A DNA stretch of 64,000 nt from a virus. A model generated the notes under the pieces. The model saw only the letters and a program-made list of their open reading frames with translations, made no database searches and had not been told where the DNA came from. The DNA lies in the IMG/VR virus record IMGVR_UViG_3300025110_000009, positions 16,535 to 80,534 of that record. One strand, written 5' to 3'. The translations under genes and the position numbers were made by a program. Shown one piece after another: positions 1 through 64,000 of this stretch (the first letter of the stretch is position 1; each line of letters starts with the position of its first letter).

Positions 1-2
1 AG

Positions 3-668
3 CCTATAAAAGCAGTTTCTTCAGATTGGTATAATACTGCTGAAAACCAAGCAGAGCCTCCAATGTGGCAAGCGTTCTTTGCAGGTAGTGGAGATTTGTA
101 TGAAGTTAAAAAGATGCTTATTCGCAAGAAGGTGTTAATCCAAAACGGATTGCTTCATGTTTTAAGTGAAGTAGTCAAAGCACTAGAAGAAGATGTTAGT
201 TTTGAACATCTTAAACTTAAGATTGTAGATACAGGTAAAGGAACTACTGCGGCAGAACTAATGCAAATAGACGCAGTTAAAGACTATGTTGCTGAAATGA
301 TTGGAGATAAAAATAATCCCGGTTGGGGAATGAATAAAACAACAGGTATGTTTAGGGATTCTCATGCACATGGTAGATTAAAAGCATTTACTTTTATTGA
401 CATAGGTTTAAAGGACAGTAAGACTGTTAAGAGAATAGCAGACTATGATAAATTCATTGGTGAGGTAAAGGGTATTTCACTTAATATTACAAGAAGGCAG
501 ATGAAAAATCTTGCGATTCTATCTGGGCATTGTAAGAGAACCCCCGGAAAAGAAACAGTATTTATGCCGGGTCTGGTAGAGAAAAAGGAAGTTCCAAAGA
601 AAAAGTCTGCACCTAAGAAAAAGAACACTAAGGTAAAGAAAAGTTGGGAGAGTGTATTAGCATGGTAA
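3..668 (+). CDS. Hypothetical protein with basic C-tail, 5' partial
   Basis: The frame is open from position 3 to the stop at 668, so the gene begins upstream of the window; an internal ATG at 63 is not needed as the start. The product is not recognised. The body is mixed alpha/beta. The last 35 residues are Lys/Pro-rich (KKEVPKKKSAPKKK) and end in SWESVLAW, which resembles the N-terminal W-x-x-h-h-K tag of the following genes but sits here at the C-terminus. The stop overlaps the next start. Function is unknown; a DNA-contacting or virion-internal role is only a guess from the basic tail and the tag. Confidence 0.6.
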   Translation, partial: PIKAVSSDWYNTAENQAEPPMWQAFFAGSGDLYEVKKMLIRKKVLIQNGLLHVLSEVVKALEEDVSFEHLKLKIVDTGKGTTAAELMQIDAVKDYVAEMIGDKNNPGWGMNKTTGMFRDSHAHGRLKAFTFIDIGLKDSKTVKRIADYDKFIGEVKGISLNITRRQMKNLAILSGHCKRTPGKETVFMPGLVEKKEVPKKKSAPKKKNTKVKKSWESVLAW

Positions 669-1318
669 AGCGAAGAAGATGTAAATTATGTAATCACGAA
701 GAACGTGATGACTTAGAAGCACAATTAGAAACAATGGCAATTACTGCCGATGACTTAGATAACAGAATGGATTGGCCTAGCGGCACAACTGCAAGGCATC
801 ATAGAAACCATATGGGGGATTATGTAGATGCTTCTAATCCTCGGTGTAGTTTCTGCATACATGAGTTAAGAGGTGAATTAGAACAGCAACTACATAGTGG
901 TGCTGTTACACCCAAAGGCGTGTCTATGCTTTTGAAATGTTCAGAAGAACAGGTAAAGAGGCACATGAGGAAACATCTTCAGCCATTGGTTCAGAAGGCG
1001 GCGGCAAGTATTATAGCCGTGAAAGAGGTAGACGAGATAGACAGTCTATCGAAGAACATAACCCGTTTGGAGCAAAAGATTGATGTTCTCTTTGAAGAGG
1101 ACGAATTGCATCCAAAATATATTGATAGTTTGACCAAGTTGGCAAAAGAAATTAGGGAAAGTCTGAGATACTTAATGGAATTTAAAGGCAAGTTAGTTCA
1201 CAAGAGACAGGATACAATCATAGTAGCGCAAATGCAGATTGTTCAAGAAGTATTAGCACAGAATCATCCACAAGTTTGGTTAGATGTAAAACAAAAGATG
1301 GAGGAGAAAATGCAATGA
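662..1318 (+). CDS. Tandem zinc-finger DNA-binding protein, TerS candidate
   Basis: Start at ATG 662, overlapping the previous stop. Two repeats of one pattern are visible. Residues about 7-40 have CKLCNHEERDDLEAQL followed by ARHHRNH. Residues about 55-90 have CSFCIHELRGELEQQL followed by VKRHMRKH. Each is C-x2-C, a helix, then an HTH-like stretch ending in H-x3-4-H. The C-terminal half is helical (LTKLAKEIRESLRYLMEF), as in proteins that oligomerise. Zinc-finger/HTH proteins of this style with a helical tail often sit near phage terminases, so a small terminase (DNA recognition) role is plausible, although the large subunit lies 11 kb away. It lacks the W tag. The stop overlaps the next ATG (ATGA). 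Confidence 0.5.
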   Translation: MVKRRRCKLCNHEERDDLEAQLETMAITADDLDNRMDWPSGTTARHHRNHMGDYVDASNPRCSFCIHELRGELEQQLHSGAVTPKGVSMLLKCSEEQVKRHMRKHLQPLVQKAAASIIAVKEVDEIDSLSKNITRLEQKIDVLFEEDELHPKYIDSLTKLAKEIRESLRYLMEFKGKLVHKRQDTIIVAQMQIVQEVLAQNHPQVWLDVKQKMEEKMQ

Positions 1319-1761
1319 GTTGGAAAAACATATTAAAAGCACCTTTTACTGAGCCTGACGATTATGGACAAGTTCACCCTACAGAAGATACTAACCCCGC
1401 TATTAAGCAAGCATTTCAAGATGGACTAAGACAAATACAAATAAATGTAGACGGTTTAATGGATAACTGGAAAGAACAATCAGAAATGTTAATAGAAGAA
1501 ATAGAGGAGTTAGAGTCTCAAGAATACAAAGCCTTCTTTTTAAAGAAACCATTTATAAGAAATAAAATTAAGAAACTAAAAGAGCAAGTTTATCAACTTG
1601 CGAGAGGCATGAATAGACCGAGTAAGGAACGAATAACAACTGATTATAGAAACAACTTGGCAACTCAGTTAGAAAACACAGAACATAGAATCTTTCTTGC
1701 AAAACACCAGAAACTCCTAAAAGATTTAGTAGACGAAATTAGGGGGGATAGTGAAGAATGA
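1315..1761 (+). CDS. W-tagged helical protein
   Basis: The start is ATG 1315, inside an ATGA overlap with the upstream gene and preceded by GGAGG; an earlier in-frame start at 1276 lies inside the upstream gene and is unlikely. The protein begins MSWKNILKAPF, a clear copy of the recurrent tag. The remainder is highly charged and predicted helical (IEEIEELESQEYKAFF; KNKIKKLKEQVYQL style), consistent with a coiled coil. No enzyme motif is seen. It belongs to the run of tagged genes at 1.3-19.8 kb and its function is unknown. Confidence 0.7.
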   Translation: MSWKNILKAPFTEPDDYGQVHPTEDTNPAIKQAFQDGLRQIQINVDGLMDNWKEQSEMLIEEIEELESQEYKAFFLKKPFIRNKIKKLKEQVYQLARGMNRPSKERITTDYRNNLATQLENTEHRIFLAKHQKLLKDLVDEIRGDSEE

Positions 1762-2276
1762 TAGAAGAATGGTTTAATATATTTAAAATGCCGTTTGTGG
1801 CTGATAAGTTTGGTAATCAAACATGGGTTTCACCAAAAACAATAGAGCAACAGAATGAAGAAAAAAGAAAACTTGAAGAACAAAAAATAACGGACGCTAA
1901 TGCAAGAGAAGCAGCAAATCAAAAGTATAGGGAAGAACAAGCAAAAATACCCTATACTGGTGGTGCGCGACCAATGCCTACTGCTCCCGGTAAATTTACT
2001 GATAGACAAGCATGGCAAAAACAAATGGGTGCAAGGAAGGTTTCTGATAGAAGCACTACTGCCCAAACAATGCCTAAAACATCTCACCCAACTAAACAAA
2101 GGGTTGCAGCAGGTTTCAAGGCAATAGGTGACACTAGGGCAGCAGAAGCAAAAGAGGCTGCTAGGCCTATGACTCAAGGAGACATGGCTAATGCTAAGAA
2201 CGAAATTAATCAACAAATACAAGCATTACAAGCAGAACTGAGGAATTTACAGAATGCACAACCACAACAACAATAA
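1758..2276 (+). CDS. W-tagged protein, Gln/Ala-rich
   Basis: Starts with MIEEWFNIFKMPF, the tag in its W-F-x-I-x-K form, and overlaps the previous stop by four bases. After the tag it is low-complexity, rich in Gln, Ala, Lys and Pro, with a C-terminal coiled-coil stretch (NEINQQIQALQAELRNLQ) and a terminal poly-Gln/Pro run. No catalytic motif is visible. Disorder plus a coiled coil suggests a scaffold or nucleic-acid-associated structural protein, but this is inference. Confidence 0.65.
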   Translation: MIEEWFNIFKMPFVADKFGNQTWVSPKTIEQQNEEKRKLEEQKITDANAREAANQKYREEQAKIPYTGGARPMPTAPGKFTDRQAWQKQMGARKVSDRSTTAQTMPKTSHPTKQRVAAGFKAIGDTRAAEAKEAARPMTQGDMANAKNEINQQIQALQAELRNLQNAQPQQQ

Positions 2277-3042
2277 CTGGGAATCTATATTAAAAGCCAC
2301 TTGCGTAAAATGCAAGCGGCAATATAGAGGCGTAGGTGCAGAAGTTCCTAAAGTTAATGGTGAATATATCTATAACATCCCATACAAAAGAAGACAACAA
2401 ATTGCTAGGGAGTGGAAAAACTTAGGATTAGAAGGACAACCAACTCCAAGAGTATGTAGAGAATGTGCGCCTAAAGTTACTAGAGAGGCATTAGAAAGAG
2501 AAGGCATGGAGGTTCATCCTGCTTCTTGGAGGCACGCAACTAAAAATGTGAATGTTTGCGATAGTTGTAAAGAAGTATGGTTAAGAAATCATGGAACTCA
2601 AATGGATAGTTTTCCAGAAATGTGGGTTAAGTTAACAAATGATAATACAATTTGTGATTATGTTAAAAATGAAGAAGGAGATACTAGGCGCATTAAACAG
2701 AAGAAACTTCGTGGTGGTGCAGTAATGAAATCAATGGAAGAGATATTAGCCAAAGAAGATGAAATGGCATACTTTTATCATCCTGATGAGCATAGGTGGG
2801 GAACACCAGAATATATAAAAGAACAAGAGGCGAATAAAAGGAAAGACGGTAAAGAATGGGCAAGGGTTCCTAGAAAGAAATTACCTGCTGATGCCAAAGT
2901 AACAGATAAAATGAAATATCATATAGATACTGTTCTTAGAGGTCTTGCTTTTATTACATCCAGCACATTGGTTGGGCCAAAAGACAGTAAATTTTTATTA
3001 GATACAGAAGTTATATTAAGAGACATTTTAGAGGAAGAATAA
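2254..3042 (+). CDS. W-tagged zinc-finger protein
   Basis: Starts at ATG 2254, 23 bases inside the previous gene; GAGG lies upstream and the tag right after an Asn run (NNNWESILKATC) supports this start. Cys pairs follow: CVKC (about residue 15), CREC (about 71) and CDSC (about 103), consistent with one or two zinc-binding modules. A second tag-like segment, MEEILAKEDE, occurs near residue 155, resembling the start of the 687-residue protein at 17.7 kb, so this may be a fusion of two tagged units. The C-terminal third is basic then helical. Function is not recognised. Confidence 0.65.
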   Translation: MHNHNNNNWESILKATCVKCKRQYRGVGAEVPKVNGEYIYNIPYKRRQQIAREWKNLGLEGQPTPRVCRECAPKVTREALEREGMEVHPASWRHATKNVNVCDSCKEVWLRNHGTQMDSFPEMWVKLTNDNTICDYVKNEEGDTRRIKQKKLRGGAVMKSMEEILAKEDEMAYFYHPDEHRWGTPEYIKEQEANKRKDGKEWARVPRKKLPADAKVTDKMKYHIDTVLRGLAFITSSTLVGPKDSKFLLDTEVILRDILEEE

Positions 3043-3043
3043 T

Positions 3044-3340
3044 ATGAGTTGGGATAAAGCACTTAAGACGGTTAGACAACCAGAAGATATGGAAGATAAG
3101 AAGACTTGTGCTTTATGTGGTAAACCCTATGAGGGATTTGGGAACAATGGTAAGCCTTTATGTGATGGCAGAGTTTGTGATGAGTGTAATAGATTTGTAG
3201 TATTGTATAGACTTAAAATGGTTCAAGATAAATTACCTAAAATGAAAAAGCCAAGTTTTGTTAGTGACCCTAAGAGCGATACAGATGCTCAATTTTTTGA
3301 TTCCTCATGGCAACATAAGTTAAGACAAGAGGAGAGGTGA
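3044..3340 (+). CDS. W-tagged small zinc-finger protein
   Basis: Begins MSWDKALKTVR, then residues about 21-45 contain CALCGKPYEG and CDGRVCDEC, a zinc-binding arrangement of two CxxC knuckles separated by about 20 residues. The remainder is short, basic and without a known motif. It lies immediately downstream of another tagged zinc-finger gene with a one-base gap. The role is unknown; DNA or protein binding is likely from the zinc knuckles. Confidence 0.65.
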   Translation: MSWDKALKTVRQPEDMEDKKTCALCGKPYEGFGNNGKPLCDGRVCDECNRFVVLYRLKMVQDKLPKMKKPSFVSDPKSDTDAQFFDSSWQHKLRQEER

Positions 3341-3344
3341 TTTA

Positions 3345-3626
3345 ATGGAAGAATGGTTTGATATAGTTAAACTAAGAGCGCATCGAGGTAAAGATACCAG
3401 AAGGGGCGATAAAATAATAAGAACACAAGTTTGGAAGATGCTTACAAGAATGGGTCTTGAAAACATTGTTTCAGATGTGAATGTAATGAGAAGAACAAAA
3501 GAAGTAGTTCTTACTACAGATAGAAACGATATGGGATTAGTGATTGGTCGCAGAGGAGCCAACCTAAAAAACATTGAAAGAAGATTAAAGAATTGGTCTG
3601 TAAAGGCCGAACCCGCATTAAGATAG
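3345..3626 (+). CDS. W-tagged KH-domain protein
   Basis: RBS GGTGATTTA precedes ATG 3345. The N-terminus MEEWFDIVKLRA is the tag. Residues about 40-93 read as a KH RNA-binding fold with the diagnostic GxxG loop: GLVIGRRGANLKNIERRLK. The preceding strand-helix (EVVLTTDRNDMGLVIG) resembles the archaeal NusA-type KH core. KH domains bind single-stranded RNA or DNA; if the protein enters the cell with the virion it could act early on host or viral transcripts, but that is speculative. It is short (93 residues), essentially tag plus one KH domain. The next gene overlaps in another frame only upstream of its true start. Confidence 0.75.
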   Translation: MEEWFDIVKLRAHRGKDTRRGDKIIRTQVWKMLTRMGLENIVSDVNVMRRTKEVVLTTDRNDMGLVIGRRGANLKNIERRLKNWSVKAEPALR

Positions 3627-3634
3627 GTGATTTA

Positions 3635-4783
3635 ATGAATGCAACGGCTGCTTGGTTTGAAATGTGTAAGGCATCAGAAGACTTTGCTTTCGGTGGAAAA
3701 CATAATCCTAAAAATGTACCTAAGACTGTTGACCGCTTTGAAGAATCAGGTAGTAAAAACAGAGCAGCAGAAAGTAAAATAAGACAAGAAGCCCATAAAA
3801 AGAGACAGTCACAAGCAGCAAAAGATAAAGTAACTGATGCTAGAGCCTTTGCAGATAATATGGTTCAAGAAAGACTTACAAAGCCCGCAGAAGAAGCAAG
3901 AAAGAAAAGGCAAGCAGCAGCAAAGACGAAGGTTTTAGCCCGAAGAAAGGCTCAAAAGACTAAAGAAGAAGCAGCAAGAAAGAAAAAGTTAGAAGAAGAA
4001 AAAGCAACAAGGGCTAAACAATCATCAAGAGTTGCTAGAGATAGAAGGGCTGCAACAGATGCTGCTAGGGCTGCTGCTTCAGAAGAACGCGGTGTAAACA
4101 GAAAGAAGACATTAAGGGGTGTAGATGCATTTGCAGATAGAGTAATTAGCGGAAAAACAAGACCTAAGACTAAAGAAGAAGCACGCGAAAGAATGGCAGC
4201 AGACAAAAAAAGAAAAGACGAAAACAGGGCGGCGGGTAAAGACCATTTAGGACAAGGAGTGCGCCAACAAGAAAGACAATTATTAGAAGACCCAAGGCTA
4301 CAAGGTATTGGCAATTGGAGAGGAGATAGAATGATGGCAAGACACAGGCTTAGAACAGGTGCTAGAGCAGTTCCCGATGAAAACCGACTTGAAACTAGAA
4401 GAGAAACATTAGGTAGAAATTGGAAAAAGGTAATGGGTAAAGACAAAGGCAATGTTCAGCCTACTTTAAGTATGAGAGAAGGCTACAAAGTAAATCAACC
4501 TCTAGCAGCAGTACCAGAAGCACAAAGAAAGGAGTCAAATCAGAAACACATAGATAGATTACAAGCAGATGTAGATTCAGGTAAAGCCTCTGAACAAACT
4601 GCTAGATTATTAGAATCTATGATACAAGAAAGAGATAAAGAAGCAGATAAAACTACTGAAGCACAGCGAGAACAGAGACATAAAGATGTGACAGACCAAC
4701 AAGGAAAGTTAATTGATGTTCTTACCGGCTTACAAGAGGCTTTAGAGAACCAAAAGACTACTGATATAAACACGGAGGCATAA
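3635..4783 (+). CDS. W-tagged long Lys/Arg/Glu/Ala coiled-coil protein
   Basis: The true start is ATG 3635, preceded by AGGTGATTTA; an in-frame upstream start at 3593 would lie in the KH gene. The N-terminus MNATAAWFEMCKAS holds a degenerate tag (WFEMCK). Residues about 40-280 are extremely rich in Lys, Arg, Glu, Ala and Gln (for example KKRQAAAKTKVLARRKAQ), giving a long, highly basic helical rod. No enzyme motif is seen. A DNA-condensing internal core protein or a structural rod are both possible. Antisense open frames here are shadows of the repetitive composition. Confidence 0.7.
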   Translation: MNATAAWFEMCKASEDFAFGGKHNPKNVPKTVDRFEESGSKNRAAESKIRQEAHKKRQSQAAKDKVTDARAFADNMVQERLTKPAEEARKKRQAAAKTKVLARRKAQKTKEEAARKKKLEEEKATRAKQSSRVARDRRAATDAARAAASEERGVNRKKTLRGVDAFADRVISGKTRPKTKEEARERMAADKKRKDENRAAGKDHLGQGVRQQERQLLEDPRLQGIGNWRGDRMMARHRLRTGARAVPDENRLETRRETLGRNWKKVMGKDKGNVQPTLSMREGYKVNQPLAAVPEAQRKESNQKHIDRLQADVDSGKASEQTARLLESMIQERDKEADKTTEAQREQRHKDVTDQQGKLIDVLTGLQEALENQKTTDINTEA

Positions 4784-4784
4784 T

Positions 4785-5135
4785 ATGAGTTGGGAAGATG
4801 TAATTAAAAGACAAGCCTTGGTGAATCACAGTAATAATGCGAAGTGGAATAGGCTCTCTGGACTTATAACATCAGTAGATACTCAGTTATCAAATCTAAA
4901 ACGGGTAGTAAGGGGCAAGAAAGATAGGCAGCATGATATAAGCGTACAGGCAATTGAAGACAAATGGTTAGATAAAATAAATAGCAGCCTTATGAAATTC
5001 GCATATGCACTAGAGGCACATAAAAAGCACATGGATAAACCAAAGAAGCCTATGCCATTACCACCAAAGGTTACAATGACTCCACGACCAGAAGGAGAAC
5101 AAACTCAATTAACTGATTTGTGGGATAAAACTTAA
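4785..5135 (+). CDS. W-tagged small helical protein
   Basis: Begins MSWEDVIKRQA, a clear tag, one base after the previous stop. The remaining hundred residues are helical and basic, ending in a proline-rich tail (KPKKPMPLPPK). No known domain is recognised. The short length and the tag put it in the same class as its neighbours. Confidence 0.65.
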   Translation: MSWEDVIKRQALVNHSNNAKWNRLSGLITSVDTQLSNLKRVVRGKKDRQHDISVQAIEDKWLDKINSSLMKFAYALEAHKKHMDKPKKPMPLPPKVTMTPRPEGEQTQLTDLWDKT

Positions 5136-5148
5136 GAAGGAAACAAAC

Positions 5149-5328
5149 ATGAGTTGGAAGAAATCATTACTTAAAGAAGACAAAGGCTTGGGTGATACCA
5201 TAGAAAGAATTACAACTGCTACAGGTATTAAGAAAGCAGTTTACGCAATCAATGAAGTAAGAGGCAAAGGCTGCGGTTGCGATGAGAGAAAGAAGAAATT
5301 AAATGAGAGGTTTTCATATGGCGAATAA
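5149..5328 (+). CDS. W-tagged 59-residue protein with CGC motif
   Basis: A small gene that length filters would miss. It begins MSWKKSLLKEDKG after AAGAAGGAAA and ends at TAA 5326-5328. After the tag comes an amphipathic helix, then GKGCGCDERKKKLNERF. The motif G-C-x-C-x2-R-x3-LN is shared by many small phage proteins of unknown role. It overlaps the start of the next gene by 11 bases. Spacing, RBS and tag together make it likely to be real. Confidence 0.7.
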   Translation: MSWKKSLLKEDKGLGDTIERITTATGIKKAVYAINEVRGKGCGCDERKKKLNERFSYGE

Positions 5329-5725
5329 ACCGGAATGGATTGATATACTCAAACTAATCAATCGCCCTCGGCCTGTCGGCCCACAACCTTTAACCCGCGA
5401 ACCATCTCCCCATGTTGAGAGGACTAGGAGTAAAAGTAAAACAAAGTTTAAAACTTCAGATTTAACTAAACCTGATGATAAAGTTGAAACAGATGTTGCA
5501 CCACAAACAAAAGATGAATGCGTTTGCAGAAACCCATTATGTAATATGAGAGCAACATGGAAATGCAGAAACTGTCAGCATCAATCTTGTGATATACATA
5601 AAGAAATATTAGAATCATTTACTTCTCCTACAAATGGACAAAGAGCAAAAGATGTTCATAATTTTGGCCCTTGGGATTGTAAGTCAGGAGAAGAAAAAAG
5701 AAGTAGGGATGAAGTTCAAGATTAG
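5318..5725 (+). CDS. W-tagged zinc-finger protein
   Basis: I chose ATG 5318, since GAGAGG lies just upstream; an in-frame ATG at 5303 would place the RBS inside the gene. The N-terminus MANKPEWIDILKLINRP carries the tag at residues 7-12. A linker of about 60 residues leads to a cysteine/histidine cluster, CRNPLCNMRATWKCRNC followed by HQSCDIH, which resembles AN1- or HIT-type zinc fingers that bind protein or ubiquitin-like partners. The end is charged. Identity beyond a zinc finger is not established. Confidence 0.65.
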   Translation: MANKPEWIDILKLINRPRPVGPQPLTREPSPHVERTRSKSKTKFKTSDLTKPDDKVETDVAPQTKDECVCRNPLCNMRATWKCRNCQHQSCDIHKEILESFTSPTNGQRAKDVHNFGPWDCKSGEEKRSRDEVQD

Positions 5726-5733
5726 GTGATAAA

Positions 5734-6591
5734 ATGGATAAGAGAGAGATATGGGAAAAGGTGCTTAAAATGGGCACTACAATGGGTGGAGAAAAAGAAG
5801 GTTTCTTCTTTCTGGATAAGTTTCCAGAATTAAAAACATTAGTCTTTGATACTACAGGAACATGGATGGATAAGTTCAATCAAGAAAGAACTATGACTAA
5901 GTGGATTAAAAGAAAGAATAACGAATTTAGGCCAAGATTAATGAGTAATTCCCAAAGAGGAATATATGGTAAAGTAAACATTGACTCTTGGGAATTACGC
6001 GATTGGGACGTAGAGTTTAATGAGGCTAAGTGGGGGAAGATGGATAGACAAAGTATGGTTCCATTAGAGCGAGAAGCATCACATGGTAGACAAGTTTGGT
6101 CTTTGGCATCAAATGAGATAGGGCTTACTATTAAGGAAGATACTAAAAGACCTTACCATAGCGTTACTATAGATTTACCACACGATACTGACATGGTGTT
6201 TATGCCTGACGATGTTCCTTTAACAAATGCAGAAGCAGCAGTTCTATACATTAGAACATGGTATGATGATAATAGTAAGAGTGCCCTTAAAAAACAAAGA
6301 GCCATGATGGAACAGTTTGGTTTGGGTGAACTAGTAAATCTAAAGCATGGGGAAAATCCAATAATAATGAGTTTGGTTGAGAAGGGTCTTTTCCGATTAA
6401 ATAGACAAAGGCTCAAAGATGACAACTTAAAAGGATTCCCTGAGGTAACAAATAGGGGTCGAAGCGTTGCACCAAACATGGACAAACCGGATTTTGTAAC
6501 TGGCTTTAAAGAAGAAGTCAGAAAGAATCCAAATAAATCCTTCTTGTTTATACCAGAAGGAATAAAAGAAGATGATTGGTTTACGGCGTGA
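5734..6591 (+). CDS. W-tagged protein of unknown function
   Basis: RBS TTAGGTGATAAA precedes ATG 5734. The N-terminus MDKREIWEKVLKMGT has the tag at residues 7-12. The remainder is a globular-looking mixed sequence of about 270 residues with several Trp-rich segments (WELRDWDVEFNEAKWGK) and no motif I recognise. The stop is followed after four bases by the GTG of the next tagged gene. Confidence 0.65.
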   Translation: MDKREIWEKVLKMGTTMGGEKEGFFFLDKFPELKTLVFDTTGTWMDKFNQERTMTKWIKRKNNEFRPRLMSNSQRGIYGKVNIDSWELRDWDVEFNEAKWGKMDRQSMVPLEREASHGRQVWSLASNEIGLTIKEDTKRPYHSVTIDLPHDTDMVFMPDDVPLTNAEAAVLYIRTWYDDNSKSALKKQRAMMEQFGLGELVNLKHGENPIIMSLVEKGLFRLNRQRLKDDNLKGFPEVTNRGRSVAPNMDKPDFVTGFKEEVRKNPNKSFLFIPEGIKEDDWFTA

Positions 6592-6595
6592 TTGA

Positions 6596-8695
6596 GTGGC
6601 TTGGGAAAATTTGTTAAAGGCTTTGCCAAAACCTGCAAATGTTGCGGGTTTTTTAACTACAGATAAAGGTGCAGATTATATCTTAGGTGAAGCAGAGAAA
6701 GAAGATAAGACAAACATTATTCGTGTTAAAAATAAAGTTACTGCTCTTTCTCAAAAGAAACAAATCCCTAGTGAATTTAAAGAACAAGAAGATACTATTG
6801 CCGCAGAAGCATTGAAAGTGGTTGAAGGACTAAATAAGATACTTACAGCAGAAAGTAAAAAGCGTCAAGAAAAGTCTACATCAGAATTTAAATTTGATGA
6901 GATATTAGAGTCCCTTAAAGAAGGTGACAAGAAACCCCTACAGAAGTTTGTAGGTAAGGGGTTTAGAAGTTGGGCTGGTAAAAATAGACAACGTAAGATG
7001 GATGTATTATCAAGGCACAAGGCTGAACTATTAGAGTTGATAGATGAAGATGATGATGAACTATTGTATTACATAACAGACAAAGAATATAGAACTAAGC
7101 AAGTAGGCGCAATGAAAGAAATACAAGAGGCTTTTAAAGACTATAATGTTACTGTTGAAAAAACAGGTTCTGAAATTGTGATTACTTTAGGGAAAGCCAA
7201 AATAGAAAATGGCCCATTAGTAATTACTCCTAACCATTTAGAGCAAGTAAAAGATATTATCAATAAGTTTGAACAAAGAAGCACAGGGAACCAAATTAAA
7301 TTTACTAGAACTGGTGGTGCTAGTAAATCTGTTCTATTGAAACTATTAGGAAAGGCAGATGTTTCTGATAGGGTGCAAAGAGAAAAAGAAAGCATAGATG
7401 CAAATAGTTATACTAATAAGGTAGAAGGCGAAGAAGATGCATTAAACTACTTAAAGTTATTAGGAAGCAAAGGCTGGAGAAAGAAAATAGAATTTATGCC
7501 TACGCCTAAAACAAAAAGCAAAAAGGCTATTGAAAATGCAAGACAATCGTTATTAATGATTAAGGGGAAAGTTGGAGTTTCTGCAACGTTAGAAACGATA
7601 TTAACATCCGGGACTTTAAATTTAAGAAACGTTGTGGAAACAGGAGAAGAAGTAAAAACAAAAAGAAAAGTTTCTTCACAGTTGGTAGCATTGTTTGAAA
7701 AGGCTAAAGATAAACAATCAGAGTATTACACTAGAGATGATAGAGCAGAATCTTATGATAGGGGAGAAGGCGGTAAAAGAGATAGTTATGTTAAAACTCA
7801 CCCCTCCGGTGTTGCTCCTGAGAAAATTAAAGAATTAAGAAATATTTATAGAAAGAGAGGAGAAGAATTTCCTAAGTTTTATACATATGTTATGAACTCT
7901 AGTTCTGACGAAGCAAGAGCAGTAGTAGATGATTTACAAACTTTAGAAAAATATTACCAAGGTGAACAACAGGGAACAAATTTATTCACCAAGGAAGAAG
8001 TAGATTTATTTGAAAAACTACCTGAAATTATTAAAACAGCAAGAAATGATGTTGCTGCTGTTAATAATGAGTTAAAAGAATTTTACGGAAAAGGCAATAA
8101 TAGAATGGCGATTTCAATAGTTTCTCTTTTAGAAGGTAGAAAAACAGATGAGCCAATGTTTAAACCTGTTAAAGATATGTATAAATTTAATCATCTTGGA
8201 GTGTCTATGGAAAAGGCTAAAATATTTGTTAGCCAACTGAAAAACTTTAGAGATGCTGATGATGGAATAGACATATCAATGACAAAAACCAATACATTAA
8301 ATACACTATTAGATGAGTTTGAAGAATATGATGAAAATCTACACGATGTTACTCCTTCAAGTATCCTGCATACTATTATCAAGTTAGATTATTATTATGG
8401 AAGTAGGAAATTAAATGGCATGAAGAATCGCATATTGGATGAAGATGTTGAAAAGAAACAATTAGATATGTTAAAAGAATTAATTAAACTAGCGGAGAAA
8501 AATCAAGATGATATTGTTCAAGGTTTAGTAGATGCAGTTAAAGAAAAGGTTCAACATATTATAGATAATTCATCTGTATATATAGAGTTATTAGAATATG
8601 AAAAGAAAGGGGAAGTTATTCAAGACCAGATGTATACACTTATGGGACGGCTTGAAAAGAAGGATTTAGTGGAGGTAACACAAGATGGAGATTAA
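6596..8695 (+). CDS. W-tagged 699-residue helical protein
   Basis: The start is GTG 6596, supported because it places the tag MAWENLLKALP exactly at the N-terminus and lies four bases after the previous stop. The protein is highly charged (Lys/Glu/Asp) and almost entirely helical, with no TM segment or catalytic motif seen. Length and composition resemble large internal virion or ejection proteins rather than enzymes. It overlaps the start of the next long gene by 11 bases. Confidence 0.7.
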   Translation: MAWENLLKALPKPANVAGFLTTDKGADYILGEAEKEDKTNIIRVKNKVTALSQKKQIPSEFKEQEDTIAAEALKVVEGLNKILTAESKKRQEKSTSEFKFDEILESLKEGDKKPLQKFVGKGFRSWAGKNRQRKMDVLSRHKAELLELIDEDDDELLYYITDKEYRTKQVGAMKEIQEAFKDYNVTVEKTGSEIVITLGKAKIENGPLVITPNHLEQVKDIINKFEQRSTGNQIKFTRTGGASKSVLLKLLGKADVSDRVQREKESIDANSYTNKVEGEEDALNYLKLLGSKGWRKKIEFMPTPKTKSKKAIENARQSLLMIKGKVGVSATLETILTSGTLNLRNVVETGEEVKTKRKVSSQLVALFEKAKDKQSEYYTRDDRAESYDRGEGGKRDSYVKTHPSGVAPEKIKELRNIYRKRGEEFPKFYTYVMNSSSDEARAVVDDLQTLEKYYQGEQQGTNLFTKEEVDLFEKLPEIIKTARNDVAAVNNELKEFYGKGNNRMAISIVSLLEGRKTDEPMFKPVKDMYKFNHLGVSMEKAKIFVSQLKNFRDADDGIDISMTKTNTLNTLLDEFEEYDENLHDVTPSSILHTIIKLDYYYGSRKLNGMKNRILDEDVEKKQLDMLKELIKLAEKNQDDIVQGLVDAVKEKVQHIIDNSSVYIELLEYEKKGEVIQDQMYTLMGRLEKKDLVEVTQDGD

Positions 8696-11255
8696 AGATT
8701 ATATTGGTTTGACAAGACACGCCTACATGGATAAGTATGATATTAAAGACATGATGGTATATGCTGATATGATGGATGAAGCAGAAACATTAGAGTTCCA
8801 AGAAGACCATGTTCCTAGAAGTGATGTTATAGAAGTTACTCAATCTCAAGATAGAGATGCAAGTATCAAGGATGTTACAGAAGAACTACAAGATAGAGGA
8901 TTTTCTGATAAATATATTGAAGACTATATTGAGTTTCTTACTAAAGGAACCGATACAGGTAAGTTAAGTAAAACATCATTAAAGGAAATATTAATTAATT
9001 TCAAATATCGCAATAGAAAACTAAGACCCAACCAACTCAAATCTGCTCTTAACATTGATGATATTACTTTAGTAAACAAAGACAAAGATACTAGGAAATT
9101 TTTAGATGATATGTTGGATACCCTAAAAGGTAAAGAGTTTATGTCACACTATGCATTAGGACTTTCTTCTTTATCAGATGCTCTTGAAACAACAGACAGG
9201 AAAAGAAAACTAAAAATTGAAAGATTTGATGACTCAGAATTAATAGGAGTGATTGACCCTAAATATATTAAATCAAGAGAGAAATTCTATGACTTCTGGT
9301 CTGGTGTGTATGATGAATATGAAGTCTTGCAAAATGCAATTAAAGAATTGTTACTTAATTGGGAAGGACTTGAAAAAGAAGTCGAAGAACTTCTAAATGA
9401 AGAGGGCGAAGTGGTTGGTGAGAAGACAACAATTACTAATAGAAAAGAATCAGAGACTTTCTTCCATACCTTAGACAAGGAATTAGAGGTATTACACAAA
9501 CTATATGAAAAAATGGATAGTATGAATTATGTTATTAAAAGTAGAACTGTGCATTATCCTGTTGCAAGTGATGACGAACTAGATACTTTAGATAATGTTC
9601 ACAATGCAATAATGACAAAAATACAAGAGTTGTTTGATGAGGCAGGTGATGACCGCGCTGGTGAAGAAGAAGAAGATGATTTTGCTATAGATGAAGAAGA
9701 AGAAATGATAGACCTTTATGGGGTGAATCCTGAGGAGGAGCCTACAGGAAACACAGGGGCAACTAGCGAGTTTGGCATAGGTGGTGGCACAGTTGAAGAA
9801 ACGGCTGAGAACTTTAAAAAGCAAACAGGTCGTAAAACTAGAATAACAGATGTTGACCCTCTTTACGCAATTGCTGCTCAGAAAGGAATTGTAGAAGACC
9901 CCTTTGATAAGAAGTCATGGGAGAAATTCTTGGAGGTATTAGAACAAGAAATTAAAGAAGAAAACGAAATGGATGCTGGTATAGCAGAGGACTTACAAGA
10001 ACTATTAGATGAACATAAAAGTAGAAAAGAAATGATTTCTGATGCAAAAAGAGAATTTTATTATATTCCTTATACACAAGAAGTTAATGAGTTTCTAAGA
10101 CATAGAGGCTCTGCATTTGAATTTAATGCAGACTATTTAGGAGAACAGGATTTGCCTTCTTTTGATGAGTTAGAACAATTTCATTTAGACTTATTAGAAG
10201 CAATAGGTAATCTCTTAGAAGACCCATTAGATAGAACTTCTATGCCGGAGATTTGGGATGCAGTAGATATGCCATCAGGAGGAATTGCTGGAAGAGAAGA
10301 GAAAGAAGATGCGTCACAAAGAGAATTATATAACGTTTTCTCAAGATTTAGATTAGGACATTTAGGTTCACTTAGAGAAGATTTAGGAGAGTTTGAAGAG
10401 TCTATGCAAAATGTATTAGAAGCAATACAAGACTATTATGTAGAACCTTCACAAGGAGAAATGCAACCTTTTAAGGACGTTCCTAAATTTTTACGAAAGG
10501 GCGAGTTAGCGCGATTTATGGCGCGAGGCGCACCTGACAGATTAATTTCTCATCTATTTACTATATTCTTAGAATATGGAATTGGGTTGATTGATAATAA
10601 TGATTTGCTTCAGATAAACCAATACAGAACAGCATTGACTACTACTTCTCCTTCTAAGCAAAATCTTGAAACCTCTGTCCAAAATGTTCTAACTATTCTT
10701 GAAGAATTTACTGAAAATATGTCCCTAGAATATCAGTATTTTGGACACATATTGGAAAGGATTGCAAAAGAAAATGATAATGTTTCCTTAGATGATTTAA
10801 AGATTGAAGGACAAAGTGTAGAAAGACTTGCAAGAGAATATGAGAAAGCAGGTAAGCCTACACCAATGTATAAATATTTAATAATATTTATTGCCTCTAA
10901 GTCTAAATTGTTTAAAAAGGATTTATCAAAGAAAGCACAAGTTGAAAAGTTCATGTCTCTTCATACGGAAAGAGGAGATAAAATTAAACTATCTATACCA
11001 GAGCGTTCTATATTAGTTGCCCATGATGAAATTAGAAAGATGTTAAACAAGCCTACTTATCTAGGATTTGGAGACACCAGCGATTTTGACAATGTTAACG
11101 ATACAATAGACTTTGTGAAGAAGCGATATAACGTAGAAATTACTGCAACTGACATTGTTGGTATTGTTAGTGAGTTTGATAATATGAACACTATCGCAAA
11201 GAAATTTGGTGTTAATGAAGATGTCGTTTATCATGTAAAGGCGGTGTTCCGATGA
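8685..11255 (+). CDS. Large acidic helical protein with C-terminal HTH-like end
   Basis: 856 residues, very rich in Asp and Glu, including an acidic run near residues 325-345 (GEEEEDDFAIDEEEEMID). It lacks the W tag although it sits inside the tagged run. The C-terminus (SEFDNMNTIAKKFGVNEDVVYHVKAVF) has the spacing of a helix-turn-helix. No enzymatic motif is seen. It may be a partner of the preceding 699-residue protein, given similar size and composition and an 11-base overlap. The stop overlaps the next ATG (ATGA). Confidence 0.65.
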   Translation: MEIKDYIGLTRHAYMDKYDIKDMMVYADMMDEAETLEFQEDHVPRSDVIEVTQSQDRDASIKDVTEELQDRGFSDKYIEDYIEFLTKGTDTGKLSKTSLKEILINFKYRNRKLRPNQLKSALNIDDITLVNKDKDTRKFLDDMLDTLKGKEFMSHYALGLSSLSDALETTDRKRKLKIERFDDSELIGVIDPKYIKSREKFYDFWSGVYDEYEVLQNAIKELLLNWEGLEKEVEELLNEEGEVVGEKTTITNRKESETFFHTLDKELEVLHKLYEKMDSMNYVIKSRTVHYPVASDDELDTLDNVHNAIMTKIQELFDEAGDDRAGEEEEDDFAIDEEEEMIDLYGVNPEEEPTGNTGATSEFGIGGGTVEETAENFKKQTGRKTRITDVDPLYAIAAQKGIVEDPFDKKSWEKFLEVLEQEIKEENEMDAGIAEDLQELLDEHKSRKEMISDAKREFYYIPYTQEVNEFLRHRGSAFEFNADYLGEQDLPSFDELEQFHLDLLEAIGNLLEDPLDRTSMPEIWDAVDMPSGGIAGREEKEDASQRELYNVFSRFRLGHLGSLREDLGEFEESMQNVLEAIQDYYVEPSQGEMQPFKDVPKFLRKGELARFMARGAPDRLISHLFTIFLEYGIGLIDNNDLLQINQYRTALTTTSPSKQNLETSVQNVLTILEEFTENMSLEYQYFGHILERIAKENDNVSLDDLKIEGQSVERLAREYEKAGKPTPMYKYLIIFIASKSKLFKKDLSKKAQVEKFMSLHTERGDKIKLSIPERSILVAHDEIRKMLNKPTYLGFGDTSDFDNVNDTIDFVKKRYNVEITATDIVGIVSEFDNMNTIAKKFGVNEDVVYHVKAVFR

Positions 11256-11410
11256 ACTGGTTTAACATCGTAAAGAAAAAGCCTGTTGATGAGGCAATAG
11301 ATGACTTAGAGGAAGTCGCAGATAAATATGATTTGGATGAACACGATTGGTCATCTGTTGATGATGCTTCAGATTATTTATTTGAACATAAGGTAGTTGA
11401 TAAGAAATGA
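11252..11410 (+). CDS. W-tagged 52-residue protein
   Basis: A short gene below usual length cut-offs. ATG 11252 overlaps the previous stop (ATGA) and its own stop overlaps the next ATG in the same way. It begins MNWFNIVKKKP, a perfect tag, followed by an acidic helical region (DEAIDDLEEVADKYDLDEHDW). It is essentially tag plus a small acidic domain. The chained overlaps and tag make it convincing. Confidence 0.7.
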   Translation: MNWFNIVKKKPVDEAIDDLEEVADKYDLDEHDWSSVDDASDYLFEHKVVDKK

Positions 11411-11691
11411 AACTTAGACACAGAATAATTAGTAAACTCATTGATTGGATGGGTCACATATATGTTGTGTTAGATGCAAGGCTACCACCAGAAACCGGGC
11501 CAATTCTTAAGTTAAAAATTGATTCTGATATTGAAGCCATGACTAGGAGAGAGTTGTGTAATTATTTAGAAGAACAATTTAGGCTTGAAAAAGATACTTT
11601 TTGGTTCCTACAATCCACTCAAAAAATTAGATTCTGTTGTCAAAAAGCAAGAGAACTAACAAGTCCAAGTAAATTTGAAATGGGATATTAA
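11407..11691 (+). CDS. Hypothetical 94-residue protein
   Basis: Begins at the ATGA overlap with the tagged small gene. It has a basic N-terminal helix followed by a mixed alpha/beta domain (HIYVVLDARLPPETGP) and two cysteines near the C-terminus. No family is recognised and it lacks the tag. Its position suggests co-translation with its neighbours. Confidence 0.55.
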   Translation: MKLRHRIISKLIDWMGHIYVVLDARLPPETGPILKLKIDSDIEAMTRRELCNYLEEQFRLEKDTFWFLQSTQKIRFCCQKARELTSPSKFEMGY

Positions 11692-11765
11692 TGGGAAAAA
11701 AGAATTTGCCTTTACGCAAAATTAAATTAAATAGATTTAGGTGGTGGGAATTTGGATTGGTTTGA
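11691..11765 (+). CDS. Possible 24-residue basic peptide
   Basis: A tiny open frame, MGKKNLPLRKIKLNRFRWWE and four more residues, starts one base inside the previous gene's end and overlaps the next gene by 14 bases. It would be very basic and aromatic. It may instead be untranslated leader containing the strong GGTGGTGGGA RBS of the next gene. Low confidence. Confidence 0.25.
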   Translation: MGKKNLPLRKIKLNRFRWWEFGLV

Positions 11766-12333
11766 GATTGTAAAAGCATACAAAGGAATTACATTTCCAG
11801 CAAGATTATTTTCAGAAGATGAAATAGTTGAAGTTTGGACTGAATCAAATCCAGATAATCCAAGACCCGCAAGAAGAACTAATCCTGTAGGTTTAAACCC
11901 ATTTACTTTTGATGGTGACTATCTTACTGCTTGGGATAATAATAGAATCATAGGTTATTCTGGGTTTGAAGACCACGGTAAATGGTGGGCCTTAGCAGGA
12001 GCAAGAGTTCATCCAGACTATGCAAACGGTGGAAAGAAAGGATTTACAGGTATTGGCGCAAAACTACAGAAAATGAAAATGTCTAAGATGGGCCACAAAG
12101 CCGCTATAGGTTTATTAAATAACAAGTCTTTGGGAGGAAAGAATTGGGCAGATTCTTTTGGAAGAAAATTCTTTGATGTTAATCCTACAGATATAACAAA
12201 ATATTATGAACACATTCCAAAGAAAGTTGTAGACTTCCATGTAACAAGAGCAGAAGAAAGAAATAATGATTTGGTAATTTATATTCCAACAGCAATGGCA
12301 CAAGCATGGAATGAAGCAGAAGGTGAAAGATAA
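11752..12333 (+). CDS. W-tagged GNAT-like acetyltransferase fold protein
   Basis: The start is TTG 11752: the purine-rich GGTGGTGGGAA lies just upstream and the start places the tag MDWFEIVKAYK at the N-terminus. The body resembles the GNAT N-acetyltransferase fold. It has a central strand segment (NRIIGYSGFEDHGKWWAL), then ARVHPDYANGG followed by GIGAKL in the place of the acetyl-CoA loop, and a helix-strand end with a late conserved-looking segment (SFGRKFFDV). The canonical R/QxxGxG/A loop is imperfect, so activity is uncertain. An acetyltransferase delivered with the virion would be a plausible host-modifying protein. It overlaps the terminase start by one base. Confidence 0.55.
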   Translation: MDWFEIVKAYKGITFPARLFSEDEIVEVWTESNPDNPRPARRTNPVGLNPFTFDGDYLTAWDNNRIIGYSGFEDHGKWWALAGARVHPDYANGGKKGFTGIGAKLQKMKMSKMGHKAAIGLLNNKSLGGKNWADSFGRKFFDVNPTDITKYYEHIPKKVVDFHVTRAEERNNDLVIYIPTAMAQAWNEAEGER

Positions 12334-13772
12334 TGGTAGAATTAGAAGAATTAAATTTTGCCCACAGAATGGACATGGAAATGTCTAAGGATTCATTTCC
12401 ATATTTCTTTCAAAATGTTCTAGGAATGATGTATCCTGAATATATGCAAGAGTGGCTTCAAACTATGCAAGACACAGATAGAAGTGTTATTGTTTGTAGT
12501 CGTGACCACGGGAAGTCTGTCTTTATGCATTCTTGGGTAGTGTGGAATTTAGTATTCAAAGAACCCCCATTCCAAATGCTTTACATTTCCTCTAACCAAA
12601 AGCAGACTCTAGTTCACATGAGAGAAATTGATAGGTATTTTAATCTACCACAACTAAAAAAGTTTAGACCTTCAAGAGGTTGGGCTATTGGAAACATTAC
12701 ATTAACAAATGGAAACTCTATTCTTGAAAGGTCAGTAGGTTCACAGATTCGTGGTCTTCACCCTCAAGAAATTATTATTGACGACCCTTTGAAAGAGTTT
12801 AGTTTAACAGGTATTCAAAGAGTTACTGATTGGTTCTTCGGAGATATGATACCAACTCTGCATCATACTGCTAATTTAAGAATGATAGGAACCCCTTTCA
12901 CATATACTGATATTTTCTCACAGTTAGAAGAGAATGCTGCTTATACAGTTAGAAAGTATCCGTGTTTAGATTCTATGAATGAACCACTATGGCCTGAAAG
13001 ATGGGACTATGATGCTCTAATGCAAAGAAAAGCAGAGATTGGTTCATTAAAGTTTACAAGAGAGTATTTATGTATTCCTGTTTCAACAGGCACGGCACTT
13101 TTCGGACAAGAACACTTGGAAAATGCTAAAAATAAAGACTTAATTCTTAAATTGGGTCACAGAAAGGATAAAGGATACAAATATTATGTTGGTGTTGACC
13201 CTGCTATCTCTACAGATGGCGATTATAACGTAATTATGGTTTTAGAAGTTGATGATGAGAAAAATAAAAGCATTGTTCATGTGGATAGGGCCAAGAATGT
13301 TCAGTTTAGAGAGAATATTGATAAATTAAGGCTAATTGGTCAAGTATTTGAGCCTGAGGTTATACTATATGAAACAAATACGTTTGCAAAAGCCTTTACT
13401 CAAGAACTAAGGGCAGTTTCTGACTTAAATGTTAGAGATTTTGACACAACTAGAAGAAAGAAACAAGAAATCATCTTAAATCTTCAAATGAATTTTGAAA
13501 ACAATAAATTACACCTTCCTTATGGTGATAATAACAGCAGAAAGATGTCTCAAGCCCTATTAGAAGAGTTATCTATGTTTTCTATTACCCAATCTGGGAA
13601 ATTTGAGGGAGTAGGCGCACATGACGACTTAGTGATGGGACTAGCATTAGCAAATGCGGCCTCACAGACTCCAACAGAAGCGTTTATGCTCCTTGATGAC
13701 ATGGGAATCTTTGAAGCCCCTGAGGAGCCGCTATACGGGCAAAACGCGAGCATGGTTGGATTAAATTTTTAG
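12333..13772 (+). CDS. terL: Terminase large subunit
   Basis: ATP-driven DNA packaging motor and headful or cohesive-end nuclease. Visible motifs: adenine-side region FPYFFQNVLGMMYPEY; Walker A CSRDHGKS at residues 55-62; Walker B EIIIDDP at about 146-152; coupling segment MIGTPFTYTD; then the RNase H-fold nuclease with GVDPAISTDGDY at about 287 and the C-terminal acidic motif GAHDDLVMGLALA at about 429. At 479 residues it is full length for TerL. It starts one base inside the GNAT-like gene. It lacks the W tag, as expected for a motor that leaves the capsid. Confidence 0.95.
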   Translation: MVELEELNFAHRMDMEMSKDSFPYFFQNVLGMMYPEYMQEWLQTMQDTDRSVIVCSRDHGKSVFMHSWVVWNLVFKEPPFQMLYISSNQKQTLVHMREIDRYFNLPQLKKFRPSRGWAIGNITLTNGNSILERSVGSQIRGLHPQEIIIDDPLKEFSLTGIQRVTDWFFGDMIPTLHHTANLRMIGTPFTYTDIFSQLEENAAYTVRKYPCLDSMNEPLWPERWDYDALMQRKAEIGSLKFTREYLCIPVSTGTALFGQEHLENAKNKDLILKLGHRKDKGYKYYVGVDPAISTDGDYNVIMVLEVDDEKNKSIVHVDRAKNVQFRENIDKLRLIGQVFEPEVILYETNTFAKAFTQELRAVSDLNVRDFDTTRRKKQEIILNLQMNFENNKLHLPYGDNNSRKMSQALLEELSMFSITQSGKFEGVGAHDDLVMGLALANAASQTPTEAFMLLDDMGIFEAPEEPLYGQNASMVGLNF

Positions 13773-13786
13773 GTCGGGTATGAATT

Positions 13787-15097
13787 ATGGCATTAGAATC
13801 AGAAGCAGAGAAAGAAGAGGCAAAAACTTTGGAAGAAGAAGCAAGACTTCTCAATGAAAAGTCTAAATTAACAGAAGAAATTGAGCAACTTAATAGGGCG
13901 TGGTTAGGAGATAAGCCTATTAGAAGCCATGAAGAGATAGCAAAGGATTATGCTCAAGAATTTAAAATGAACCTAACAGATGCTAAAAAGATGTTAGATG
14001 TTTATCCAGACCAATATAAAATTCAAGGACATACTATACCTGACGTTATTAAAGAGATGAGAATGCATCGAAGAACTCTTAAGGGTGAAAAGAAGATAGA
14101 ATTTACTAAGGCTATAGATAATGTGATTGATGGCTACACAGATTACTTACATAAGTGCATTGATTCAATATATTGGGTTAAGAAATATAAGGCTCCTTTA
14201 CAAAGCATGACTTGTAATGAAACTCATCTATTAAAGTTAAGTAAGATTAGTGATGAAGACACTAGGCGAAATGTTATTGATGCTCTTTGTAAGAATTGGG
14301 AAGCAAACCTAGAAATGAAAGGTAAATATTATGGTAAGGGTTATGCTGAGAATCTAAAGAAAGCAACAAAAGCCAAAAGAGAATTTAAGGCAATTCTAAA
14401 GGAAACCTCTATAAGCCCTAGCACTAAGGCGGTAGTGAAGGCCGAGATACTTAAATCGGTTTGTGATAATCCCGGAATTTCTGCAAGAGAAATACATGAT
14501 TCGTTAGATAAGAATTTATACGATAAAACTTCTTCTGCGGTAATTGCAAAACTTGCTAGGGAAGAAAACATAACTTCTGTAAATGGAGCATACTATAAAT
14601 TTAATGACGAAATTAAAAAGAATATATGGGCATATACAGCAGCATTTATTGACTCCGATGGCTATATTACAATGGATAGAAATCATAACCCTAGAGTAGG
14701 ACTAATTGCAACCGGAGAAAGAGGAAAAGCATTTATGACTGAAATGTATAAATCATTAGGAAGCATTGGAAGATTACATTTAGACCAAAAATCCCCTCAA
14801 GATACTAGACCTGTAAATAGATTAAACTTTTATTCTGGTGGAGATATTAAAAAGTTATTAACAAAATGTATGCCGCACTTTAGAATGAAGGGGCCTAATG
14901 CAAAAGTATTATTAGAACTAATAAAAATTAAAAAGCAGAATAAGAAAGAAGATTGGTATAAGCAAAGGAAAGATGAATTGTTTAAGTTAATGAAGTATCA
15001 CAATCACAAAGACAACACTAATTTCAATTGGAATGAATGGGACATTGATATTGATTCAATTAGTAAGTTAGAAGAAAATTCAAAGATGGATGTATAA
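13787..15097 (+). CDS. Winged-helix / LAGLIDADG fusion protein
   Basis: Three parts are visible. Residues 1-210 are helical and charged, starting with a coiled coil. Residues about 215-275 look like a winged helix (KAEILKSVCDNPGISAREI, then SSAVIAKLAREENI and GAYYKF). Residues about 280-425 match a single LAGLIDADG unit: YTAAFIDSDGYITM is the dodecapeptide motif with its catalytic Asp, followed by the usual strand-helix pattern and KVLLELIKIKKQNK. One motif per chain implies a homodimer. It lies between terL and portal in the same operon, so it may have been recruited for packaging or end cleavage, or be a free-standing homing endonuclease fused to a viral protein. Confidence 0.75.
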   Translation: MALESEAEKEEAKTLEEEARLLNEKSKLTEEIEQLNRAWLGDKPIRSHEEIAKDYAQEFKMNLTDAKKMLDVYPDQYKIQGHTIPDVIKEMRMHRRTLKGEKKIEFTKAIDNVIDGYTDYLHKCIDSIYWVKKYKAPLQSMTCNETHLLKLSKISDEDTRRNVIDALCKNWEANLEMKGKYYGKGYAENLKKATKAKREFKAILKETSISPSTKAVVKAEILKSVCDNPGISAREIHDSLDKNLYDKTSSAVIAKLAREENITSVNGAYYKFNDEIKKNIWAYTAAFIDSDGYITMDRNHNPRVGLIATGERGKAFMTEMYKSLGSIGRLHLDQKSPQDTRPVNRLNFYSGGDIKKLLTKCMPHFRMKGPNAKVLLELIKIKKQNKKEDWYKQRKDELFKLMKYHNHKDNTNFNWNEWDIDIDSISKLEENSKMDV

Positions 15098-15100
15098 TAG

Positions 15101-16738
15101 ATGGTAGAAGAAGAACAAAGAAGATTTTCTCTTCGTAATGTGTTTAGGAGAAGAACTCCTAAACCTGCGGATAGAAAAGTATTCAATCCGGGTATTCAAG
15201 AAAAAGATGCCTCGTATATGATAACCGGGCCTGTGGTTTATCACGTTGCCCAACAATGTGTAATAGTTAGAACTTGCACAAATCAATTAAAGAATGAAAT
15301 ATTTAGAAGGGGCTATCATTGGGATGAGAAGTTTGTAGTTAAGTGTGCTGATTGTGGAAAGAAACATAAATCTCCTACTCTTGCTTGTCAAGAATGTGGT
15401 TCACAAAATTTAAAGAAGCCGGACAAAGACCAATTAAAATATGCTAAGAAATTCTTAGGAGGATATATTAATGGTTCAGAACAGATGTTCATAGATGTTC
15501 TTAAGGAAATGGAAGATGACCTTAACATTATGGATGATGCATATGTTATTCTTGTAAAAGAATATTTCCTAGATGGGAATAGTGAAATTAAGATGCATAG
15601 AATCAAAGAAATGTATAGGGGTGACCCTGTAACTATGGCAATTTATTCTGATGAGAAAGGAGCAAAAGGTAATGAAGGATTTACTTGTCTTAGACATAGA
15701 GAATTTAAATCTGATGACCCGACAGAAATTTGTGAAGAATGTGGTGGCCCAACATATCCTATACATTATGTGAATAGAGCGCATGGTGAAGAACAGTATT
15801 ATATTAAAGGAGAAGTTCTACACTTTAGCAAATATAATCCAAGCAGACTTTATGGGTTATCACCAATCCTTACTCTTTGGAATCACATTACTACTTTAAT
15901 TGCTATGGAAAACTATGTAAATTCTTCTTATACTAAGAGCAGAATGCCAAGAGGATTACTTGCAGTTCAAACCAGAAACATTGATTCAATGAAAAATTTC
16001 TGGAGAGGCGTTAAAGAAAAGATGGAACAAGACCCGCACTTTATTCCTGTAATGGGAATAGAAGCAGAAAATGGTAAGGGTTCTATTGAGTGGATTAATT
16101 TTATGAACACTCTAAAAGAGATGGATTACATTGCTGTTAAAGAAGACCTAAGAGATAGGATTTCTGCTTTCTATGGGGTATCTAAAATTTTCATGGCAGA
16201 CAATTCTGCTAGTGGTGGATTAAACAATGAAGGTATGCAAATTCTTGTTACAAACCGTGCAGTTGAAATGGCACAAACAATTTGGAATGACTATGTATTG
16301 CCATTTATTACACAACAATTTGGCATTACAGATTGGGAATTAAGATTGCCTCCTTCAGAAGAGGAAGATGAATTAGCAAAGATAAGGTTAAGAGAACTTG
16401 AAGTTCAAATTGCTGCATCAATTAAGAACTTAGGATTTGAAGTTGAAATGGATGATGAAGGAAGATTCTCATATCATAAACCTCCACCAGAAGGAGGACA
16501 ACAACCAAAAGGTCAAGAGGGACAAATTGAGCGTGACCCTTATGCTGGAACAAATATTGATGCAAGTCAAATGGGACAAATGATGGAACAAGGTAATGCA
16601 CCTACACCACAAGAAAACCCACCAGCAACAAGAAATAAACCTTCATCTGAAACAGGCCCAGATAAAAGAAATACAGGCTTACCTAGAGAAGCAGGAAATA
16701 CAAACGTAGATAGTAGAACAGAAAGGCGAACAGGATGA
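15101..16738 (+). CDS. Portal protein with two zinc-ribbon insertions
   Basis: Portal-like organisation: N-terminal clip entry region, a core with RLYGLSPILTLWNHITTLIAMENY (portal stem helix region), DRISAFYGVSKIFMADNSASGGLNNEG (typical of phage portals of the SPP1/HK97 style) and a Pro/Gln/Gly-rich C-tail. Unusual are two cysteine clusters: CADCGKKHKSPTLACQECG near residues 81-99, and C-x20-CEECGG near 195-217, both fitting zinc ribbons. The gene lies three bases after the LAGLIDADG fusion and its stop overlaps the next ATG (ATGA). No W tag. Confidence 0.9.
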   Translation: MVEEEQRRFSLRNVFRRRTPKPADRKVFNPGIQEKDASYMITGPVVYHVAQQCVIVRTCTNQLKNEIFRRGYHWDEKFVVKCADCGKKHKSPTLACQECGSQNLKKPDKDQLKYAKKFLGGYINGSEQMFIDVLKEMEDDLNIMDDAYVILVKEYFLDGNSEIKMHRIKEMYRGDPVTMAIYSDEKGAKGNEGFTCLRHREFKSDDPTEICEECGGPTYPIHYVNRAHGEEQYYIKGEVLHFSKYNPSRLYGLSPILTLWNHITTLIAMENYVNSSYTKSRMPRGLLAVQTRNIDSMKNFWRGVKEKMEQDPHFIPVMGIEAENGKGSIEWINFMNTLKEMDYIAVKEDLRDRISAFYGVSKIFMADNSASGGLNNEGMQILVTNRAVEMAQTIWNDYVLPFITQQFGITDWELRLPPSEEEDELAKIRLRELEVQIAASIKNLGFEVEMDDEGRFSYHKPPPEGGQQPKGQEGQIERDPYAGTNIDASQMGQMMEQGNAPTPQENPPATRNKPSSETGPDKRNTGLPREAGNTNVDSRTERRTG

Positions 16739-17490
16739 ATTGGTTATTAGTGCTTAAAAAAGACGATAAAATTCCTGAATGGTTGGAAGACCTTTTGGAA
16801 GAAAATCCGGGTTTATATGGGGCATTTCCCGGCGATGATTTTGCAGCACAACGAGATGAAAATACCAGACGATTAAAAGAACATATAGGAATAGACCCTA
16901 AAGATGAGGATTTTAGTAGAGAACTAGATATGTATAAAAATAAGTGGACAGAATTAAAACCAGAAATTGATGCTGCCTATACATTATTATGGCAAGTAGC
17001 AAGTCGAGTTAGAAATAATAAGGCTTGGGGCCATGAACCTACAAAACCTGACCACCCATATAGCAGCCCCGCACAGTTCTTTCACTTCTTACAAAGATTC
17101 TTTAGTGTAAAAAGATATGGTCGCAAAGCACATACTTCTGACCCCAATAGATATGGAAGACAAAGATATTATCCAAGAGAAGTATCGACATATCCTAATA
17201 AAGAATTTAATAGAAGATGGCAAACGTGGGAAGAACTACACGATTACTCTAAGAGAAGAGTTACAAGAGAATTTGATAAAATATTTGAAAAACTAGGATG
17301 GTTTGAATTTGATGTGGTAATTAAAGGAATAGGGGATGGAGAAAATTCTCCTCCATATACTTTCCTAAAATCTAGTTTTAAACAATGGCGACAACTACAA
17401 AAGTTCCTTGCTAGTGGGAAGAAAATTCCAGTAAAATATTTAGAAACTCAAAATAAGGTTCACTTAGACCCTGACCCAAAGAGGCGTTAA
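16735..17490 (+). CDS. W-tagged protein downstream of portal
   Basis: Starts at the ATGA overlap with the portal gene. N-terminus MNWLLVLKKDDKIPEWLEDL carries the tag. The remainder is rich in aromatic and charged residues (HPYSSPAQFFHFLQRFFSVK) with no recognised fold. In many phages the gene after the portal encodes a head-internal or minor capsid protein, which would fit both position and tag. The specific function is unknown. Confidence 0.65.
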   Translation: MNWLLVLKKDDKIPEWLEDLLEENPGLYGAFPGDDFAAQRDENTRRLKEHIGIDPKDEDFSRELDMYKNKWTELKPEIDAAYTLLWQVASRVRNNKAWGHEPTKPDHPYSSPAQFFHFLQRFFSVKRYGRKAHTSDPNRYGRQRYYPREVSTYPNKEFNRRWQTWEELHDYSKRRVTREFDKIFEKLGWFEFDVVIKGIGDGENSPPYTFLKSSFKQWRQLQKFLASGKKIPVKYLETQNKVHLDPDPKRR

Positions 17491-17491
17491 A

Positions 17492-17701
17492 ATGACAGAC
17501 GAAATAAAGAGAGCAAAGCAGGAACTTGTTAAGAAGATTAACAAGTTACACAATGAAAGAGAAGTAACTAACAGTAAGAGTTACGATATGGTAGCAACCG
17601 ACCCAAGCACAAAGGTAAGGAAGCAACCAAATAATGTGCCTAATGTGATTGCACACAAAAAGGCAAGCAGAAAGAAGAAGGAAAATATTCCTTTCTATTA
17701 G
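17492..17701 (+). CDS. Small basic protein
   Basis: 69 residues, very Lys/Asn-rich, with an N-terminal helix (IKRAKQELVKKINKLHNE). No motif is recognised and no tag is present. It begins two bases after the previous stop, and its stop is followed by the RBS of the next gene. Confidence 0.55.
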   Translation: MTDEIKRAKQELVKKINKLHNEREVTNSKSYDMVATDPSTKVRKQPNNVPNVIAHKKASRKKKENIPFY

Positions 17702-17712
17702 GGGTGAGAACA

Positions 17713-19767
17713 ATGGGCGAAATTTTGTTGAAAGAAGACATGACTGAACAAGAATATGTTAAATGGTTACTTTCATTGAAACATAAGAAAACAGGAAAGC
17801 AACGGTTTTCAGCAGAACAAGCCCGTTCTCATGCCAAACAAAAATATGCGCCTAAGAAGCCTGAAAGAAAAAGTGCTACAGCAGAAACAGAACTTTACAG
17901 ATTATTATCAAAAAAACAATATAAAACCCTTCTAGCAAAAAATGATTTAACTTTACAACAAGTTCAAAAAGTTCTTAAGAATGTAATATCTAAAGTTAAG
18001 AAACGGGGAACTCGGTTTGAAGGAAAACCAAAACATAGTAAAGAGTTCTTAACATATTCTGAAGCAGATAAACAACCAATTGACAGAATGCCCAAAATAA
18101 CATGGTCTTCAAAACAATTAAAGGACGCATGGGGTGGCCCCTTTAAACCTAGAGGATTAAAGGTAAGTGATGCTAAATTTATTGCAGACAGTTTATTTAC
18201 TTTAAAGGATTATATGGATGAAAAGGAATGGGAAGTCATTAGTAAAGTTACTAAAATTATACGCACTTCTCCTAAAACACAAGAAACTACTAGAAACATG
18301 AGTGTTCAAGAGAGAACATTAAATGAGATACTATCAGCATTAAAAGATAACGTAAGATTAACAGACGCAGATAAGAAAAAACTGGTAGAGAATAAAATTA
18401 ATTCTAGTAAATTTTTATTAAAATTAGATGAGTCAATGTGGAGAGGCAAGAAGACAGTCCACCCTGTTATTATTGATAACCTAATTACTATGGAAGATGG
18501 AAAGAGAAAACCCTCAGATTTATACAAAAAGTTTGAGAGATTTATGAAAGGGGAATTTGGTAGGGGATTACCTAGTGCGTCTAAACTAAGAAGGGTTGCA
18601 GAAAGAATCTCTGCGAAAAAAACTGATAGAGCAAGTGTGCCACATTTGATAAGACAACTAAATAATGATAGTTACAAATATTCTCAAGCAAATTCAGGTA
18701 AGCATTTTAGTAAACTTGTTAAATCGTTTGAACAGTCTATTGGTGGAGATGGTAAATTTTATCAGGCTTTTTCCGATTTTATCGAAGAGAAAGACGGTAC
18801 AGAGGATTGGGGCATAGATGAATTAGATACAGATATTAGAAGCCAATATGATAAAATGACTCAATCTGAAAAGAAAGGAAAAGACTTTGATGACTTTAGG
18901 GCAGAGAAAATAATTGATATTGTTCAAGAGATAGAAGAAGAATATGAAAAGATAGTAGACCATAAAAAGGCTATAGAAGCGTTAGAGCAGATAGTAAATG
19001 ATAATACTGATAAAAACTTAGATGAATCATTAACACAATTTCCAAACCTGCAAAGTATATTAGATTTTTATGAAGGCGCACAAGAAAATATTACTGAGTA
19101 TAAACAATATCAATCACAAGCCCAAGAGAAAATAAAGGCTAAGAGAGAAAGAGAAACATTACATAGAGAAGTAACTTCTAAACCAAAATCGGATGAAGAA
19201 AAACAATGGGAAAAAGAGTTCTTTGCAGAAAAGGCACAAGAACTTGTAGCCGAAGAAGAAAGAAAGAAGAAGACTATGTTCCCTACAGAAACTAGAAGAG
19301 TGAAAGATAAAGAAAGCCCAGAAGGGTTTAAAACTATGACAGAAGATGTAGACTTGTCTCGCGTTAAAAGATTTGGTAAAGAAAAATTAACTGCTAGTTT
19401 AGAAACAATGAAGGATGCTGTATCGCAAACTTCTCTCAAAGGGGCAGAGACTAACTTAAAGAATATTGAAGATAAAATACAGAGAACAACAGACAAATTT
19501 AAACAATCTCCTGATTATCGTAAACTGTTAAGATTAATTAATCCGGGTAGGGGTGACCCATATTACAGTAAGAGGAAAACTGAGAGGTTCCTCTATGATA
19601 AAAGGTTCAAATACCAAAAGCAAATGGACGACTTGTTTGACAAGTTTAATAAACAACCAAGAATGCAAAAATTATATGAATCACAAAAAGAATATCAACA
19701 ACAAATACAAGCATTTGAAAGGATTCCTCAAGTAGAACAGTTATTGGAAAATTGGAGGGAGGATTAA
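17713..19767 (+). CDS. Long helical protein with degenerate tag
   Basis: I chose ATG 17713, five bases after GGGGTGA; the in-frame GTG at 17704 lies within that RBS. The N-terminus MGEILLKEDMTEQEYVKWLL has the ILLKED half of the tag without the Trp and is similar to an internal segment of the zinc-finger protein at 2.25-3.04 kb. About 685 residues, strongly charged and helical (for example VQEIEEEYEKIVDHKKAIEAL); no catalytic motif. A virion-internal or scaffold-associated role is suggested by position between portal and protease. Confidence 0.65.
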   Translation: MGEILLKEDMTEQEYVKWLLSLKHKKTGKQRFSAEQARSHAKQKYAPKKPERKSATAETELYRLLSKKQYKTLLAKNDLTLQQVQKVLKNVISKVKKRGTRFEGKPKHSKEFLTYSEADKQPIDRMPKITWSSKQLKDAWGGPFKPRGLKVSDAKFIADSLFTLKDYMDEKEWEVISKVTKIIRTSPKTQETTRNMSVQERTLNEILSALKDNVRLTDADKKKLVENKINSSKFLLKLDESMWRGKKTVHPVIIDNLITMEDGKRKPSDLYKKFERFMKGEFGRGLPSASKLRRVAERISAKKTDRASVPHLIRQLNNDSYKYSQANSGKHFSKLVKSFEQSIGGDGKFYQAFSDFIEEKDGTEDWGIDELDTDIRSQYDKMTQSEKKGKDFDDFRAEKIIDIVQEIEEEYEKIVDHKKAIEALEQIVNDNTDKNLDESLTQFPNLQSILDFYEGAQENITEYKQYQSQAQEKIKAKRERETLHREVTSKPKSDEEKQWEKEFFAEKAQELVAEEERKKKTMFPTETRRVKDKESPEGFKTMTEDVDLSRVKRFGKEKLTASLETMKDAVSQTSLKGAETNLKNIEDKIQRTTDKFKQSPDYRKLLRLINPGRGDPYYSKRKTERFLYDKRFKYQKQMDDLFDKFNKQPRMQKLYESQKEYQQQIQAFERIPQVEQLLENWRED

Positions 19768-19770
19768 ATT

Positions 19771-20106
19771 ATGTGGGAAAATGTTATATTGAAAGAAGAC
19801 AGTCCGTTGTTAGAAAAGATTGACAAAAAACAAAAGAAGAAAATTAAGAAACTTTGTCAGTCGGTTCAACCAACTGAATATATGGGTCAAGACTTTACCC
19901 GATTAGGTGATTTATTGGATGAAATAAAATCACTTGATGTAGAAAAGTCAGATAAGAAGAAGATGGAGAAGATTGAAGAAACAAACCTTTCTTTGGTCGC
20001 GGCTGCATCTGAACTTAGAAAAGATTATGAGATTCTATATCGCCAACTAAAGGGAATAATCTACCCAAAGAGTAAAGGTGATTTAGGAGATGAAAAAGAT
20101 GAGTGA
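19771..20106 (+). CDS. W-tagged small helical protein
   Basis: Begins MWENVILKEDSPLLEK, the tag with the LKED ending shared with the genes at 5149 and 17713. The rest is Lys/Glu-rich helix (KIDKKQKKKIKKLCQS). It overlaps the next gene by eight bases. Function is unknown. Confidence 0.65.
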   Translation: MWENVILKEDSPLLEKIDKKQKKKIKKLCQSVQPTEYMGQDFTRLGDLLDEIKSLDVEKSDKKKMEKIEETNLSLVAAASELRKDYEILYRQLKGIIYPKSKGDLGDEKDE

Positions 20107-20338
20107 AGAAAACACAGATAGTGAAATGCTTCTTCTTATGAAGGAGTTAGTGAGTAAGGTAAACGACTTAGAAAAGGCCGTTTACAATAAAGACAACCTA
20201 CTGATGAAATCAGGATATGTTGTCGCAAATACCCCTGTGCCTACAAGCGGTTCGGGAGTAACTACTGTTGATGATATTGCCAAAATGGATTGGGCAGATA
20301 TTAATGCAATGGTATCAAAAATGGAAGGTGCTAACTAA
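20099..20338 (+). CDS. Small coiled-coil protein with scaffold-like C-terminus
   Basis: I prefer ATG 20099 over 20090 because TAGGAGATG lies upstream at RBS distance. An N-terminal coiled coil (LLLMKELVSKVNDLEKAVYN) is followed by a flexible linker and the C-terminus DDIAKMDWADINAMVSKMEG. That last segment aligns with the C-terminus of the scaffold at 24.3 kb (DVSEMSWGEIHNFISEFEN) in pattern and position. The coiled coil plus shared C-terminus suggest a small scaffold-like or scaffold-competing assembly factor. This is inference from the shared end. Confidence 0.6.
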   Translation: MSEENTDSEMLLLMKELVSKVNDLEKAVYNKDNLLMKSGYVVANTPVPTSGSGVTTVDDIAKMDWADINAMVSKMEGAN

Positions 20339-20568
20339 TGTATGACGGTCTTCCTGTAAAGGTAACAAAAGAAGAAAAGTTGGAAGAGTTAATGACTAAG
20401 GCTGCTAAGAAAGGAACAGAAGTTGTTTCTATGTTAAGCAACCAAGTCTTTGATGCAGAAGATTCTGACGGTGAAACGGTTAAGATTAAGAAACCAAAGG
20501 CTGAGTCTGTTCCAGATGTAAAAGGAATGGATGAACAAAAAACAAAGGTAACTGAGTTTGAGGGATAA
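20338..20568 (+). CDS. Hypothetical small protein
   Basis: 76 residues starting one base inside the previous stop. Helical N-terminus (TKEEKLEELMTKAAKK) then an acidic and lysine-rich tail. No motif is recognised. It lies directly before the DNA ligase gene. Confidence 0.5.
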   Translation: MYDGLPVKVTKEEKLEELMTKAAKKGTEVVSMLSNQVFDAEDSDGETVKIKKPKAESVPDVKGMDEQKTKVTEFEG

Positions 20569-20570
20569 TC

Positions 20571-23087
20571 TTGGCACAGTCTGGACTCTTCTTTCGCAAA
20601 AAGAATGCAGGGCTTGCGAAGCGTGTCCTTGACTTCTATGAAGATGTAAGATATAGATATTTATCTGCGAGAGAAGACCCTACTGAATATGGTAAAGACT
20701 GGAGAAAGTCTGTTAAGAAGATAAGAGATGATTTTGATGGACTTAGTAGTTTTACTAATGAAATGAAAAGATATTTAGATGAAGACGTTGTTTTTGATAA
20801 GAATGCACTTGATGCAGAGTCTAGTCAAGCAAGGGATTTATATGCTCAGATTAAAAGAATGCGTTATAATTCTGACGAAGTTAATGACCCCTTTGCTAAA
20901 CAATTGGGAGATAATGTTATAGAAACGTTTGTAACTGAACCCTCTATATATGCTATGTTCATACACTATGCCTTACGGACGCACGCACACAGTATATCTG
21001 CGGCGGCATGGGAGAAGAACGATGTGAACATAGGTAACATTTCTGAGGGGGCTATGGGATTAGACCTTAGATTAGATGACATACCTATTTACATTATAGA
21101 ACACTATGGAGATGATAAGGATACTTCTAAGGTTAAACCCAAGTTTAAGCCAGCGTTAGAACTATTAAAGAAAGTTTTCTTAGTAGACAACACAGAAGAA
21201 GATTGGGAAGCATTAATAGCAATTAGACTAAAGAAAGCAAAAGAAGAAAAGTCTGAAGAAGAAAAAGAAGAGACAGATTTTATAGTACCAAACAAGCCCA
21301 TGTATAGAATATTTGAAGTCAATGATATTAAAGACCTTAAAGGATTTAGTGGAGAGTGGGTAGTTCAAGAAAAATACGATGGCATTAGAGTTCAACTACA
21401 TAAAATAAAAGACAAGGTTAAAATCTATTCATATAATGAAAAAGATATTACTTCCAAATGTAAAGATATTGTTGACAAACTAGAACAAAAAAGATTTGGT
21501 GATAGTATCTTTGATGCTGAAATTATATTATATGATGGCGATGAACCATTACACCGTGCAGATACTATTGCACACCTATTCAAAGGAAAATATCCAGAAG
21601 CAAAATTAAAGGCTAGGGTGTTTGACATACTACACCACGAAGGAAAGAATGTAACTGATACTCCATTAAGAGAACGGATAAACATTCTATTCTATCAGTT
21701 AGCACAACATTCTTCTGATGAACTAGGATTCCCTAATAAAAAGAATACTAGAATAGCAGATTCTTTATCAGAAATAGAAAAATATTCAAAAGACATTATG
21801 GAATTACCAACTTCTGAGGGCGTTGTTATCAAAGACATAGAGTCTACTTATTATATTGGTAGTAGGAAAAATCCCAAGTGGATTAAATTAAAGAAGTTTG
21901 TAGATTTAGATTTAATTGTATTAGATAAGAAATCTACTAAGTCTAACCTTAATTCCTATACTTTAGGAGCAGGGCCACTTAGCGGAGAAGAAGCAAGAGA
22001 ACATGGGGGTACAGAACTAAAAGGCCTAAAATATCTAGCAGTTGGTAAAGCATTAAATACTAAAGAAAAGGTAGATGTTGGAGATATTGTAAGAGTTAAG
22101 GTTGATGAAGTTAGAAAGAACAATGGTGGATATAAACTATATACTGCAAAGGTAATAGAAATCCCAGAAGTAGATGCTCCAGAGAAATTAATTACATTAG
22201 ACCTATTATCTAAAGAAGGTAGAAAATCATTAAAGTATGATGTTAAAGACGCATTAACAAAGTTTGTAATAACTGATGGTGTTCACGGTGAAGCAGATAT
22301 AATAATGAAATCAGACTTTGAAGGGTTTACTGTGTATGGTTTTAGCGGAGATTCTTTAATGGAAAAGAATGCTTTAGCCGACATGGATATGTGGAAACAT
22401 GAAATTGAAGAGTTAATGAAGGCAAAGTCTGGAGATGCTAGAGTAGCAATCAAAGCGTATTTACAAAAAATAGATACAGAGGAGAAGGGATTACATATAA
22501 ATGAGATATTTAATTTCTGTAAAGAGAAGATACCTAAGTTAGTTGAAGATTTGTGGTCAGGTGAAATTAAAAGAATGGTTAATTGGATGAATGACCAAGA
22601 TGATTTTATTAAAGTAACTAAGGATAAATATACTGCTAACCGAGATAAATTAATAAAAGCAGAAAAGACCCCAAAGAACGGAAAGTTTTTATTATACCAC
22701 GGTAGTGATGATAACTTAGAAATGGTTATTAGAACGTCTGATAAAGAAATGGCATGGACAATTGATATAGAAGATGCCGAAGATATTTACAACTTATTTG
22801 GAAAATCAGGTAAGTTTCCTGCACAAGTTTCTACGAAGACAACAAGAGATAAATTGTTAGACTCTGGGGAGATTGAGTTAGGGGCACAAAGACATGGTTA
22901 CCATGAATATAAATTAAATGGTGATAAGTTTGAGACTAGATTACACTTTAGAGTAGTTCCTGTAAAGAAAAAAGATACATGGGTTGTTTGGACAGGCATT
23001 AAGCAGAAAATGCTAGATAAGGATAAAGACGAAGGAATATGGGATATTACTGAAGACAGGCATAAAAAGTTAACCATGCAAGTTTAG
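20571..23087 (+). CDS. ATP-dependent DNA ligase with extra N- and C-terminal domains
   Basis: Start TTG 20571 with GAGGGA upstream. The central third is an ATP-dependent ligase: motif I EKYDGIR (AMP-accepting Lys, about residue 268), motif III-like IFDAEIILYD, motif IV EGVVIKD, motif V WIKLKK, then an OB-fold region (VDVGDIVRVKVDEVRK). This seals nicks in duplex DNA via lysyl-AMP. About 230 N-terminal residues and 260 C-terminal residues are additional. The C-terminal part (GKFLLYHGSDD through HEYKLNGDKFETRLHFRVVPV and VVWTGIKQKML) looks like a separate beta-rich domain I cannot assign. Its location in the capsid block, away from the replication genes, is unusual and suggests a virion-associated or late repair role. 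Confidence 0.85.
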   Translation: MAQSGLFFRKKNAGLAKRVLDFYEDVRYRYLSAREDPTEYGKDWRKSVKKIRDDFDGLSSFTNEMKRYLDEDVVFDKNALDAESSQARDLYAQIKRMRYNSDEVNDPFAKQLGDNVIETFVTEPSIYAMFIHYALRTHAHSISAAAWEKNDVNIGNISEGAMGLDLRLDDIPIYIIEHYGDDKDTSKVKPKFKPALELLKKVFLVDNTEEDWEALIAIRLKKAKEEKSEEEKEETDFIVPNKPMYRIFEVNDIKDLKGFSGEWVVQEKYDGIRVQLHKIKDKVKIYSYNEKDITSKCKDIVDKLEQKRFGDSIFDAEIILYDGDEPLHRADTIAHLFKGKYPEAKLKARVFDILHHEGKNVTDTPLRERINILFYQLAQHSSDELGFPNKKNTRIADSLSEIEKYSKDIMELPTSEGVVIKDIESTYYIGSRKNPKWIKLKKFVDLDLIVLDKKSTKSNLNSYTLGAGPLSGEEAREHGGTELKGLKYLAVGKALNTKEKVDVGDIVRVKVDEVRKNNGGYKLYTAKVIEIPEVDAPEKLITLDLLSKEGRKSLKYDVKDALTKFVITDGVHGEADIIMKSDFEGFTVYGFSGDSLMEKNALADMDMWKHEIEELMKAKSGDARVAIKAYLQKIDTEEKGLHINEIFNFCKEKIPKLVEDLWSGEIKRMVNWMNDQDDFIKVTKDKYTANRDKLIKAEKTPKNGKFLLYHGSDDNLEMVIRTSDKEMAWTIDIEDAEDIYNLFGKSGKFPAQVSTKTTRDKLLDSGEIELGAQRHGYHEYKLNGDKFETRLHFRVVPVKKKDTWVVWTGIKQKMLDKDKDEGIWDITEDRHKKLTMQV

Positions 23088-23129
23088 TAATATCGTGGAC
23101 TTCATATAGTAAATTCAGGAAGTGGTAAT

Positions 23130-24377
23130 GTGTCGGAAGCCCAACTGCTTAAGTCGGATACAGAAGGAAACTTTAGGATATTAAAATCAGATGATTTAGT
23201 TATTGGTGGATACGCTTCAATAGAAATAGTAGATAAACAAAATGATTTAATTACATTGAAAGCATTAGAAGAAGCAGTAAACAAATATATGACAACCCCA
23301 AAATATAGAAACGTAATGTCAAACCATTCAAATGTTCAAGTCGGGGATGTAATAGAGAAGTATAGAGATAAAAACGGAAATCTTCACCAAACACAAGTAG
23401 ACGATGTAGGCTTTTATGTTGTTATTAAACTAAGAGATGACATAGAAAAAGCAAAAGAAATTCAAAGAGGGATTAGAAAAGGAACCCTACGTTCATTCAG
23501 TATAGGTGGACAAGCATTATCAAAGAGGCAAAAAACAAGCGAAGACTTGGGCCAGTATAATGAAATAGATAAGTTAGAACTCCATGAAGTAACAATTTGT
23601 GAGAAAGGAATAAACCCAGAAGCAAAGTTTGACATATTAAAGGAGGAGAAGAGTAGCATGACTGAGAAATTGGAAAAAGCACTTGAGGAACTTAACGGCC
23701 TTATGGCAGAAGTTAACAACCTCAAAAAGGAAGAGGAGGAACCCATGATGGATGACGTTGATGTTGAAGAACAAATGAACTTGGACGAAGAAGACATGGA
23801 ATACTCCGAAAGCGGAGATGAGTATGATGGCGCAAAGTCAGAGGATATGGACACAGAACGGTCCGATTCCGATGAGGATGACGTTGAACACTCAAACTTC
23901 GATAATTATGCTAAGGGCAAAACGGGGCCTGAAGGCTTTGTTGAGGATGGCAGGTTACCTGACCATGATTCAACTGCAAAGAAACACCCACAAGGCGCAC
24001 AAATGGGACAGTTATACAAGGAGTGGACTAACGAAGACTTCTCTACACTAGACCTAAGCGTTGAGAATGTAGAGAAGGCATACGATGCTTTCAAGGCAGA
24101 ACAGTTAGAGAAGATGGCTTATGACTCTCTAAAGTCCCGCTTTGAGGAGAGGTTCGTAAAGGAGCAAAACGTAAGAAAGTCTGCTGTTGCCCGAAACGAG
24201 TATGATGCAAAGAATGAAGTTGAAGAACTTAAGAAGGAGTTTACTCTTCTTAGGAAGTCTTTATCAGCACAGTCTGATGAGATAGTTAAGGCTCAAACCC
24301 AGACCATTGATGTTCCAGATGTTTCTGAAATGTCTTGGGGAGAGATTCATAACTTCATTTCGGAGTTTGAAAACTAA
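23130..24377 (+). CDS. Prohead maturation protease fused to scaffold
   Basis: GTG start at 23130. Residues 1-175 match the S78-type/XkdF-like phage prohead serine protease: GGYASIEIVDKQNDLI, His66 in SNHSN, Ser124 in LRSFSIGG, and the closing ELHEVTICEKGINPEAKF. From residue 177 on the chain is acidic, coiled-coil and scaffold-like, with a very acidic stretch (DDVDVEEQMNLDEEDME). It ends in DVSEMSWGEIHNFISEFEN, probably the capsid-binding end. An internal start at 23658 gives scaffold alone. It would digest scaffold and cleave capsid proteins during maturation. The major capsid gene follows 11 bases later. Confidence 0.85.
   Translation: MSEAQLLKSDTEGNFRILKSDDLVIGGYASIEIVDKQNDLITLKALEEAVNKYMTTPKYRNVMSNHSNVQVGDVIEKYRDKNGNLHQTQVDDVGFYVVIKLRDDIEKAKEIQRGIRKGTLRSFSIGGQALSKRQKTSEDLGQYNEIDKLELHEVTICEKGINPEAKFDILKEEKSSMTEKLEKALEELNGLMAEVNNLKKEEEEPMMDDVDVEEQMNLDEEDMEYSESGDEYDGAKSEDMDTERSDSDEDDVEHSNFDNYAKGKTGPEGFVEDGRLPDHDSTAKKHPQGAQMGQLYKEWTNEDFSTLDLSVENVEKAYDAFKAEQLEKMAYDSLKSRFEERFVKEQNVRKSAVARNEYDAKNEVEELKKEFTLLRKSLSAQSDEIVKAQTQTIDVPDVSEMSWGEIHNFISEFEN
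23658..24377 (+). CDS. Scaffold protein from internal start
   Basis: Within the protease-scaffold gene, AAAGGAGGAGA at about 23638-23649 lies 9 bases upstream of an in-frame ATG at 23658 (residue 177, MTEKLEKALEELNG), exactly where the protease domain ends. This is the arrangement of lambda C/Nu3, in which excess scaffold is made from a nested gene. The 239-residue product would be coiled coil, acidic linker and the C-terminal capsid-contact motif. From here codon choice also shifts towards C and G endings. Internal initiation is inferred from the RBS. Confidence 0.6.
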   Translation: MTEKLEKALEELNGLMAEVNNLKKEEEEPMMDDVDVEEQMNLDEEDMEYSESGDEYDGAKSEDMDTERSDSDEDDVEHSNFDNYAKGKTGPEGFVEDGRLPDHDSTAKKHPQGAQMGQLYKEWTNEDFSTLDLSVENVEKAYDAFKAEQLEKMAYDSLKSRFEERFVKEQNVRKSAVARNEYDAKNEVEELKKEFTLLRKSLSAQSDEIVKAQTQTIDVPDVSEMSWGEIHNFISEFEN

Positions 24378-24388
24378 GGTGATTAAAT

Positions 24389-25804
24389 ATGAGTGGATAT
24401 ATTAAGTCAATGAGAGATTTGGAAGCCGCAACCTATGGAATTAGGGGCGGTCAGGGAAATTCGCTGCTTAAGGCAGCAGGTGTTGTTGGAGGACTAGGTT
24501 CTTCACACGATGGTTCAGCCGGACTTTTGACCGGAACTGGCCCAACGGCAGTATCAGCCCTATATAACATTGCATACGGTAAGAAAGTATGGTCAATGAT
24601 AAACCAAGAATGCAATGCTCTTGCAATGCTGGCTAAGAGGCCTTACACGGCTTCTGGTTGGAGAGTGCTAGAAAAGAGAGCAGGTGGCGGTGGAAACAGT
24701 AAACTGTCTATGTCCGGTAATGCAAGCACGCTTGCAAAGGGCGCAGATACACTACGACCAGACGCTTTAGGAGGTTATGGTGAAAACGCAGCAATTGATT
24801 CTGCTGCTGATTCAACCGCAGGAACCATTTCTGCTATTACCCCAACCTATGCACAACTTAAGACCAGCCCAAAGACTGTGGCTCATTTGTTTGAGTTCTC
24901 AGAATTGGCTCTTGAGATGGCAAAGATTGATGACGGTGTTGGAGACATACGCGCTCTAATCCGTGAAGACATGGGTAAGCACCACGCAGAGATGCAGAAT
25001 GCAATGCTTCTAATGCCTTTGGAAGACTACAACCTAGAACACTCGGCTGCTAGAGCAGACCAGAACTACACTTCTTTAATGAAGATAGTTTCTTCATCTG
25101 CTGAGTTATCGGATATGTATAACGAGGACTTTGGTTTCCTAAACCAAGCAAAGTCCGGTTCAGACGTTATCCCTAATGAGATGTGCGATTTGTTCGGAAC
25201 AACTGCTAGAAGACCTACTATGGGAAGCGGTTCTACAGGAACTAACGTAACAACGGCAACAGATGCAGGGTATCTTGATTCGTATGTGGACTTTGGTAGT
25301 TCATATGCTTCTACAAGACCACTAACCCTAACAATTCTTAACAAGGCGTTAAGAAACATTAGGGAAGCAGGTGGAAGCCCTAAGGTCATCCTAACAGGAT
25401 ATGACACCATTCAGCACCTTGGTGACTTACTACAGTCCCAAGAGCGATTTATGGACAGAAAGGAGATTATCCCTACCCATAATGGTGTTAGAGGTGTAAA
25501 GGGGTCAGAAGTCGGCTTTAGGGTCGCTACTTACTTCGACATACCCATCATACCTTGCAAGGATATGCCTTCTACAACAAAGTCGGCTGCTGCAACTGAC
25601 CTAAGCGATATGCTGATTCTGGACACAGACCACATATGGCTATCAGTAATGAAGCCAACCCAATACTTTGAGGATGGTATTGACCACGGCAACCCATTCG
25701 GTGTTGCAAAACTTGGTAATCAGGCTATGTACCGCACGATTGCTGAGACTGGTTGTTCGTTCTTTAAGGGACAAGGTAAGATAACCAACCTAAGTAGTGC
25801 ATGA
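24389..25804 (+). CDS. Major capsid protein, HK97 fold
   Basis: RBS AAGGTGATTAAAT precedes ATG 24389. 471 residues directly after protease-scaffold, with C/G-richer codons than most of the window, as expected for the most abundant virion protein. HK97-like traits: Gly/Ala-rich N-arm, long central helix region (HLFEFSELALEMAKIDDG), and a C-terminal half with SPKVILTGYDTIQHLGDLLQ and MLILDTDHIWLSVM typical of P- and A-domain segments of archaeal and marine phage capsids. No W tag, although GNSLLKAAG occurs near residue 24-32. Confidence 0.85.
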   Translation: MSGYIKSMRDLEAATYGIRGGQGNSLLKAAGVVGGLGSSHDGSAGLLTGTGPTAVSALYNIAYGKKVWSMINQECNALAMLAKRPYTASGWRVLEKRAGGGGNSKLSMSGNASTLAKGADTLRPDALGGYGENAAIDSAADSTAGTISAITPTYAQLKTSPKTVAHLFEFSELALEMAKIDDGVGDIRALIREDMGKHHAEMQNAMLLMPLEDYNLEHSAARADQNYTSLMKIVSSSAELSDMYNEDFGFLNQAKSGSDVIPNEMCDLFGTTARRPTMGSGSTGTNVTTATDAGYLDSYVDFGSSYASTRPLTLTILNKALRNIREAGGSPKVILTGYDTIQHLGDLLQSQERFMDRKEIIPTHNGVRGVKGSEVGFRVATYFDIPIIPCKDMPSTTKSAAATDLSDMLILDTDHIWLSVMKPTQYFEDGIDHGNPFGVAKLGNQAMYRTIAETGCSFFKGQGKITNLSSA

Positions 25805-25815
25805 GGTGATTAAGT

Positions 25816-26160
25816 ATGGCAATAGTAGTAACTATGCTGCCTGACCATAAGGGCATAACTGCCCCTAAAGCCGTTGGTGACGAGTATGTTGTTGACGCTT
25901 TAATTGATATGGGAACCTATGCAAACGGTGGATTGACTGTTACCGCAGCACAATTAGGACTGAGAACCGTCCATTGTGTTGCAATGACAGGTCAAGACTC
26001 GTTAATCGGTTTTACCGTACCTGAAGTAGATGCAACAGGCGATTATGCCGCAGCAACTTCTTTCAAGTTAAACTGTATTAAGGGGGCCGATGGCGCAAAC
26101 GCCGAAGGTGGCTCTGTTGATTACGGTTCGGTAAGAATCCGGGTTTGGGGCAATCTTTAA
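25816..26160 (+). CDS. Probable capsid decoration or cement protein
   Basis: RBS GAGGTGATTAAGT. 114 residues, predicted mostly beta, Gly/Ala/Val/Thr-rich and free of enzymatic motifs. Position immediately after the major capsid gene, C/G-rich codons, and the strong hairpin right behind it suggest a highly expressed head decoration protein. Assignment rests on context and composition. Confidence 0.6.
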   Translation: MAIVVTMLPDHKGITAPKAVGDEYVVDALIDMGTYANGGLTVTAAQLGLRTVHCVAMTGQDSLIGFTVPEVDATGDYAAATSFKLNCIKGADGANAEGGSVDYGSVRIRVWGNL

Positions 26161-26178
26161 GATTGCAAATAAATGTGG

Positions 26179-26226
26179 CCTATGGCTCCTTAGTGGGGCC
26201 ATAGGTCACTACACACGACATTTTTT
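26179..26226 (+). terminator. Hairpin terminator after capsid genes
   Basis: An 11-bp stem (CCTATGGCTCC with GGGGCCATAGG, one G-U pair) closes a 5-base loop at 26179-26205, with a six-T run at 26221-26226. It sits 19 bases past the decoration gene stop. It probably ends or stabilises the highly expressed capsid transcript. The rest of this 120-base gap holds the RBS of the next gene and no clear promoter. Confidence 0.7.
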
Positions 26227-26280
26227 CAACAACATTCATAAGGGAAGCGCACCCTCACACAATTCACAGGAGATGCGATT

Positions 26281-26592
26281 ATGGCAGGTTCACTACAATA
26301 TGTATTTAAGAACACTAACGCAAGTGCAGAAGAAACACAATTAATAGGACATAGGTGTAAACTTATGTCTATTAAATTGCATAATTCAGATGCAGTAGCA
26401 CAGACTGTTCATCTATATGATGACACAAGTGATGCTACTGCAAATTTGTTTGCAACGATAGTTGTTGCTGCAAATACTACGCTGGATTTAGACTATCATG
26501 GGGCAATGTTGGGAATTGGTCTTTATTTAAAGGTAACGGCTACAACAGGTAGAACCGCTAGTCAATTAATCGTTTCTGCTCAAGCGAGATGA
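26281..26592 (+). CDS. Small beta-rich virion-like protein
   Basis: RBS CAGGAGATGCGATT precedes ATG 26281. 103 residues, beta-strand rich with Thr/Ala/Val, no cysteine cluster or enzyme motif. It resembles small head or tail decoration proteins in composition (HLYDDTSDATANLFATIVVA). First gene after the capsid terminator. Confidence 0.5.
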   Translation: MAGSLQYVFKNTNASAEETQLIGHRCKLMSIKLHNSDAVAQTVHLYDDTSDATANLFATIVVAANTTLDLDYHGAMLGIGLYLKVTATTGRTASQLIVSAQAR

Positions 26593-26596
26593 TTAG

Positions 26597-26998
26597 ATGC
26601 CCGCATTAGAAAAAGACACAAAACTTGTAATGACGATATTATTCGTTGGTTGCATTAGTGGCATAAATGTTTTCTTTTATGCTGAATATGGCAATTTGCT
26701 TGCCTTTTCACACTATGCACACGCGATAGTATTTTCGCTGATGACTATCGGCGGAATACTTGTAATGAAGGCGGTCTTTGACCTTGCCTTAAATGATTAT
26801 ATAGAGATGACTCTATTAGACAGAAGAATTGCTTCCTATTGGAATAGAAAGGCTAGAGATGAACAACAAAGAGAAAAGGTTAGACAAAGCCTTAATCAGT
26901 TTAATAATTCTTGGAACCGGGTTCCTGTAAACAACCTAGCACAAAAGGTAGAGGAACCACAAACGGTATCTCCTTCTTTCTTAGCACAGGTTGAGTGA
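26597..26998 (+). CDS. Two-TM membrane protein
   Basis: Residues about 10-30 (LVMTILFVGCISGINVFFYA) and 42-66 (HAIVFSLMTIGGILVMKAVF) are hydrophobic segments, followed by a basic, soluble C-terminal tail (RRIASYWNRKARDEQQREKV). Small membrane proteins in a head-tail module may be holin-like or act on the host envelope, but no lysis enzyme was found nearby. Function unknown. Confidence 0.65.
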   Translation: MPALEKDTKLVMTILFVGCISGINVFFYAEYGNLLAFSHYAHAIVFSLMTIGGILVMKAVFDLALNDYIEMTLLDRRIASYWNRKARDEQQREKVRQSLNQFNNSWNRVPVNNLAQKVEEPQTVSPSFLAQVE

Positions 26999-27002
26999 TT
27001 CA

Positions 27003-27221
27003 ATGTTAGAAGCCATAGCATTTGGAATGGATGAAACTGCTTTAGCATACGATATGCAAAGAGCGCATTCAGCAGATGTTTGGTTTCTAAGAGCAAGGTT
27101 TTATTTTTGGGGGTTCATAACAGGCCTAGTCAGTTTTTGTGTTGGTCACGCATTGCCATCCTTTGGTATTAATCTATTTAGTGCTGCGTGGGGAGGGCTA
27201 ACTTCAATATTTCATTTCTAG
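27003..27221 (+). CDS. Small one-TM membrane protein
   Basis: Start ATG 27003 with GAGTGATTC upstream; an in-frame TTG at 26991 lies inside the previous gene. About 30 soluble residues, then a hydrophobic segment (FYFWGFITGLVSFCVGHALP) and a second weakly hydrophobic C-terminus. It pairs with the previous membrane gene and precedes the GTPase, whose N-terminus is also hydrophobic, so the three could act together at a membrane. Confidence 0.6.
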   Translation: MLEAIAFGMDETALAYDMQRAHSADVWFLRARFYFWGFITGLVSFCVGHALPSFGINLFSAAWGGLTSIFHF

Positions 27222-27229
27222 GTGATTAA

Positions 27230-27898
27230 ATGTCGGTAATGACGGGATTCGTAATCATCTGTGTAGAACAGTTAGGACTACTTTGGAAGAAAATAAATCC
27301 TCACGCAGTTGGAGTATATGGCGCAACACAAGTTGGAAAAACAACATTACACCACCAATTAAGAACAAGAGGAGATGTACCCGAAATTAAGAAAAGAACT
27401 GTTGGAAGAGAAAGACCACTAAGAAAAACAATTAAAATAGATGGCGACCAACATACAATTAAAACATCAGACATAGGAGGCGAAACAACATATTGGAATG
27501 AATGGCTATATGATATGAGAAAAAGAAAAGTAGAATATATTATATTTATGATTGATGATAGACATTTAACAAAACATTTTGATATAGAACAACAACTGTG
27601 TTGGACATTTTTAGTAGATACAATATGTGCGCCTTATTGGGATATGGCAAATAAGAAATACAAAAAATCAGATAAAGATTATCCAAAAGCAGTAGGAGTA
27701 TGGGCAAACAAATTTGATTTATGGAAAGATAAATATCAATTTAAAGACATTCAACAACACCATATATTTGACGCATTTAAAGACGGAATGAATAAATTAA
27801 ATGATAAAGGAATACCAACATATAAATATATAGTAAGTGCAAAATCAGATTCAGAAATGGTTTATCGTGGCGTAGCAACAATGATTGAGGATTACTAA
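27230..27898 (+). CDS. Ras/Arf-like small GTPase
   Basis: RBS AGGTGATTAA precedes ATG 27230. All G-box motifs are present: G1 GATQVGKTT (31-39), G2 Thr58 in KKRTVGRE, G3 DIGGE (82-86), G4 NKFD (161-164), G5 SAK (204-206). The G3 form resembles Arf/SRPRB-type WDxGG. Residues 1-18 are hydrophobic (SVMTGFVIICVEQLGLLW) and could anchor or amphipathically bind a membrane, as in Arf. At 222 residues it is slightly larger than a Ras domain, with an insert before G4. The gene is notably A-rich in codon choice compared with its neighbours. GTP binding is well supported; a role at the membrane with the two upstream membrane proteins is inference. Confidence 0.85.
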   Translation: MSVMTGFVIICVEQLGLLWKKINPHAVGVYGATQVGKTTLHHQLRTRGDVPEIKKRTVGRERPLRKTIKIDGDQHTIKTSDIGGETTYWNEWLYDMRKRKVEYIIFMIDDRHLTKHFDIEQQLCWTFLVDTICAPYWDMANKKYKKSDKDYPKAVGVWANKFDLWKDKYQFKDIQQHHIFDAFKDGMNKLNDKGIPTYKYIVSAKSDSEMVYRGVATMIEDY

Positions 27899-28113
27899 TG
27901 TCAGAAAAAACAGCAGCAGAAGATTTAATGGAGATTGCTCAGGCAATGATGCAAGAGCAAGGATATAGTTTAGAGGAACTAAAGAAAAAAGCAGATATTT
28001 TAATGCGTATAGCAAATAGAAAGTTTATGACTGAGTTATCTTTTGATGACTTAGAAGAAATGTATTTAGCAACTAGAACTGATAGTAAGTGGAGGGGGGA
28101 TTTACAAAGATGA
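27898..28113 (+). CDS. Small helical protein after the GTPase
   Basis: 71 residues starting in a one-base overlap with the GTPase stop. All helical and amphipathic (DLMEIAQAMMQEQGYSLEEL), no known motif. Tight coupling suggests a partner or regulator of the GTPase, but nothing in the sequence proves this. Confidence 0.55.
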   Translation: MSEKTAAEDLMEIAQAMMQEQGYSLEELKKKADILMRIANRKFMTELSFDDLEEMYLATRTDSKWRGDLQR

Positions 28114-28802
28114 GCATGAATTACGTTCCTCCTTCTTTAATAGATGCTTCTACTGCTATGGCAGCAAATCCTTTCTTACCGCCCATTAAGTTTGCTAGGG
28201 CAGCAGGGGGCGTAATGCAATATGATTATAAAAGCAGTAAACCAAAGAAACAACTTAAAGAAATGCTAAAGGTTCTTTGGCCTGAAAGAAAGTCATTTTT
28301 AAAGATACCTTACAGTTATAAATTCAATACTAAGGATAGATGTGTTGTATGTGGAACACATAAGGTCTGGGACGCTTCTGACCCAATGCGACCAACAATA
28401 CCTCTTCACAAAGTTAGAAAGGGTTATCCAATGAGAGGCACTTATTGTGAGAAGCATTCACAATTACATAGACAATATGAGATGTTAGAGCAGCAGATAA
28501 TAGCCGATGAACACGGCCTTTCTTTTGAATCATACATACCTATGCCTAAAGTACCTAAAATGTTGCAAGCAGCACCGCTAACTTCATTAAGGCAATCCGA
28601 TATTGAGAGTTTGTCAGGAGTGGGGTGGACTATTAGACCTCCCGCTATGCAGAATGAAAACGCAGAAGACGAACTTTTCCGTTTAACAATGGAACAAAAT
28701 GGTATCAATAAAAGAGTTATTGAGTTAATGACTAATGGTGCTAAAATTATCCCACAGGAAGAAATAACAACTCCAACATCAAACACTACGGAGGCACAAT
28801 AA
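28110..28802 (+). CDS. Zinc-binding virion-region protein
   Basis: I chose ATG 28110 (ATGA overlap; GGAGGGGGGA upstream) over an in-frame GTG at 28089. Residues about 70-115 have CVVCGTHKVW, then TYCEKH, a CxxC...CxxH zinc-binding pattern resembling an HNH-type or treble-clef knuckle without clear catalytic residues. The C-terminal half is helical. Function unknown. Confidence 0.55.
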   Translation: MSMNYVPPSLIDASTAMAANPFLPPIKFARAAGGVMQYDYKSSKPKKQLKEMLKVLWPERKSFLKIPYSYKFNTKDRCVVCGTHKVWDASDPMRPTIPLHKVRKGYPMRGTYCEKHSQLHRQYEMLEQQIIADEHGLSFESYIPMPKVPKMLQAAPLTSLRQSDIESLSGVGWTIRPPAMQNENAEDELFRLTMEQNGINKRVIELMTNGAKIIPQEEITTPTSNTTEAQ

Positions 28803-28803
28803 T

Positions 28804-29508
28804 ATGGTATTTGGAACATCAAATAAAAACCTTGCAAGGCAAATGGATGCTAACACACAAGCACAATTTAAAGCCACTAATAACTTACTAACGCTACAGG
28901 AAAATCATGTAGAAGAATTTTTCCAATATCACGGAGAACAGTTTTTAACTGCACTTGATAAATTAATGGAAGATGTTGTTGAAAGAGTTGTTAGTCAACA
29001 ATTATCAAAAATAAGATTAGATACTGTTGGTTCAGGAACAGAATTAGGAATTACTCCTGCTGTTCAAGCAGAGTATCAACAAATTACTGATGCAAACATA
29101 CAGTTAGATTTACAAACACTATTGGCTTCTGCTATTAATTCAGAAGTAGTTTATCAAAGAAAGATGGCAAAGAGCCAGTATTTAGAGTCACAGGGCTTTA
29201 CTGCCCCTGCACCACAGGCTCCAACAATGGCTCCTGTAGCCGGAATGCCTGTTCAAGGTGGCATAGACCCATCAATGATTCAAGGGGGTGGACAGGCGAC
29301 TCAGATTAATCAGCAGATGTATGCTCAACAACAGGCTTTTGGTAATGCTTCGGGCTATCCTATTCCACCTTCAGGTACGGACACAATGGGTAATCCTTAC
29401 TGGATAGACCCTAATACGGGTCAAATGACCTATACTCCGCCTAGAAGTGGTTTAGGTCTAGGGCAGATGATTTCTAAAGGTGCTGCTTGGGCCGCTTGGT
29501 TGGCTTAA
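28804..29508 (+). CDS. Hypothetical structural protein, Gln/Pro/Gly-rich tail
   Basis: Helical N-terminal 120 residues (LARQMDANTQAQFKATNN) then a low-complexity tail of Pro, Ala, Gln, Met, Gly and Tyr ending GLGLGQMISKGAAWAAWLA. This resembles head-internal or connector-associated proteins. No enzyme motif. It lies one base after the zinc protein. Confidence 0.5.
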   Translation: MVFGTSNKNLARQMDANTQAQFKATNNLLTLQENHVEEFFQYHGEQFLTALDKLMEDVVERVVSQQLSKIRLDTVGSGTELGITPAVQAEYQQITDANIQLDLQTLLASAINSEVVYQRKMAKSQYLESQGFTAPAPQAPTMAPVAGMPVQGGIDPSMIQGGGQATQINQQMYAQQQAFGNASGYPIPPSGTDTMGNPYWIDPNTGQMTYTPPRSGLGLGQMISKGAAWAAWLA

Positions 29509-29517
29509 GTGGTATAA

Positions 29518-30483
29518 ATGAGGATTCCCGGCACAATCCGTTATGACGGAACAGAATATACAATTGGTTCTGAACCAATCGTAATTGATTCTGCCGACCT
29601 CTCTGGAGATTTATTGGATAATGACATAGCCTTGCTTATGCTTAAATATATAGTCGCTCCTTTTTCACCAAAGAACTTTACAAATATTACTAAGAACCTA
29701 AAACATTTCTTAAATTGGACTCTATTAGAAGACGCACAAGACGAAAACGATATGGAATTTAGTGCGGTTGAATATGAGCAATTTGTTAAAGATACATGGA
29801 GACAAATAGAAGAGTTAACTCCAGAACAATTTTATAAATACACTAAAGGATTCGCAAGTGGCACAGGTGACTCAGACCCATATGTTGCGTTAATGACAAA
29901 TTTAAGTGATAAAGCAAAAACAATGCAGATGAAAGATGTATTTGAGAAAATAGGCTATGAGTGGTTAGCATCTGCACATAAGGTAAAAAGCAAAAAAGGA
30001 ACAGAATTATATGTTGCAGGAGAAAATGTCTTACCTTATCGTAAAGCATTAAAGGAAGTAGATACTTTATTTAATGTTGATGATAATGATGATAGAAAAA
30101 GCACAGGTATAAAAGGCTCCATACATCATAGAAAGTTTAAAAGAAAGGGCTGGAAACATTTACTTAATGAAACTGAGGAACAAAAAGACCGCGATGAAGA
30201 ACTATTAGATGATGAAGACCTTAAAAAACTAATTAAGGAACAGAACATATATAAATATATGCATATTAATGTAACAGAAGAAGTAATTGCGAATAGTAAA
30301 AAGACCGGCAAATTATCTAAACAGAAAGTAATTATTAAAATTAACTTTGATGAAGTGATAGCAGATATAATGTCACAACAAGGCATACATCAAGAAGGAA
30401 TTGTATCGGCGGGTAACCAAGTAGAAACTATGGCTAGGAAAATGACAGACAAAGAATGGTTAAGTTTGTTTACGGGGGATTAA
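29518..30483 (+). CDS. Hypothetical protein
   Basis: 321 residues. Begins with a beta region (TIRYDGTEYTIGSEPIVID), then helical and charged. The last residues KMTDKEWLSLFTGD include a Trp-centred helix weakly like the C-terminal scaffold motif. No domain is recognised. Located in the connector region. Confidence 0.5.
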   Translation: MRIPGTIRYDGTEYTIGSEPIVIDSADLSGDLLDNDIALLMLKYIVAPFSPKNFTNITKNLKHFLNWTLLEDAQDENDMEFSAVEYEQFVKDTWRQIEELTPEQFYKYTKGFASGTGDSDPYVALMTNLSDKAKTMQMKDVFEKIGYEWLASAHKVKSKKGTELYVAGENVLPYRKALKEVDTLFNVDDNDDRKSTGIKGSIHHRKFKRKGWKHLLNETEEQKDRDEELLDDEDLKKLIKEQNIYKYMHINVTEEVIANSKKTGKLSKQKVIIKINFDEVIADIMSQQGIHQEGIVSAGNQVETMARKMTDKEWLSLFTGD

Positions 30484-30485
30484 AT

Positions 30486-31559
30486 ATGCAAGTATTAAAA
30501 GAACTTAAGGACGTTGTAAACCCTGATGATGGGACAGTAAACCCAGATTATAAAAGAGAACTACCTGATGTAACTGCAATTTCTGCATCATGGTATCCTA
30601 AAGGATGGAAAGACTTTACTGGCAAAGATGAAAAAATGTGGCTTAAGGTTAACACTAAGAAAGCACTTAATAAACTAATAGAAAGAGAAGGTGGGTTTGC
30701 AGGAGATGTTGAACTAAGTGATAGAGATTTAGATATAATTGAATACGCTTATCAAACAGGTGTTATTAGTATTACTACTGTTAGAAACATGGTATATGGT
30801 GTAGTTAACAGTAAAGGGGAGAAAGTTTTAGACCCAGACACAGGAGAACCTAAGTTTAAATTCCCAGACATTAAACCATATAGTGAAGCAGAAGCCAAAT
30901 TTGTTATTGACCACATTGAAGTAGAGGGTGACAAGAAAAAGCCTAATGCTTTTGAATCAGAAATACTATTAGCCTTTGGTAAAAAAGGCCATTCAAAAAA
31001 ACTAAGAGAGTCTCAAAAAGTTAGAAACACAAAGCCTATCGTTCATGCTCCTAAAAAATCACCTTACCCAGAAAGAAGATTCTTTGGAAATAAAACCCCA
31101 GAGGCTGGAGATAAAAACTTAGATTTAGATTGGGATAATTTAATGAAAGTAAAAGATATTGCAGCAGAAATAGACAACGCAATTATTCCTACTAAGGTAG
31201 GCATTTTAACATTGGAGATGGAGGCTCAATTTGGTGACGCAAAATATCTCAAAAACAATCCTTTCCTCGCTGAATCTCTTGGTGTCTATAGATTAAATGA
31301 TATAGATTTTAAGGTCACAAAAGAATATCGTTTCAGAAACATGGTAGAACGTTCTCCTGAGAAGTCAAGACAATGGAAGAGGCAAAAGAAATATGTTCTA
31401 AGTGGACACAAAGATATTAATCCAGAATGGGGAGAACCAAGAAGCCGTAAAGGATTAGAAGAAGGTGGACAGGCTCGTTTTTATAGAACCCAAAGCGTAA
31501 CAATAGTTTCTTATATTAAAAGGCAAATGTCAAAAATAAGAAGGTGGATGAGTAGATGA
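30486..31559 (+). CDS. Hypothetical connector-region protein
   Basis: I chose ATG 30486, two bases after the previous stop and downstream of GGGGGAT; an earlier in-frame start at 30456 lies inside the upstream gene. 357 residues, mixed alpha/beta, with a basic C-terminal tail (SYIKRQMSKIRRWMS). No known family. Stop overlaps the next ATG (ATGA). Confidence 0.5.
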   Translation: MQVLKELKDVVNPDDGTVNPDYKRELPDVTAISASWYPKGWKDFTGKDEKMWLKVNTKKALNKLIEREGGFAGDVELSDRDLDIIEYAYQTGVISITTVRNMVYGVVNSKGEKVLDPDTGEPKFKFPDIKPYSEAEAKFVIDHIEVEGDKKKPNAFESEILLAFGKKGHSKKLRESQKVRNTKPIVHAPKKSPYPERRFFGNKTPEAGDKNLDLDWDNLMKVKDIAAEIDNAIIPTKVGILTLEMEAQFGDAKYLKNNPFLAESLGVYRLNDIDFKVTKEYRFRNMVERSPEKSRQWKRQKKYVLSGHKDINPEWGEPRSRKGLEEGGQARFYRTQSVTIVSYIKRQMSKIRRWMSR

Positions 31560-32692
31560 GTAAATTAAAGTCAGATAGTGATTTCACACAATCACAGGCG
31601 GTAGATTATGGAACTGGTTTTGGGTATTATACTACCCATTCAGATGTAACAGCATTGTTACAATGTCAAACATTTACTGGTGCGACAAGCCCAACAAATG
31701 TAGAAGTAGGAAAGATAATTAAAAGAGTTGAAGGAAAAATAGATGATAGTATTAAAACTTCATTTAGACCAGAAATTATAGAAAAAGAACACCATGATTT
31801 TATTGCAACAAGAGATGTTATGTATCCTGTATCACATTGGAAAGACTATGTTGGTTTTGTTCAATTAATATATACTAACATTAGAAAAATGGTTAGATTA
31901 GAAGTTTGGAAAGGTGACCAATATGAAGACGTTGCTTCTGCTATGGCAACATTAACTCCAACTACTACAACTGAAAACCATAAATATATCTTTTATGTAG
32001 GAACTCCGGGCGCAGCAAATACAATAAGATTCAATGTACCAAGAAATGTTGCTAATGGTTTCTATAATCATTTAGGGCCAAAGACAACAGTATTGCAAAT
32101 ATGCGATGCAATCAATGAAAAGTTTCCAACAAAGACCGCAGGATTCACAGGGGAAACCCAACCTAAGACTATTGCAGGAGAAAACGATACAGGAGATGGT
32201 GGAGGAAACCATACAGGCAAAAATATCTCCGATTTCTTTTATGCTTCCCCAAGCCATGACGGAACAAAGATTAAAATTTCTTCACTACTTCCTTCTGACG
32301 CAGGAACAATATGCACGATTGAGGAATGGCAAGGTTCTACTCTAGCAAAAATAAACACTATTTCTTTTGAAGACAAAGAATCCTACGGAAGAAGAGAAGA
32401 TTGGTGGGATATTAAGGAAGAAGGCAGAATTTATTTTAGAAATAATTGGCCCTATATTCAAAACAACGCAATAAAAGTTACTTATCAAGTTGGTGGAAGT
32501 AGGGTTCCTTCTGCTATTCACGAAGCAGCAACAAAGATGGTTGCAGCAGAAGTGTTATTACATGATGATAACACAGTATTAATTGCTGAAACAGGTGCTA
32601 ACATTGACCTAAAGACTAAGCATGATATACTTGTTGAAGAAGCCAAACAGATAATAGACGGTAAGAAACAGTTACTTCATTTAATTGATTAG
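31556..32692 (+). CDS. Head-tail connector/adaptor protein with internal beta domain
   Basis: The two ends look like a head-tail adaptor: N-terminal helices with VEVGKIIKRVEGKIDDSIKT and a C-terminal helix bundle (IHEAATKMVAAEVLLHDD, then KHDILVEEAKQIIDG). Between them lies a beta-rich insert of about 200 residues, with a Gly-rich loop. Position between head and tail genes fits. The insert might decorate the neck. Confidence 0.6.
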   Translation: MSKLKSDSDFTQSQAVDYGTGFGYYTTHSDVTALLQCQTFTGATSPTNVEVGKIIKRVEGKIDDSIKTSFRPEIIEKEHHDFIATRDVMYPVSHWKDYVGFVQLIYTNIRKMVRLEVWKGDQYEDVASAMATLTPTTTTENHKYIFYVGTPGAANTIRFNVPRNVANGFYNHLGPKTTVLQICDAINEKFPTKTAGFTGETQPKTIAGENDTGDGGGNHTGKNISDFFYASPSHDGTKIKISSLLPSDAGTICTIEEWQGSTLAKINTISFEDKESYGRREDWWDIKEEGRIYFRNNWPYIQNNAIKVTYQVGGSRVPSAIHEAATKMVAAEVLLHDDNTVLIAETGANIDLKTKHDILVEEAKQIIDGKKQLLHLID

Positions 32693-32699
32693 TGATAAT

Positions 32700-32921
32700 A
32701 TGGGCGAAATGAAAAATCTTATATTTGAATTTCAAAAGATATTAAAACTTGAAGAAGAAAGAGCAAAAGTAGAAAAAGAGATACTTGCTTTACAAGGCTT
32801 AGAAGATTTAGCAGCAGATGAAGACATGGTATTAAATAATGCAGCAGATAACTTCTTTAGAAAATTTGAATATGCAATAAGCAAGGAGGAAATAGTATGG
32901 CTGAAATCTCTTTCATCATGA
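32700..32921 (+). CDS. Small coiled-coil protein
   Basis: Start ATG 32700 preceded by GTGAT; an in-frame start at 32685 lies in the upstream gene. 73 residues of almost pure helix (FEFQKILKLEEERAKVEKEI). It overlaps the next gene by 25 bases. Likely an assembly accessory of the neck, by position only. Confidence 0.5.
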   Translation: MGEMKNLIFEFQKILKLEEERAKVEKEILALQGLEDLAADEDMVLNNAADNFFRKFEYAISKEEIVWLKSLSS

Positions 32922-33442
32922 GTCTTATTGATGAGAATTGGACAAATGCAACCGTTGATGTTGACGGCAATGCCGCCAATGGGGAAATTAATGCCTTTGG
33001 AGATAATTGTCCGGGAACATCTTCACATAGAGCAAAGCCTCTTTTAATTGATATTAAAAACTTTACTCCTAATCAAGGAAGAAGAGTAGACTTAGATTCA
33101 ACAGACATTATATTATTTTATGAAGATTCAGCAAACATTACTCATCCTACTATTGATTGGTCTGTTAGAAACGAAGAATACTCGTTTACTTTACATATTA
33201 GAACATTGCAGCCTAAAGGACAAGCCGACCTAACATTTGCAAGCACACGACTACAAAGTTTATATCAAATCGTCCGTTACATCGTAGAGAAGAAGGGGCT
33301 AAGACCAACAATAAGTTCTGGTGATAGTGCTGAGTTATTAGAAATTACAGGCAGAAGCGATGCCAATGACAGAAATAAACGGTTATTGGGATATAAATTG
33401 ACTGTTAATATGAAAAGATTTGGAAGAACAATTGCAAGTTAG
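32897..33442 (+). CDS. Probable tail completion/terminator protein
   Basis: 181 residues with RBS AAGGAGGAAATA upstream. Pattern LQSLYQIVRYIVEKKGLRP and the terminal strand GYKLTVNMKRFGRT fit the small alpha/beta tail terminator proteins that close the tail tube. It is followed 11 bases later by the major tail protein, the usual order. Similarity is by position and general pattern. Confidence 0.5.
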   Translation: MAEISFIMSLIDENWTNATVDVDGNAANGEINAFGDNCPGTSSHRAKPLLIDIKNFTPNQGRRVDLDSTDIILFYEDSANITHPTIDWSVRNEEYSFTLHIRTLQPKGQADLTFASTRLQSLYQIVRYIVEKKGLRPTISSGDSAELLEITGRSDANDRNKRLLGYKLTVNMKRFGRTIAS

Positions 33443-33453
33443 AAGGTGATTAA

Positions 33454-35100
33454 ATGGTGAACAATGAAGTATATACAGGTGCAGGATTGTCTGCAAGTAT
33501 GATACCTGAACTAGATATAGATTTAGGTGCATTAATGAATATTAGTAGTAAGCAAAAGACGTTAGAGTTGTGTCAGGGAGGAGATGCTACTGCAAATGGA
33601 GCAGTTGCTAAAGATGCAGTTAATATGGGAACAACAAGAGTTAGACTATTAGAAAATATGTATAAGGGATGTTTAGCAACAGTTACTTTGAAAGCGGCTA
33701 ATGGTGATGCTATTTCTGGTGAAACCGCACAAACACTTAGAATTAAAAGTAATACTGCTAGTGTTATTGTTTTTAATCAAACCCTATCTAGTACGAACTT
33801 GTTAAGAGCCACAGTAGTTATTCATGGATATGGTGCGCCATTACCTGCACCTGCCGCAGATACTTCTACATTTAAACTAGCAGCAGATAATTGGTTAGGA
33901 CTAGTAACCACAATTACCCCACCAACAGTTGATGCTGAGTTAAAACAACTTAACCTTGCTATGGGAGGAACAAGAAACTTTGGGTATCAATACAAAGGTG
34001 CAGAAACATTAGGAGAAGCATCTATAGATGTTGCGTTAAATAATGGTTCTTGGTTGTATTATGCTTTAGGAGATATGACTTATAATGCACCAACCGATAC
34101 AGATGATGATTTAAATGAAACTTTAGGAGCAGACGAGAAGGACTTTTTCTTTGCTCATAAAACAACTGGTACTGCTAATGCTACTTTCCACCGAGTAATG
34201 TTAGATAACGCTACTTATAGGGTGTTCCCTCCAATAGAAGGACACGCTGATGGAACGGCCCCAAATAATTATGAAAGGCTAACTGATGATGGTACTACAG
34301 GTGAATATAGTGACATTGTTTACACTATTACAGAAAACGATTCTGGAGATTTACCTTCATTCGCTTTAGAAGTAACCGCAGAAAAGAATAATGTATCTCC
34401 TTGGAAATCGGATGAACCCGGAGAAAATCTGTTTAGTAGGATTTACACAGGCTGTCAAGTTAACTCACTTACATTAAACTTTGAGGAAGGCCAAGAAGTA
34501 ACTGCAAACATAAGTGCTATGGCAAGCAAAGCACATGATGCACAGTCTACTTATGTTCCAAGAAACGGAGTGCAAGCAGTTACAGACCTAGTTAACTTTG
34601 ATAAAACATCTAAGGAAGATATAAGTCCCTTTATGTTTTCTGACGGCGGAATTAAGATATTTGGACAACAGATGGCTAGAGTAAAGGGAGGTTCTTTAGC
34701 GATTGCTAATAACTTAACGGCTCAAAGATTTATAGGAAACTATGACAGAAGTATTACATCTGCTCACATTGCAGGACAAAGAACATATGATATAAATTTA
34801 AACCTACTAATTACTGATAGGTCTATTTGGGATGAATTAAGAAACGAATTTGAAACAACAGGCACAACTGCAAGTGATGGCTCATCTGCCACAGGTGGCG
34901 CATTTGGACAAATAGAGTTAGAATTTACAAAATCTAACGGGGAATTTATTAAGTTTAAGTTTGATGATTATTTAACTACTTCTGTAGACCTTCCTTTCCC
35001 AGAGGATAAAGGAGTATTAGAAGTTGCTCTAACAGTTTCAGCGCGAACCCTCCCAACCAATGGCTGCCAATACAGCGGAAACTGGATTATATGGGGATAG
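33454..35100 (+). CDS. Major tail tube protein
   Basis: RBS AGAAGGTGATTAA. 548 residues, Thr/Ala/Gly/Asn-rich and beta-dominated, with a tail-tube-like central segment (RNFGYQYKGAETLGEASIDV) and a conserved-looking end (DKGVLEVALTVSARTLP). It precedes the tail chaperones and tape measure, the canonical slot for the tube. It is longer than most siphovirus tube proteins, which suggests extra decoration domains. No sheath gene is evident, so a siphovirus-like tail is favoured. Confidence 0.7.
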   Translation: MVNNEVYTGAGLSASMIPELDIDLGALMNISSKQKTLELCQGGDATANGAVAKDAVNMGTTRVRLLENMYKGCLATVTLKAANGDAISGETAQTLRIKSNTASVIVFNQTLSSTNLLRATVVIHGYGAPLPAPAADTSTFKLAADNWLGLVTTITPPTVDAELKQLNLAMGGTRNFGYQYKGAETLGEASIDVALNNGSWLYYALGDMTYNAPTDTDDDLNETLGADEKDFFFAHKTTGTANATFHRVMLDNATYRVFPPIEGHADGTAPNNYERLTDDGTTGEYSDIVYTITENDSGDLPSFALEVTAEKNNVSPWKSDEPGENLFSRIYTGCQVNSLTLNFEEGQEVTANISAMASKAHDAQSTYVPRNGVQAVTDLVNFDKTSKEDISPFMFSDGGIKIFGQQMARVKGGSLAIANNLTAQRFIGNYDRSITSAHIAGQRTYDINLNLLITDRSIWDELRNEFETTGTTASDGSSATGGAFGQIELEFTKSNGEFIKFKFDDYLTTSVDLPFPEDKGVLEVALTVSARTLPTNGCQYSGNWIIWG

Positions 35101-35320
35101 ACCCCCTTAAGAGATATTCAAAAGAAAATAAAACTTTTTCTAGGAGATGGAGGTAAATTTTAGCAGGGCATTTCCCGTCTAGGGTGGGTGTCGTGCAAAA
35201 TAGGGGGTCAAAAAATGACTCTCTGCGGAGGCTTTTAATAAGTATTATACAATCAAATTTTATATTCCACTAACAATACGTTTGTATGTTTGTTAGTTAT
35301 ATTGTAGGTGGATAAAAACT
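35101..35320 (+). promoter_or_regulatory. 220-base intergenic region with TATA-like box and bulged hairpin
   Basis: No gene is seen here. A T5 run follows the tail tube gene at about 35136-35140. An AT-rich TATA-like stretch, TTTTATATT, lies at about 35258-35266. A hairpin spans 35269-35297: 7-8 bp outer stem ACTAACA(A)/(T)TGTTAGT, a small bulge and a 4-bp inner stem. The RBS GTAGGTGGAT precedes ATG 35321. It is the likely promoter/leader of the tail operon. The G-rich segment at 35161-35210 has no assigned role. Confidence 0.4.
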
Positions 35321-35680
35321 ATGGAAAAACAAGTAGTGAATGATAAGAATAAACTGTTTTCAGCAGTTAACACGGAATGCCATCACATCAAGGTATCGCC
35401 TGATGTAGATGAATATATGAACGTGTGGGTCAAAGAACCCACATGGCTCCAAGTGGAGCAAGCGATGTCAAGCGTTATGAAACTTGACCCAAAAACAGGA
35501 AGTATGGAGATTGACATGAATGCAATGTATAAATTCATGGTTGAACACTTCATAGAAAGGACAGAACCCAATCTGTCAAAGATAGAACTTTTGCGTCTAT
35601 CACCCTATGTGGGAGGACAATTAAAGGAAATCCTACCGAATCCTTTAACGGATTCTTTTGGGGATGATACAAAAAATTGA
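35321..35680 (+). CDS. Tail assembly chaperone, short form (gpG-like)
   Basis: 119 residues between tail tube and tape measure, the standard slot of the tail assembly chaperone. Helical, with a segment (VKEPTWLQVEQAMSSVM) and an acidic end (DSFGDDTKN). The gene ends at a -1 slippery heptamer, so a fraction of ribosomes would continue into the 70-residue frame that follows, making a long form of about 189 residues as in lambda G/GT. Chaperones of this type bind the tape measure and recruit tube subunits. Confidence 0.75.
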   Translation: MEKQVVNDKNKLFSAVNTECHHIKVSPDVDEYMNVWVKEPTWLQVEQAMSSVMKLDPKTGSMEIDMNAMYKFMVEHFIERTEPNLSKIELLRLSPYVGGQLKEILPNPLTDSFGDDTKN

Positions 35681-35705
35681 AGACCTATAAAAGGGCTTTA
35701 TTAGG
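35671..35705 (+). promoter_or_regulatory. Programmed -1 ribosomal frameshift signal
   Basis: Slippery heptamer A AAA AAT at 35671-35677, in phase with the upstream frame (ACA AAA AAT TGA), then a six-base spacer containing the stop and a stem-loop at 35684-35705 (CCTATAAA with TTTATTAGG, one bulged base, five-base loop). A -1 slip leads directly into TTG AAG ACC, the first codons of the 70-residue frame. Heptamer, spacer, stem and gene position all fit. Confidence 0.8.
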
Positions 35706-35889
35706 ACAAAAGGTAGAACCGGATATAGCATTAGACGTATTATTGTATAGTTATTGCACAACATTTAATGTAGACCCCAACATTGCACAACACGTTCCAA
35801 TGAAAACAATTAAAAAATATATGACGGTACATGGGGCAGTTAAAGAAATTGAGTCCGAAGAAATTCAAAAAGCAACTAGAAAGGGGTGA
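35677..35889 (+). CDS. Tail assembly chaperone, -1 frame extension (T domain)
   Basis: A 70-codon frame in the -1 register relative to the short chaperone, with no RBS of its own and a TTG as first codon exactly at the slip site, so it is most likely read only as the C-terminal part of a frameshift fusion. Helical content (DIALDVLLYSYCTTFNVDPN) fits the T domain that binds the tape measure. Its stop overlaps the GGGGTGATT RBS of the tape measure gene. Confidence 0.75.
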   Translation: MKTYKRALLGQKVEPDIALDVLLYSYCTTFNVDPNIAQHVPMKTIKKYMTVHGAVKEIESEEIQKATRKG

Positions 35890-35893
35890 TTAA

Positions 35894-37453
35894 ATTTCAG
35901 TAGAAGACAGGATGTATTCAATATCTTCTTCTATTGAAGCCCTTTCTAACAATACTTCTGGATTACAAGATGTAATGACAGGACTTAACAAATCAAGATT
36001 TTGGACAATAATTAGTCGTTCCGCATCAGGTATTTTACCAAATTTTTGGGCAGTTCAAAATAAATTTAGGGCTATTACTGATGTTTTTGCAATGTATTAT
36101 GAAGGACATGAGAAAGGTAATAAAGCAATGATGGATGCAATTAATGCTCAGGTTCAGTTAAGTGACGCATTAGAAAATTTAAATACTGATTTATTAGAGC
36201 CTATTAATTTGGCTCCTGAAGGCCCAGATGAACTAGAAGCAGCACAGGAGGCTTTAGAGAAGTTTGGAGAAACAGCCAAAAGAACTGTTAAAGAATATAA
36301 TGCTATTACTTCTGCTTCTGAAAAATATGTTGATGCTCAAATTGCCGCAGGGAAATATGGGCGAGAATTAACTCCTGAAGAAAGAGAAGGAGAAGTTGCA
36401 AAAGAAGCATATACTCAAACTCAAGCCATGCTGCAAAATCAAAAAGATAAATTAGACAAGGCACAAGAAAGAACATTACAAAAAAGATTAGACCAAGAAG
36501 AAGTAGATAATGCAGATAACCCTGTGCAGAAATTCTTTATTAAGCAGCGTCAAAAATTAACTGCTTTTACTAAAATGATTGGCCCGGTCTTGAGAGGAAT
36601 GTTAAAGATGATAGCAGGTGCTGTGCTTTGGGGAACAGTAATTCTAATAAGCATATTACTTTTAGTTAACGTTGTGAAACAACTTTGGCCTTACTTCCAA
36701 GAGACTAGAAAACTATTTATCTTTTACTTTAAACTTGTTATATCAGGAATAGTGGATATACTAGGAGGACTATTTTTAATGGTCGTTGGTGCATTACAAG
36801 GAGACTTTGGTAAATTTGGTGCTGGATTGTATAAGGTATTAGAAGGCGTTGCTCAATTAGTTTTAGGGTTATTAGGTATGTTGTTTACCATAGTCATAGG
36901 AGTTCTTGAAATTTTATATAAGGGAGTAATCAAAGGAATGGCTGCGAGTATGGCTTATCTCAAAAAGATAGGTCATTTTGCATTAACCATTGCTTCTGCA
37001 ATTATTTTAGTAGTAGGATTAATCACATTCATAGCAACAGGAGGTTGGTTAGTATTATTAGGATATGTCCTTGCTTCTGCTGTTGCTGGCATAATGGCGA
37101 AAATGATACGTCCTTTTGCAGATGGTGGAACAGTAGACAGCCCTATGCAGTTAGTAGGAGAAAAAGGCCCAGAATTAGTTACACTACCAAAGGGGTCAAG
37201 AGTTACTACTGCTTCTGATACAAAAGATATGATAGAAGGTAATAAGTCTCAAGAAGTAAACGTAGAAAATAAAAATATAGAAAACACAGAAAACGTTACC
37301 AACAACACAGAAAATGTTACCAACATTACAGTTCAAGTGCAAGGTCGCATAGGTGCGTCAGATGCAGAAGTAAAAGATATGGCGACTAAGGTAGCAAGAG
37401 AAATTAATTTAAGGATGAATAGAACAGGCACAACTACAACGAGGTTTGCATAA
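35894..37453 (+). CDS. Tape measure protein
   Basis: Probable ATT start at 35894: GGGGTGATTAA places it at the same spacing as the ATGs of other genes with this leader, and the frame is open from here (ISVEDRM). The first ATG is at 35912. About 519 residues. Helical N-terminal half, then hydrophobic helices near residues 235-265, 275-300, 320-345 and 360-395. These are followed by the classic tape-measure end FADGGTVDSPMQLVGEKGPE and an Asn/Glu-rich tail. The length would suit a short tail of roughly 75-80 nm at 0.15 nm per residue. The hydrophobic helices suggest ejection through the host membrane. Confidence 0.85.
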   Translation: MSVEDRMYSISSSIEALSNNTSGLQDVMTGLNKSRFWTIISRSASGILPNFWAVQNKFRAITDVFAMYYEGHEKGNKAMMDAINAQVQLSDALENLNTDLLEPINLAPEGPDELEAAQEALEKFGETAKRTVKEYNAITSASEKYVDAQIAAGKYGRELTPEEREGEVAKEAYTQTQAMLQNQKDKLDKAQERTLQKRLDQEEVDNADNPVQKFFIKQRQKLTAFTKMIGPVLRGMLKMIAGAVLWGTVILISILLLVNVVKQLWPYFQETRKLFIFYFKLVISGIVDILGGLFLMVVGALQGDFGKFGAGLYKVLEGVAQLVLGLLGMLFTIVIGVLEILYKGVIKGMAASMAYLKKIGHFALTIASAIILVVGLITFIATGGWLVLLGYVLASAVAGIMAKMIRPFADGGTVDSPMQLVGEKGPELVTLPKGSRVTTASDTKDMIEGNKSQEVNVENKNIENTENVTNNTENVTNITVQVQGRIGASDAEVKDMATKVAREINLRMNRTGTTTTRFA

Positions 37454-38172
37454 TGGTAAATTTTAAAGACATTAGGGGAGAAGGCCCAACATATGTTATG
37501 CTTGAACTTGCTAGGAGAAAGAATCATCCTATGGAAAGTGGGGCCACAATCCATACAAATAGGATAGGACTATATTGTGAGTCAATTAATATAAGCACAG
37601 CAAAAACAACAATGCCATTTGAGGTTCCGTTTTCTGGACTAATCTCTGGTGAATCTACTACTATGGTTATGGACGCTGGAATGGCTAGAAAGTCAATTTC
37701 ATTACAAGGAATTATTGTTGACCAAACAATACATAAGCGGTCTGGAAGCGGTGCTATAAAAGAAGCCAAAATGACAAGTTATGAGATTGCACAATTATTA
37801 CATTCTTATGTAGATTCTTCTTTCCTACAAGAAGACCAAAACCCTTCAAAATTAATAATATTAATTCCTAGCAGGGTTGATGATAATTTTGATATTAGAA
37901 CCGGGCACGAAAATACACCGCACGATTCATTACCCTTAATACCATTTAATTTTGCAAATAGAAAATATGATGTTCCTGATTGGTCTGTTGGTGAAACTAA
38001 AGGAACGTTTGATGCAGTAACTGCTGCTGGTCAAGAAATAGAAGGTATTCAAGGTTTTATTACTGATGTAGGAACTGATTTAGCAGGAGCAAGCGCGCCC
38101 GTTATATCTTTTAATATGACATTCATACAAGCATCTACTGCCCTCTCTGACTTTATTAATACAACTTTCTGA
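37453..38172 (+). CDS. Probable distal tail/baseplate protein
   Basis: 239 residues, overlapping the tape measure stop by one base. Beta-rich pattern (PFEVPFSGLISGESTTMVMD, then RKSISLQGIIVDQ) resembles distal tail and LysM-less hub-attachment proteins, which assemble a ring between tube and fibre. Identification is from position after the tape measure and the general fold pattern. Confidence 0.5.
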   Translation: MVNFKDIRGEGPTYVMLELARRKNHPMESGATIHTNRIGLYCESINISTAKTTMPFEVPFSGLISGESTTMVMDAGMARKSISLQGIIVDQTIHKRSGSGAIKEAKMTSYEIAQLLHSYVDSSFLQEDQNPSKLIILIPSRVDDNFDIRTGHENTPHDSLPLIPFNFANRKYDVPDWSVGETKGTFDAVTAAGQEIEGIQGFITDVGTDLAGASAPVISFNMTFIQASTALSDFINTTF

Positions 38173-38181
38173 GGAATATGA

Positions 38182-40953
38182 ATGCCGGGAGTATATGTTG
38201 GTGAAACTAAATCGCTAGTGTTTCCAATGCTATGCGATGGTTATATTAATTTAGATTATTCAGAAATGCACCCTACTGATACTGACCTTTCTTTAAGGGC
38301 AGGGGTTTGGTCACCAAGAAATTCCTTTACATTAGAAGCAATCCTAACCCCTTACGATGTAAACGGCTATGGTAGTCATACTACTGGACAAGGAACGTTA
38401 GACTCGCAAAAGACTTCACCGAGGTTAGGCGCAACTGAAAGTAATTTAACTCACTATCAAAGTAATAAGCGGTTTGGTACTTCACAAAATAATCAAAAAA
38501 TGTCAATATTCTATAATACTAACTTACATTTATATTTAGAAAATACAACGACTACTAACATAAATCAACCTTCTGAATGGAAAATAGTGGCAGATTTTCC
38601 ACAGGCAAGCAATGCAACGAGATACGTTGAGACACCTACACTAATTAAGAGCCATAATACTTTGCATGGATACTATGATGAAACCGCTTACTATGATGGC
38701 ATTTCTACAAGTCTTAAAAGAATTGCAACCTCTGCCACAAATGCTTTACCGTTTCAAACCTCTAGCATTGATTCTACTTCTTTAAGTGTTGATACAGAAA
38801 CACCAGCATCAGCAGCAACTGCTACTGTTTCGTTTAGCGGCGGTGACCCTGAGGCTTATTGGTCTGCGGTTGGTTCAACTGCTACCATAACAGGACAAAA
38901 TAATTTTCCAACATCTGAATTAGATACAATGCCTGTTAGAGAAAAAGGATATATAAAATTTAATGGTCAACCTAATGCGGCAAGTAATCAAACCACAGAT
39001 TGTATTGCAATAACAAACGAAGCAGGTACTGTAACAATTAAACTTTTCTTTCAAACAAGCGGCACTAATGGAGATGCATTATCGACAGGAAATGGTTGGC
39101 CCGCTAATTCTTATCTTGTTAGACCAGAGGCTACTCTTGTATTAACTGCTAGAAACATTGTTGGTGCTATTGCGGGAGTATCTGGTTTTTGGGCAGGTAA
39201 TATGGATTATGGGACGACAGAACCAAGCAATGTTTATAATGACCCTGCTTTTAGAGTTATTCAATTAAAGTCAGCCTTTACAGGAAGCGCACCTAATAGG
39301 GTTGGAGATACAAGTGCCTCAGTAGTAGATGGAGGTTCATTCATAACTAATAACTCAGACTTTGCTATAACTCAATTCGCTGGAGGTATAAATGAAGATG
39401 AGAAATCTGACTTTTATATTTCGGTTAATGATGGTAGTAATACTAAAAAATATACTCCCTTTAGAGATATAAGTAATACTGTTTCACCCGATGTTAATTA
39501 CCCTGCTACCGGAGCAACCTATACTAGAAGTGGAGGAACAACGGTTGTGTCATTTAGAAGAAAAGGAGGTTTAGATGCTACTATGTCTGAGTTAAAGAAC
39601 GCTATTAATAATAATACTACTGGGCAGGGTTCTGCATTAACTGCTGCATATAATGCTACAACTAATGTTTTAACTATAACAAAAAATACTGCTGGAACAA
39701 GCGGGGATGCTTCAGGTGCAATAACTAAAACTAATATAGCAGATACTAGAGTCACAATAGGTAATAGTGGTAATTTTGCTAATGGAAGAAATTTAAGCGA
39801 ACCTACGAAATATATACAACTTAGAGATAAGAGTGATAATTTAATTAAGTTTCATGGTGTAAGACAAGATTATGACCCTACTATTAACACAGGAGATACT
39901 CTTACATATGGAGGGAATGATTATATCGCATTTAGATTACCTTATGGAACCGTTTCTGGGTCAACTCAAATTACTCTTTTTAGGCAGGCAGTAAATACTC
40001 AAACACATTCTACTGACTTTGATATATCAATGACAGGTTCTACATTAACTGCTGGAACTGTTGGCGCAGCAGGTAATGGCACTAATACTGAAAACCTATC
40101 TAATACTACTGTAAATAATTTTACAGGAGGAGCAGACGCTTCTTCTACTACTGTTGATAAATATGTTCAAATAACAAGTGCTGATGGTTCTTCAATTAAA
40201 TTTAAAGCGGCTACATTAGGTAGTCAAACTACAGGTTCTACTGGCGGAGGATATACTTATTTTCAAATAGGTTCAAGCACAACTACTGCTGCTGCTAATT
40301 TAATAACTGCAATAAATGCAAGTTCACTTAATTCTAAATTAACAGCAAGTAGCCCAAGCAGTAACAATGAGTTTAAAATTCAAAATAGTATTGCTGGTGG
40401 TGGTTATGCTATTACAGATAATTATAGTAATATTGATACAAGTGCTGCTTGGCAAACAGGTAATCAAAAAGTTATTAGTAGTATAACGACTACAAACATA
40501 GGAGTTGGCGAGTCCATATATGATTCTTCTGGAGTTTTAATTGGAACAGTAGCAACAAGAGATAGTAGTTCTCAAATAACTTTAGTCAATAATCCTGTTA
40601 CAACAATAACATCTACTTTATATGCTTCTCAACCTAGAGAGGCATTATATTTAGACTCGGTGTATAAAATTACTTTGACATATAATGATACTACAGGGAA
40701 AGTAGAACTATTGTTAAACAATTCTTTACAAAAGTCAGCAACCGTATCTATACTTGATAACGATGCAAACGATTATAAATTTGAATTTGATGCTTCAGAT
40801 TGTAAAATAGGGCAAAGCACAAATAATACGACACAATTTTATGGTGAATTGTATGAAATAGCAATGTCAAACAGGATAAGCCCTTCTATTACTTCAACTA
40901 CTTTATCTCCGGGACTAAGTGATATTATCTTCTATTATAGGTTTGATGAATAA
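38182..40953 (+). CDS. LamG-type tail protein with repeat insertion
   Basis: 923 residues. The two ends appear to form one concanavalin/LamG-like jelly roll: an N-terminal SLRAGVWSPRNSFTLEAILT and a C-terminal YKITLTYNDTTGKVELLLNN with ELYEIAMSNRISPS. Between them lie about 600 residues of Thr/Ser/Asn-rich repeats in which strand pairs such as YIQLRDKSDNLIKF, YVQITSADGSSIKF and YFQIGSSTTTAAANLITAIN recur. Such a split lectin-like domain could bind glycans on the host surface. Its stop overlaps the next start by one base. Confidence 0.65.
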   Translation: MPGVYVGETKSLVFPMLCDGYINLDYSEMHPTDTDLSLRAGVWSPRNSFTLEAILTPYDVNGYGSHTTGQGTLDSQKTSPRLGATESNLTHYQSNKRFGTSQNNQKMSIFYNTNLHLYLENTTTTNINQPSEWKIVADFPQASNATRYVETPTLIKSHNTLHGYYDETAYYDGISTSLKRIATSATNALPFQTSSIDSTSLSVDTETPASAATATVSFSGGDPEAYWSAVGSTATITGQNNFPTSELDTMPVREKGYIKFNGQPNAASNQTTDCIAITNEAGTVTIKLFFQTSGTNGDALSTGNGWPANSYLVRPEATLVLTARNIVGAIAGVSGFWAGNMDYGTTEPSNVYNDPAFRVIQLKSAFTGSAPNRVGDTSASVVDGGSFITNNSDFAITQFAGGINEDEKSDFYISVNDGSNTKKYTPFRDISNTVSPDVNYPATGATYTRSGGTTVVSFRRKGGLDATMSELKNAINNNTTGQGSALTAAYNATTNVLTITKNTAGTSGDASGAITKTNIADTRVTIGNSGNFANGRNLSEPTKYIQLRDKSDNLIKFHGVRQDYDPTINTGDTLTYGGNDYIAFRLPYGTVSGSTQITLFRQAVNTQTHSTDFDISMTGSTLTAGTVGAAGNGTNTENLSNTTVNNFTGGADASSTTVDKYVQITSADGSSIKFKAATLGSQTTGSTGGGYTYFQIGSSTTTAAANLITAINASSLNSKLTASSPSSNNEFKIQNSIAGGGYAITDNYSNIDTSAAWQTGNQKVISSITTTNIGVGESIYDSSGVLIGTVATRDSSSQITLVNNPVTTITSTLYASQPREALYLDSVYKITLTYNDTTGKVELLLNNSLQKSATVSILDNDANDYKFEFDASDCKIGQSTNNTTQFYGELYEIAMSNRISPSITSTTLSPGLSDIIFYYRFDE

Positions 40954-43900
40954 TGCCAGCAAATTATATTTACCCTTTGAATGTTGGCACATTAAATACG
41001 CATAGTTTTAACTATACTTGGGCTAATAGGTGGAAGCCTGATTTTGCATTTAAAAATGTATCAGTTAATCCTACATTACATAATCCAGCAGCCACTTATA
41101 ACCCCGGAGGAGGAACTACTCATTCTTTAGGCACTAATTATGCAGGTGCATCTGCTAATTTCTTTGAAATAAGAAAGGCTCCTACTAATGTAGGCTCTAC
41201 AGCAGAACCTGATATTTCTAACCATGAATATGATAGAATCGTAAATAGGATTTTACCTTCTAGTAATCCTAATACTTTGGCTAATTATGTAACTAATAAA
41301 CAAGATACCCAATCGCATAAATTAAGATGCTATGATGGACTACAAGCCACCACCGGACAAAAGGTTGGTGGCAGTAGCGCACCAGAATCAGGTTTAGACT
41401 TAGATAATTATGATTACTTTGTATTAATTAACCCAGAAATTTCAGATGATACTTCTCCTAGTATTAGACCTCACTTTGCTAAGATTAAACAAATAGTAAC
41501 TTATGACGAATATGGAGATGGGTTTGAATTTGAACCAAAATATCCTACTTCTATTTCAGAAGGAACTAACTTTGAAGTTTACAAAGGGCCAGCAGTAACT
41601 AATACAAATGTTGTTGCTGTTTCATATGGTCTTAGAGGAGATACAGCAGTTAATACAGCACTAGAAAAGTATGATGGTTTCTGTTCTGTTTCAAGACCAA
41701 CATGGTATTTTTATGAGGATAGATTAGAAACTAAAAATCAACTAGATTATGGAACAAAATATCTATTAACTAATTGCAGGTGGTTTAAAGATTGGACTAA
41801 ATATCATACAAATGAAAAAGGATATAATAGTGGAAACGCAAATGCTTCTTGGACTACAAACAAAACACTAACTACTTTGGGCAACTATGATTTTACAATT
41901 AATGATATAGGACAAAGCCTATGGGGATATGGTGGTGGAGAATATCATCATGGAGGAATAGTTACTGCTTATGATAATAGTGCCAATACTGTTACCTTAG
42001 ACCAAATAAGATATAATTTCGGTGTTATTAGTGGAACTTCTAATTATCTTTACTATGGCAGGACGATACACCATGCCGTGTTTAAAACAGAAAAGAAATA
42101 TGGGGCTAGAGTAATAGACTTAGGGAGTAAAAACCATCATGGTATTTTAGTTGATAATACTGAAGTTAAAGATGAAGCGGGTAATGAAATAGATAGAAAT
42201 ATTACATATACTGTTAACCCTTCCGAGTGGGTCAATTGCTTTAGAAACTATAATAGAAACGCCTCTGATAGAACATCACAACATTCTAGTTATAATCCAA
42301 CAGGAACGTATAAATTAATTACAGGAGACTTGTCTGGGCCTAGTAGATACTTATACTTTAAAGACTCTAAAAATAGAAACAACGGAGTGACTAATATTAT
42401 ATCACCTACCAGTTTAAATAGTCCTCAGAATAGAATATCTCAGTCTGCAACTGTTACCTCAGTAGATGAGTCTGGTGTAAAGCACCTTAAAATGAAAGAA
42501 GATGATAAATTTACTATTAGCACATCTTTACATAGAGGAAGTTTGTCTGAATATGAGTTGCCATATTTAGCATCTACAGAAACTACTTCTGGTCAAACTA
42601 TTGTTTTACAACAAGTGATAGAAGGATTTGATGCTAGAAACGATTCTTTCTTATCTGCTGGTGACATAATAAGATTTAATGATATGTTCTATAGGGTTGC
42701 CTCAGTAGCGGCCCCTTCTGATAGTTTAAGGACTCAAGCCGTTACTGTAGATAAAAAGAAAACATTAATTGGAGGAACATGGGAGGCCATTGGGACATTA
42801 CCATCAGTATCTAATAAGAAGATATTTGTTCGTGCTTGGAATGGAGGTTTAACAGGCGCAATGCCAATAGATACTGAAGGAGTATACAGTTCTAATTCAT
42901 TAGCAAGACTTACCATAAATGGTAAAACAGTTACGAAAACAAAGACTAGACTATATGATAATAAGATAGTGTTTTTGAATAAGCAATTCTATGGGCACAA
43001 CATACCAGTAGACTATGGGGATTCCATTAATGGACACATTAAATTAAGAAACCCCACCAAGAAGTTTTATATTCCTTCTAATAATATTTCTTTCTTATAT
43101 TATATGGAAGGCAACTATTCTATGGAAGAAACATCATTTGTAGGGAGTGTAGAAGATATATCTTCAAAGAATGAAAATGGCAATATTATTTATACTATTA
43201 TGGGCAGAGATAAAATTTCTGCTCTATTAGATAACAGCATTAATAAAAATTTGGAACGAACGAATGATATTGTATATTCTTCTTTAAACCCTATAATAGA
43301 CTTTACAGATTCTTTAGACGCTACTTATACTGTTAACTCAGTTCAAACAAATGGAATAACAGTAAGCGATTCTAGTGATGCATTACAAGTATTAAATAAA
43401 CATGACTTAATATTCTATAACAATAAGTATCTTGGGGAAGTATCTACTGCTACAGACAATTCTGGAACTACTGTCATAGTCTTTACACATAATAATAGAA
43501 CTACAATTACTAATGGCAGCAGGGCGTTAAAGTTTCATAGATTAGGAGGGACACAAGGTTATCTTACTGGGACTAAAGCGTTAGGGTCTAACATACAAGA
43601 TACAGTATATCCAACAGACTATTCACACTTAGGAAATAATGGATGTAACTTTGTTACAGGCATAAAGAATCTTTATTCTGGGGCAACAAATACTAAAAGC
43701 GACTTATTATATTCTTCTGCTACAGGAAGTTATTCAAAAGACGAAAGTTTGGGATATGATATTACTAGTATCAAAGGAATTACAAGAGGAAAAGATTCTT
43801 GTTTTGCTTTTAAACTTGCACATGAAACCCAAGCAGGAAGAACCATTAAGCCCATACAAACAACTTCTAGTGTTAGCCCATATAATATTATAAACATAAA

Positions 43901-46900
43901 TACTAAAGATGAATCTAATTCTGTAATTTCATTAGCCCCAACATTTCCATTAGTATTAGGTAGTATAGAACAAAATAGTTCTGATACAAGTTTAGGAGGA
44001 GGTACAGGAACAACTGGTATTTATCTTGTAAATAATAATATTCCCACCGGAGGATTTTTACATAAACTATCTACTACTTTGGATACTAATTATTACTTTG
44101 GAGACACTATTTTTAGATATACTGCATTAAACAAGTTTAAGGCCGGAACTATAAGCCAAACATATGATAGCGTTTATAACAGCGCAAGCAGTAATCAGAA
44201 CTTACAGGGTTATTGTTCTGCATATAAGTTAGATTCTTCGGGTTCTCCTTCTGCAATAGTAACTGCTGATGATATAACAAAGTCACAGTATCCAGCAAGA
44301 GGGTCTAATTTTTGGACAAGCGGCTTTTTAGGAATGGCAATGTCAAGAAAGCCTCCAACTCAATACCCCACAGGCACAGGAGTAGGTGTTCATACATCAG
44401 GTGGACACTTAGTAGAACAATTAGAAAACATTGACTATAGGGCTAAAAACTATGAAATTCTAGGGCTTGGAGATATACACATTGATTCTAAACTTCGACA
44501 TAATAATATAGCCTATGCCGCAGATGCTCATGAATTTACGTCTTTTGGTTTAATGTTAGAAGATGAAGGTACTTCTGGTGGTTCTAAGGCTCACACAAAC
44601 TATACAGGTTCTACTACCATTGAACAAAAAAGAGATGCAGACTATGATAACATGACGATTAAATCTGCTTCTATTACACCAGCAAATATGAAAAGATTTG
44701 GGGTAATGAGATTGGTAGAGGCAACGTTTGATTGGCACTTTAATCCTGTGAATTATGAAACTTTACCAACTACTTCTAAGTTACCATTATTAGACAGCAT
44801 AAAATATCCTAGAATGAAGATGTTATATAATAATCTATCTGTGAATTTTGACTCCGTTGTTAGTGTAAATAACGGAACAATAGTAATTAGAAACGATGCT
44901 GGTGATACAAGTACCGCAGTTTCTTTAATAGCAGGCGATACTATTTATAGAGGTAAAGACGGAACTGTTCTAGGAATAGCACATAAAACAATCTCAAATG
45001 ATTCTACATTAACAATACATGGTAGCGACACGACTAAAGACATAAAATTGTTTTGGGACGATGAGAATGACACTACTGGGGATAGGATATATATTGTAAG
45101 GCCGAAAATATTCAATACTTTAGCACAAGCAGAAGGAAAGTGGGGATTAGATGATGTAAGTTATACTAATGGATTATATATGCCAAATATGTATATAGTC
45201 ATACCTATGGTTTATCGTGACTATCTTAGACACCGTTTGTTGAGGGGTTATCATGCTACAGATGATAAATTAGATGCTCACAATTTATGGATACCTTTAA
45301 TTAGTGAATGTATAGATGGTATAGACGGCACTTCCCATGATAAAGAAGATAATAGAGGACAAATTTCAGCATTCCATCAAGCAAAAGATTGGACAAGTAA
45401 TAGCAGCGAAGTATATTATCACCCTTCTAGGATAGTAAATGCTATTACAAGACGAACCTTTGGTAGTACCTCAGACGGGGAACAGTACGATACACACAAC
45501 AATACACATTTATATGAAGGCTGCAATGTAATATTTAAAGATATGAAAAAAGTAACTAAGCAAAGAGATGGTAATGAGGCATTTACACTTCCAACAAGTG
45601 CTGTAATAGATATTGATGCTGATGTGGGTTCTATGAGAAATACATGGTCAGATAGTCTTGGAACAATACAAAGCACTTCTGGTTCTTACGATAATGTTGA
45701 CCAGCATAGTAGAGTCTTAAGAATTAACCAAAAACCTGCTACAGGAGAAGAAATGGCATATCTTGGAACTCACACGCGTTCTCATTTCTTAGGAGAAGAT
45801 AGTCTTAGAAGTGATAATTCTGAATATGGTGATAGAGAGAAAAAACATACTGAAAACTCTTGGACTGACCAAAAGAAAGGGGATGTATTTCAAGCACAGG
45901 CACTATTTAAACCAAAGATAGATTTTGGTTCAGGTTCTTTAACCAACAACACCTTTACTATTACTTTAAATTCTTCTTGTATTAATTCATGGATAGACTA
46001 TGTTCCAAACCTAAAAGGATATTATCTAGTATCAGATAAATTAGTAGGAACTAATATAACACTACCAGATAAAGATGCTTTTGATACAACTTCTACTACT
46101 AATAAATTAAAGGGAGAACCAACATTTATTGGTAAAATTACATCACATACCTATAATGATACAGGAACATATGTTGTTCATACTATTTTAATGGACACCA
46201 CTTTAAACACCACAAATCACGGTAAGACGTTCAGGCTAATGAAAATCTCAGAAACTACTTTTGAAGATACTCCAGATTACTTTGAAGTGAATAAAATGTT
46301 TGATACGGGATTAGAATATAACTATCTTACTCAAAACTTTATTACTGGCGATGAAGAATTATCTGACAGCGTGGTTGGGTTTGGGTCAAGCGAGGACAAT
46401 TATACTACTTCTGGGGCTTCTAATGATGATTTAATATATGAAGAAGGTCTATTTGCTATGTATTTATTATTAGATGTAGATAATATTACCGGAAGTGGAT
46501 ATGTAGATAGAAGAACATTAACTAATGCTAAGGCACTATTTACAAATGGACAAAGCATTGAATGTAATATAACAGATGGAACTACTTCGGAAGTTAAAAC
46601 ACTTACAGTAAGTGAGACCACTAACGATTTACAATTCAATTATTCTGGTAAATTATCTGGTAAAGGAATAGTGTCATTTGGTGAAATATTTACACTTACA
46701 ACACACGTTAAGCCTAAACTAAATAAGGCAAAGAAAGCATATATAGGAACTACATTTATTATGGGAACTGATGCAGAAACTGCAATAGAAGAAATTTTAG
46801 AAGAGAATAACATAGATGTAGATGTAAGCGGTAAAGACTTAGTTTATACTACTAATATAGTTTCTCAAAATACAACAGGCACAACAATTACATTAGAAAA

Positions 46901-47873
46901 CAATGCTGTAAATCTAGTAGCGGGTGATGACATATATAACCAAGATGGAAAGTTCATAGGAGAAGTAGCATCAACTTCTACTAATACAATTACACTTGCA
47001 GAGTTAGATAGTGGAGGAGCAGATATAAATTACAAGCCTACGGCAAATGATGAGATTACAATCTATAATAGAAAACCTCTAGTTTTATCTAATAAGTTTT
47101 CAGAACACGATGTTTTCGGTGCAGTTAATTCATTAGCATCTAAGAAAGGATTAGAATACCAATTTATTAATGACAAAATGTTAATAAAACAAATAGAAAA
47201 CTATGATGCTAAAAGAAAGTTTGATATTTCATATAAGGAAGGAACTGTGTTAGAAATAGAAAACAATACGACTCTCTTCGATAAGGCAAATAAGATAGTT
47301 GTAATAGGAGATAGTGTTAAAGCAGAGGTTGCTGTGCCAATACTAAAAGGAAATACTAAAACTATGAGAGTTGTAGACCCTAACATTAAGAATCTAGGAG
47401 AAGCAAAAATAAAAGCAGAAAGACTTCTAGCAACTCATAACTCTCCTGCTAAGAAAATAACATTGAAAATGGAAAGAAAGGGAACAGAACTGATGCAAGC
47501 AGGAGATTTGGTCACTTTAACATTTGAAAGTCATGGAATTAAGAATGAAGAGTTTACGGTGTTTGAAATAGAAAACGTCATGTCAGCAATTTCAACTGTT
47601 ACAGTAGGAACCTTTAATAAGACTATCGCTGAGAGACTATCTGAACTAGGCCAAAAGCAACAAACAGGCTTTGGAACATTATTCAGCAAAAACTCCGGTG
47701 AGGCTGTTAAGGTTCATTATTCCTTTGAAGAAGTTCTATTAAGAGAAAATTCATTGAAATACCAAGTAACAACTCCGGGTGGAACATTAGTAGGATGGAA
47801 CACATCAGTAGGGCATATCTCAACAATAGGTGCAGGTAATGATACAGTAACAACAAAGGAGATAAAACTATGA
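40953..47873 (+). CDS. Giant tail hub / host-recognition protein
   Basis: 2306 residues, Asn/Thr/Ser/Tyr-rich. The N-terminal two thirds are beta-rich and divergent. An internal hub-like piece (FVGSVEDISSKNENGNIIYT, then GRDKISALLDNS) and the C-terminal 450 residues look like the siphovirus tail-tip hub, with GLEYQFINDKMLIKQIENYD, a helix with AKIKAERLLATHNSPAKKI and ELMQAGDLVTLTFESHGIKN. The protein would cap the tube and carry the fibre. It shares no tag or zinc motif. It overlaps the next gene by four bases (ATGA). Confidence 0.7.
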   Translation: MPANYIYPLNVGTLNTHSFNYTWANRWKPDFAFKNVSVNPTLHNPAATYNPGGGTTHSLGTNYAGASANFFEIRKAPTNVGSTAEPDISNHEYDRIVNRILPSSNPNTLANYVTNKQDTQSHKLRCYDGLQATTGQKVGGSSAPESGLDLDNYDYFVLINPEISDDTSPSIRPHFAKIKQIVTYDEYGDGFEFEPKYPTSISEGTNFEVYKGPAVTNTNVVAVSYGLRGDTAVNTALEKYDGFCSVSRPTWYFYEDRLETKNQLDYGTKYLLTNCRWFKDWTKYHTNEKGYNSGNANASWTTNKTLTTLGNYDFTINDIGQSLWGYGGGEYHHGGIVTAYDNSANTVTLDQIRYNFGVISGTSNYLYYGRTIHHAVFKTEKKYGARVIDLGSKNHHGILVDNTEVKDEAGNEIDRNITYTVNPSEWVNCFRNYNRNASDRTSQHSSYNPTGTYKLITGDLSGPSRYLYFKDSKNRNNGVTNIISPTSLNSPQNRISQSATVTSVDESGVKHLKMKEDDKFTISTSLHRGSLSEYELPYLASTETTSGQTIVLQQVIEGFDARNDSFLSAGDIIRFNDMFYRVASVAAPSDSLRTQAVTVDKKKTLIGGTWEAIGTLPSVSNKKIFVRAWNGGLTGAMPIDTEGVYSSNSLARLTINGKTVTKTKTRLYDNKIVFLNKQFYGHNIPVDYGDSINGHIKLRNPTKKFYIPSNNISFLYYMEGNYSMEETSFVGSVEDISSKNENGNIIYTIMGRDKISALLDNSINKNLERTNDIVYSSLNPIIDFTDSLDATYTVNSVQTNGITVSDSSDALQVLNKHDLIFYNNKYLGEVSTATDNSGTTVIVFTHNNRTTITNGSRALKFHRLGGTQGYLTGTKALGSNIQDTVYPTDYSHLGNNGCNFVTGIKNLYSGATNTKSDLLYSSATGSYSKDESLGYDITSIKGITRGKDSCFAFKLAHETQAGRTIKPIQTTSSVSPYNIININTKDESNSVISLAPTFPLVLGSIEQNSSDTSLGGGTGTTGIYLVNNNIPTGGFLHKLSTTLDTNYYFGDTIFRYTALNKFKAGTISQTYDSVYNSASSNQNLQGYCSAYKLDSSGSPSAIVTADDITKSQYPARGSNFWTSGFLGMAMSRKPPTQYPTGTGVGVHTSGGHLVEQLENIDYRAKNYEILGLGDIHIDSKLRHNNIAYAADAHEFTSFGLMLEDEGTSGGSKAHTNYTGSTTIEQKRDADYDNMTIKSASITPANMKRFGVMRLVEATFDWHFNPVNYETLPTTSKLPLLDSIKYPRMKMLYNNLSVNFDSVVSVNNGTIVIRNDAGDTSTAVSLIAGDTIYRGKDGTVLGIAHKTISNDSTLTIHGSDTTKDIKLFWDDENDTTGDRIYIVRPKIFNTLAQAEGKWGLDDVSYTNGLYMPNMYIVIPMVYRDYLRHRLLRGYHATDDKLDAHNLWIPLISECIDGIDGTSHDKEDNRGQISAFHQAKDWTSNSSEVYYHPSRIVNAITRRTFGSTSDGEQYDTHNNTHLYEGCNVIFKDMKKVTKQRDGNEAFTLPTSAVIDIDADVGSMRNTWSDSLGTIQSTSGSYDNVDQHSRVLRINQKPATGEEMAYLGTHTRSHFLGEDSLRSDNSEYGDREKKHTENSWTDQKKGDVFQAQALFKPKIDFGSGSLTNNTFTITLNSSCINSWIDYVPNLKGYYLVSDKLVGTNITLPDKDAFDTTSTTNKLKGEPTFIGKITSHTYNDTGTYVVHTILMDTTLNTTNHGKTFRLMKISETTFEDTPDYFEVNKMFDTGLEYNYLTQNFITGDEELSDSVVGFGSSEDNYTTSGASNDDLIYEEGLFAMYLLLDVDNITGSGYVDRRTLTNAKALFTNGQSIECNITDGTTSEVKTLTVSETTNDLQFNYSGKLSGKGIVSFGEIFTLTTHVKPKLNKAKKAYIGTTFIMGTDAETAIEEILEENNIDVDVSGKDLVYTTNIVSQNTTGTTITLENNAVNLVAGDDIYNQDGKFIGEVASTSTNTITLAELDSGGADINYKPTANDEITIYNRKPLVLSNKFSEHDVFGAVNSLASKKGLEYQFINDKMLIKQIENYDAKRKFDISYKEGTVLEIENNTTLFDKANKIVVIGDSVKAEVAVPILKGNTKTMRVVDPNIKNLGEAKIKAERLLATHNSPAKKITLKMERKGTELMQAGDLVTLTFESHGIKNEEFTVFEIENVMSAISTVTVGTFNKTIAERLSELGQKQQTGFGTLFSKNSGEAVKVHYSFEEVLLRENSLKYQVTTPGGTLVGWNTSVGHISTIGAGNDTVTTKEIKL

Positions 47874-48226
47874 TAATAAACGCTGGTCGCATTGCTTTGG
47901 GTAAAATGATTAAAGGCGAAAGTGTCAATGCTTTCACTTATATTGACGCTGGTGATGGTTCAGATTCTTCTTCTATATCTCAAACCACCTTAGACCATAG
48001 TGTGTTATCAACTCGTAAGTCTGCTACTCCAGAACTTGTAGGCAATATATTGATTTACTCTGTAGATTTCACAGGTTCGGAATTAGGTAGTAATACTATT
48101 TCAGAACTTGGTATCTTTAATGCATCAACTGGTGGTGATATGTTAAGCCGGGTTACATTTAATAGCATCGGCCCCTTAGCAGCAGACGAAACGATTAGTT
48201 TCACTTTTAGGTTGGAGGTCGTCTAA
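47870..48226 (+). CDS. Tail fibre-associated small protein
   Basis: 118 residues, starting in an ATGA overlap with the hub gene and ending one base into the fibre gene. Pattern MIINAGRIALGKMIKGESVN and ISELGIFNASTGGDMLSRV is seen in phage baseplate-to-fibre connector proteins. It probably links the hub to the fibre; this is inferred from position and pattern. Confidence 0.55.
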   Translation: MIINAGRIALGKMIKGESVNAFTYIDAGDGSDSSSISQTTLDHSVLSTRKSATPELVGNILIYSVDFTGSELGSNTISELGIFNASTGGDMLSRVTFNSIGPLAADETISFTFRLEVV

Positions 48227-51200
48227 TGGCAACAAATCCAAAGTTTATCAGCACTCTGTCAAATGCTATTGATGGACAGGCTAGTAACAATGATACCGAG
48301 CATATACAGGATGGAACAGATAAACTCCATTCTGGTGTAATCAATGCTTTAAACATTGGAACAGGTTTATCATTTGTTATACACGGAGGAGATATAACAC
48401 AAAATAATGGTGGCTCTACATATACTCGTTTTAACATAACTGAAATTAAATATCTTAGAGATGGTAAATTACTTACTGCAAGCGCAGTTACGAATCAAGA
48501 ACCTGCTTGGGCTGTAAACTCTGCAAATGATTGGTATGGGACAGTTGTTATAGCAGACGGTAGCCAAAGTGGAGAAAGTGCAAACACAATTAAATTTAGA
48601 GGAGCAACTGCTTTAGGAACTACAACTTCTAAAACTGCTTCACCTAAACCCGGAGATATACCTATAGCAATAATTCAGATTGCTAAAGGTAGTGCTGCTA
48701 AAGCAGTTGATAGAAAAGTGCAATTCCTTGGTATTGGTAAGGCTTCTCAATCAATGTCTTTCTTCGGTTCTAACTTTACAGAAGACCTAAGAATAAACGA
48801 TGATGGTACTATTACAAAGGGCGGAGCAACAATTACTTTCCCTGCGACTACAGGTAATGTTGTAACTACAGGAGATTCTGCAACAATTACAGCAACAATG
48901 TTAGCAGCCAATTCTGTTGATTCTTCAGAATTAGTAGATGGTTCTATTGATACCTCTCATATTGCTGATGACCAAGTTACTTATGCTAAGATTCAAAATG
49001 TTTCAGCAACAAATAGAATACTTGGAAGAGATTCGTCTGGTGCTGGAATCATAGAGGAAATAACTCCTGCAAGTCTAAGAACAATGATTAACGTAGAAGA
49101 CGGTGCAGATGTAACTGATGAAACAAACGTTAAAGCAATCTTAGCAGCATTAGATTCTACTGATACACTATACATAGGAGATTCAGGTAACGACACTACT
49201 GTTGACATTCGCGGTAATTTAACTGTTCAAGGAACTCAAACAGTAGTTAATACTGTTACTATGAATGCCGCCAATGCTATTGTTTTTGAAGGGGCTACAG
49301 CAGATGCTCACGAAACAACATTAACAATAGATGACCCTGACCAAGATAATACAATTACATTACCTGATGCTACAGGAACCGTTGTCTTACACAGTCTTGC
49401 TCAAACATTAACTAATAAAACTATTGATGCAGATAACAATACTATTACTGATTTAGCAAATGCAAACATAAAAGCGGGTGCGGCAATTTCTGCTACAAAA
49501 ATAGCAAACGGAACAATAAGTAATACTGAGTTCCAATATCTAAACGGGGTAACAAGTGCTATTCAAACACAAATAGATGGGAAGTCACCTACTGCTGGTA
49601 ACACAAGTCTAGTTACTGTTGGCACAATATCAACAGGCACATGGAATGCAACGGCTATTGCTGATGGTAAAATTGCTTCTGCTTCTACTTGGAATGCTAA
49701 ACTTTCTCCTACTATTGGTGATTATACTGATTTAGGAACTGGAACAGATTCTACCAATGATAAATTAATTGTTTATGATAATAGCGCATCTACCTTTAAG
49801 AAAGCAGAAGTAACAGACATATTAAATGAAATTGCTTCGGGCAATGTAGTAGGTTCAGGAAAACTTTGGGCTAATACATTACCTGCTGATGGTGCAGAAG
49901 TTAACGTCCAAGCAGATTGGAATGCTTCAAGTGGTGATGCAAAAATTCTTAATAAACCAAATGTGCAATATACATCAGCCATTCCAAATGCTACTGCTTC
50001 ACAAACTGGTTTAGCAACTGCAACTCAAATTACTAAATTGAATGCTATTGAAGCATCTGCTGATGTAACTGATACTACTAATGTTACTGCCGCAGGAGCA
50101 TTAATGGATTCAGAAGTAACTAATCTTGCATTTGTAAAAGGACTAGCATCTGGTATTTCTGATGGAAATGTTTTAGTTGCTAATGCTAATGTAGCAGATA
50201 ATGACTTCTTAAGGGTTGATGGAACATCTATTGAAGGTAGAACTGCTGCACAAGTAAGAAGCGATTTAGGTATTGCAGATGACGAAATAATAGATTGGAC
50301 AGCAGACCAAGGTTCAACTAATATTCATTCTGGTAATTATACTGATACTAACACATGGAGGTCAATAGAAGCAATACAGGATATAGTAGGTGCTATGTTT
50401 ACTTCAAACACCGAAACTAGAATAAGTGCTACCTATGAAGATGGTGATGCTACTATTGATTTAGTTGTTGATGATTTAAATACAGATACACAATTGTCTA
50501 CTGAAGCCGTTCAAGATATTGTTGGGGCTATGTTTAGTGGCAATACAGAAACAAACATTACTGCAACTTATCAGGATTCAGATGGAACAATAGACCTTGT
50601 TGGCGCAACAACAGGTCTTAGCAATATTGTTGAAGATACCTCCCCACAATTGGGTGGAAATTTAGACTTAGTGACTCATCATATTACTACAACAAGCAAT
50701 AGAAATATAGACTTAAAACCTCATGGTACAGGTACTGTAAGAATATTTGATGCTGACGTAGGTTTCCCTTCAGCCCCAAGTGCCGGAAAACTTAGTGTAA
50801 TACACGATGGTGATGATGGGCCAACATTGTTACTAAGTGACGGTGATAATGGTAGCGGTTCTGGGCCTAATATGTTATTTTACCGTGATACGTCTTCGCC
50901 AGCAGATGATGATATTCTAGGAAAAGTAAGTTTCCAAAGCACAACAAGTAATGGGACTTATAAAACATATACTGAAATAAAGAACACAATAGAAGATGTA
51001 ACTGATGGTACGACTGATGCAATAATGTCATTAAGAACTCAGAAGAACGGTACACTAACAGATATGTTAACTATTAGTGGTGAAAACAATTTAGTTAAAG
51101 TTCACGGTAACTTTGAGGTTACAGGAACACAAACTATTGTTGATACAGTAACAATGAATGCTGCTAACGCAATAGTGTTTGAAGGTGCAACTGCTGACGC

Positions 51201-54200
51201 GTATGAAACTACATTAACTATTACAGACCCAACGGCTGATAGAACAATCACTTTACCCGATACGAGTGGTACTGTTGCTTTAACCAGCCAATTAGCGGGT
51301 GCTGGTAGCGATACAACCTATTCAGCAGGTACAGGTCTTGATTTATCTTCAACTACCTTTAGTGTAGATATGTCAGAACTAATTTCCAATGCAGGTAATA
51401 ATAAAGTATTGACCGCTAAATCTTCATCTAGCACTACCGTTCAAGCAGAAGGAAGCCTACTGTTTGATGGAACAAATTTAGGTATAGGCACTACTCCTGA
51501 ATATGCAGTAGATGTTGCAGGTTCTCTTAGAATACTACCTACAATTTCTTCTCATGCTGGAACTGCTATTAGAATAGGGCCACAAGATAACGACATTGAT
51601 GTAACACTATTAAGAATTGACGGTAATGGTGGTGGTGCTGGTTCAGGAAACTCCGGTGAATCGAATGATTCTAACTATGGTTTCTCAATGAAGTATATGG
51701 GGTCTGGAACTGGAACCGCAAATAGATATGCTCTATTTATGGATAACAGCACAGGAACTGCTTTAGAAGGAATGACTGTCTTACAAGATGGTAAAACCGG
51801 AATAGGTACGTCAACACCTGCCACGAAATTAGATGTAGCAGGTAGCATCACCGTAGCAGACCACATTATCCATAGTGGCGATACCAACAATATGATTAGT
51901 TTTGGAACCGATACTCAGACTTTCAAAACTGCGGGTACTAGTAGAATGAAAATAATGTCAGGAGGTGCTATTGGTATAGGAACAGATACCCCTGTTAGTA
52001 GGCTTCATATTGAAAAGGGTGCTTATGATTATGATGATGGTACACAGGATGAAGATGGTGATTTCCATCTTATGCTTAAAGCATCAGAAGGCAGTAACTC
52101 CGGTGATGCGGTTTCATTAGGTTTTGCACAATCAACTGATGGTACAACAGTAGGTGCGAAGATAAGTCACGTTGTCTCAGGTTCTTATTCAAGAGGTCAT
52201 CTTACGTTTTCAACCAATAATACTGACGGGGCGGCTGATACTACTGTTGAAAGAATGAGAATAACTAATGATGGTAATGTCGGAATAGGTACTATAACGC
52301 CCGGTTCAATGTTAGAAGTGGATGATACTAACGCAATCGTTGAAGTTAATGCCAGTACGAATGGTAGCGGTGTTGGTTGGTTCAAAGTATCTGACCAAGG
52401 AACGTCAAAGTGGGCTATGGGTCTTTCTAAGAATGCGAGTCTTTCGGGTTCAGACTTCCACATATTTGAAGACGCTTCTTCCAACAGTCCAAGATTCACG
52501 ATAAAGGATGGAGGTAATGTTGGAATAGGCACTACAAGTCCCGATGTGCCGCTTCATATCAAAAGCACCGCAACTGGCGCGTTATTAAGACTAGAATCCA
52601 CCGAAGCAGGTTCAGGTTCTTCTCCTACTATTGATTTGTATAGGAACTCCGGCTCACCTGCTGTTAGCGATTTCATAGGAAACATCCTGTTCTCCGGCAC
52701 GAATGACAATAGCGGTGAAAAGGTAAATTACGCTGGAATGGAAGTCTTCATCGAAGATGAAACAGATGCAACTGAAAATGCCGCAATCAAATTCAATGTC
52801 TATGAGATGGGAACGCCTAGAACCAACTTTACTATTGGTTCTACGTTATGCACGTTTAACCAAAACTCAAGAAACATGGATGTGAGGATGTTATCAGACG
52901 ATGGCACAAACAATTTCTTCTCTGATGCCAGCACTAATCGAATAGGAATAGGCACTAATGCGCCTACAGGAACTCTATCCATTCAATCAAGTGGACATGA
53001 CATGATTCACTTGAATAGGACTGTTGACAATGAAGGATATGGAATGGGTATAATTGGTAGAGCAGGAAACGATTCATCCACAACTGCCGCACATGAGTAT
53101 GCTGGAATGTTCTTCCAGATAGAAGACCATACAGACGGTGCGGAAAAAGGTAGCATAGCATTCAATACTTCAACTGGTGGAACTGCGGCAGATAGTAGTA
53201 GCACTCATGCTATGCAGATTACAAGTGATAACAAGGTTGGAATAGGTACTTCAACACCACAATGGGATTTGTCTGTTCCCGGTGATGTGGCTATTGGTTG
53301 GTATAATAACTTTACAGGAACAAATACCGCAACGGGTGCTACTGATGCTACACTTAGGGTTGCAGGTAGAGCATTCGATAAACCCGCAATAATAGAACTT
53401 GCTAACTTCGATGCCAATAACTTCTATGGTGGAACTACAACATTCAAACTTGGAGAACTAGCATTCGCTATGAATGAGAACTCAAACACCGTAACTAGGG
53501 TAGCAAAGATTGAAGCATGGACAGAAACCCCAAGTGAAGAAGGACACTTTGATGGTAGACTTCTATTTAGCACATCTGCGGGAGATGCTTCAGGTGCAAA
53601 CTTAACTACAAAAATGGTTATAGATGGTGATGGTAAAGTAGGAATAGGCACAGATGCGCCATCAACAGCATTAGACGTAGCAGGTGACATAAGCGGTGAT
53701 AGGCTAAATCTTGAGAAGAGTAGTGGTTATGCAAGTATAGAATTAGGTGGGGGTTCTGGTGCTTTCATAGATATGAAGAACCCATTCTCTGATGACTTCG
53801 ATTGTAGGATAATTACAGATGGAACAGGTTTGGATATTATTGCAGCAGGTTCAGGTAATCATATTACTTTGAAGACAAATGGTACTGAGAGATTCCAAGT
53901 AGAAGATTCGGCAATTACTTTCTTTAATGCTTATGCTTTCCCTAATGCAGACGGTTCAGCGAATCAAGTGTTAAAGACAGATGGTAGCGGTTCATTATCT
54001 TGGGCAAATCAAAGCGGTAGTGGTTCTTCATTCGCTGTTGGTGATATTACAGGTGCAACTGCCTTAACAAGTGGTTTAGCATCAACTGATGAATTAGTTC
54101 TAAGTGATAATGGAACATTAAAGAGAATGGATATTTCAGTAGTAGAAGCCTACATGAGCGACAATCTAGCAGAATTATACATTAGAGATAGAAGAAACGA

Positions 54201-55323
54201 TGGTGACGTTGCTCCCTCTGCTTATATGGCAAATGCCATGTCTCTATCCTTTACTGATGAAATAACAGGAAGCGATAACAGTTGGGATGGAGTTCTAACA
54301 ATGAAAGGTTGGGGAGATGATTACCGAGCATGGCAATTAGTTTCATCAAACGTCAATGGTTCAGATAGCATGGAAACTGAACCATTATATTTCAGAAGCG
54401 GCGAAGATTCTTCTTGGGGTTCATTAAGAAAGGTTGTTGTTGAAGACGGTTCAACGAAGGATGTTTCTATTGGAGGTAATCTTTCTCTAGCAGAAAATAA
54501 GAGAATATACTTCGATTCTACAGACACTTATATCTATGCTAATACTGACGCTACTGAATCACTTCATGTAGCCGCAGATGCAAGTATATATTTAGACCCT
54601 GATTCAGATGTGGTAATTAGAGCAGGTTCTACTGAATGGGCAAGATTCGATGGTAGCACTCAAAGAGTCGGAATAGGCACTACGAGTCCCGAATGTGAAT
54701 TGCACGTTGAAGGTAGCATAGCAGTTGCTTACGCTTTAGCACACGCAGGACAAACCGGACAAAACAGATTAGTTTTTGGTACTAATACTCAGACATTCCA
54801 AACTGCGGGAACAACAAGAATGACCATTCAGGCTGATGGTGATATAGACGTAAGTGGAGGTATACAATCAACTTCATCAACAAAAGGATGGAATAATTGG
54901 AGTATGATGCGATTTGGTAAGTTAGATTACGGAACATCGGCAAGTGGGGGTGCTGGACTTAAAGCACTTACCTTTGATGATAACGAAGCAGGGTATGGAA
55001 ACATCGCAATACCAACAGATATTACAATTAGAGCCGTTCAATTCAGAACAAGCGGTGTTGTTCTTAGTGGAACAACCGCACAGGTTTGGAGAATATTCGC
55101 AAATGGGGATGCAGGTACAGGGACATTAACTAATCTCAGCCTTGATGCAAGTGACTTCACAAGACAGAACTCAGAGAATGCAAACTCAACTGCACATACT
55201 TACACAATGACAGGTCTAAGCGCATCCTATGACGCAGGTGACATTATATCAATAAGAAGAGAATCTGGTGCAGTAGACATGGGTGATGTGATAGTGGATA
55301 TTTATTATAGCCATGATATTTAG
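48226..55323 (+). CDS. Large tail fibre with GIGT repeats
   Basis: 2365 residues. N-terminal virion-attachment part, a first half with segments such as AQTLTNKTIDADNNTI and ATQITKLNAIEASADVTD, and a second half with nine copies of h-GIGT-x-x-P followed by a strand (for example VGIGTTSPDVPLHIKS), the repeat typical of marine virus fibres. Two duplicated blocks are visible: TVTMNAANAIVFEGATADA at about 49256 and 51151, and AVQDIVGAMF repeats at about 50370 and 50507. The C-terminal 140 residues (GWNNWSMMRFGKLDYGTSAS) form a separate beta domain, probably the receptor-binding tip. No intramolecular chaperone motif was recognised. Confidence 0.85.
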   Translation: MATNPKFISTLSNAIDGQASNNDTEHIQDGTDKLHSGVINALNIGTGLSFVIHGGDITQNNGGSTYTRFNITEIKYLRDGKLLTASAVTNQEPAWAVNSANDWYGTVVIADGSQSGESANTIKFRGATALGTTTSKTASPKPGDIPIAIIQIAKGSAAKAVDRKVQFLGIGKASQSMSFFGSNFTEDLRINDDGTITKGGATITFPATTGNVVTTGDSATITATMLAANSVDSSELVDGSIDTSHIADDQVTYAKIQNVSATNRILGRDSSGAGIIEEITPASLRTMINVEDGADVTDETNVKAILAALDSTDTLYIGDSGNDTTVDIRGNLTVQGTQTVVNTVTMNAANAIVFEGATADAHETTLTIDDPDQDNTITLPDATGTVVLHSLAQTLTNKTIDADNNTITDLANANIKAGAAISATKIANGTISNTEFQYLNGVTSAIQTQIDGKSPTAGNTSLVTVGTISTGTWNATAIADGKIASASTWNAKLSPTIGDYTDLGTGTDSTNDKLIVYDNSASTFKKAEVTDILNEIASGNVVGSGKLWANTLPADGAEVNVQADWNASSGDAKILNKPNVQYTSAIPNATASQTGLATATQITKLNAIEASADVTDTTNVTAAGALMDSEVTNLAFVKGLASGISDGNVLVANANVADNDFLRVDGTSIEGRTAAQVRSDLGIADDEIIDWTADQGSTNIHSGNYTDTNTWRSIEAIQDIVGAMFTSNTETRISATYEDGDATIDLVVDDLNTDTQLSTEAVQDIVGAMFSGNTETNITATYQDSDGTIDLVGATTGLSNIVEDTSPQLGGNLDLVTHHITTTSNRNIDLKPHGTGTVRIFDADVGFPSAPSAGKLSVIHDGDDGPTLLLSDGDNGSGSGPNMLFYRDTSSPADDDILGKVSFQSTTSNGTYKTYTEIKNTIEDVTDGTTDAIMSLRTQKNGTLTDMLTISGENNLVKVHGNFEVTGTQTIVDTVTMNAANAIVFEGATADAYETTLTITDPTADRTITLPDTSGTVALTSQLAGAGSDTTYSAGTGLDLSSTTFSVDMSELISNAGNNKVLTAKSSSSTTVQAEGSLLFDGTNLGIGTTPEYAVDVAGSLRILPTISSHAGTAIRIGPQDNDIDVTLLRIDGNGGGAGSGNSGESNDSNYGFSMKYMGSGTGTANRYALFMDNSTGTALEGMTVLQDGKTGIGTSTPATKLDVAGSITVADHIIHSGDTNNMISFGTDTQTFKTAGTSRMKIMSGGAIGIGTDTPVSRLHIEKGAYDYDDGTQDEDGDFHLMLKASEGSNSGDAVSLGFAQSTDGTTVGAKISHVVSGSYSRGHLTFSTNNTDGAADTTVERMRITNDGNVGIGTITPGSMLEVDDTNAIVEVNASTNGSGVGWFKVSDQGTSKWAMGLSKNASLSGSDFHIFEDASSNSPRFTIKDGGNVGIGTTSPDVPLHIKSTATGALLRLESTEAGSGSSPTIDLYRNSGSPAVSDFIGNILFSGTNDNSGEKVNYAGMEVFIEDETDATENAAIKFNVYEMGTPRTNFTIGSTLCTFNQNSRNMDVRMLSDDGTNNFFSDASTNRIGIGTNAPTGTLSIQSSGHDMIHLNRTVDNEGYGMGIIGRAGNDSSTTAAHEYAGMFFQIEDHTDGAEKGSIAFNTSTGGTAADSSSTHAMQITSDNKVGIGTSTPQWDLSVPGDVAIGWYNNFTGTNTATGATDATLRVAGRAFDKPAIIELANFDANNFYGGTTTFKLGELAFAMNENSNTVTRVAKIEAWTETPSEEGHFDGRLLFSTSAGDASGANLTTKMVIDGDGKVGIGTDAPSTALDVAGDISGDRLNLEKSSGYASIELGGGSGAFIDMKNPFSDDFDCRIITDGTGLDIIAAGSGNHITLKTNGTERFQVEDSAITFFNAYAFPNADGSANQVLKTDGSGSLSWANQSGSGSSFAVGDITGATALTSGLASTDELVLSDNGTLKRMDISVVEAYMSDNLAELYIRDRRNDGDVAPSAYMANAMSLSFTDEITGSDNSWDGVLTMKGWGDDYRAWQLVSSNVNGSDSMETEPLYFRSGEDSSWGSLRKVVVEDGSTKDVSIGGNLSLAENKRIYFDSTDTYIYANTDATESLHVAADASIYLDPDSDVVIRAGSTEWARFDGSTQRVGIGTTSPECELHVEGSIAVAYALAHAGQTGQNRLVFGTNTQTFQTAGTTRMTIQADGDIDVSGGIQSTSSTKGWNNWSMMRFGKLDYGTSASGGAGLKALTFDDNEAGYGNIAIPTDITIRAVQFRTSGVVLSGTTAQVWRIFANGDAGTGTLTNLSLDASDFTRQNSENANSTAHTYTMTGLSASYDAGDIISIRRESGAVDMGDVIVDIYYSHDI
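49216..51300 (+). repeat. Duplicated fibre block (two diverged copies)
   Basis: Two blocks of about 60 codons, at about 49207-49400 and 51112-51300, encode nearly the same protein: VQGTQTVVNTVTMNAANAIV and VTGTQTIVDTVTMNAANAIV, each ending in TITLPD-TGTV. Codons differ at many silent sites, so the duplication is old and kept at the protein level. Confidence 0.7.
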
Positions 55324-55331
55324 GTGATTAA

Positions 55332-55643
55332 ATGACAGAAGAAGAAGAACCAGTAGAACAATATGTAAACCCAAATGTAACAGTAAGTTACAATGTTGGC
55401 CCCGGCCATGAATTGTATAACCCAGATACAACAGAAGAATTTAACTGGGAAGAATTAAGAGCGAAAAGAAATGGTAGGTTAAAGATGGCAGATAAGTATC
55501 AAGGCATTCTGTTTTACAATACATTAACCACAACACAACAAACTGAGTTAGCCACATATAGACAGGCTTTATTAGATATTACAGAGTATGATACAACAGC
55601 AGAAGCATGGGCTAATTGGCCTACTAGACCTGATTGGATGTAA
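55332..55643 (+). CDS. Tail fibre assembly chaperone-like protein
   Basis: RBS AGGTGATTAA precedes ATG 55332. 103 residues. The C-terminus matches the pattern of phage tail fibre assembly proteins: RNGRLKMADKYQGILFYNTL, then ATYRQALLDITEYDT and WANWPTRPDWM (compare R-x-x-L-x-x-(S/A)D, YRQALRDI and WPxxP). Placement directly after the fibre supports a role in fibre trimerisation or attachment. Last gene of the + strand block. Confidence 0.75.
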   Translation: MTEEEEPVEQYVNPNVTVSYNVGPGHELYNPDTTEEFNWEELRAKRNGRLKMADKYQGILFYNTLTTTQQTELATYRQALLDITEYDTTAEAWANWPTRPDWM

Positions 55644-55689
55644 TACTTTGTTAAGAACAAGTGTTAAAAGAAGAAGTTCTGGTGTCGAG

Positions 55690-55700
55690 CATATATAAAC
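55690..55700 (+). promoter_or_regulatory. TATA box-like element
   Basis: CATATATAAAC at about 55690-55700 matches an archaeal TATA box. Counting about 25 bases puts a possible transcription start near 55718-55725, just before the GC-rich structured segment and past the last + strand gene, so no protein gene is obviously served. Confidence 0.4.
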
Positions 55701-55719
55701 TGACGAAGCATTGGCGGAA

Positions 55720-55860
55720 CTTTTTAGTCCAGCATATTCCCCCACAGGGGCCAAATAGCGGCATTTGGGGGCTGATGCTGTGATGGGATAACCGACCCAA
55801 AGAACGCTCTCAGAAGGCACGCAATCGCACATTTTCGGGGTGTTTCAAAACCCAAAGAGA
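55720..55860 (+). ncRNA. Candidate structured non-coding RNA
   Basis: A GC-rich island in an AT-rich genome, without a gene. It can form CAGCAT (55730-55735) with ATGCTG (55775-55780), a symmetric 3x3 internal loop, then CCCCCA (55739-55744) with TGGGGG (55766-55771) around a loop. A further small hairpin near GGGT/ACCC at 55838-55853 follows. A TATA-like box lies at the right distance upstream and T-rich sequence downstream. It could instead be a bidirectional terminator for the convergent modules. The strand is inferred from the TATA box. Confidence 0.4.
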
Positions 55861-55870
55861 TACAAAACTG

Positions 55871-55912
55871 AGGAAAATATATAACAAGTTAATGCTGGTA
55901 ATTAATTTTCCT
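55871..55912. terminator. Inverted repeat in the convergent region
   Basis: AGGAAAAT at 55871-55878 and ATTTTCCT at 55905-55912 form a perfect 8-bp inverted repeat around an AT-rich loop. Lying between convergent operons, it may help terminate transcription from either side. The remaining bases of 55861-55974 hold a second hairpin (CTTTTG/CAAAAG, 55944-55963). Confidence 0.4.
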
Positions 55913-55943
55913 AGAATCAAAAAAAGGCTTATTTCTAAATTAA

Positions 55944-55974
55944 CTTTTGGAATTTTTCAAAAGCCAAAAAAAAG
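55944..55974 (-). terminator. Poly-T terminator of the replication operon
   Basis: Read on the - strand, the last gene stop is followed at once by eight T residues (A-run 55966-55973 on +) and then a hairpin CTTTTG/CAAAAG (55944-55963). Archaeal RNA polymerase terminates at such U-tracts. This is the natural end of the leftward replication transcript. Confidence 0.55.
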
Positions 55975-56145
55975 TTAGTGAGCCTCCGCTAAGGGTAAGA
56001 CTTTCTCAGACCAAAGAGCATTACACTCTCGGCATTCCCAAATCTTTACTCTTTGCGGAGAACCCACATAAAACCCTAGAATCCTTCTAGGGATTGTTTC
56101 AACACCACAAGACGGGCATTGTTCTCTAAGGGCCACGGATTCCAC
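55975..56145 (-). CDS. Small zinc-ribbon protein
   Basis: A 56-residue gene below usual length limits. GTG start at 56145 with GAGGAAA upstream (a second in-frame GTG at 56136 is possible). It encodes CPSCG at residues 10-14 and CREC at 38-41, separated by 23 residues, a zinc ribbon. It overlaps the end of the upstream membrane-protein gene by 20 bases. The ribbon could bind nucleic acid or a transcription/replication protein. Terminal gene of the replication operon. Confidence 0.6.
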   Translation of the reverse strand: MESVALREQCPSCGVETIPRRILGFYVGSPQRVKIWECRECNALWSEKVLPLAEAH

Positions 56146-56284
56146 TTTCCTCAGTTATTAGATTATCCATGTATTCTTCGATGGTTTGATTCGATACTCT
56201 ATCTGAACCAAACGCAGCGAAGAACAACAGGCTAACTCCAAGGATAAATACTACCCATAGCACGGCTTCTATTGTTGACACCAT
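56126..56284 (-). CDS. Small single-TM protein
   Basis: 52 residues. Its ATG (56284) shares a base with the stop of the exonuclease gene (TAATG), a sign of translational coupling. Residues about 5-26 (IEAVLWVVFILGVSLLFFAA) form one hydrophobic segment, followed by a short acidic tail. Function unknown; a membrane anchor for replication is possible but unsupported. Confidence 0.6.
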   Translation of the reverse strand: MVSTIEAVLWVVFILGVSLLFFAAFGSDRVSNQTIEEYMDNLITEESGIRGP

Positions 56285-56880
56285 TACCAATTCACTTCCA
56301 TTATTACTTCTTCTTCTTTCTCGTTTGAGAATCCTTTAACAACGTTTTCAGTTACACCCTTCTGCCATAGGTCATAAACCAACTGACAGTCCTTTAAGCA
56401 ATATTCAGCAACTTCTGAATATCCCCCTGCTTTCCAGACTTTAGGTGCATCTGCACTATCCATTGTTTTGGATTCATCGAGTGTGTGAGATACTAAATTG
56501 TTAAGGCTATATCTTTCACCTGCAATTTTAGTTATCTCTCGGCTAGTATCAATATATGCTCTTTTATTTAAATACTTTTGTATACAATATATATCAAGTG
56601 CATCTCTTAATACAGGTAAATCAAACCCTGCAATGTTATGTCCTAGCAACTTACCACCCTTTTCAAGGTGGTCATCTAAATCAAACTTAAGTTGAGATAT
56701 AGGCTTAACATCTATGTTACCTTTCTTTAAGTCATCTACTGCTTTATCAATATAGATAGTTCCTTTATCTCCATCCCATGTGCATACAGTAGACACTTTA
56801 AACATATGGGTATTATCCCACCCGCCAATATCATAAGAATAATTCTTTGTTTCAATATCAAGGGCCATTACATCACTCAT
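56284..56880 (-). CDS. DEDD-family 3'-5' exonuclease
   Basis: I chose ATG 56880 at an ATGA overlap; the in-frame start at 56895 lies in the upstream gene. Exo I LDIETKN (residues 7-13), Exo II GHNIAGFDLPVL (about 79-90) and Exo III YCLKDCQLVYDLW (about 160-172) give the four acidic residues of an RNase H-fold exonuclease of DnaQ/PolB-exo type. About 198 residues, a stand-alone domain. It could provide proofreading or trim DNA or RNA. Its presence beside PolB, which has its own exonuclease domain with an altered Exo II motif, is notable. Confidence 0.8.
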   Translation of the reverse strand: MSDVMALDIETKNYSYDIGGWDNTHMFKVSTVCTWDGDKGTIYIDKAVDDLKKGNIDVKPISQLKFDLDDHLEKGGKLLGHNIAGFDLPVLRDALDIYCIQKYLNKRAYIDTSREITKIAGERYSLNNLVSHTLDESKTMDSADAPKVWKAGGYSEVAEYCLKDCQLVYDLWQKGVTENVVKGFSNEKEEEVIMEVNW

Positions 56881-57107
56881 TCTGAACCACCCCATAACTT
56901 AGAAATACTCTTTTTCTTATCTTCTTCTGGATTAACTATGCTATCTTCCCATGACTTGGTTAAGAAAGCCACAAGATGATTTCCATCACCTACTGCTATT
57001 ATAGAGGCTAGTTGCCATCCGGCTTCTCCCTCAACATTTAAACTATCAACCACCGTCTTGGGGCCATTGTTTACATCAAATACTAAAAACTTAGTCTTAT
57101 GTTTCAT
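56877..57107 (-). CDS. Small hypothetical protein
   Basis: 76 residues. The body (FLVFDVNNGPKTVVDSLNVE, then GEAGWQLASIIAVGDG) resembles in outline the small DUF4177-type fold with its L-N-x-x-G-x-x-G-W core, but this is a weak match. It overlaps the helicase-like gene by 11 bases upstream and the exonuclease by four downstream. Function unknown. Confidence 0.5.
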   Translation of the reverse strand: MKHKTKFLVFDVNNGPKTVVDSLNVEGEAGWQLASIIAVGDGNHLVAFLTKSWEDSIVNPEEDKKKSISKLWGGSE

Positions 57108-58557
57108 TGTTTACATCTTCCTTTAATCTTACATATGTGCTTTTACTAATCTTTCTGGTTTCAAAATATTCTTCTACCTTAGGCCACCATTTATAAATAG
57201 TTGCTGCACCTTTTTGAGTTTCTTGTCTAACCTTAGAAAACAACTCTGCCTTATGAATCCATCCTTGTTCATCTGCTTCTTGTTTACAAATCTTTTTAAA
57301 GACGGCATAATTGGCTTGATTTGCCATACTCTTGTGTTCCACTCTAAGGGCTTCATCTAGCCAAGATACAAGACTCTTATAACATTGTCGGACAAGAGAA
57401 GAGGCCTGTAGCACATGGTTTTGTGTTACAATAAATCTTTTTGATTTATCAGGAATACTTGGGGCTTCGGCAATACAACATAGAACCGCAAGTTTCTGAA
57501 TATGTTTCAAAATTCTATTAATGAAAGTTTCCATTGCTTCAAAGACTTCTTGTCTACTATCCGTAATATATTCTTCCATCAATATACATTCTCTAGTTAA
57601 CGCATCGTTTGCTTGTTTATTAATTGTAACAACCTTAAGTGGGTCACAATCTACTTCTTCATATCTTTCTTTGACTACTTGGAAAAGTTTTACAAAAGCA
57701 TCTGCATATTTTAATAGTGGTTCTTCTGCACTTTTTATTGTTCCCCAATCAGAAATTAATCTTCTTCTCATCTGTTGTTGTTGGTGTTGTGGAACTTCCC
57801 ATATAAATATGAGCATTCGCTGTAGAACACCCTTTTCTGTAATAACAGTTGTTAACTGCTTAGGGATATAACTTGTAGCAAACGAAGAACGCTTACATCT
57901 ACACTCTAAAGGTTCATCACCTAATTTCAATTTCTTCTTAATAATCCAAGTAGAACCCCACAAAGTATTCATGAATGTATTTAGATATACAATAGAATTT
58001 TCTTTGTGTTGTGATTGTTTAAATATTCCTGAATACTCAAACTCATCCCACATTGCTAATCCATTACCCTCTAATTGACCGGGGGTTGGTCTAGCAACTT
58101 GAACTGTTACAAAACTACCATCTTCTTGCTGAACTTGTTCTTCAGCATTTTCCATTGAACCAATTAATGCAGCATCTGTATAATCAGTTACATCAAATAT
58201 ATTAAAATCCTGTCCGTGGTCAGTATTTAATATGGTAAAGGTTCTTTCAACAATTGGCTTAAACCAATTTGTTAAAGTAGATTTACCAGTTCCTGAGGTC
58301 TGAAGCCACAAGAAATGCAATCGTATATCATCTTTATTTACACCACTAGGTATTGCTACCATGTCCTTACATAACTGTCCTAACATTGTAAAAAATGCTA
58401 GTGACGAAGGCACATTATTATAGTTAGAAGCCTGCACCGCATCTTCGGTAAACTTCTGTGCTATTTCAGGTAATGTTAATTTATTACTTGTTACCTGCTT
58501 ATCATCATCTATAAAAGCGTAAAACGCTTCATCTTCATTATTATTTTCAATATTCAT
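57097..58557 (-). CDS. P-loop ATPase, probable replicative helicase
   Basis: 486 residues. Walker A TSGTGKST at 87-94, Walker B GLAMWDEFE with D171/E172, a sensor-like region (KQLTTVITEKGVLQRMLIFI) and a C-terminal winged-helix-like part (EQGWIHKAELFSKVRQETQK). The arrangement recalls the DUF3987/D5-like helicase group, often found next to AEP primases. Start at an ATGA overlap with the XPF-like gene; context of primase, PolB and nucleases supports a replication helicase. No MCM signature was seen. Confidence 0.65.
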   Translation of the reverse strand: MNIENNNEDEAFYAFIDDDKQVTSNKLTLPEIAQKFTEDAVQASNYNNVPSSLAFFTMLGQLCKDMVAIPSGVNKDDIRLHFLWLQTSGTGKSTLTNWFKPIVERTFTILNTDHGQDFNIFDVTDYTDAALIGSMENAEEQVQQEDGSFVTVQVARPTPGQLEGNGLAMWDEFEYSGIFKQSQHKENSIVYLNTFMNTLWGSTWIIKKKLKLGDEPLECRCKRSSFATSYIPKQLTTVITEKGVLQRMLIFIWEVPQHQQQQMRRRLISDWGTIKSAEEPLLKYADAFVKLFQVVKERYEEVDCDPLKVVTINKQANDALTRECILMEEYITDSRQEVFEAMETFINRILKHIQKLAVLCCIAEAPSIPDKSKRFIVTQNHVLQASSLVRQCYKSLVSWLDEALRVEHKSMANQANYAVFKKICKQEADEQGWIHKAELFSKVRQETQKGAATIYKWWPKVEEYFETRKISKSTYVRLKEDVNNET

Positions 58558-59234
58558 ACTATCACTCTATCTTCACTATTCAACGTGTCTATGATTCTCT
58601 GTGCAATCGTGGGGCCAATTCCCTCTATTAAAGTTAACTCTCCTGACGTTGCCTCTCCTATTTCCATTACGGAACCATATCTTTCTATTATCTTTTTCGC
58701 TTTACTTTCACTAACGCCTTTAATTGTGCATAACATATCTATTCTTAAATCATCTGTTGTTATTCTTTTTAGTAAACTTGGTCTTATTACATCTCTATTA
58801 AACGGTCTCATTTTACATATCGTTGTCATTAATCTTGCGGCTTTCTTTGGGCTTTCTGTCCAGAACACTCTGGTATCAGTATCTAGGGTTATCTTACTAA
58901 TAGCACCGTAGAACTTATTTAACAGGGTTTGTTCGGGAATGTTTATATTAACAAATTTAGGATACGCAACTAATTGGTGAAGAGAACCATGTACTATTAC
59001 TATAGAATGTTCAAAGTGTCTATCCATATTATCTATTTGATTCCATAGTCTCTTATTAATTACAGACATTAAGAAATCAATAGTAGATTTTGCTTCAAAA
59101 CAAACATCTCTATAAACATAATCTCCAATCTCTATCCATTGTTTCTCACTAGGAATATTTAATCTACTTGCTTCTGATTCAACATAAGCACACAAGTCAG
59201 ACTTTTCTCTGCTATCTATTATTAACTTATCCAT
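58554..59234 (-). CDS. XPF/ERCC4-type nuclease with helix-hairpin-helix
   Basis: I chose ATG 59234, six bases after GGAGAT; the ATG at 59240 lies right against that RBS. N-terminal ERCC4 nuclease: LIIDSREKSD, then EIGDYVYRDVCFEAKSTIDF with the GDx(n)ExK core. C-terminal (HhH)2: MLCTIKGVSESKAKKIIERY and LTLIEGIGPTIAQRIIDTL. About 226 residues, the size of compact archaeal XPF-like enzymes without a helicase domain. It would cut branched or flap DNA during replication or recombination. It overlaps the primase gene by eight bases. Confidence 0.85.
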   Translation of the reverse strand: MDKLIIDSREKSDLCAYVESEASRLNIPSEKQWIEIGDYVYRDVCFEAKSTIDFLMSVINKRLWNQIDNMDRHFEHSIVIVHGSLHQLVAYPKFVNINIPEQTLLNKFYGAISKITLDTDTRVFWTESPKKAARLMTTICKMRPFNRDVIRPSLLKRITTDDLRIDMLCTIKGVSESKAKKIIERYGSVMEIGEATSGELTLIEGIGPTIAQRIIDTLNSEDRVIV

Positions 59235-60252
59235 CTGCATATCTCCAACACTTTCCGGGGCAATAACCCTGAGGTATTAATTTGTCTTTACAACTAGGCG
59301 CATGATAACCACCATTAACAATAAATCTAACATGACGCATAGTCACTCCTTCATTCCAATCTAACCACACGTTTTCATTAGAGGCTATTGCCTTAAACTC
59401 TTCCATAATAATACCTACTATCTTTTCACGTTCTTCTGTGGGTATTTCTCTTTCTCCCATTGCTAATATGTCTCTATACCATTGTGCTAAATATACTCTT
59501 GCATAATGTCCCGGATTCTCTACCATAATTGCATTGTATAAGCATGGTAATATAGGTAATTCTCCCGGCGGTTTTGGTGCTTCTATTTCTATATCTACCA
59601 TTTCAATTGGTTTAACTACAGGCCAACTCATTAATTTATTACTGACGTAGGATTGATTATAACGATAATGTGTTTGGACGACAGGTTTTATTCTAGGCTC
59701 CATAGCATGAGTTAATATATCTTCTAAACTTTCAACTATTTCACCATCAATGGGGATACAAAAGTATGGGCCTTCGCTACTAAGATTCACCGTGTTAGGG
59801 ATTCTACGAAGTCTATTAGTTTGGATTCCACTTCTATCAAGAGTAGGATAATGCTGAACCAGCGTGGTAAAATACGCTTGAATGTTTCTAATATCATCTA
59901 CCTTCTCTCCATATACTATAATGTGAAATCCTTTACCTGAAAACAATGCATCAAATTTTAAACCTCTTCCTTGTAAGTCGCGATAAATATCTTTGAAATC
60001 TACATATGCTTTTTCTAATGGCTCTCCGTGTGCATCAAAATCTAAAAACGCTCTATCAATAATAACAGATGAATCTACTTTTGCCGTTTCTGCAAAATGT
60101 TCAAAATCATATACTGTAGTATAACAATTCATTTTACCATTGAAGGCATTAACCCAATCAACATATTCTTTATGACTTCTTACTACTTGTCTTTTCATTT
60201 GTGGCGCGTTTGGCAGGTGGCTTCCCGCCCACACTTCTCTCGGAAATTTCAT
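59227..60252 (-). CDS. Archaeo-eukaryotic primase (AEP)
   Basis: The preferred start is ATG 60252, four bases after GAGGATGAT; upstream in-frame ATGs at 60261 and 60267 are possible. Catalytic AEP signature: FLDFDAH (the two Asp, about residues 71 and 73), SGKGFHI (Ser and His, about 105-110) and RRIPNTVNL. The C-terminal third has a helical part and a cysteine pair region (CKDKLIPQGYCPGKC), which may be a metal or Fe-S site like that of the large subunit. Thus one chain may combine small- and large-subunit functions. It makes primers for PolB. Confidence 0.85.
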   Translation of the reverse strand: MKFPREVWAGSHLPNAPQMKRQVVRSHKEYVDWVNAFNGKMNCYTTVYDFEHFAETAKVDSSVIIDRAFLDFDAHGEPLEKAYVDFKDIYRDLQGRGLKFDALFSGKGFHIIVYGEKVDDIRNIQAYFTTLVQHYPTLDRSGIQTNRLRRIPNTVNLSSEGPYFCIPIDGEIVESLEDILTHAMEPRIKPVVQTHYRYNQSYVSNKLMSWPVVKPIEMVDIEIEAPKPPGELPILPCLYNAIMVENPGHYARVYLAQWYRDILAMGEREIPTEEREKIVGIIMEEFKAIASNENVWLDWNEGVTMRHVRFIVNGGYHAPSCKDKLIPQGYCPGKCWRYADG

Positions 60253-60538
60253 CTTTATCATCCTCATTAAAATTTATTTTTGCTTGGCTTAATTGTGCCT
60301 TTATTACTATTGCTATTTGTTCTGATAAAACATAATCTACGTTTGCCTTAAAGAACTCACCAAATGTTCTACCATCTCCGGGGATTTCCTTTGTCCAAAC
60401 TAAATCTAGTTTTTCCTTTGCATCCAATTCATCGTATAACTCTTCTTGGATTTGTTCTATTAATATGTTCACTTGACTAATTTCATCAAATGTCCATGTC
60501 TTTCCTTTCAATTTCTCTATTACTTTTTCATCTATCAT
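60170..60538 (-). CDS. Small charged protein between nuclease and primase
   Basis: Start ATG 60538 at an ATGA overlap with the Cas4-like gene. About 122 residues, with helical body (MIDEKVIEKLKGKTWTFDEI, then ILIEQIQEELYDELDAKEKL) and a Lys/Ser-rich tail (KRATNEKTSSKKS). No known fold. It overlaps the primase by 83 bases, which is unusual for this operon, so the C-terminal tail may have been extended. Confidence 0.55.
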   Translation of the reverse strand: MIDEKVIEKLKGKTWTFDEISQVNILIEQIQEELYDELDAKEKLDLVWTKEIPGDGRTFGEFFKANVDYVLSEQIAIVIKAQLSQAKINFNEDDKDEISERSVGGKPPAKRATNEKTSSKKS

Positions 60539-61386
60539 ATAAATTCCGCCTTTTGTGCCGCAGGGCATAATGGCTTGAAACTACACCACTCGCAAGTTTT
60601 GTAGTAATATTTTTCTGGGAACTCGTTTCTCTCATAAGCATAAATTAACTTTGCAATTCCTTTCATAACTGCATTCATGCTTGTCTTCTTAACAGGTTCT
60701 ACTTGGATATAATTAGATACAGGATAATACCATCCCCAATGTGTTATTTCTTGTCTCTCTATTCCCTTATCTGCTAAGTATTCATCAGTAGCATTATCCA
60801 TTAGTAACTTATAGAAAGACATTTCTGCTCTCATACCTGTGAGTTTATAATCTTTCCAAGGGCCTGTCTTTAATTCTATAGGAATATAATTATTTCCCTG
60901 TCTAAACATTCTATCAATAATACCTTGCAAATGCACAGTATAGTCTCGCAATAAAATTGCCTTAGAGTTTATATCATGTGGTATTGTTATTTGTGCATCT
61001 AACATAACCTCATTGATTACTGGCAAATAATCATTTAGTTCTCCTCTATCTCTAGCATCAACAAAACGTTGTGCTTCAAAACTTGACATTGTTTTATAAA
61101 TGTCACCATATTCGTCTACTGGATGTAGGCCAATATTATATTGAACCAGTTCATCGTAGGATAAATTTTCTGCTTTCTTCACATCGAAAATATCAAAAAA
61201 TTCTTCTCTCGTATTATGAACTACTGTTCCTTTTATCATTGCTTCCGAAGTATCTTGAGGTAATCTCTCGATATACGAAAATTCATATTTCTTAGGACAC
61301 CACTTAAAAGAACCATATGAAGATTTTGTTATCTTCAATATAGGTTCATCTTCTTGCGGGTTCCATTGGTATGTGTATTCTTTCAT
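60535..61386 (-). CDS. Cas4/RecB-like PD-(D/E)XK nuclease
   Basis: Start ATG 61386 with GGTGGTAA upstream, though an in-frame ATG at 61398 overlapping the PolB end is possible. Motifs: SYGSFKWCPKKYEFSYIERL with an N-terminal Cys, GTVVHNTREEFF, GIIDRMFRQG then YIPIELKTG (D...ExK), a QxxxY-like SFYKLLMD, and a C-terminal CEWCSFKPLCP. The Cys set (one N-terminal and three C-terminal) fits a Cas4-type 4Fe-4S cluster. Not linked to CRISPR here; in viruses such nucleases are thought to act in replication and recombination. Confidence 0.85.
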   Translation of the reverse strand: MKEYTYQWNPQEDEPILKITKSSYGSFKWCPKKYEFSYIERLPQDTSEAMIKGTVVHNTREEFFDIFDVKKAENLSYDELVQYNIGLHPVDEYGDIYKTMSSFEAQRFVDARDRGELNDYLPVINEVMLDAQITIPHDINSKAILLRDYTVHLQGIIDRMFRQGNNYIPIELKTGPWKDYKLTGMRAEMSFYKLLMDNATDEYLADKGIERQEITHWGWYYPVSNYIQVEPVKKTSMNAVMKGIAKLIYAYERNEFPEKYYYKTCEWCSFKPLCPAAQKAEFI

Positions 61387-61388
61387 TT

Positions 61389-62294
61389 TTACCACCATTC
61401 ATCTAATGTTTTCTGATTTATATCGAACTTTATTTTATCTAAGTCCCACCCCATCGCTCGATAAATCGGGTCGGCTTTTTTCACCAAAGCATTACCATAG
61501 TGATGATAATCTGGTGTAGTTGCTATCTCACCTAATCTTTGTAAGGTGGGTGCTGAAATGTATCTAGGTCTTTTCCATACATTTGTTATTGGGTTTTTAT
61601 AATTAGGTCTAGTTGGTATATCGGATACTCTAATATACAAATAAGAATCTTCTATAGGTTCTGAAAAATCCTGCTGATTATACCAAATCAATCCTTCTGT
61701 CCCTTGCGAGATAGAAGGTCTTTTTCCTTCTAAGGTTGTCAAAGAATCTTCATGCCCACACTTTACACAGTAATTAACTTGTGAATCTATTAGTTGTTTT
61801 ACAGTAGATTCCTTATTACATTTACTACATTTGAAGGTAAGTCTTTCAGGCCTATATCTACTTCTGTTTGATAATTTTTTCAACTCAATGTCGCCTGAGA
61901 TTACTTTGTTATACCATAGTTTGATAAAAGAAGTTACTTCCGCTTCTGTCTTTTTCTCAACCCACATTCTCAATACTGACATTTGTATAAACTTTTCAAT
62001 CTCAGATATTGCTACTCTCTTTGCCACAAAGCCTGTCATAACAAACTCAGGTTCATCTAAATATTCTCCATCTTTCCAATTTATCAATCCTGCATTTCTG
62101 TTCTTAGTTGTTCCTACTCCAAGGGTTTGAAAGTATTTTTCATGTTCTAATTTAATAGGATGTTCTTCTAGTCCTAAGACATTAGGAAACTCTTGCCGCA
62201 CATGGGTATTCAATAGTGCTAAAATTTCTTCTGTTTGTTCCATTGGCATTTGCACATAAATAGAATCTGTGTGTCCATATACTAATTTCATCAT
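61389..62294 (-). CDS. polB: DNA polymerase B, C-terminal part (motif C, thumb)
   Basis: Begins MMKLVYGHTDSIYV, so motif C (YGHTDS, with His in place of the first Asp of YGDTDS) is at residues 6-11. The rest is palm end and thumb: YFQTLGVGTTKNRNAGLINW, then a CxxC...CxxC zinc-like insert (CSKCNKESTVKQLID, VNYCVKCGHED) and a C-terminal RPRYISAP segment. About 301 residues. ATG 62294 forms an ATGA overlap with the small membrane gene; GTG 62300 is an alternative. It must work with the N-terminal part, which lies 464 bases upstream. Confidence 0.85.
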   Translation of the reverse strand: MMKLVYGHTDSIYVQMPMEQTEEILALLNTHVRQEFPNVLGLEEHPIKLEHEKYFQTLGVGTTKNRNAGLINWKDGEYLDEPEFVMTGFVAKRVAISEIEKFIQMSVLRMWVEKKTEAEVTSFIKLWYNKVISGDIELKKLSNRSRYRPERLTFKCSKCNKESTVKQLIDSQVNYCVKCGHEDSLTTLEGKRPSISQGTEGLIWYNQQDFSEPIEDSYLYIRVSDIPTRPNYKNPITNVWKRPRYISAPTLQRLGEIATTPDYHHYGNALVKKADPIYRAMGWDLDKIKFDINQKTLDEWW

Positions 62295-62422
62295 ATCCAC
62301 CCAAATACTTCTATCATAACAGCAGAAGCAATAACTATCTTTACAAAACTAAAGACCGTTCTTGCTAATGCAAGGCTCGCAAAATTATCTTGCGCCCACA
62401 TTTCTATTTCTCCTCTTGTCAT
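62291..62422 (-). CDS. Small single-TM protein between PolB halves
   Basis: 43 residues. Overlaps the upstream gene at ATGA and the PolB C-part start in the same way. Hydrophobic core LARTVFSFVKIVIASAVMIE. Below usual length limits. A membrane peptide embedded in a replication operon; role unknown. Confidence 0.5.
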   Translation of the reverse strand: MTRGEIEMWAQDNFASLALARTVFSFVKIVIASAVMIEVFGWI

Positions 62423-62619
62423 TCTTCTTCCTCATTAATAGCGTTGAGGCTTCCAATAAAAAGTTCCCCATCTAATCGCATTTCAATATATAATTGTCTA
62501 GGAAATTCTTCTGTCTTATTACGAATCTCAGTTTGTAATATTCTACCCTTTCCGATACAATTATTTCTATCAGAATAACGAGCAAAATTTATCCATTTTC
62601 TAATCAAGTTTTCTTTCAT
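62419..62619 (-). CDS. Small basic protein between PolB halves
   Basis: I chose ATG 62619, eight bases after GGAGA; an in-frame start at 62667 lies inside the zinc-finger gene. About 66 residues: basic helix (KENLIRKWINFARYSDR) then beta (RQLYIEMRLDGELFIGSLNA) and an acidic tail. No known fold. It overlaps the upstream gene by 20 bases. Confidence 0.5.
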   Translation of the reverse strand: MKENLIRKWINFARYSDRNNCIGKGRILQTEIRNKTEEFPRQLYIEMRLDGELFIGSLNAINEEEE

Positions 62620-62761
62620 TTTCTTCTCTCCGTTCTTTTCTTTTCCATTCCAAGTAACACTTACCACAACGATGATAATTATTTGTTATCGCTCTTGTAA
62701 GTGCGCCGCATATACTACACTTTTTGGTGTATCGGGTTTTATCTCTTTGATGTCCTGTCAT
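62600..62761 (-). CDS. Small zinc-finger protein between PolB halves
   Basis: 53 residues. Its ATG overlaps the stop of the PolB N-part (ATGA). CSICG (15-19) and CGKCY (32-36) form a zinc knuckle pair like those of HNH or ribbon proteins, followed by a basic helix (EWKRKERREENERK). No HNH catalytic residues are evident, although a decayed homing endonuclease remnant cannot be excluded. Confidence 0.55.
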   Translation of the reverse strand: MTGHQRDKTRYTKKCSICGALTRAITNNYHRCGKCYLEWKRKERREENERKLD

Positions 62762-64000
62762 AGTTCCATCACCTTAAATGCTGCACTTCTAATTGCTTTT
62801 CTCGCACCTGCTGTAATACTAGCAGCCATATCAATGTCAGCCCATGAAAAACCTTGGTAGCCAATGATACCATAAAAAGATGCCATCAATCTTTTAACTG
62901 CCATTTGGTTATTATACCATTTGTAATACTCATCATCTGTCTTGGCTTCCTTCATATTTTTCTTATACTCATTACGAAGTTCTTTTAATTCAAGGACAGC
63001 CTTCGGCAACATACCTAGTTTATCTGTTTTATAGTAGAGCATATTGACTTCATCCTCATCACTAAAATCTCTAGGAGTTAAAATATTTATACCAAATTCA
63101 GTTTCTTCAGAAGACTTGGTTTCCCAACTTATGTTGAGTGCTACAGTAATTGAAGGATACAGACCTGCGAAATCAAACGCAGCAACATTTTCATGTAATC
63201 CAAATGTTCCTTCAACAGAAGGGTCATAAATCATGGCCCCTTGATAATCTATCTTTGGCCCCTCTTTTCCTGTTGGGGCTTTCCAATCAGCGTTTCTCAT
63301 AAAATATATGCTACCCATATTGCTTGCATAAAAACACGCATCGAATGGTGCTATTAGTAGTCGCTGTAAAGCAAGGATAGACTCCGATAGATAATTTTTC
63401 TCATCTATCTTTACAAGCAACTCAACATCTTTCTTAGCATAGTCCATATAAGTCTGCGATTCTTCTAACCATGCCTTAGCGAAAAACTCATTTTTATCTG
63501 GGAACTTTTCACTCACCATTTTCTTTTCACCTAGAACCATTTCTGCTACATAATCCAATGCCATAGAAGGGAGTGTTCCTCTTTGTGAGTCGTTCCATTG
63601 TCTTTCAAATGCCACATCTAAATTCAATAAAATTCTTCCTCTAACGGGTTGTTCTATTGGTGTATAATGTGATACTGCCTTTGATAACTTTAGTTCTCCT
63701 GCTCGGTTATCAAAATATATTCCCTTCACTTCGTTGTAAGGAGAAATTTTTCTAGGGTCTATTCCGTTTGCTAGAAGTCTTTCAATAAGTTTAGGTAAAT
63801 CGAACTTAGACCCGAACCATGAAATCATCATATCGGGGTCGCGAGTATTCATCCATTGGATAAAATTCTCAAGCATCTCTTTTTCTGATTCATGTCGCCA
63901 TGTTGTGTCAGAATAATCCCCTACTGCGGTAGGAGGAAACCAATGAAAGTTATTCATGGTTTTTGAATGGTTATCATAAACTACTAACGCAGTTATCATA
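62758..64000 (-). CDS. polB: DNA polymerase B, N-terminal part (exonuclease, motifs A and B), 5' partial
   Basis: The gene continues past the right window edge, so Exo I is missing. Visible: Exo II ISWFGSKFDLPKL (the usual Asn of NxxxFD replaced by Phe), Exo III YMDYAKKDVELL, motif A FDFAGLYPSI, motif B KRLMASFYGIIGY (Asn of KxxxNSxYG replaced by Ala). It stops at AFKVMEL immediately before motif C, which is encoded in a separate gene. No intein motif or splice-like sequence occurs at the end. This makes it a natural split of family B polymerase. Confidence 0.9.
   Translation of the reverse strand, partial: MITALVVYDNHSKTMNNFHWFPPTAVGDYSDTTWRHESEKEMLENFIQWMNTRDPDMMISWFGSKFDLPKLIERLLANGIDPRKISPYNEVKGIYFDNRAGELKLSKAVSHYTPIEQPVRGRILLNLDVAFERQWNDSQRGTLPSMALDYVAEMVLGEKKMVSEKFPDKNEFFAKAWLEESQTYMDYAKKDVELLVKIDEKNYLSESILALQRLLIAPFDACFYASNMGSIYFMRNADWKAPTGKEGPKIDYQGAMIYDPSVEGTFGLHENVAAFDFAGLYPSITVALNISWETKSSEETEFGINILTPRDFSDEDEVNMLYYKTDKLGMLPKAVLELKELRNEYKKNMKEAKTDDEYYKWYNNQMAVKRLMASFYGIIGYQGFSWADIDMAASITAGARKAIRSAAFKVMEL

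What the first reader, a model, noticed from the sequence alone, without database searches (positions are those of the whole stretch)
61389..64000. Family B DNA polymerase split between motifs B and C with three tiny genes in the gap
One gene carries Exo II/III, motif A and motif B and stops at AFKVMEL; another starts MMKLVYGHTDS with motif C and thumb. The two join without loss. Between them are a zinc-finger protein, a basic protein and a one-TM protein, all linked by overlapping start/stop codons. Splits elsewhere in archaeal PolB are known, some with split inteins, but here no intein motif is visible. The break sits in the catalytic palm, so the halves must assemble precisely; the small genes could assist.
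Basis: seen in the sequence. Interest (0 to 1): 0.8.

Follow-up and report, generated by a model that had tools for sequence, protein, structure and literature searches.

The report
Archaeal virus DNA polymerase in pieces
A family of ocean viruses that probably infect archaea makes its DNA-copying enzyme as two separate proteins, cut right next to the active site, and the cut has become a parking place for dozens of tiny genes that come and go while the two enzyme halves always stay.

Summary
The PolB gene breaks after ...AFKVMEL, three tiny genes follow, and a second gene starts MMKLVYGHTDS. It is not an assembly error: two independent contigs 99-100% identical show it, and so do all 84 distinct relatives in one clade of IMG/VR viruses. 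A sister clade keeps PolB whole (AQELGYKVIYGHTDS), so the split arose once and was never undone in this sample. The break maps to a three-residue turn between the long palm helix and the motif-C strand. No intein, Rfam intron or readable bypass fits. Both halves carry their own ribosome-binding and start signals and are under purifying selection, so the enzyme most likely works as a non-covalent two-chain polymerase. The small genes are probably not assembly helpers: three lineages have no insert at all, gene content turns over freely, and the window's families also occur elsewhere in the operon. The gap is the main insertion site of the replication operon (-4 to 1948 bp) and holds HNH, GIY-YIG, MazF-like, zinc and one-TM genes. 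Split PolB is a known kind, and ICTV already labels PolB-NTD/CTD in the magrovirus Aobingvirus. The new parts are the exact site, its single origin, and the gene island inside the polymerase.

The parts
62758..63999 (-). PolB N-half (exonuclease II/III, palm 1 with motif A, fingers with motif B, long palm helix); 5' part lies beyond the record end
   Evidence: full length 553 aa in L004
63151..63174 (-). motif A, DFAGLYPS
   Evidence: column mapping
62869..62907 (-). motif B, QMAVKRLMASFYG (Asn of the usual NSxYG replaced by Ala)
62758..62761 (-). ATGA overlap: stop of the N-half and start of the first small gene; the split point
   Evidence: the same spot is broken in 84 distinct relatives
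62600..62761 (-). 53-aa CxxC...CxxC zinc-finger-like protein; family of 13 proteins in 11 loci, mostly in the PolB gap
   Evidence: weak Pfam and PHROG hits only
62419..62619 (-). 66-aa ORF of unknown function, shared only with the near-identical L003/L004
62291..62422 (-). 43-aa one-TM protein; family found in the gap of 14-17 loci, under purifying selection (dN/dS about 0.14)
61389..62294 (-). PolB C-half (motif C hairpin, rest of palm, thumb, zinc ribbon)
62262..62279 (-). motif C, YGHTDS (first Asp replaced by His)
61749..61829 (-). zinc-ribbon insertion CxxC...CxxC in the C-half
   Evidence: absent from the YAHTDS subclade
60535..61398 (-). next operon gene, PD-(D/E)XK nuclease, overlapping the C-half end

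Best explanation
This is a B-family replicative DNA polymerase of a magrovirus-like tailed virus whose gene was permanently cut in two once, in the ancestor of a large clade. Two polypeptides (about 555 and 300 aa) are made from one polycistronic message by start-stop coupled translation. They fold together without splicing into one polymerase, the cut falling in the turn between the long palm helix and the motif-C strand. The gap is a tolerated insertion site that repeatedly gains and loses tiny coupled genes, among them nuclease genes, which are passengers of the operon and not polymerase subunits. Shown by sequence: the split, its site, its single origin, the coupling signals, the turnover. 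Inferred: assembly into an active two-chain enzyme. More speculative: that a free-standing endonuclease of HNH or GIY-YIG type caused or spread the split.
For: (1) 84 split and 10 unsplit distinct relatives; the split clade is monophyletic (SH-aLRT 99) beside an unsplit sister clade, with an unsplit halovirus PolB as outgroup, and one change explains it. (2) Exo motifs and motifs A, B and C recur across the split members; dN/dS about 0.16 for both halves. (3) All 104 split C-halves start at the same residue; 176 of 330 gene junctions in the gap are exactly -4 (ATGA type); the gap is 99.5% coding at the median. (4) Ribosome-binding-like motifs lie in 80 of 84 N-half tails (background 22%) and before 66 of 84 C-halves (background 18%). 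(5) Structure model of an unsplit homologue (pLDDT 82, best PDB match KOD polymerase, E 1.9e-38): helix 534-557, turn 558-560, motif-C strand 561-566; the split falls in the turn. (6) The PolB gap exceeds 100 bp in 78 of 84, against 25/82, 11/75, 1/74, 13/69 and 1/62 at other operon junctions. (7) Precedent: split gp43A/43B of Aeromonas phage 25 co-purify and are active (PMC2988022).
Against: No protein or transcript data. The model is of an unsplit relative; the two-chain complex was not modelled. In the C-half model alone the first 11 residues, motif C included, are of low confidence, which fits a need for the N-half but does not prove it. Motif C reads YGHTDS and motif B lacks its Asn, so activity is not certain, although the unsplit sisters share the His. 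The endonuclease origin is circumstantial.
Confidence: 0.85

Rival explanations
1. The small genes between the halves are needed for the polymerase: chaperones, bridging subunits or a membrane tether that assist the two chains.
For: They are co-translated with the halves. Zinc-type genes occur in 43 of 84 gaps and TM-type genes in 52 of 84, and some families are under strong purifying selection.
Against: Three lineages have no insert. Families change between clades. Window-type zinc and TM genes also lie downstream, outside the gap, in L128 and L008 (both) and L031, L202, L203 (TM).
Confidence: 0.07
2. The parts are joined after transcription, by intron splicing, by a split intein or by ribosomal bypass/frameshift.
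For: Inteins and introns are common in PolB genes; the pol-c intein site YGD|TDS lies only 7 residues away (PMC549080).
Against: No Rfam hit; no intein domain in the gap ORFs tested; the residue at the break is Met and not Cys/Ser/Thr; stop and start codons are kept in all members; gaps vary from -4 to 1948 nt and are filled with coding genes.
Confidence: 0.04
3. A free-standing homing endonuclease inserted near motif C caused the split, and later endonucleases still use the site, dragging cargo genes with them. (Compatible with the best explanation: it concerns the origin, not the working of the enzyme.)
For: Unrelated nuclease genes sit in gaps: HNH in L043 and GIY-YIG/MUG113 in L057 by Pfam, HNH-like zinc proteins in L027 and L194 by eye only. 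In three near-identical genome pairs the difference begins at or within a few bases of the N-half stop and one partner has the nuclease (L040/L043, L024/L027, L056/L057). The unsplit sister clade has an HNH gene directly behind PolB in all 7 readable loci. Synonymous sites flanking the junction are the two most conserved windows of 38, in the split clade only. Same idea as T4-like phages (PMC2988022).
Against: Most gaps hold no nuclease. Ribosome-binding and start signals can explain part of the synonymous conservation. Apparent recombinants L064 and L038 could be assembly chimaeras: a 42-nt exact match at the N-half end links the possible parents of L064.
Confidence: 0.4
4. Sequencing or assembly artefact that removed a continuous frame.
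For: The window is metagenomic, and a few relatives do show single frameshifts (L037 in the N-half, L142).
Against: Same split in independent contigs and about 84 distinct lineages, with different inserts and conserved start and stop codons.
Confidence: 0.01

Closest known systems
PolB-NTD/PolB-CTD of Aobingvirus yangshanense (Aoguangviridae, order Magrovirales)
   Same: Tailed virus of marine archaea, about 90 kb, two opposite gene modules; ICTV figure legend labels PolB as N- and C-terminal domains (PMC10768690)
   Different: The text does not discuss the split, its site, its inserts or its evolution; the record ON649702 was not in the collections, so the break could not be compared
Split gp43 (43/43B) of Aeromonas phages 44RR and 25
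   Same: Virus-encoded PolB from two genes, with a homing endonuclease in the break in phage 25; halves co-purify and are active (PMC2988022)
   Different: In 44RR the split lies between motifs A and B (498 + about 391 aa), with no tiny-gene island
Split PolB3 of Methanobacteriales
   Same: Archaeal PolB in two genes (PMC4104785)
   Different: Cellular enzyme, attributed to faulty intein excision; exact break not compared here
Nanoarchaeum equitans PolB (NEQ068/NEQ528)
   Same: Split close to motif C
   Different: Broken at YGD|TDS with a trans-splicing split intein (PMC549080); here the break is 7 residues upstream and has no intein
NrdA of Aeromonas phage Aeh1 split by mobE
   Same: Genes-in-pieces enzyme that keeps function (described in PMC2988022)
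   Different: Different enzyme, single insertion

Membership tests
Family B DNA polymerase (PF00136) | profile match and polymerase motifs A, B, C with exonuclease motifs | tested here: met
   Pfam over the curated cut-off for both halves; motifs seen in the alignments, with His in motif C and Ala in motif B
Magrovirales PolB | direct match to a classified magrovirus record | not testable with these tools
   ON649702 and OR863078 not held; inferred from marine origin, size, opposite gene modules, halovirus relatives, ligase, portal and capsid genes and the ICTV description
Genes-in-pieces PolB (T4-like 43A/43B kind) | two separate coding regions that together hold one complete PolB, without loss | tested here: met
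Genes-in-pieces PolB (T4-like 43A/43B kind) | halves associate and polymerise | not testable with these tools
   needs protein work
Genes-in-pieces PolB (T4-like 43A/43B kind) | homing endonuclease associated with the break | tested here: inconclusive
   none in the window; nuclease genes in the gap of several relatives
Split-intein PolB (N. equitans kind) | intein halves on both fragments and break at the pol-c site | tested here: not met
   break 7 residues upstream; no intein domain; Met at the junction
Group I/II intron in PolB | intron RNA family in the gap | tested here: not met
   no Rfam match in the window or four loci

The most novel reading that the evidence does not exclude
The break inside an essential polymerase is a maintained cargo bay: nuclease genes and linked micro-genes enter by homing or recombination at the conserved palm-coding junction, and being lodged between two indispensable halves they are hard to lose. 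The polymerase has become locked into the two-chain state, since even insert-free members were never seen to re-fuse.
Probability: 0.3. Interest if true: 0.68.

Novelty: new variant of a known kind. Interest (0 to 1): 0.5.

Why it matters
It gives a natural, clade-wide experiment in splitting a replicative polymerase next to its catalytic aspartate, with an unsplit sister group for comparison. It makes testable how gene fission becomes irreversible and how tiny viral genes and nucleases colonise essential genes. It also warns that annotation pipelines will miscount PolB in magroviruses, where PolB is used as a marker gene.

Tried and rejected
Intein (no domain, wrong residue, wrong site) and intron (no Rfam hit) were rejected. 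Assembly error was rejected from many relatives. The apparent 62% N / 100% C mismatch of L142/L144 turned out to be a frameshift in L142. A direct-repeat cassette model (each small gene ending with a copy of the N-half 3' end) looked striking in L027 and L057 but is mostly explained by shared ribosome-binding plus ATGA signals: mean match 11.7 of 24 against 10.5 for other operon genes. Recombination at the junction (L057/L064, L038/L040) was seen but left open because chimaeric assembly is possible. The genome-contig scan gave one hit, a virus contig binned with a Maricaulis MAG. The C-half found no hit in the annotated phage collection; the N-half matched haloviruses and T4-like phages at about 27%.

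Full report
The window is positions 16535-80534 of an 80,534-bp virus record, so the finding lies at the record's very end. Pfam puts the two halves at adjoining parts of DNA_pol_B. The missing N-terminus, with Exo I, is present in a 99-100% identical relative, L004. Portal, prohead protease, capsid, tail tube and ligase genes and the two opposite gene modules fit the published description of magroviruses, tailed viruses linked to Poseidoniales (PMC10768690). That assignment is inference, because no classified magrovirus record was available.

Relatives. Four protein scans of IMG/VR brought 25, 57, 80 (of 442) and 63 loci. After removing duplicates there are 84 split and 10 unsplit magrovirus-like polymerases, plus one halovirus outgroup. 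The split clade and the unsplit clade are sisters; one change accounts for the split. The outgroup is very distant, so the exact root is less certain than the two clades, but unsplit PolB is the general state. Degenerate DNA patterns covering a fused or nearly fused junction found 12 stretches in the whole collection: seven unbroken, all in the unsplit clade, and five insert-free splits. No re-fusion was seen; the patterns allowed only the Ala codons GCA (12 hits) and GCT (none), so this is a sample.

The site. Unsplit: AFKAQELGYKVIYGHTDS. Split: AFKVMEL* then MKLVYGHTDS. The C-half starts exactly seven residues before TDS in all 104 sequences, and the N-half stops 5-11 residues after AAF in 82 of 84. 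In an AlphaFold2 model of the unsplit L074 (pLDDT 82.3; closest to KOD polymerase) the break lies in the turn 558-560 between helix 534-557 and the motif-C strand 561-566. This is not the pol-c intein site YGD|TDS used by N. equitans and Mimivirus, nor the A/B break of Aeromonas phage 44RR.

Why two chains and no splicing. No Rfam match, no intein domain. The gap varies from -4 to 1948 nt and is coding over 99.5% of its length at the median. Ribosome-binding-like motifs occur in 80 of 84 N-half tails against 22% of control windows, and before 66 of 84 C-halves against 18%. Both halves evolve under purifying selection, dN/dS about 0.16. A non-covalent two-chain enzyme is therefore the best reading, by analogy with phage 25 gp43A/43B, which co-purify and are active (PMC2988022). 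Assembly itself has not been shown here.

The gap. Among conserved neighbours in the operon the PolB gap is by far the longest and most variable: median 410 bp and over 100 bp in 78 of 84, against 25/82, 11/75, 1/74, 13/69 and 1/62 at the other junctions. It holds 246 ORFs in 84 representatives: zinc micro-proteins, one-TM micro-proteins, winged-helix-like proteins (by eye), MazF/PemK-like proteins (L124, L125), HNH (L043) and GIY-YIG/MUG113 (L057) by Pfam, and HNH-like zinc proteins (L027, L194) by eye, which Pfam did not confirm. Most families are seen almost only in the gap, but the window's own zinc and TM families also sit 0.9-2.3 kb downstream of the C-half in other genomes: both in L128 and L008, the TM gene in L031, L202 and L203. 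With three insert-free lineages, this argues that the small genes are passengers.

Origin. Three near-identical genome pairs differ by a nuclease-bearing segment that starts at or within a few bases of the N-half stop. The unsplit clade carries an HNH gene directly behind PolB in all seven readable loci. In the split clade only, the two 20-codon windows flanking the junction have the highest synonymous conservation of 38 windows (ratio 1.55 and 1.57 against a mean of 1.18; z about 2.7). All this fits homing endonucleases using the junction, as in T4-like phages, but the ribosome-binding and start signals explain part of the last point and possible chimaeric assemblies cloud the recombinants. 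I give this origin 0.4.

Novelty. Split PolB is a known kind, and the ICTV profile of Aoguangviridae labels PolB-NTD/CTD, so the split in magroviruses has been seen before. The library could not show the 2017 and 2023 magrovirus papers, which may say more. What I did not find described is the exact site, the single origin with an unsplit sister clade, and the gene island inside the polymerase.

Noticed in passing
window 62262-62279 and all relatives: Motif C reads Y(G/A)HTDS, with His for the first Asp, in all 94 magrovirus-like PolBs, split and unsplit, where the halovirus outgroup has YGDTDS.
   Followed up: partly
window 62869-62907 and split relatives: Motif B has lost its Asn (KRLMASFYG) in the split clade, while the unsplit sister clade keeps it (KRxxNAxYG).
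   Followed up: no
L074, L075, L076, L164, L167, L171, L175, directly after PolB: A conserved HNH-type protein gene follows PolB immediately in the unsplit clade.
   Followed up: partly
L124:4380-4721 and L125:1738-2079: PemK/MazF-like genes sit between the polymerase halves.
   Followed up: no
L003/L004 gap; L024 gap; L009:9212; L134:2645: A short W-x-Q-T-S-G-T-G motif recurs in small ORFs of distant relatives and resembles the P-loop of the operon's helicase/primase-like protein; the window lacks this stretch (about 45 bp) of L004.
   Followed up: partly
flanks of the split, about 20-40 codons on each side: Synonymous sites are unusually conserved on both sides of the break in the split clade only.
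   Followed up: partly
L225 (NZMJ01000151.1): A magrovirus-like contig with the split PolB is binned in a Maricaulis (bacterial) MAG, probably a binning error.
   Followed up: no
L057/L064 and L038/L040: Nearly identical up to the N-half stop and divergent after it: recombination at the junction or chimaeric assembly.
   Followed up: partly
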